Origin: Desulfobacteraceae bacterium
GTDB lineage: Bacteria; Desulfobacterota; Desulfobacteria; Desulfobacterales; UBA11574
Assembly: GCA_030671225.1 (NCBI GenBank)
Contig: DAOVAE010000006.1
Span: 1 to 14,006, forward strand
DNA: 14,006 bases
Direction of reading: 5' to 3'
Positions 1 through 14,006 of this stretch are shown here, in pieces. A program made the translations under genes and the position numbers. Each line of letters opens with the position of its first letter. Positions within the stretch are counted from its first letter, which is position 1. Under the pieces are notes generated by a model. It made no database searches. It worked only from the letters and a program-made list of their open reading frames with translations, and was not told where the DNA came from.

Positions 1-74
1 CCCAGGTTTTCAAGTTTCTATAAAGTTGAAGTCAAACCATACTGATTTTTAATACCATGCATTTGAATGCCCGA

Positions 75-106
75 TCATGGCAAGTGCTTGGATTGCAGGG
101 CCATGA
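75..106. repeat. Short inverted repeat beside structured repeat A
   Basis: Arms TCATGGC (75-81) and GCCATGA (100-106) are perfectly complementary with an 18-base loop. The site lies about 45 bases left of the larger hairpin at 150-237 and could belong to the same mobile or structured unit. There is no T-run, so it is not a standard terminator. Confidence 0.4.
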
Positions 107-149
107 CTTGAACAGAATAACGTTTCTTTCACCTAAATTGAGCGATTGT

Positions 150-237
150 CGAGTTTGCCGAAGATGCAAGGCATGAGACATGCAGCCGTAGTTTACTACT
201 GCAAATGTCTCATAACGCAGCAGATTCGGTAAAATCG
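150..237. repeat. Structured repeat A (long imperfect hairpin, REP/MITE-like)
   Basis: A long imperfect inverted repeat: the left arm 150-181 pairs with the right arm 205-237, including the exact pair ATGAGACAT (173-181) with ATGTCTCAT (205-213). Within the loop GCAG..GTAG pairs with CTACTGC. Outer boxes are CAAGGC (167-172) and AACGCAGCAGAT (214-225). The same two boxes, in the same order and flanking a different hairpin, recur at 10587-10666, so this is one member of a family and not a chance hairpin. A 69-codon minus-strand reading frame across it is probably not a gene. Function unknown; it could be a non-autonomous mobile element, a REP-like site or a transcribed structured RNA. Confidence 0.7.
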
Positions 238-342
238 GCAAGCCCGAAGGGTTTCAAATGATGACAATTTTTTGCTTAATTAAATCAACCGATTAGATTA
301 GACCCATTAGCGACTTAAGCATTGCATATTTGTTTATAATTA
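238..342. other. AT-rich intergenic stretch, nothing recognised
   Basis: I see no reading frame with coding character, no convincing promoter and no terminator between repeat A and the decayed frame at 343-583. Confidence 0.5.
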
Positions 343-583
343 TTACTTTTTTATACCCCTGTCACTATTTGAAACGCTCAGTTTAGGTTTGAATTTGCTG
401 CTTTTTATTAAAGCCAAGGATTCAATTTCACCATCATCAAGTTCAAATAAAAAAAACTCTGTCAAAATAATTTAAAAAATCCGCCACTTCTTCGGGACTA
501 TCAGATATTTCATTTATTTTCCTATCTTGAAAGGGATGATGAATAAAATGTGGTTGAACTAAGCTGGTTTCAAGATGCAAAAG
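343..583 (-). pseudogene. Decayed reading frame with a single homopolymer frameshift
   Basis: On the minus strand two open segments have protein-like content and join if one T is removed from a run of eight (plus-strand A run about 449-456). The first segment reads ...QPHFIHHPFQDRKINE.. and then ..SPEEVADFLNYFDRVF; after the one-base correction it continues LFELDDGEIESLALIKSSKF and ends at a TAA (345-343). The joined frame is about 77 residues, has no good start codon and follows an upstream in-frame stop, so it is probably the C-terminal remnant of a larger lost gene. I do not recognise the family. It lies downstream of the small gene at 628-846 on the same strand. Chance openness in AT-rich DNA is the alternative. 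Confidence 0.35.
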
Positions 584-627
584 CTATTTGACTGGATGGA
601 GTGGGGCTGGGGAAGAAAAAACACCCG

Positions 628-846
628 CTACCCGGTTCGGCCAACTGATTTTTGAGCTATTTTAATAAGAGACCTAAGAGCGTCATTTACAGCTTTTTCA
701 TCAGGAAAAATCGACGCTACATCAGGACTAAGTAAAACAAGATTTGTACCTGACTTGTAGTCATCGTAATACTTGCCGCGAATGCCATGCCCAAAATCAT
801 CCCGATTATATTCAGGGCGTAATTCATCAGAATTAACCTTCTTCAT
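628..846 (-). CDS. Small conserved hypothetical protein (72 aa), possibly antitoxin-like
   Basis: The 72-residue product contains DELRPEY near the N terminus, a central RGKYYDDYKSGTNLVLLSPD and a C-terminal AVNDALRSLIKIAQ helix. As far as I recall this is the hallmark of a widespread family of small uncharacterised bacterial proteins, in which a charged N-terminal half is followed by a helical segment resembling a short DNA-binding or dimerisation module. Several of these lie in toxin-antitoxin-rich regions, but no toxin partner is adjacent here. A weak purine-rich ribosome binding site (AAGAAAGA) precedes the ATG. It follows rlmN by 49 bp on the same strand and may be co-transcribed with it. 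Function is unknown; an antitoxin or small regulator role is inference. Confidence 0.75.
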   Translation of the reverse strand: MKKVNSDELRPEYNRDDFGHGIRGKYYDDYKSGTNLVLLSPDVASIFPDEKAVNDALRSLIKIAQKSVGRTG

Positions 847-895
847 AGATCTTTCTTTTGAGAATAAATGGCGAATTTAGGCATCGTTAAACATC

Positions 896-1936
896 CTACA
901 TCAAGTTTGCCCTGAGTTGACCGCAGGCAGCGGAAATATCCTGCCCTTTGCTGTGGCGAATAATAGCCGTATAATTGTTTTGATTTAGCACTTCCTTGAA
1001 GTTGCGAATTACAGATTCTTCAGGTCGGTTAAATTCGCATCCTTCATACGCATTAAAGGGGATAAGATTTATTTTTGCTCGTATGGGTCTCAGCAACTTA
1101 ACAAGACGCTTAGCATCTTCTAAAGAATCGTTTATCCCTTTTATGAGGATATATTCGAAAGTGATTCTGCGGCGGTGAATTAAAGGATATATGGCACATG
1201 CATCAAGCAGTTTTTCAATGGGATACTTTCGGTTTATCGGCATCAGCATGTTACGGGTCTTGTTATCCGTAGCATTTAAGGATATTGCCAGGTTAACCGT
1301 TGTTTCACGGCCCAGGCTAACAAGCTTTGGAACCAGCCCAGCCGTAGATATGGTCAGCCTGCGGCTTGAAAATCCAAGCCCGGAATGACTGTCAGTAATG
1401 GTATTAACGGCGCTGATCACGTTGTTGTAATTTGCCAGCGGTTCACCCATCCCCATGAGCACAATGTTGGTAAGATGATTTGAATCATCAAGACAATTTG
1501 AGACATCGCGCACCTGGGCAATGATTTCACCTCTTGTGAGATTTCGCACCAAGCCGCCTCTGGCGGTAAGGCAGAATTTGCATCCTAGTGCGCAGCCTAC
1601 CTGGCTTGATATACAAAGTGTATAATAATCTTTTTCCGGAATCAGGACACTTTCAACATATTTTCCGTCATTGAGCTTAAAAAGATATTTTTTTGAACCA
1701 TCTTGAGATGTCTCAGTGCGGACATTCTCGAGTCGAGCGATAGAAAAATGGCGTGAAAGGAGTTTTCTGATCTCTTTTCCCAGATCGGTCATTATGTCAA
1801 AAGTGTCTGCCTGGCGAAGATAGATCCACTTCAGAATCTGGACTGCACGATAAGGCTCAAGCCCCTGGCTTTCGAGCCATAAAACAACCTGGTCATCTGT
1901 GAGTTCTTTAATATCCGGTTTTTTTGAACTTGACAT
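896..1936 (-). CDS. rlmN: Dual-specificity 23S rRNA (A2503-C2)/tRNA (A37-C2) methyltransferase RlmN
   Basis: This radical-SAM enzyme adds a methyl group to C2 of A2503 in 23S rRNA, at the peptidyl transferase centre, and in many bacteria also to A37 of certain tRNAs. The 346-residue length is normal for the family. The [4Fe-4S] motif is CALGCKFC (C115, C119, C122), preceded by the conserved TLCISSQVG containing C108. C338, in the C-terminal SAACGQL motif, is the position whose cysteine is methylated and delivers the methyl group in characterised RlmN. The GMGEPLANY segment (162-170) and the HSKGQDISAACGQL ending favour RlmN over Cfr, but the distinction was made by eye. It is divergent from ffh across a 56-bp gap and is followed by the small gene at 628-846. 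I see no strong ribosome binding site before the ATG. Confidence 0.95.
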   Translation of the reverse strand: MSSSKKPDIKELTDDQVVLWLESQGLEPYRAVQILKWIYLRQADTFDIMTDLGKEIRKLLSRHFSIARLENVRTETSQDGSKKYLFKLNDGKYVESVLIPEKDYYTLCISSQVGCALGCKFCLTARGGLVRNLTRGEIIAQVRDVSNCLDDSNHLTNIVLMGMGEPLANYNNVISAVNTITDSHSGLGFSSRRLTISTAGLVPKLVSLGRETTVNLAISLNATDNKTRNMLMPINRKYPIEKLLDACAIYPLIHRRRITFEYILIKGINDSLEDAKRLVKLLRPIRAKINLIPFNAYEGCEFNRPEESVIRNFKEVLNQNNYTAIIRHSKGQDISAACGQLRANLM

Positions 1937-1992
1937 AAAATCATTTTACTATTATTTTAAAGGTTTTCAATAAAAACTTTATTGGTGTTACC
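1937..1992. promoter_or_regulatory. Divergent intergenic gap between rlmN and ffh
   Basis: This 56-bp AT-rich gap must contain transcription or translation start signals for both divergent genes unless the promoters lie inside the coding regions. I cannot pick out a clear -35/-10 pair or a strong Shine-Dalgarno sequence for either gene. Confidence 0.4.
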
Positions 1993-3324
1993 ATGTTTGA
2001 TGATTTAAGCGATAAACTCAATATTGTATTTAAAAAGCTCAAGGGGCACGGCAAATTAACGGAAAAAAACATCGAGGAGGGGTTAAGAGAAGTCAGGATG
2101 GCTCTCCTTGAGGCCGATGTTCATTTCAAAATTGTAAAAAAATTTATTGCTGATGTCAAGGAACGGGCTCTCGGGCAGGAAGTTATGGCAAGCCTGACGC
2201 CCGGCCAGCAGGTCATAAAAATAGTCGACGAAGAACTGACGGAACTAATGGGGAGCCGTCTCGAAAACCTTGACCTTTCTGGTTCTTATCCTGTATCGGT
2301 AATGTTGGTTGGTCTACAGGGATCCGGTAAAACTACAACAGCCGGCAAACTTGCCGTTTTTTTGAGAAAAAAAGGGAGAAAGCCTTACCTTGTTCCAGCG
2401 GATGTTTATCGTCCCGCTGCTATTGATCAACTAAATAAGCTGGGTGAACAGCTTGCCGTTCCAGTTTTTCCATCCAGCTTGGAAATGGGTCCGGTTAAGA
2501 TCTGCCAGGAAGCGAGAACAACGGCACACAGGGAAGGGTGTGATACGCTACTTATAGATACTGCGGGGCGTCTACATATAGACGAGGAGTTAATGACCGA
2601 GCTTTGCCGTATCAAGGATGCGATAAAACCTTCTGATATCCTGCTTGTGGCCGATGCCATGACAGGCCAGGACGCTGTCAATATAGCCGAATCATTTAAT
2701 AATGCCCTTGATATTGGCGGTGTTGTTCTCACAAAGATGGATGGTGACGCACGCGGTGGGGCCGCTCTATCGATAAAAGCGATAACAGATAAACCGATAA
2801 AATTTGTTGGTGTAGGTGAAAAACTGAGCGACCTGGAGCCTTTTCACCCTGACAGGATGTCCTCAAGGATACTGGGAATGGGTGATGTCCTTACCATGAT
2901 CGAAAAGGCACAGGCAGTAGTTGACGAAAAAAAAGCTGCGGAACTCGAAAAAAAATTAAGAAAAAACGAATTTACTCTGGATGACTTTCGTTATCAGATG
3001 GTCCAGATACGAAAAATGGGTTCAATGTCAGATCTGATCAGTATGATCCCGGGAATTGGTAAAAGTAAGCATCTAAAAAATCTCGAGGTTGATGAAAGGG
3101 AACTTGTAAGAATAGAAGCAATCATAAATTCCATGACTCCTCAGGAGCGAAGTCATCATACCTTAATCAAAGGGAGTCGTCGCAAAAGGATTGCCAAAGG
3201 CAGCGGGACCAGTGTACAGGATATAAACAAGCTGCTAAAGAATTACACTCAGGTTATGAAAATGATCAAAAAAATCAATAAGGGCGGTATGCGCGGAATA
3301 GGCCGTGGTATGATGTCGTTTTGA
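1993..3324 (+). CDS. ffh: Signal recognition particle GTPase Ffh (SRP54)
   Basis: Ffh binds 4.5S RNA and the signal peptides of nascent membrane and secreted proteins, and delivers ribosomes to the FtsY receptor at the membrane. Of its 443 residues, about 1-85 form the N domain, about 100-295 the G domain and about 296-443 the methionine-rich M domain. Visible GTPase motifs are GLQGSGKTTT (107-116), the DTAGR element (189-193) and TKMD (247-250). The M domain starts at GMGDVLTMIEKAQ and ends in a glycine- and methionine-rich tail (GGMRGIGRGMMSF). Its stop overlaps the ribosome binding site of rpsP, so the two are surely co-transcribed. The start ATG is the natural family start, although no clear ribosome binding site precedes it. 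Confidence 0.97.
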   Translation: MFDDLSDKLNIVFKKLKGHGKLTEKNIEEGLREVRMALLEADVHFKIVKKFIADVKERALGQEVMASLTPGQQVIKIVDEELTELMGSRLENLDLSGSYPVSVMLVGLQGSGKTTTAGKLAVFLRKKGRKPYLVPADVYRPAAIDQLNKLGEQLAVPVFPSSLEMGPVKICQEARTTAHREGCDTLLIDTAGRLHIDEELMTELCRIKDAIKPSDILLVADAMTGQDAVNIAESFNNALDIGGVVLTKMDGDARGGAALSIKAITDKPIKFVGVGEKLSDLEPFHPDRMSSRILGMGDVLTMIEKAQAVVDEKKAAELEKKLRKNEFTLDDFRYQMVQIRKMGSMSDLISMIPGIGKSKHLKNLEVDERELVRIEAIINSMTPQERSHHTLIKGSRRKRIAKGSGTSVQDINKLLKNYTQVMKMIKKINKGGMRGIGRGMMSF

Positions 3325-3330
3325 AGGAGA
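3324..3330 (+). promoter_or_regulatory. Strong ribosome binding site of rpsP
   Basis: AAGGAGA begins on the last base of the ffh stop codon and lies 9 bases before the rpsP ATG at 3340, which fixes that start and suggests linked translation. Confidence 0.8.
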
Positions 3331-3339
3331 TTTAATAAT

Positions 3340-3594
3340 ATGTCAGTTAAAATCAGATTGGCCAGACACGGAGCAAAGAAAAGACCTCATTATCGAATTG
3401 TTGTTGCAGATAGTGAATCTCCACGAGATGGTAGATTCCTTGAAAATGTAGGTACATACAATCCTTTGGTAGATCCGGCAGAGGTGTCTTTGAAGCAAGA
3501 ACGGATTAAGTACTGGATCGATCAGGGGGCCATTCCTACAGATACTGTAAAAAGCCTTTTGAAAAAAGAAGGTCTTTTTGCTAATCTTGCATAG
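3340..3594 (+). CDS. rpsP: 30S ribosomal protein S16
   Basis: S16 is an assembly protein of the small ribosomal subunit that contacts the 5' domain of 16S rRNA. The 84-residue product is the usual length and begins with the conserved segment [20 protein letters not shown], followed by [14 protein letters not shown] and the [16 protein letters not shown] region. It sits between ffh and khpA, its standard location in many bacteria, with 15 bp to the ffh stop and 45 bp to khpA. Confidence 0.97.
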
Positions 3595-3624
3595 TATCTT
3601 TACCCCTAATTCTCACCAGCCAAC

Positions 3625-3631
3625 AAAGGAG
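3625..3631 (+). promoter_or_regulatory. Ribosome binding site of khpA
   Basis: AAAGGAG precedes the ATG at 3640 by 8 bases, a near-ideal arrangement that supports the chosen start. Confidence 0.75.
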
Positions 3632-3639
3632 ATGGAGCT

Positions 3640-3870
3640 ATGAAAGAGCTGATCAAGTATATTGCCAAGGCGCTGGTTGATAATCCGGAACAAGTTGAGG
3701 TTTCTGAGGTAGAGGGTAACCGGACTTCGGTATTAGAGCTTAAAGTGGCAAAAGAGGATCTGGGAAAGGTTATCGGCAAGCAGGGTCGGACGGCGCGAGC
3801 CATGCGGACCATATTAAGCGCTGCTTCTGCTAAGTTAAAAAAACGATCGGTCCTTGAGATTATAGAATAG
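3640..3870 (+). CDS. khpA: KH-domain RNA-binding protein KhpA
   Basis: A 76-residue, single type II KH-domain protein. The RNA-binding GxxG loop is GKQG (46-49) within the conserved segment [19 protein letters not shown]. In Gram-positive species KhpA pairs with KhpB/Jag and binds many RNAs affecting cell division and translation; its role in deltaproteobacteria is little known. It lies in the classic rpsP-khpA-rimM order, and its stop is only 4 bp from the rimM start. Confidence 0.93.
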
Positions 3871-3874
3871 TATC

Positions 3875-4390
3875 GTGGAAAAAAATGGGTTTATTCTCGT
3901 TGGGAAGATCGTTGGCGCCCATGGTGTAAAAGGAAACATTAAGGCCTATTCCTATGCTGAATCCTTGTCTGTTTACAAGCCGGGCAGTTCGATTCTTATA
4001 ATTAATCCCAAAGGATTAGAAAAAAGTTATAAAATAAAATGGGTTAAACCTCACGGCAGGTTCATCCTTTTATCTCTGAAAGGTGTAGAGAGCAGGAATT
4101 CGGCTGAGATCCTGATTGGTTCCGGCTTTTTTATTGAACGGGATAGTCTTCCTGAACTCGAAGACGGATCATACTACTGGTTTGATATTATCGGACTTTC
4201 AGTTTTCACTACCGATGAACAGTATATCGGCCACGTTGAATCGATAATCCCCACGGGAAGCAACGACGTTTTTGTTGTCAGAGACCAGAATAAAGGTAAT
4301 GAAACATTGGTCCCAGCGCTTGAACACGTGGTTTTGGAAATCGATTTTAAGCTTAAAACAATGAGGGTGGATTTGCCGGAAGGATTGTGA
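3875..4390 (+). CDS. rimM: Ribosome maturation factor RimM
   Basis: RimM binds S19 and helps mature the head of the 30S subunit. The 171-residue product has the N-terminal RimM beta-barrel starting at FILVGKIVGAHGVKGNIKAY (about 6-90) and a C-terminal PRC-barrel (about 97-169) marked by YYWFDIIGLSVFT and the GSNDVFVV segment. The start is a GTG located 4 bp after the khpA stop; no separate ribosome binding site is evident, so translational coupling to khpA is likely. Its TGA overlaps the GTG proposed for trmD. Confidence 0.95.
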   Translation: MEKNGFILVGKIVGAHGVKGNIKAYSYAESLSVYKPGSSILIINPKGLEKSYKIKWVKPHGRFILLSLKGVESRNSAEILIGSGFFIERDSLPELEDGSYYWFDIIGLSVFTTDEQYIGHVESIIPTGSNDVFVVRDQNKGNETLVPALEHVVLEIDFKLKTMRVDLPEGL

Positions 4391-5187
4391 AAGTTAAAAG
4401 GATGAATTTCATAGTCCTGACTATATTCCCGGAAATGTTTAATCCTTTTTGGGAACATGGAATTATAAAAAGGGCGATAGATCGCAGCAAGATTTTGGCA
4501 TCGGCCGTCGATATCAGAGATTTTGCAGAAGGGAGGCACCGTATTACCGATGACAGGCCGTACGGCGGGGGCTGTGGGATGATCATGAAGCCCGAACCGC
4601 TGGCCGGTGCTATTCGGGCTGCCATAAAGAAAACCCCTTTGTCCAAAAGGATTCTGCTGACACCCCAAGGACGGCGCTTTGATCAGAGCGTGGCCCGAGA
4701 ATTAGCTTCATCTGATGGAGTTATTCTGGTTTGCGGCCGCTACGAGGGTGTGGATGAACGTATTTGTCACGATTTTATCGATGATGAAATTTCTATCGGT
4801 GATTATGTCCTGACAGGGGGTGAACTGGCAGCCATGGTTATCATCGATGCTGTGACCAGACTGATTCCAGGTGTACTCGGCGGTAAGGACTCTGCGGAAA
4901 AAGATTCGTTTTCAGAGAGCGTACTAGAACATGCACAATATACTAGGCCCAGTACATTTGAAGGGATCGATGTCCCAGAGGTTCTGTTGTCGGGCAACCA
5001 CCAGGAAATTGAAAAATGGAGGCTTGAGACATCGCTGATACGCACCTTTCTGAAAAGACGGGACTTGCTTGAAAACAGATGCTTGAGCCTAAGGGAGATA
5101 GAAATTCTGAAAAAGTGGTGCCACGATATTGAGAAAATCGTATACGACCAATCTATACATGGCCCTGACGCATTATCCGGTGGTTAA
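4387..5187 (+). CDS. trmD: tRNA (guanine-37-N1)-methyltransferase TrmD
   Basis: TrmD methylates N1 of G37 next to the anticodon, preventing +1 frameshifting. It is a SPOUT-class enzyme; the trefoil-knot SAM-binding segments are visible as LLTPQGRRFDQ, VCGRYEGVDERI and SIGDYVLTGGELA, and the conserved RPYGGGCGMIMKPEPL lies near the N terminus. With the GTG start at 4387, which overlaps the rimM stop (GTGA), the protein has 266 residues. An in-frame ATG at 4402 would give MNFIVLTIFPEMF, closer to the usual family N terminus, so the start is uncertain by five codons. A GGAAGG before 4387 may serve either start. The 3' end overlaps the next methyltransferase gene. Confidence 0.96.
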   Translation: MKVKRMNFIVLTIFPEMFNPFWEHGIIKRAIDRSKILASAVDIRDFAEGRHRITDDRPYGGGCGMIMKPEPLAGAIRAAIKKTPLSKRILLTPQGRRFDQSVARELASSDGVILVCGRYEGVDERICHDFIDDEISIGDYVLTGGELAAMVIIDAVTRLIPGVLGGKDSAEKDSFSESVLEHAQYTRPSTFEGIDVPEVLLSGNHQEIEKWRLETSLIRTFLKRRDLLENRCLSLREIEILKKWCHDIEKIVYDQSIHGPDALSGG

Positions 5188-5704
5188 TAAAAACGGTGAT
5201 ATCATAACATCCGCCGTTACCAACCTCGATCTGCACGATATATCAAGGGCTGCAAGAACATACGGAGTACGGTCGTTTTATGTGGTTACACCCCTTGAGG
5301 ATCAGAAAGCACTGGTTAAAAAAATTGTTTCGCACTGGGTAGAAGGAACAGGGTCGCAGTATAATCCAAAACGGCGAGAAGCCCTGGAGATGATCATTTT
5401 AAAAAATTCTCTGGGTGAGGCGATAGATCACATCCGTAAAAACGGTGGGAATTTTCCTAAAACGGTTGTTACCAGTGCCAGACAGAGCCCTGACAATATA
5501 AGTTTTAGGAAGTTTCGGGAGATGCTGCAAGATAGTAACCTTTATCTATTGATATTTGGTACAGCCTGGGGACTGTCGGAAAAATTTATTACAGATGCCG
5601 ATTACATACTTAATCCGGTAATAGGGAATACAGATTACAATCACCTTTCAGTCCGATCAGCTGCCGCAGTTATTCTGGACAGGCTGTTTGGGAGAGACGG
5701 ATAA
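5159..5704 (+). CDS. TrmD-linked SPOUT-type RNA methyltransferase (uncharacterised)
   Basis: The product belongs to a family typically encoded between trmD and rplS and annotated as SAM-dependent RNA methyltransferase. The N-terminal part reads ALTHYPVVNKNGDIITSAVT and then NLDLHDISRAARTYGV; the C-terminal LLIFGTAWGLSEKFI and NPVIGNTDYNHLSVRSA have the look of the knotted SAM-binding region of SPOUT enzymes. Target RNA and modified base are unknown to me. I chose the ATG at 5159, giving 181 residues. A TTG at 5129 would add ten residues, and since family members often have LY just before this methionine, an upstream non-ATG start is possible. It overlaps the end of trmD by 29 bp, implying coupled translation. 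Confidence 0.88.
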   Translation: MALTHYPVVNKNGDIITSAVTNLDLHDISRAARTYGVRSFYVVTPLEDQKALVKKIVSHWVEGTGSQYNPKRREALEMIILKNSLGEAIDHIRKNGGNFPKTVVTSARQSPDNISFRKFREMLQDSNLYLLIFGTAWGLSEKFITDADYILNPVIGNTDYNHLSVRSAAAVILDRLFGRDG

Positions 5705-5753
5705 ATAATAATTTTGATGACTTTTTGCGAAAAAGACAATATTGGAGATTAAT

Positions 5754-6101
5754 ATGGAAACAATAAGACAGATAGAAAGAGAGATGATGCGGCTGGATCT
5801 GCCTGCTTTTGCCGCCGGCGATACTGTAAAAGTTTATGTCAAAATAAAGGAAGGCGAAAAAGAGCGTATCCAGGCTTTTCAGGGCGTTGTAATCAGCAAA
5901 CGTGGAAGCGGGACAGGCGCTACGTTTACCGTCAGGAAGGTTTCATACGGGATAGGGGTTGAGCGTATTTTCCCGCTGCATTCTCCTGTCATCGACAAAA
6001 TTGACGTGGTTACTCGCGGACGTGTACGCCGCTCAAAAATCTATTACCTGCGCAAACTAAGGGGCAAGGCTTCAAGGATAAAGGAACGCCGCTTTAACTA
6101 A
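5754..6101 (+). CDS. rplS: 50S ribosomal protein L19
   Basis: L19 lies at the 30S-50S interface of the large subunit. From the ATG at 5754 the product has 115 residues, the usual length, with [30 protein letters not shown], the arginine-led [19 protein letters not shown] and the basic ending [24 protein letters not shown] twelve bases upstream is in frame, but it overlaps the GGAG ribosome binding site (5744-5747) that lies 6 bases before the ATG, so the ATG is the start. It lies 49 bp after the methyltransferase gene. Confidence 0.97.
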
Positions 6102-6138
6102 TCCGTAGAATATTAAAGACATTGTTTAATGTGCTTCC

Positions 6139-6747
6139 ATGGGACCAGACCTGTGGTTATTCGAAAAAAAAGCCATTGATCAAGGCTTTTCAAGAATTGC
6201 CGGTATTGATGAAGCCGGTCGTGGACCACTGGCCGGTCCGGTTGTTTCCGCAGCGGTTATACTCCCCGCTTCTTTTCAGGACCCCGGTATATCCGATTCC
6301 AAGAAATTAACGCCTAAAAAACGGAATTACCTTTATGAAAAGATTTACGAAATAGCCGTTTCCATAGGTATCGGGATCATTGACCCTCCGGAGATAGATC
6401 GCATCAATATTCTGCAGGCATCTCTTTTGTCCATGGCCATGGCGGCTGAAAATCTTGCCCCGCAGGCTGATTGTCTTTTTATAGACGGTCCCTTCCCAAT
6501 TTCGTCAAACCTGCCACAGGAATCGATACCCAAAGGTGATGCGTTAAGTATTTCCATTGCTGCTGCATCTATCATAGCCAAGGTAACCCGTGACAGGTTG
6601 ATGGAAAGATACCACCAGGATTATCCGCAGTTTGGATTTTCCAGACACAAAGGATACCCAACCAAAGCCCATAAAGCAGCGATCAAACATTACGGTTGTT
6701 GCCCCATCCACAGACGCAGTTTCAAGGGGGTTAAGGAATATCTGTGA
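6139..6747 (+). CDS. rnhB: Ribonuclease HII
   Basis: RNase HII cuts RNA in RNA-DNA hybrids and starts ribonucleotide excision repair at single misincorporated ribonucleotides. The 202-residue product carries the signature AGIDEAGRGPLAGPVVSAAV with acidic residues D24 and E25, then D116 in LFIDGP and D134 in KGDALSISIAAASIIAKVTR. The 18-residue spacing of the last two agrees with the catalytic set of the E. coli enzyme as I recall it. It follows rplS by 37 bp, in the same order as in many proteobacterial genomes, and is the last housekeeping gene before the accessory region. Confidence 0.96.
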   Translation: MGPDLWLFEKKAIDQGFSRIAGIDEAGRGPLAGPVVSAAVILPASFQDPGISDSKKLTPKKRNYLYEKIYEIAVSIGIGIIDPPEIDRINILQASLLSMAMAAENLAPQADCLFIDGPFPISSNLPQESIPKGDALSISIAAASIIAKVTRDRLMERYHQDYPQFGFSRHKGYPTKAHKAAIKHYGCCPIHRRSFKGVKEYL

Positions 6748-6825
6748 TCAATACCTTTTGGAATAAATACATACTGTTGTTCACCTTTTCCTCTTCACCT
6801 TTAAGCTAATAAAACAGCAAAATAT

Positions 6826-6854
6826 TTGACATACGAGGCCTTTTGTTATACATT
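6826..6854 (+). promoter_or_regulatory. Likely sigma70-type promoter of the vapBC pair
   Basis: A perfect -35 box TTGACA (6826-6831) is followed after 17 bases by a weaker -10 TACATT (6849-6854); TATACA at 6847-6852 is an alternative with a 15-base spacer. The start codon of the antitoxin follows at 6889, and the -10 overlaps the palindrome at 6845-6871. Confidence 0.65.
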
Positions 6855-6871
6855 TTTTAAAAACGTATAAC
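6845..6871. promoter_or_regulatory. Palindromic operator over the vapBC promoter
   Basis: GTTATAC (6845-6851) and GTATAAC (6865-6871) are perfect inverted arms. The 13 bases between them continue the symmetry (A-TTTTT-T-AAAAA-C), giving a 27-bp near-perfect palindrome with a single mismatched pair around the centre base. It covers the -10 region of the only promoter visible for the pair. AbrB-type antitoxins are dimeric DNA-binding proteins that repress their own operons together with the toxin, so this is the obvious autoregulatory site. Confidence 0.7.
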
Positions 6872-6888
6872 TTTAATAGGGGTTAATT

Positions 6889-7119
6889 ATGAATACAGTA
6901 AAAGTATTAACAAAAGGGCAAATCGTAATACCTGCATCGATTCGAAAAAAGTATGATATCCATCCAGGCAATGCACTCCAGATTTTTGAATACGGCAATC
7001 TTATCTATCTTGTCCCGCCGGTCAAAGATCCTGTAAAAGATGCCATGGGTTGTCTCCCACAGAATCCTTCATTGTCTAAAGCACTTTTGAATGAAAGGAG
7101 GGAGGATTTTGCCGAATGA
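6889..7119 (+). CDS. vapB: AbrB/SpoVT-family antitoxin (VapB-like)
   Basis: The antitoxin neutralises the PIN toxin encoded next to it and probably represses the operon. Of 76 residues, about 1-45 form the swapped-hairpin AbrB DNA-binding domain, with the family sequence VLTKGQIVIPASIRKKYDIH followed by PGNALQIFEYGNLIYLVPP; the C-terminal 30 residues would wrap the toxin. The stop overlaps the toxin start by 4 bp (ATGA). A promoter and a palindromic operator lie just upstream. It is preceded by a short ribosome binding site (AGGGG). Confidence 0.88.
   Translation: MNTVKVLTKGQIVIPASIRKKYDIHPGNALQIFEYGNLIYLVPPVKDPVKDAMGCLPQNPSLSKALLNERREDFAE
7095..7105 (+). promoter_or_regulatory. Strong ribosome binding site of the PIN toxin gene
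   Basis: AAGGAGGGAGG inside the 3' end of the antitoxin gene ends 10 bases before the toxin ATG at 7116 and supports that start. It is a purer Shine-Dalgarno match than the one before the antitoxin. Confidence 0.7.
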
Positions 7120-7520
7120 AATCTGGACTCCTGTTTGACAGCCATGCACTCCTTGCTTTTTTTCAAAAAGAAAACGGGGCAAAAGTCGTTTACAATATTC
7201 TGGAAAAAAGCAGGCGACAGAGCATAGATCGTCTTATTTGTGTCATCAACTTGGGTGAAATCATCTATATGACGAAAAAGCTGTTTGGCGACAAAAAAAA
7301 ATTAGAACTACTAGGTCGCATTCATCAACTTTCTTTTAAGGTTCTCCCTGTTCCCGATTCCTTAGTTTATCAGGCTGCAGAAATTAAGGCTGAATATCCG
7401 ATTTCTTACGCCGACTGCCTTGTTGTGGCCTGCGCCCAAGAGCATGACGCCACCATCGTAACCGGAGATCCTGAATTCAAGCATGTTGAACATTTAGTGA
7501 GCATTGAGTGGATTCGATAA
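7116..7520 (+). CDS. vapC: PIN-domain ribonuclease toxin (VapC-like)
   Basis: A 134-residue PIN-domain RNase. The four conserved acidic residues of the active site are visible: D8 (LLFDSHALLAFF), E48 (VINLGEIIY), D100 (ISYADCLVVACA) and D118 (ATIVTGDPEF). VapC toxins cut tRNA or the sarcin-ricin loop of 23S rRNA; this target cannot be inferred here. It is complete, with no sign of decay, in contrast to the PIN fragment near 9640. The ATGA overlap with the antitoxin gene ensures coupled expression. Confidence 0.9.
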   Translation: MKSGLLFDSHALLAFFQKENGAKVVYNILEKSRRQSIDRLICVINLGEIIYMTKKLFGDKKKLELLGRIHQLSFKVLPVPDSLVYQAAEIKAEYPISYADCLVVACAQEHDATIVTGDPEFKHVEHLVSIEWIR

Positions 7521-7616
7521 CTTAAAAAGGGCAAGCTAAGTTTAGTTTATTGTAATCGTACGGAATATAAATAATATGCTATTTTTAATTATAAAAAGTT
7601 AGAAAAACGAGTAAGA

Positions 7617-7943
7617 ATGAGCAAGAAAAAACTCAAAATAATGGTATCCTCTACAGTGTATGGTTCAGAAAGTGATTTAGATGCCATTTACAGTATACTC
7701 GACGGGTTTGGTTATGAAGTAGTCATGTCTAAGGAAGGAAATGTTTATGTGCCTGCAGGTTACACACCAAAACAAGCCTGCTTAAAAGCCGTGGAGGATT
7801 GCGATCTGTTTTTTGGTATTGTATTCCCAAGATATGGCTCCGGTATAACGCATGAAGAATTCTTAAAAGCTGAGGAATTGAGGGAGCAATTGAAGGAGCA
7901 ACTAAGGGAAAAAAAGAAAAACTTGCTGCTCTTGTTGATGTAA
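7617..7943 (+). CDS. Short DUF4062-domain protein, probably C-terminally truncated
   Basis: Residues 5-80 match the DUF4062 pattern: KIMVSSTVYGSESDLDAIYS at the start, a GYEVVMSKEGNVYVP strand-turn, a CLKAVEDCDLFFGIVFPRYG segment and the GSGITHEEFLKA motif. As I recall, DUF4062 is a Rossmann-like, TIR-related domain found at the N terminus of larger proteins, often of about 190 residues or more and with NTPase or other partners in defence loci. Here the family match stops near residue 86 and the tail is a highly charged coil (ELREQLKEQLREKKK) ending in LLLLLM. This suggests truncation or a replaced end. A full-length function is therefore doubtful. It is 110 bp upstream of the AlbA_2 gene. 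Confidence 0.65.
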   Translation: MSKKKLKIMVSSTVYGSESDLDAIYSILDGFGYEVVMSKEGNVYVPAGYTPKQACLKAVEDCDLFFGIVFPRYGSGITHEEFLKAEELREQLKEQLREKKKNLLLLLM

Positions 7944-7962
7944 GAAAGACAGACAAGGGGTA

Positions 7963-7999
7963 AACTTGAGGCAAGTAGGACTTGCGGGACGTACATTAG
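7963..7999. repeat. Repeat copy 1, after the DUF4062 gene
   Basis: From AACTTG (7963) to GTACATTAG (7999), with the core GGACTTGCGG.ACGTACATTAG (7978-7999) matching 9478-9499 at 21 of 22 bases. In this copy GCAAGT (7971-7976) and ACTTGC (7980-7985) form a 6-bp stem with a 3-base loop. It begins 19 bases after the DUF4062 stop. It could be a REP-like element, a transcript-end structure or a recombination site; a partial third match, TCTTGCGGGGA, lies at 8012-8022. Confidence 0.75.
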
Positions 8000-8053
8000 A
8001 GCAGGGGGCGGTCTTGCGGGGAGTGAATATTTACAAATAGTGAAAGAAGAGTA

Positions 8054-9454
8054 ATGAAGAAAAGGGAATTTAAAGAACTTATTGAACAAGGCGAGGGTTA
8101 TTTTGTCGAATTTAAAGAACAGATCGGTGTAGGTCTCGATAAAGAGATGGTTGCTTTTGCAAATGCCTCTGGGGGAAAGATTGTCATAGGGGTGACGGAT
8201 AGAGATAAAATTATCGGATGCACAACCGACAATACAGTACGATCTAAAATTCAGGATATTGCCAATAACTGTGATCCCCGGATTCCGATACATATCGAAA
8301 CAGTGCGGTACGAAGGCGTAAAACTGCTTGTTGTTTCAGTAGATGAAAGTTTCGATAAGCCTTTGCGTTGCTCAAAGGGTTTCTTTTTAAGAGAGGGGCC
8401 TAATTCTCAGAAATTGACAAGAAATGAAATATTAGCACTTGCTGCTGGCGCGGAAAAATTCAAATTTGATATGCAGCCATGCAGAAGTTTCAATTATCCT
8501 GAAGATTTTAAGGACACAAAATGGCGCCATTTTTTAGATACAACAGGAATTGCTCCTCCTGAAAACAGTGAAGATTTACTGACAAATTTAGGCTTTGCAG
8601 AAGATAAAGCAGGATTTCGGATTACAAATGCCGGAGCGCTTTTTTTCGGCAGGGATATTGAATCTCATATTCGTCACAACTTTATTACCTGTGTGCTTTT
8701 TAAAGGTACTACCAAAACAAAGATACTTGATCGGAAGGATTTTAAGGTTGATCTACTTTCTAACTATGAAAATGCATTTCGCTTTTTACAGCAGCACCTC
8801 AAATTTGAGTACTTAATTGAAGATGGAGGGCCTCGAAAAGAAATTCCGGAAATTCCCCTAGAAGTTTTACGGGAGGGGCTTGTAAATGCAATTGTCCATC
8901 GAGATTATTATGAGGAAGGCGCTGGCATCCTTGTTGAAATCTACGACAACCGTGTGGAAATAATCAATCCCGGCTGCCTTCTTTTTGACAAAAGTAAGTT
9001 TGGAAAGCTGAGTGTAGCGCGAAATCCTATAATATTCGATGCGTTTTATCGACTTGGGATCACCGAGAAAATCGGCTCCGGTATTAATAGAATGCGTGAA
9101 GCTATGACTGAAAGGGGTATTAAAATTGCGTTTGATACAGAGGACTTTTTTATTGTAACCTTAACAAGGCCGGAAACTACACAAAAAGAAGTTACCCCCC
9201 AAGTTATCCCCCAAGTTACCCCCCAAGCTTTGAGTGATGTTGAATTGAGGATATTAGGATTTTGCCATGAAGAGAGATCAGCTTCAGAGATCATAAATTT
9301 CACAGGAATGAATCCGGATTATATTCGGAAAGATATCATTCCCAAATTGATTAAAAAGGGCTTTTTGGTTTTAACAATACCGAATAAACCGAGAAGCCCT
9401 CACCAAAAGTATATCCTCACAGAAGCGGTAATGAAACATGTCAAAACAATGTAG
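8054..9454 (+). CDS. Schlafen AlbA_2 / HATPase-domain protein
   Basis: The 466 residues divide into an N-terminal Schlafen AlbA_2 domain (about 15-125, with EFKEQIGVGLDKEMVAFANA and GGKIVIGVTDRD), a middle region, an HATPase_c_4-type ATP-binding domain (about 270-370, with the N-box-like EGLVNAIVHRDYYE, DNRVEIINPG and IGSGINRM), a short linker of three near-identical 4-residue units (380-391) and a C-terminal winged-helix-like segment (about 395-460). Proteins of this architecture are often annotated as ATP-binding or transcriptional regulators. Some AlbA_2 proteins occur in phage-defence contexts, and here a DUF4062 gene lies just upstream. Substrate and partners are unknown. A purine-rich GAAGAG precedes the ATG. 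Confidence 0.88.
   Translation: MKKREFKELIEQGEGYFVEFKEQIGVGLDKEMVAFANASGGKIVIGVTDRDKIIGCTTDNTVRSKIQDIANNCDPRIPIHIETVRYEGVKLLVVSVDESFDKPLRCSKGFFLREGPNSQKLTRNEILALAAGAEKFKFDMQPCRSFNYPEDFKDTKWRHFLDTTGIAPPENSEDLLTNLGFAEDKAGFRITNAGALFFGRDIESHIRHNFITCVLFKGTTKTKILDRKDFKVDLLSNYENAFRFLQQHLKFEYLIEDGGPRKEIPEIPLEVLREGLVNAIVHRDYYEEGAGILVEIYDNRVEIINPGCLLFDKSKFGKLSVARNPIIFDAFYRLGITEKIGSGINRMREAMTERGIKIAFDTEDFFIVTLTRPETTQKEVTPQVIPQVTPQALSDVELRILGFCHEERSASEIINFTGMNPDYIRKDIIPKLIKKGFLVLTIPNKPRSPHQKYILTEAVMKHVKTM
9191..9226 (+). repeat. Three tandem 12-bp repeats inside the AlbA_2 gene
   Basis: Three consecutive units of GTTA[C/T]CCCCCAA occupy 9191-9226 and encode VTPQ-VIPQ-VTPQ. Only one base differs in the middle copy. 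Since 12 is a multiple of 3, gain or loss of units by slippage would change linker length between the ATPase and winged-helix domains without breaking the frame. C-runs of six or five add further slippage risk. Confidence 0.85.
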
Positions 9455-9468
9455 AATCAGAGCAAGAG

Positions 9469-9499
9469 AACTTGGGCGGACTTGCGGTACGTACATTAG
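9469..9499. repeat. Repeat copy 2, after the AlbA_2 gene
   Basis: Starts with AACTTG (9469) and ends with the core GGACTTGCGGTACGTACATT.. (9478-9499), 21 of 22 bases identical to the copy at 7978-7999. It starts 14 bases after the AlbA_2 stop, almost the same placement as copy 1 has after the DUF4062 gene. Five bases of copy 1 (AAGTA) are missing before the core. Confidence 0.75.
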
Positions 9500-9587
9500 T
9501 TTATAAGTTGACGTGGTAATTGAACTGAAGAACGTAGTTGACTTAAGAACGGTGCCGGCGCTTGAATTGTGAATCAACGGCATTTTT

Positions 9588-9633
9588 CCAAACAGTGTCT
9601 GGAATATTTCAGAAAAGCCAGACAGTGTCTGGC
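9588..9633. repeat. Two copies of a palindromic CAGTGTCTGG motif
   Basis: CCA[A/G]ACAGTGTCTGG occurs at 9588-9602 and 9618-9632, 30 bases apart. The second is part of a perfect 17-bp palindrome GCCAGACAGTGTCTGGC (9617-9633, centre G); the first has one mismatched pair. They lie just upstream of the PIN fragment and might be a binding site for a dimeric regulator, for instance the lost antitoxin, or a small repeat element. Confidence 0.65.
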
Positions 9634-9635
9634 AT

Positions 9636-9749
9636 TTTGTTGCACAAAAAGCAGCCCAACTTCGCGCAAACTATAATTTGTTCCTAGCGGATGCTTTACA
9701 GCTTGCCGTTGCACTTACCGTCGATTGTGATTCTATAAGGAAAAAGTAA
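9636..9749 (+). pseudogene. PIN-toxin C-terminal fragment
   Basis: A short open frame ends in TAA (9747-9749) and reads ..VAQKAAQLRANYNLFLADALQLAVALTVDCDS. The pattern [AQ]LRAxYxLxxxDALQLAVALxxxCD matches the helix with the third conserved aspartate of VapC-type PIN domains. The N-terminal two-thirds with D and E of the active site and the final LTND-like strand are missing, so this is a remnant and cannot be a working nuclease. It sits in the same orientation as the intact vapC 2.1 kb upstream but is not a close copy of it. The stop overlaps the ATG of the next gene by one base (TAATG). Confidence 0.6.
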
Positions 9750-10078
9750 TGCAAAGATACACAAAAGCGTAACGGAAAAGGCTGCGTGAACTGGCCGGTA
9801 CTGCTAATGAACGCGAGCTTGATCACGAAATGGAAAGACTCTATCAGCATTTTGAAAGCTGGCGTGACAAGAAGATAAGCTGCTTTGAGCTCAGTGATTT
9901 GATTCACACGTTTCATCAAGGTGCCTCAAGAGAAATATGGAAAATGTATACCTATTCCGATCCGGATACAGCGGTTTCCAGGGCCGTTGCACTCGGTCTT
10001 TTGAAAAAGGAAGAGATACCGGAAAACTTGCTGGATATTCTGGATTTGAATATTGGATTTTTCACCGATCCTGATTAA
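9749..10078 (+). pseudogene. Small conserved gene broken by an in-frame TAA at codon 8
   Basis: An ATG at 9749, after AAGGAAAAAG, opens MQRYTKA, then TAA (9770-9772), then RKRLRELAGTANERELDHEM in the same frame, running on to a stop at 10078. The part before and after the stop belongs together: I recall a family of about 110 residues starting [M][K/Q]RYTK.QR..LRELAG.A.EREL, followed by FELSDLIHTFHQGASREIWK. A single base change CAA to TAA explains the break. An internal ATG at 9830 would yield 82 residues without the N-terminal part. Either the gene is dead, translation restarts internally, or the base is a sequencing error. Function unknown; arfB follows after 18 bp. Confidence 0.65.
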
Positions 10079-10096
10079 CCTTAGGGCAGGTAAATA

Positions 10097-10522
10097 ATGA
10101 TTCAGATAACCACAGACATATCAATTGATGAAAAAGAAATAAAAATGGATTTTATCCGTGCATCAGGTCCGGGGGGACAGAACGTTAATAAAGTTGCTTC
10201 AGCTGTACAGTTGCGATTTGATGTTTATGGTTCTCCATCTTTGCCGGATGATGTACGTAAAAGACTTACCCTTTTGTCAGGAAACAGGATCAATGAAGAC
10301 GGTATTCTAATAATAGACGCCAGAAGATTCCGCACGCAGAATCGTAACCGTCAGGATGCAATTGACAGGCTGATCGATCTAATACGCAAATCAACGATCA
10401 AACCAAAAAAACGCTTAAAAACAAAACCTTCCGTCGCGTCAAAAAGACGTATACAGGAAGATAAGCGTCGCCGCAGTAAAAGAAAACGTATGAGAGGTCC
10501 GGTTCGAGATATTGAAGATTAG
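10097..10522 (+). CDS. arfB: Alternative ribosome-rescue factor ArfB (peptidyl-tRNA hydrolase)
   Basis: ArfB enters ribosomes stalled at mRNA ends and hydrolyses the peptidyl-tRNA. The 141-residue product has the release-factor signature ASGPGGQNVNKVASAVQLRF with the catalytic GGQ at 26-28, and a lysine/arginine-rich C-terminal tail (about 107-137, e.g. KRRIQEDKRRRSKRKR) that in ArfB enters the empty mRNA channel. Lack of the codon-recognition domains sets it apart from RF1/RF2. A GGGCAGG before the ATG may be its ribosome binding site. It is 18 bp after the small broken gene; repeat element B follows 11 bp after its stop. Confidence 0.93.
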   Translation: MIQITTDISIDEKEIKMDFIRASGPGGQNVNKVASAVQLRFDVYGSPSLPDDVRKRLTLLSGNRINEDGILIIDARRFRTQNRNRQDAIDRLIDLIRKSTIKPKKRLKTKPSVASKRRIQEDKRRRSKRKRMRGPVRDIED

Positions 10523-10533
10523 TATTGTCAGTC

Positions 10534-10680
10534 TCGTAAAAAGTCATGAATTCAACTATAGATGGCTAAGTAAAAAGGTTCATATACAAGGCGTAGAATT
10601 TTTTCAGGAACGAGGCCATACATGTAGTATGCCGAGTGTCTGAAAAAATACTACAACGCAGTAGATGGGACTTTTTACGA
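10534..10680. mobile_element. Structured repeat B (MITE-like, 12-bp terminal inverted repeats)
   Basis: TCGTAAAAAGTC (10534-10545) and GACTTTTTACGA (10669-10680) are perfect terminal inverted repeats. A second GTAAAAAG lies inside at 10570-10577, preceded by GATGG, as though the left end were duplicated. Inside, ATTTTTTCAG pairs with CTGAAAAAAT and GGCCATAC with GTATGCC, forming a long hairpin. CAAGGC (10587-10592) and AACGCAGTAGAT (10655-10666) are the same boxes as in repeat A. No coding frame is present, so any movement would need a transposase elsewhere. TCAGT occurs on both sides (10528-10532, 10686-10690) but not directly abutting, so a target duplication is unproven. It may also act as an arfB terminator. 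Confidence 0.75.
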
Positions 10681-10724
10681 CGCCATCAGTATTTACATAG
10701 GCAAAAAGAGTGGTTTAAGGTTTT

Positions 10725-11096
10725 ATGATGATAAACGAGCGACAGACATTTGGCAAAGAAAGTGAGTCCATAGCCGTCAGGCACCTTAAAAAAAACGGAT
10801 ACAAAATTCTGGAACAAAATTACCGTAACAAGCTGGGAGAGATCGATATTATTGCAAAAGACAAGGGTACGCTGGTCTTTGTGGAGGTCAAAGCAAGAAA
10901 ATCCGGTCTTTTCGGAAATCCCAAATGGGCTGTAACTCCTAAAAAGCAGCGTAAAATTTCGATGGTGGCACTCTACTATCTTAAAGCCACAAAACAGCAT
11001 AATGTAAAAGCAAGGTTTGATGTGGTAAGCATAGTTTCTGCAGAAGAAAACCCTTGCATAGAGATCGTTAAAAATGCCTTCGAACTCGCATATTGA
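10725..11096 (+). CDS. yraN: YraN family (UPF0102) endonuclease-like protein
   Basis: The 123-residue product has the UPF0102 layout: GKESESIAVRHLKKNGYKIL, then NYRNKLGEIDIIAKD and LVFVEVKARKSGLFGNP, and finally QRKISMVALYYL. The GEID..VEVKAR pair is the PD-(D/E)XK nuclease-fold signature, and a role in DNA processing is presumed but unproven. ATG at 10725 and ATG at 10728 are both possible; the AAGG at 10717-10720 suits the second better. It overlaps rsmI by 23 bp, a common neighbour. Confidence 0.92.
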   Translation: MMINERQTFGKESESIAVRHLKKNGYKILEQNYRNKLGEIDIIAKDKGTLVFVEVKARKSGLFGNPKWAVTPKKQRKISMVALYYLKATKQHNVKARFDVVSIVSAEENPCIEIVKNAFELAY

Positions 11097-11946
11097 TGAA
11101 ACAGGCGCACTTTATGTGGTTGCCACTCCCATAGGGAACAGGGACGATATCACCATAAGAGCTCTTAATATCCTCGGGCAGGTTGATCTTGTAGCTGCAG
11201 AAGATACAAGACATACAGGCAGGTTGCTGGCACATCACAATATCAAATGCCGTATGATCTCTTTTCATGAACATAATGAAAGAGAGCGTACACCGGATCT
11301 TATTAACAGACTCAAAGCCGGATCATCGGTGGCTCTCGTATCAAATGCAGGAACACCATCAGTGTCTGACCCCGGCTACAGGCTTGTAAAAGAAGCTATT
11401 GATAGCGATATTAGAGTCATTCCCATACCTGGTGTATCTGCTGCTATTACCGCGCTCTGCGTAGCAGGAATGCCAACCGATTCCTTTGTTTTTGTGGGAT
11501 TCCCTGCCAAGAAAAAGGCCAGGCGACTCAATCAGCTAAACGACCTTGCCGGTGAACACAGAACCATCGTATTTTATGAATCTCCAAGACGTATTTCGAC
11601 CTTTCTTGAAGAAATTATAGATATTATGGGTGACCGATATGGTGTCCTTGCCAGGGAGATGACCAAGCTACATGAAGAATTCATTAGGGGCTTATTATCT
11701 GAAATTCTTTCCAGCTTGAATGCACGACCGGCAATAAAAGGCGAATGCACTCTTTTAGTTTCGGGATGTGAAGAAAACAAAGAAGTTTCTCTTAAGACAG
11801 TTAGAACTGAGATAATTAAAGCGCTGGAGAAAAAAGAAAACAGACTGTCCGAGATTGCCAAAGCTGTTGCCGAAAAACATGGTCTTTCTAAAAACAAGGT
11901 GTATGAAGAGGCCTTGAAGTTAAAGCACAAGATGCAGAGCGCATAG
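11074..11946 (+). CDS. rsmI: 16S rRNA (cytidine-1402-2'-O)-methyltransferase RsmI
   Basis: RsmI adds the 2'-O-methyl group of C1402 in 16S rRNA, in the P-site decoding region. The 290-residue protein shows the tetrapyrrole-methylase fold segments LYVVATPIGNRDDITIRAL (13-31), AAEDTRHTGRLL (41-52), SNAGTPSVSDPG (90-101) and PGVSAAITAL, plus FYESPRR and the C-terminal helical region. The start lies inside yraN, overlapping it by 23 bp, which suggests coupling. No nearer in-frame ATG exists. Its stop is 16 bp before the phosphopantetheinyl transferase gene. Confidence 0.96.
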   Translation: MPSNSHIDETGALYVVATPIGNRDDITIRALNILGQVDLVAAEDTRHTGRLLAHHNIKCRMISFHEHNERERTPDLINRLKAGSSVALVSNAGTPSVSDPGYRLVKEAIDSDIRVIPIPGVSAAITALCVAGMPTDSFVFVGFPAKKKARRLNQLNDLAGEHRTIVFYESPRRISTFLEEIIDIMGDRYGVLAREMTKLHEEFIRGLLSEILSSLNARPAIKGECTLLVSGCEENKEVSLKTVRTEIIKALEKKENRLSEIAKAVAEKHGLSKNKVYEEALKLKHKMQSA

Positions 11947-11962
11947 CGCAAGGCGTATTAAT

Positions 11963-12574
11963 ATGGATACAATCCGAAACCCGATTCTTTACCCGGTAAT
12001 TCTTGCTGTTCCAGATAAAGAACAAAAACTTACAGGCAGGGAAAAGGTTGCAAATTTAAGCAATCATGCCAGAAGAGCGCTTGAAATATCCGCCCAAAAA
12101 AGTTGTATTGAATTAGGCGATTTAACAAAGAACGAAAATGGTGCTCCCCTCCCCTTTGGTGGAAATTACTGGTCTTTGACCCACAAGCCTAGATATGTCG
12201 GGGGCGTGATTGCCCCAACACAGATCGGTATCGATATCGAGAAAATCCGGCCTTGTTCAAAGGCTCTTTTCAGAAAAACGGCCAATGAAAGTGAATGGGG
12301 CCTTTCAGACGCGGATTCGTTTAAGCTTTTTTTTCGATACTGGACATCAAAAGAATCGGTGTTAAAGGCTTCTGGAACAGGTATCAGGGATCTTTCAAAG
12401 TGCCGCATCGTTCAGATCATCGACCATAACCATCTGGTTATAAATTACGAAGACCGGAAGTGGTTTATAGAACACTTTTATTTTGACGGACATATTGCAT
12501 CTGTTGTAAAGAACGATTTTGACGTTGAATGGACGATTGAACCTACCACAAAGTCGCTTCCAGCACTATTATGA
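11963..12574 (+). CDS. 4'-phosphopantetheinyl transferase superfamily protein
   Basis: Transfers the phosphopantetheine arm of CoA to a carrier-protein serine. The 203-residue product has SLTHKPRYVGGVIA, the metal-binding GIDIEKI (D91, E93) and the FRYWTSKESVLKASGTGI helix (W127, K130, E131, K135), the two defining motifs of the Sfp/AcpT group. Length and motif spacing are typical of Sfp-like rather than AcpS-like (about 120 aa) enzymes. The target (fatty-acid ACP or a secondary-metabolite carrier) cannot be told; no carrier gene is nearby. A short AAGG precedes the ATG. The stop overlaps the next start (ATGA). Confidence 0.9.
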   Translation: MDTIRNPILYPVILAVPDKEQKLTGREKVANLSNHARRALEISAQKSCIELGDLTKNENGAPLPFGGNYWSLTHKPRYVGGVIAPTQIGIDIEKIRPCSKALFRKTANESEWGLSDADSFKLFFRYWTSKESVLKASGTGIRDLSKCRIVQIIDHNHLVINYEDRKWFIEHFYFDGHIASVVKNDFDVEWTIEPTTKSLPALL

Positions 12575-13509
12575 CTCAATATAACGGTTTAATAGAAAAT
12601 CAGGAACTCCCCTTTTTAGCCGCCGTCTTTACCGTATTTCTGTGCGCATTATTCGGTGCCAATGCCGTTGCTATTAAAATCAGTTTTTCCGGACTGGGGG
12701 TGTTCACCACCGCAGGGCTACGTTTCAGTATGGCCTCGGTAGCGGTTTTTATATGGGCTCTAATTACCGGCAGATCCTTAAAAATCAAGAAGGGGCAGAT
12801 TCATCAGTTACTGATTATCTCCGGTATTTTTACTGTTCAACTATCTTTGTTCTATCTGGGACTCAGCAAAAGCAATGCTTCCCGAGCAACCCTGCTGGTC
12901 AATCTTCAACCTTTTTTTACCCTTTTTCTGGCACATTATTTCATTCCAGGAGACCGGATTACCAGAAGAAAAACCCTGGGCATATTAATGGGATTTGCCG
13001 GTGTAGCCTTTGTGTTTCTGGAAAAAAAAGGTGTTACATCCGATTTTCGTATCGGGGATCTAATAATCCTTGTCGCAGCTTTTCTCTGGTCATGCAGCGC
13101 GGTTTATACCAAAAGGATTATATCTGCCTTTAAACCTTTTCATATGGTGCTTTATCCCATGATATTGTCTACTCCTTTCTTTTTTCTTGAAGGGTTTTTA
13201 TGGGATAAAAGCATGATTGCCCATTTGGATGCAGCTATTTTGTGTGCTCTTTTATATCAGGGACTTGTAACAGCTTCTTTTTGTTTTGTTGCCTGGTTTA
13301 CCCTGTTACAAAAATACGGTGCCGTATCACTTCATTCTTTTATCTTCATTATGCCGGTTTCAGGGGTTGTGCTGGGAGGACTCGTCCTTGGAGAACCGAT
13401 TACGGTCAATCTTCTTATGGCCCTGTTGTTGATCGTGTCAGGTATTCTGTTGGTTAACTTCAAACAGAAAAAACCAATACCACTGTTCCCTCTTGGAAGA
13501 AATGTTTAA
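12571..13509 (+). CDS. EamA/DMT-family transporter
   Basis: An inner-membrane protein of 312 residues with about ten hydrophobic segments arranged as two EamA repeats. Visible landmarks are GANAVAIKISFSGLGVFTTA near the first helices, FYLGLSKSNASRATLLVNLQ in repeat one, and the repeat-two LWSCSAVYTKRII and SGVVLGGLVLGEPI. Substrate unknown (DMT exporters carry amino acids, nucleosides or other metabolites). The start overlaps the phosphopantetheinyl transferase stop by 4 bp, so the two are co-translated, though a shared function is not implied. Confidence 0.9.
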   Translation: MTQYNGLIENQELPFLAAVFTVFLCALFGANAVAIKISFSGLGVFTTAGLRFSMASVAVFIWALITGRSLKIKKGQIHQLLIISGIFTVQLSLFYLGLSKSNASRATLLVNLQPFFTLFLAHYFIPGDRITRRKTLGILMGFAGVAFVFLEKKGVTSDFRIGDLIILVAAFLWSCSAVYTKRIISAFKPFHMVLYPMILSTPFFFLEGFLWDKSMIAHLDAAILCALLYQGLVTASFCFVAWFTLLQKYGAVSLHSFIFIMPVSGVVLGGLVLGEPITVNLLMALLLIVSGILLVNFKQKKPIPLFPLGRNV

Positions 13510-13594
13510 ACAGGATTATACGAATGCGATATTTTTTTCGTAACACTTTAGCTTTTTGAAAGTATTACAGTTTCCGGCATAAACTTTAATTATT

Positions 13595-14006
13595 ATGACA
13601 ATAAGAGATATTCAAAAAAAGTTGCAACAACTCGGGAACAGGGAAAAGGCTAAAGTTTTACAGAGATTTTTTAAAACCGGTCCCGGTGAATATGGTGAAG
13701 GTGATGTTTTTATAGGGGTCAGGATTCCTGATTTAAGGAAGCTGGCCAAAAAATATCAGGACATAACAATAAAGGAGGTAGTGCAATTACTCGGGTCCAC
13801 TATTCATGAGGAAAGGTTTTTTGCACTCTTGATACTTATCAGCAAATATTCAAAGGGGAATGAACCTGTAAAAAAGAGAATTTATGAGCTGTACTTGCAA
13901 AATACACAATTTATAAATAGTTGGGATCTTGTTGACGGGTCGGCTCAACATATTGTAGGTGCCTTCTTAATGGACAAAAGTAAAGAACCTCTTTACCGTC
14001 TTGCAA
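13595..14006 (+). CDS. DNA alkylation repair protein, AlkD-like (3' part outside window)
   Basis: The ATG at 13595 opens 137 codons that run off the window end. KTGPGEYGEGDVFIGVRIPD, LLGSTIHEERFFALLILISK and INSWDLVDGSAQHIVG match the HEAT-like-repeat AlkC/AlkD glycosylase family, which removes N3- and N7-alkylated purines. W110 and D114 correspond to the tryptophan and catalytic aspartate of the AlkD family (W109 and D113 in Bacillus cereus AlkD); the conserved arginine further on is not reached. The length expected is about 230 residues. No strong ribosome binding site is seen before the ATG, which lies 85 bp after the transporter gene. Confidence 0.88.
   Translation, partial: MTIRDIQKKLQQLGNREKAKVLQRFFKTGPGEYGEGDVFIGVRIPDLRKLAKKYQDITIKEVVQLLGSTIHEERFFALLILISKYSKGNEPVKKRIYELYLQNTQFINSWDLVDGSAQHIVGAFLMDKSKEPLYRLA

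Follow-up and report, generated by a model that had tools for sequence, protein, structure and literature searches.

In this study, we analysed a window of 14,006 nucleotides, i.e., the whole stretch at positions 1 to 14,006 of contig DAOVAE010000006.1 in the Desulfobacteraceae assembly GCA_030671225.1, a draft genome of 1.06 Mb in 153 contigs that is 68.7% complete. Two structured elements are found in it. Element A lies upstream of the first long open reading frame (ORF) of the window, which is rlmN-like (896-1936), while element B lies between an RF-1-domain ORF that ends at 10522 and a UPF0102 ORF that starts at 10725; the single listed ORF within either element is on the minus strand and overlaps the last two bases of B. 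Between ORF 6139-6747 and the RF-1-domain ORF, a PIN-domain ORF (7116-7520), a DUF4062 ORF (7617-7943) and a Schlafen/AlbA_2 ORF (8054-9454) look like an inserted module, and the Schlafen/AlbA_2 ORF is bracketed by a 22-bp direct repeat (7978-7999 and 9478-9499, 95% identical). The stretch TTGATGACTTTTTGCGAAAAAGACAATA (5714-5741), which directly precedes an ORF that we take to be ribosomal protein L19-like (5742-6101), matches the left end of B with 82% complementarity and may be a terminal repeat left behind by a copy that was lost. The features of both elements are listed below with the scores of two covariance models, R1, which was built from 20 loci without a Desulfobacterota label in their titles (one titled only "Proteobacteria bacterium"), and R2, which was built from 20 Enterobacterales elements.

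131-388, forward strand: element A, 258 bp, composed of terminal inverted repeat (TIR), core hairpin, small CCC-GAAG-GGG hairpin, second hairpin and TIR
131-144, forward strand: left TIR of A, ACCTAAATTGAGCG, with similar left ends in loci L077, L100, L112, L129, L167 and L183
140-247, forward strand: core hairpin of A (R1 63.8 bits, E 6.5e-18; R2 E 1.7e-13)
164-172, forward strand: left box of A, ATGCAAGGC, with CAAGGC at 167-172; its TGC is paired to the GCA in the right box
173-181, forward strand: 5' side of the inner arm of A, ATGAGACAT (sequence and predicted fold)
205-213, forward strand: 3' side of the inner arm of A, ATGTCTCAT (sequence and predicted fold)
214-225, forward strand: right box of A, AACGCAGCAGAT (sequence and pattern match)
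375-388, forward strand: right TIR of A, CGCTCAGTTTAGGT, with similar right ends in the same six relatives
10521-10526, no strand: left target-site duplication of B, AGTATT, overlapping the stop codon of the upstream ORF
10527-10687, forward strand: element B, 161 bp, from GTCAGTCTCGTAAAAAGTC to GACTTTTTACGACGCCATC
10560-10688, forward strand: core hairpin of B, extent of the model match (R1 42.6 bits, E 2.2e-11; R2 E 1.8e-8)
10584-10592, forward strand: left box of B, ATACAAGGC, with CAAGGC at 10587-10592; TAC pairs with GTA
10593-10607, forward strand: 5' side of the inner arm of B (sequence and fold)
10640-10654, forward strand: 3' side of the inner arm of B (sequence and fold)
10655-10666, forward strand: right box of B, AACGCAGTAGAT (sequence and pattern match)
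10667-10687, forward strand: 3' outer arm of B, doubling as the right terminal repeat of the element (sequence and comparison of B-type copies)
10688-10693, no strand: right target-site duplication of B, AGTATT, a direct repeat of 10521-10526

The original prediction had described two repeats that share outer boxes around swapped, still self-complementary arms, and this was confirmed at 167-225 in A and 10587-10666 in B. The spans that it assigned to them (150-237 and 10534-10680) proved to be too short, as the core of A covers 140-247 in an element of 131-388 and element B covers 10527-10687. The GTAGT that it pointed out in both loops is indeed present in both, but it sits in the variable apical hairpin and is no feature of the family. 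The C/T difference between the right boxes is due to compensation, i.e., TGC with GCA in A and TAC with GTA in B. The predicted fold of A is a junction of three hairpins (the core, CCC-GAAG-GGG and the second one) that is closed by ACCTAAATTGAGCG and CGCTCAGTTTAGGT, and A-like right ends were found approximately 146-150 bases past the core by pattern in L077, L112 and L183 and by eye in L100, L129 and L167. A search for a second core inside A found none, and neither a clear target-site duplication nor a clear TA was found at its borders. Using BLAST, A matched only itself in its own genome; nevertheless, a structural cousin of A is present there on C21. The window copy of B, whose left end is decayed, gave 32 BLAST matches in the same genome including itself, some of which represent two halves of a single copy or the two strands of a single site. 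Its near-full-length relatives are 67-71% identical, apart from one copy at 99%, and form a diverged family with TTCAAGGC...AACGCAGAAG boxes. Among the B-family copies of this genome, L015, L017 and L026 carry an extra insert of approximately 100 bp with inverted ends in the hairpin, perhaps a nested miniature element, and L015, L020, L027 and L030 share a recurrent variant with an extra CGGCTATCCGCYGGTCCCGTRGGGA-like stretch in the apical part.

The core that is common to both elements has the form [outer stem]-A(G/T)A-TNC-AAGGC-[inner stem and apical hairpin]-AACGCA-GNA-GAT-[outer stem]. An asymmetric internal loop holds its two boxes opposite each other; part of their invariance is built in, as the scans required the box letters, and every stem varies with compensation. 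TGC:GCA pairing was found in 51 of the 55 cluster representatives, with mismatches flanking it on the outside and the AAGGC/AACGCA loop on the inside. Among 54 representatives (L140 was dropped), the outer stem was paired in 85.6% of the cells compared with 46.7% after shuffling and 35-44% when the arms were slid, and several standard pair types occurred at each of its first 14 pairs; the inner stem was paired in 72.8% compared with 46.3% after shuffling. A check on 20 rows gave 78.3% versus 54.6% paired and a score of 0.585 versus 0.187. The alignments comprised 52 of the 55 clusters (A1, from which L140, L164 and L132 were left out), 20 of these 52 rows picked by the length of the inner arm (A2), and 20 of the 22 loci with the exact box pattern from 30 loci inspected (A3). 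Moreover, in the 205 distinct copies that passed the arm filter, to which this count is confined, the middle pair of TNC:GNA was G-C in 154, A-T in 36, T-A in 12 and another combination in three, the G-C class being inflated because the genome scan asked for that form; the compensated variants TGC/GCA, TAC/GTA and TTC/GAA thus account for 202 of the 205.

The pattern CAAGGC(N20-80)AACGCAG[CT]AGAT, with which the original prediction proposed to search the host and its relatives, had four matches in the own genome and was present in 59 of 146 genomes (the own one and 145 relatives), while the reversed pattern had none in any of them. Of 30 loci fetched from these matches, 22 passed the arm threshold and eight failed, with L037 and L054 clearly having no arms; part of the pattern matches are chance or decayed copies. 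On GTDB genome contigs, ATGCAAGGC(N24-54)AACGCAGCAGAT was found in at least 120 stretches. An arm test with a fixed threshold, in which inner and outer arms had to pair, was passed by 99 of 117 testable genome loci compared with one of 108 testable loci among 109 viral-contig stretches that were collected with a slightly looser box pattern. The 18 genome loci that failed include several that have a full outer stem and an unpaired inner start (e.g., L067 and L103) and one that resembles a chance match (L140). With many further copies, complementary arms and strong covariation, the reading that swapped arms are kept under selection on pairing rather than on sequence is supported.

Model searches extended this distribution. 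In the window, R1 matched just two places at E up to 1, namely A and B, and at E 0.001 it matched the own genome 17 times; these scores are not independent of the boxes, since the training loci were chosen by boxes whose letters are invariant by construction. At the same threshold, R1 matched all 34 genomes that were reached via such loci, with one to 113 copies each and at least ten in 22; as these genomes were preselected for the pattern and no more than 115 candidates were scored in each, the figures are neither prevalences nor full counts. Judging by genome titles, the core occurs in twelve groups named at phylum level, often in tens of dispersed copies: Pseudomonadota, Desulfobacterota, Bacillota, Streptomyces, Acidobacteria, Aminicenantes, Omnitrophota, Elusimicrobia, Verrucomicrobiales, Lentisphaerae, Brocadiaceae and members of Bacteroidota, although single contigs could be misbinned because many of these genomes are metagenome-assembled. 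In the order of Pasteurella testudinis, 70 of 197 genomes had model matches at E 0.01. Rfam 15 had no match above the gathering score in the window and only three tRNAs among 12 related loci, and at E up to 10 nothing credible was returned for window positions 100-320 or for positions 5180-5420 of L104; the idea of a self-cleaving ribozyme was likewise rejected, with no match at either gathering or permissive thresholds. A BLAST search with a partial Polaromonas element found no match in plasmids, which is uninformative for a fragmentary query.

Both A and B are short, non-coding and bounded by terminal inverted repeats, and B has a duplicated target, as is characteristic of miniature inverted-repeat transposable elements (MITEs). 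The own genome and its relatives provided 21 complete B-type copies (the window copy was not among them); direct repeats of 6-8 bp flanked 15 of these and were shorter or missing in six, compared with approximately 4% of shuffled flank pairs. The Faecalibacterium set comprises 19 elements with a length of exactly 162 bp and the terminal repeat GGGTGTATCTGAGAAGTC, of which 14 have TA at both ends; of 30 terminal-repeat pairs in Guyparkeria, 18 span 268 bp and 11 have TA at both ends. The terminal-repeat scan of the stretches from these two genera returned wider pairs of 1.65-3.83 kb in addition to the miniature elements. At ten Guyparkeria loci, the model found 13 pairs of oppositely oriented cores lying back to back, and four single cores. 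The comparisons show that element ends differ by lineage while the predicted core stays the same. Duplicated targets and terminal repeats speak for ordinary transposition in trans. In L326 (genome G145) and in L164, direct tandem copies of an element with its flank lie 255 and 237 bp apart, respectively, which suggests local duplication of the whole unit.

Further analysis concerned the strand on which the core folds. The RNA folding z-scores against shuffles were -6.7 for A and -8.4 for B on the strand that carries the boxes, and -4.9 and -6.4 on the opposite one. Within the outer stem, 55 G.T and six A.C mismatches were counted on the box strand at positions flanked by Watson-Crick pairs (55 representatives). 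Because a G.T on one strand is an A.C on the other, a palindrome that acts as double-stranded DNA predicts equal counts; thus, one strand seems to be selected for folding. Counted per representative (n=54), G.T was in excess in 37, A.C in two, and 15 were tied. The ratio of G.T to A.C was 27:1 in Desulfobacterota, 5:0 in each of Betaproteobacteria, other Proteobacteria and Firmicutes, 8:2 in other phyla and 12:1 in the B-type clusters (54 rows, without L140). If selection acts on the fold of one strand, as seems to be the case, this suggests a signal in RNA or single-stranded DNA that has so far gone unrecognised. The original prediction had offered a structured RNA or a hairpin-recognised mobile element, and both halves of it hold, one in the strand bias of pairing and the other in the terminal repeats and duplicated targets.

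With moderate confidence, we read A and B as MITEs of two families that contain the same strand-specific structured core, which most likely acts as RNA. The working form would be a folded single strand, most likely RNA, that arises by read-through or is made from the element. Its internal loop could be recognised by a broadly conserved host factor, e.g., a nuclease or an RNA-binding protein, and insertion of an element may alter the processing or stability of a host transcript. The inverted double cores of Guyparkeria would provide one correctly oriented core for either direction of transcription. RNA is favoured over single-stranded DNA because of the precedent of ERIC, because wobble pairs are common in RNA helices and because no single-strand transposase is associated with the core. 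Several observations argue against the RNA reading. Based on crude ORF calls, the copies had no sense preference to their neighbours (upstream gene in the same sense in 24 and opposite in 42; downstream gene, 30 and 36), and 22 of 97 copies lie inside called open frames of at least 100 codons. Moreover, the opposite strand folds too, the bias was not significant in the Enterobacterales alignment (G.T:A.C 7:4) and was weak in the inner stem (12:8), hairpins of single-stranded DNA also tolerate G.T, and no transposase with ends that match the elements was found.

A second reading, in which the core is a REP-like hairpin of single-stranded DNA that is read by a single-strand transposase or while the lagging strand is being synthesised, is in our opinion rather unlikely. 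It predicts the same strand bias; A and B also fold as DNA (z-scores of -4.9 and -7.6), the inverted core pairs resemble REPINs, and no duplicated target was noticed for the A-type copies of G145, whose right border is not established. However, no core was found in 30 fetched loci of Y1_Tnp (Pfam), of a few kb each, nor near the own Y1 gene, and mobilisation by RAYT/Y1 was rejected on these grounds. Y1 is present in 127 of the 146 genomes regardless of the core, and G005, which is 88% complete, has nine pattern matches and no Y1 match. The duplicated targets and terminal repeats of the B-type and TA-type elements are typical of double-strand transposition, and GC skew around 25 copies was positive in nine, i.e., without a clear strand preference. 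Positions 1156-2360 of L295, in C138 of the own genome, can be read as a Y1-type transposase-like frame that is interrupted by one stop; a 189-aa ORF comes after it in another frame, and no cores lie nearby.

It is also conceivable that A and B are plain double-strand MITEs whose arms are kept complementary by template switching during replication and have no function as a single strand. Terminal repeats and target duplications would be expected of such elements, and the bias is clear only in the vicinity of the core: in 192 copies from 52 clusters, G.T:A.C was 45:6 within approximately 15 bp of it, 3:4 in the next ten positions and 9:5 farther away; the Enterobacterales ratio agrees with this account as well. 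We nevertheless consider it improbable, as it explains neither the excess of G.T near the core nor the unpaired boxes that are shared across phyla and the combination of one core with different ends. A stand-alone small RNA gene family or a cis-regulatory RNA of one pathway, to which a covarying structure with conserved loop letters would be well suited, is highly improbable for copies that are dispersed and numerous, have terminal repeats and target duplications, and lack an Rfam match.

Returning to mobile elements with a structured core that most likely acts as RNA, the strand bias predicts that the effect of the box strand depends on orientation. In the papers whose accessible text was covered, the listed matches to the literal box strings were unrelated and none of them contained the longer box; likewise, the accessible literature searched, with subscription journals largely outside it, did not describe a phylum-crossing family of this kind. 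Similar to REP/REPIN sequences with RAYT, the elements are dispersed hairpins with mismatched bulges that sometimes form inverted pairs. Unlike them, they have target duplications, a core absent from the Y1 loci, and a core length of approximately 100 nt compared with 20-40 for REP in the accessible text of PMC3733652; the GTAG foot that marks the base of the REP hairpin (20-40 nt) is absent in A and B, in which GTAGT sits apically. By description, Correia (CREE/NEMIS) and RUP are alike in being MITEs with TA at their ends and structured transcripts (accessible text of PMC2229807); the Chunjie MITE of Geobacter uraniireducens is alike in being a MITE, of 178-235 bp, that has terminal and direct repeats (accessible text of PMC10969869).

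The comparison with ERIC is a post hoc test on related sequences. ERIC, which is used for strain typing, shares with the elements described here the AAGGC and AACGCA boxes on either side of an inner stem, a trait of several ERIC copies that is present in both A and B of the window. Between ybhJ and ybhI, E. coli has a copy with the sequence ...TTGCAGGAAGGC-[stem]-AACGCAGCACATGCAA... Additionally, ERIC (IRU, RU-1) is alike in its length of approximately 127 bp, the TA at its ends and its single long hairpin with an outer stem on both sides of the boxes. Both exact boxes were found in five of nine ERIC copies and boxes with arms in three of nine; among 200,000 random 140-mers modelled on one ERIC copy, 681 had the boxes and eight the boxes and arms. 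The top hit of both models fell on ERIC, but weakly: R1 had E 0.11 on one copy, and R2 gave E values of 0.0091 to 2.8 on seven of the nine copies, 7.1 on one and no match on one. Four alignments were displayed, all with the boxes in register; TNC and GNA are both missing in the three best-scoring copies and only the left one in the E. coli copy. ERIC differs in its longer apical part, its weak model scores and the incomplete TNC:GNA helix of the four aligned copies, and it targets TA, whereas B of the window has a 6-bp duplication and A no clear TA. According to the accessible text of PMC2229807, ERIC was first described in 1990-1991, and its RNA has an orientation-dependent effect on transcript stability in Yersinia; the available descriptions come from enterobacteria and V. 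cholerae. On the suggestive evidence of these sequence comparisons, ERIC of Enterobacteriaceae is probably a divergent member of the core family.

A broader reading is possible and is offered tentatively: the core may be one ancient structured RNA (or single-stranded DNA) module, conserved in sequence only at its asymmetric internal loop, that is carried by several lineages of miniature transposons whose ends differ, spans most bacterial phyla, is represented in enterobacteria by ERIC, and is read by a universally conserved host factor. It would then rank among the most abundant structured nucleic-acid motifs of bacteria that have not yet been classified. A covariance model would allow many intergenic repeats to be annotated, and a shared core would offer a testable recognition site in the two short boxes that oppose each other in the internal loop. 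The survey of stem-loop repeats in PMC2267715 treats, in its accessible text, ERIC, NEMIS, YPAL and further repeats as distinct families that are listed species by species; if the core is shared across phyla, such supposedly unrelated, species-specific repeats would represent one family.
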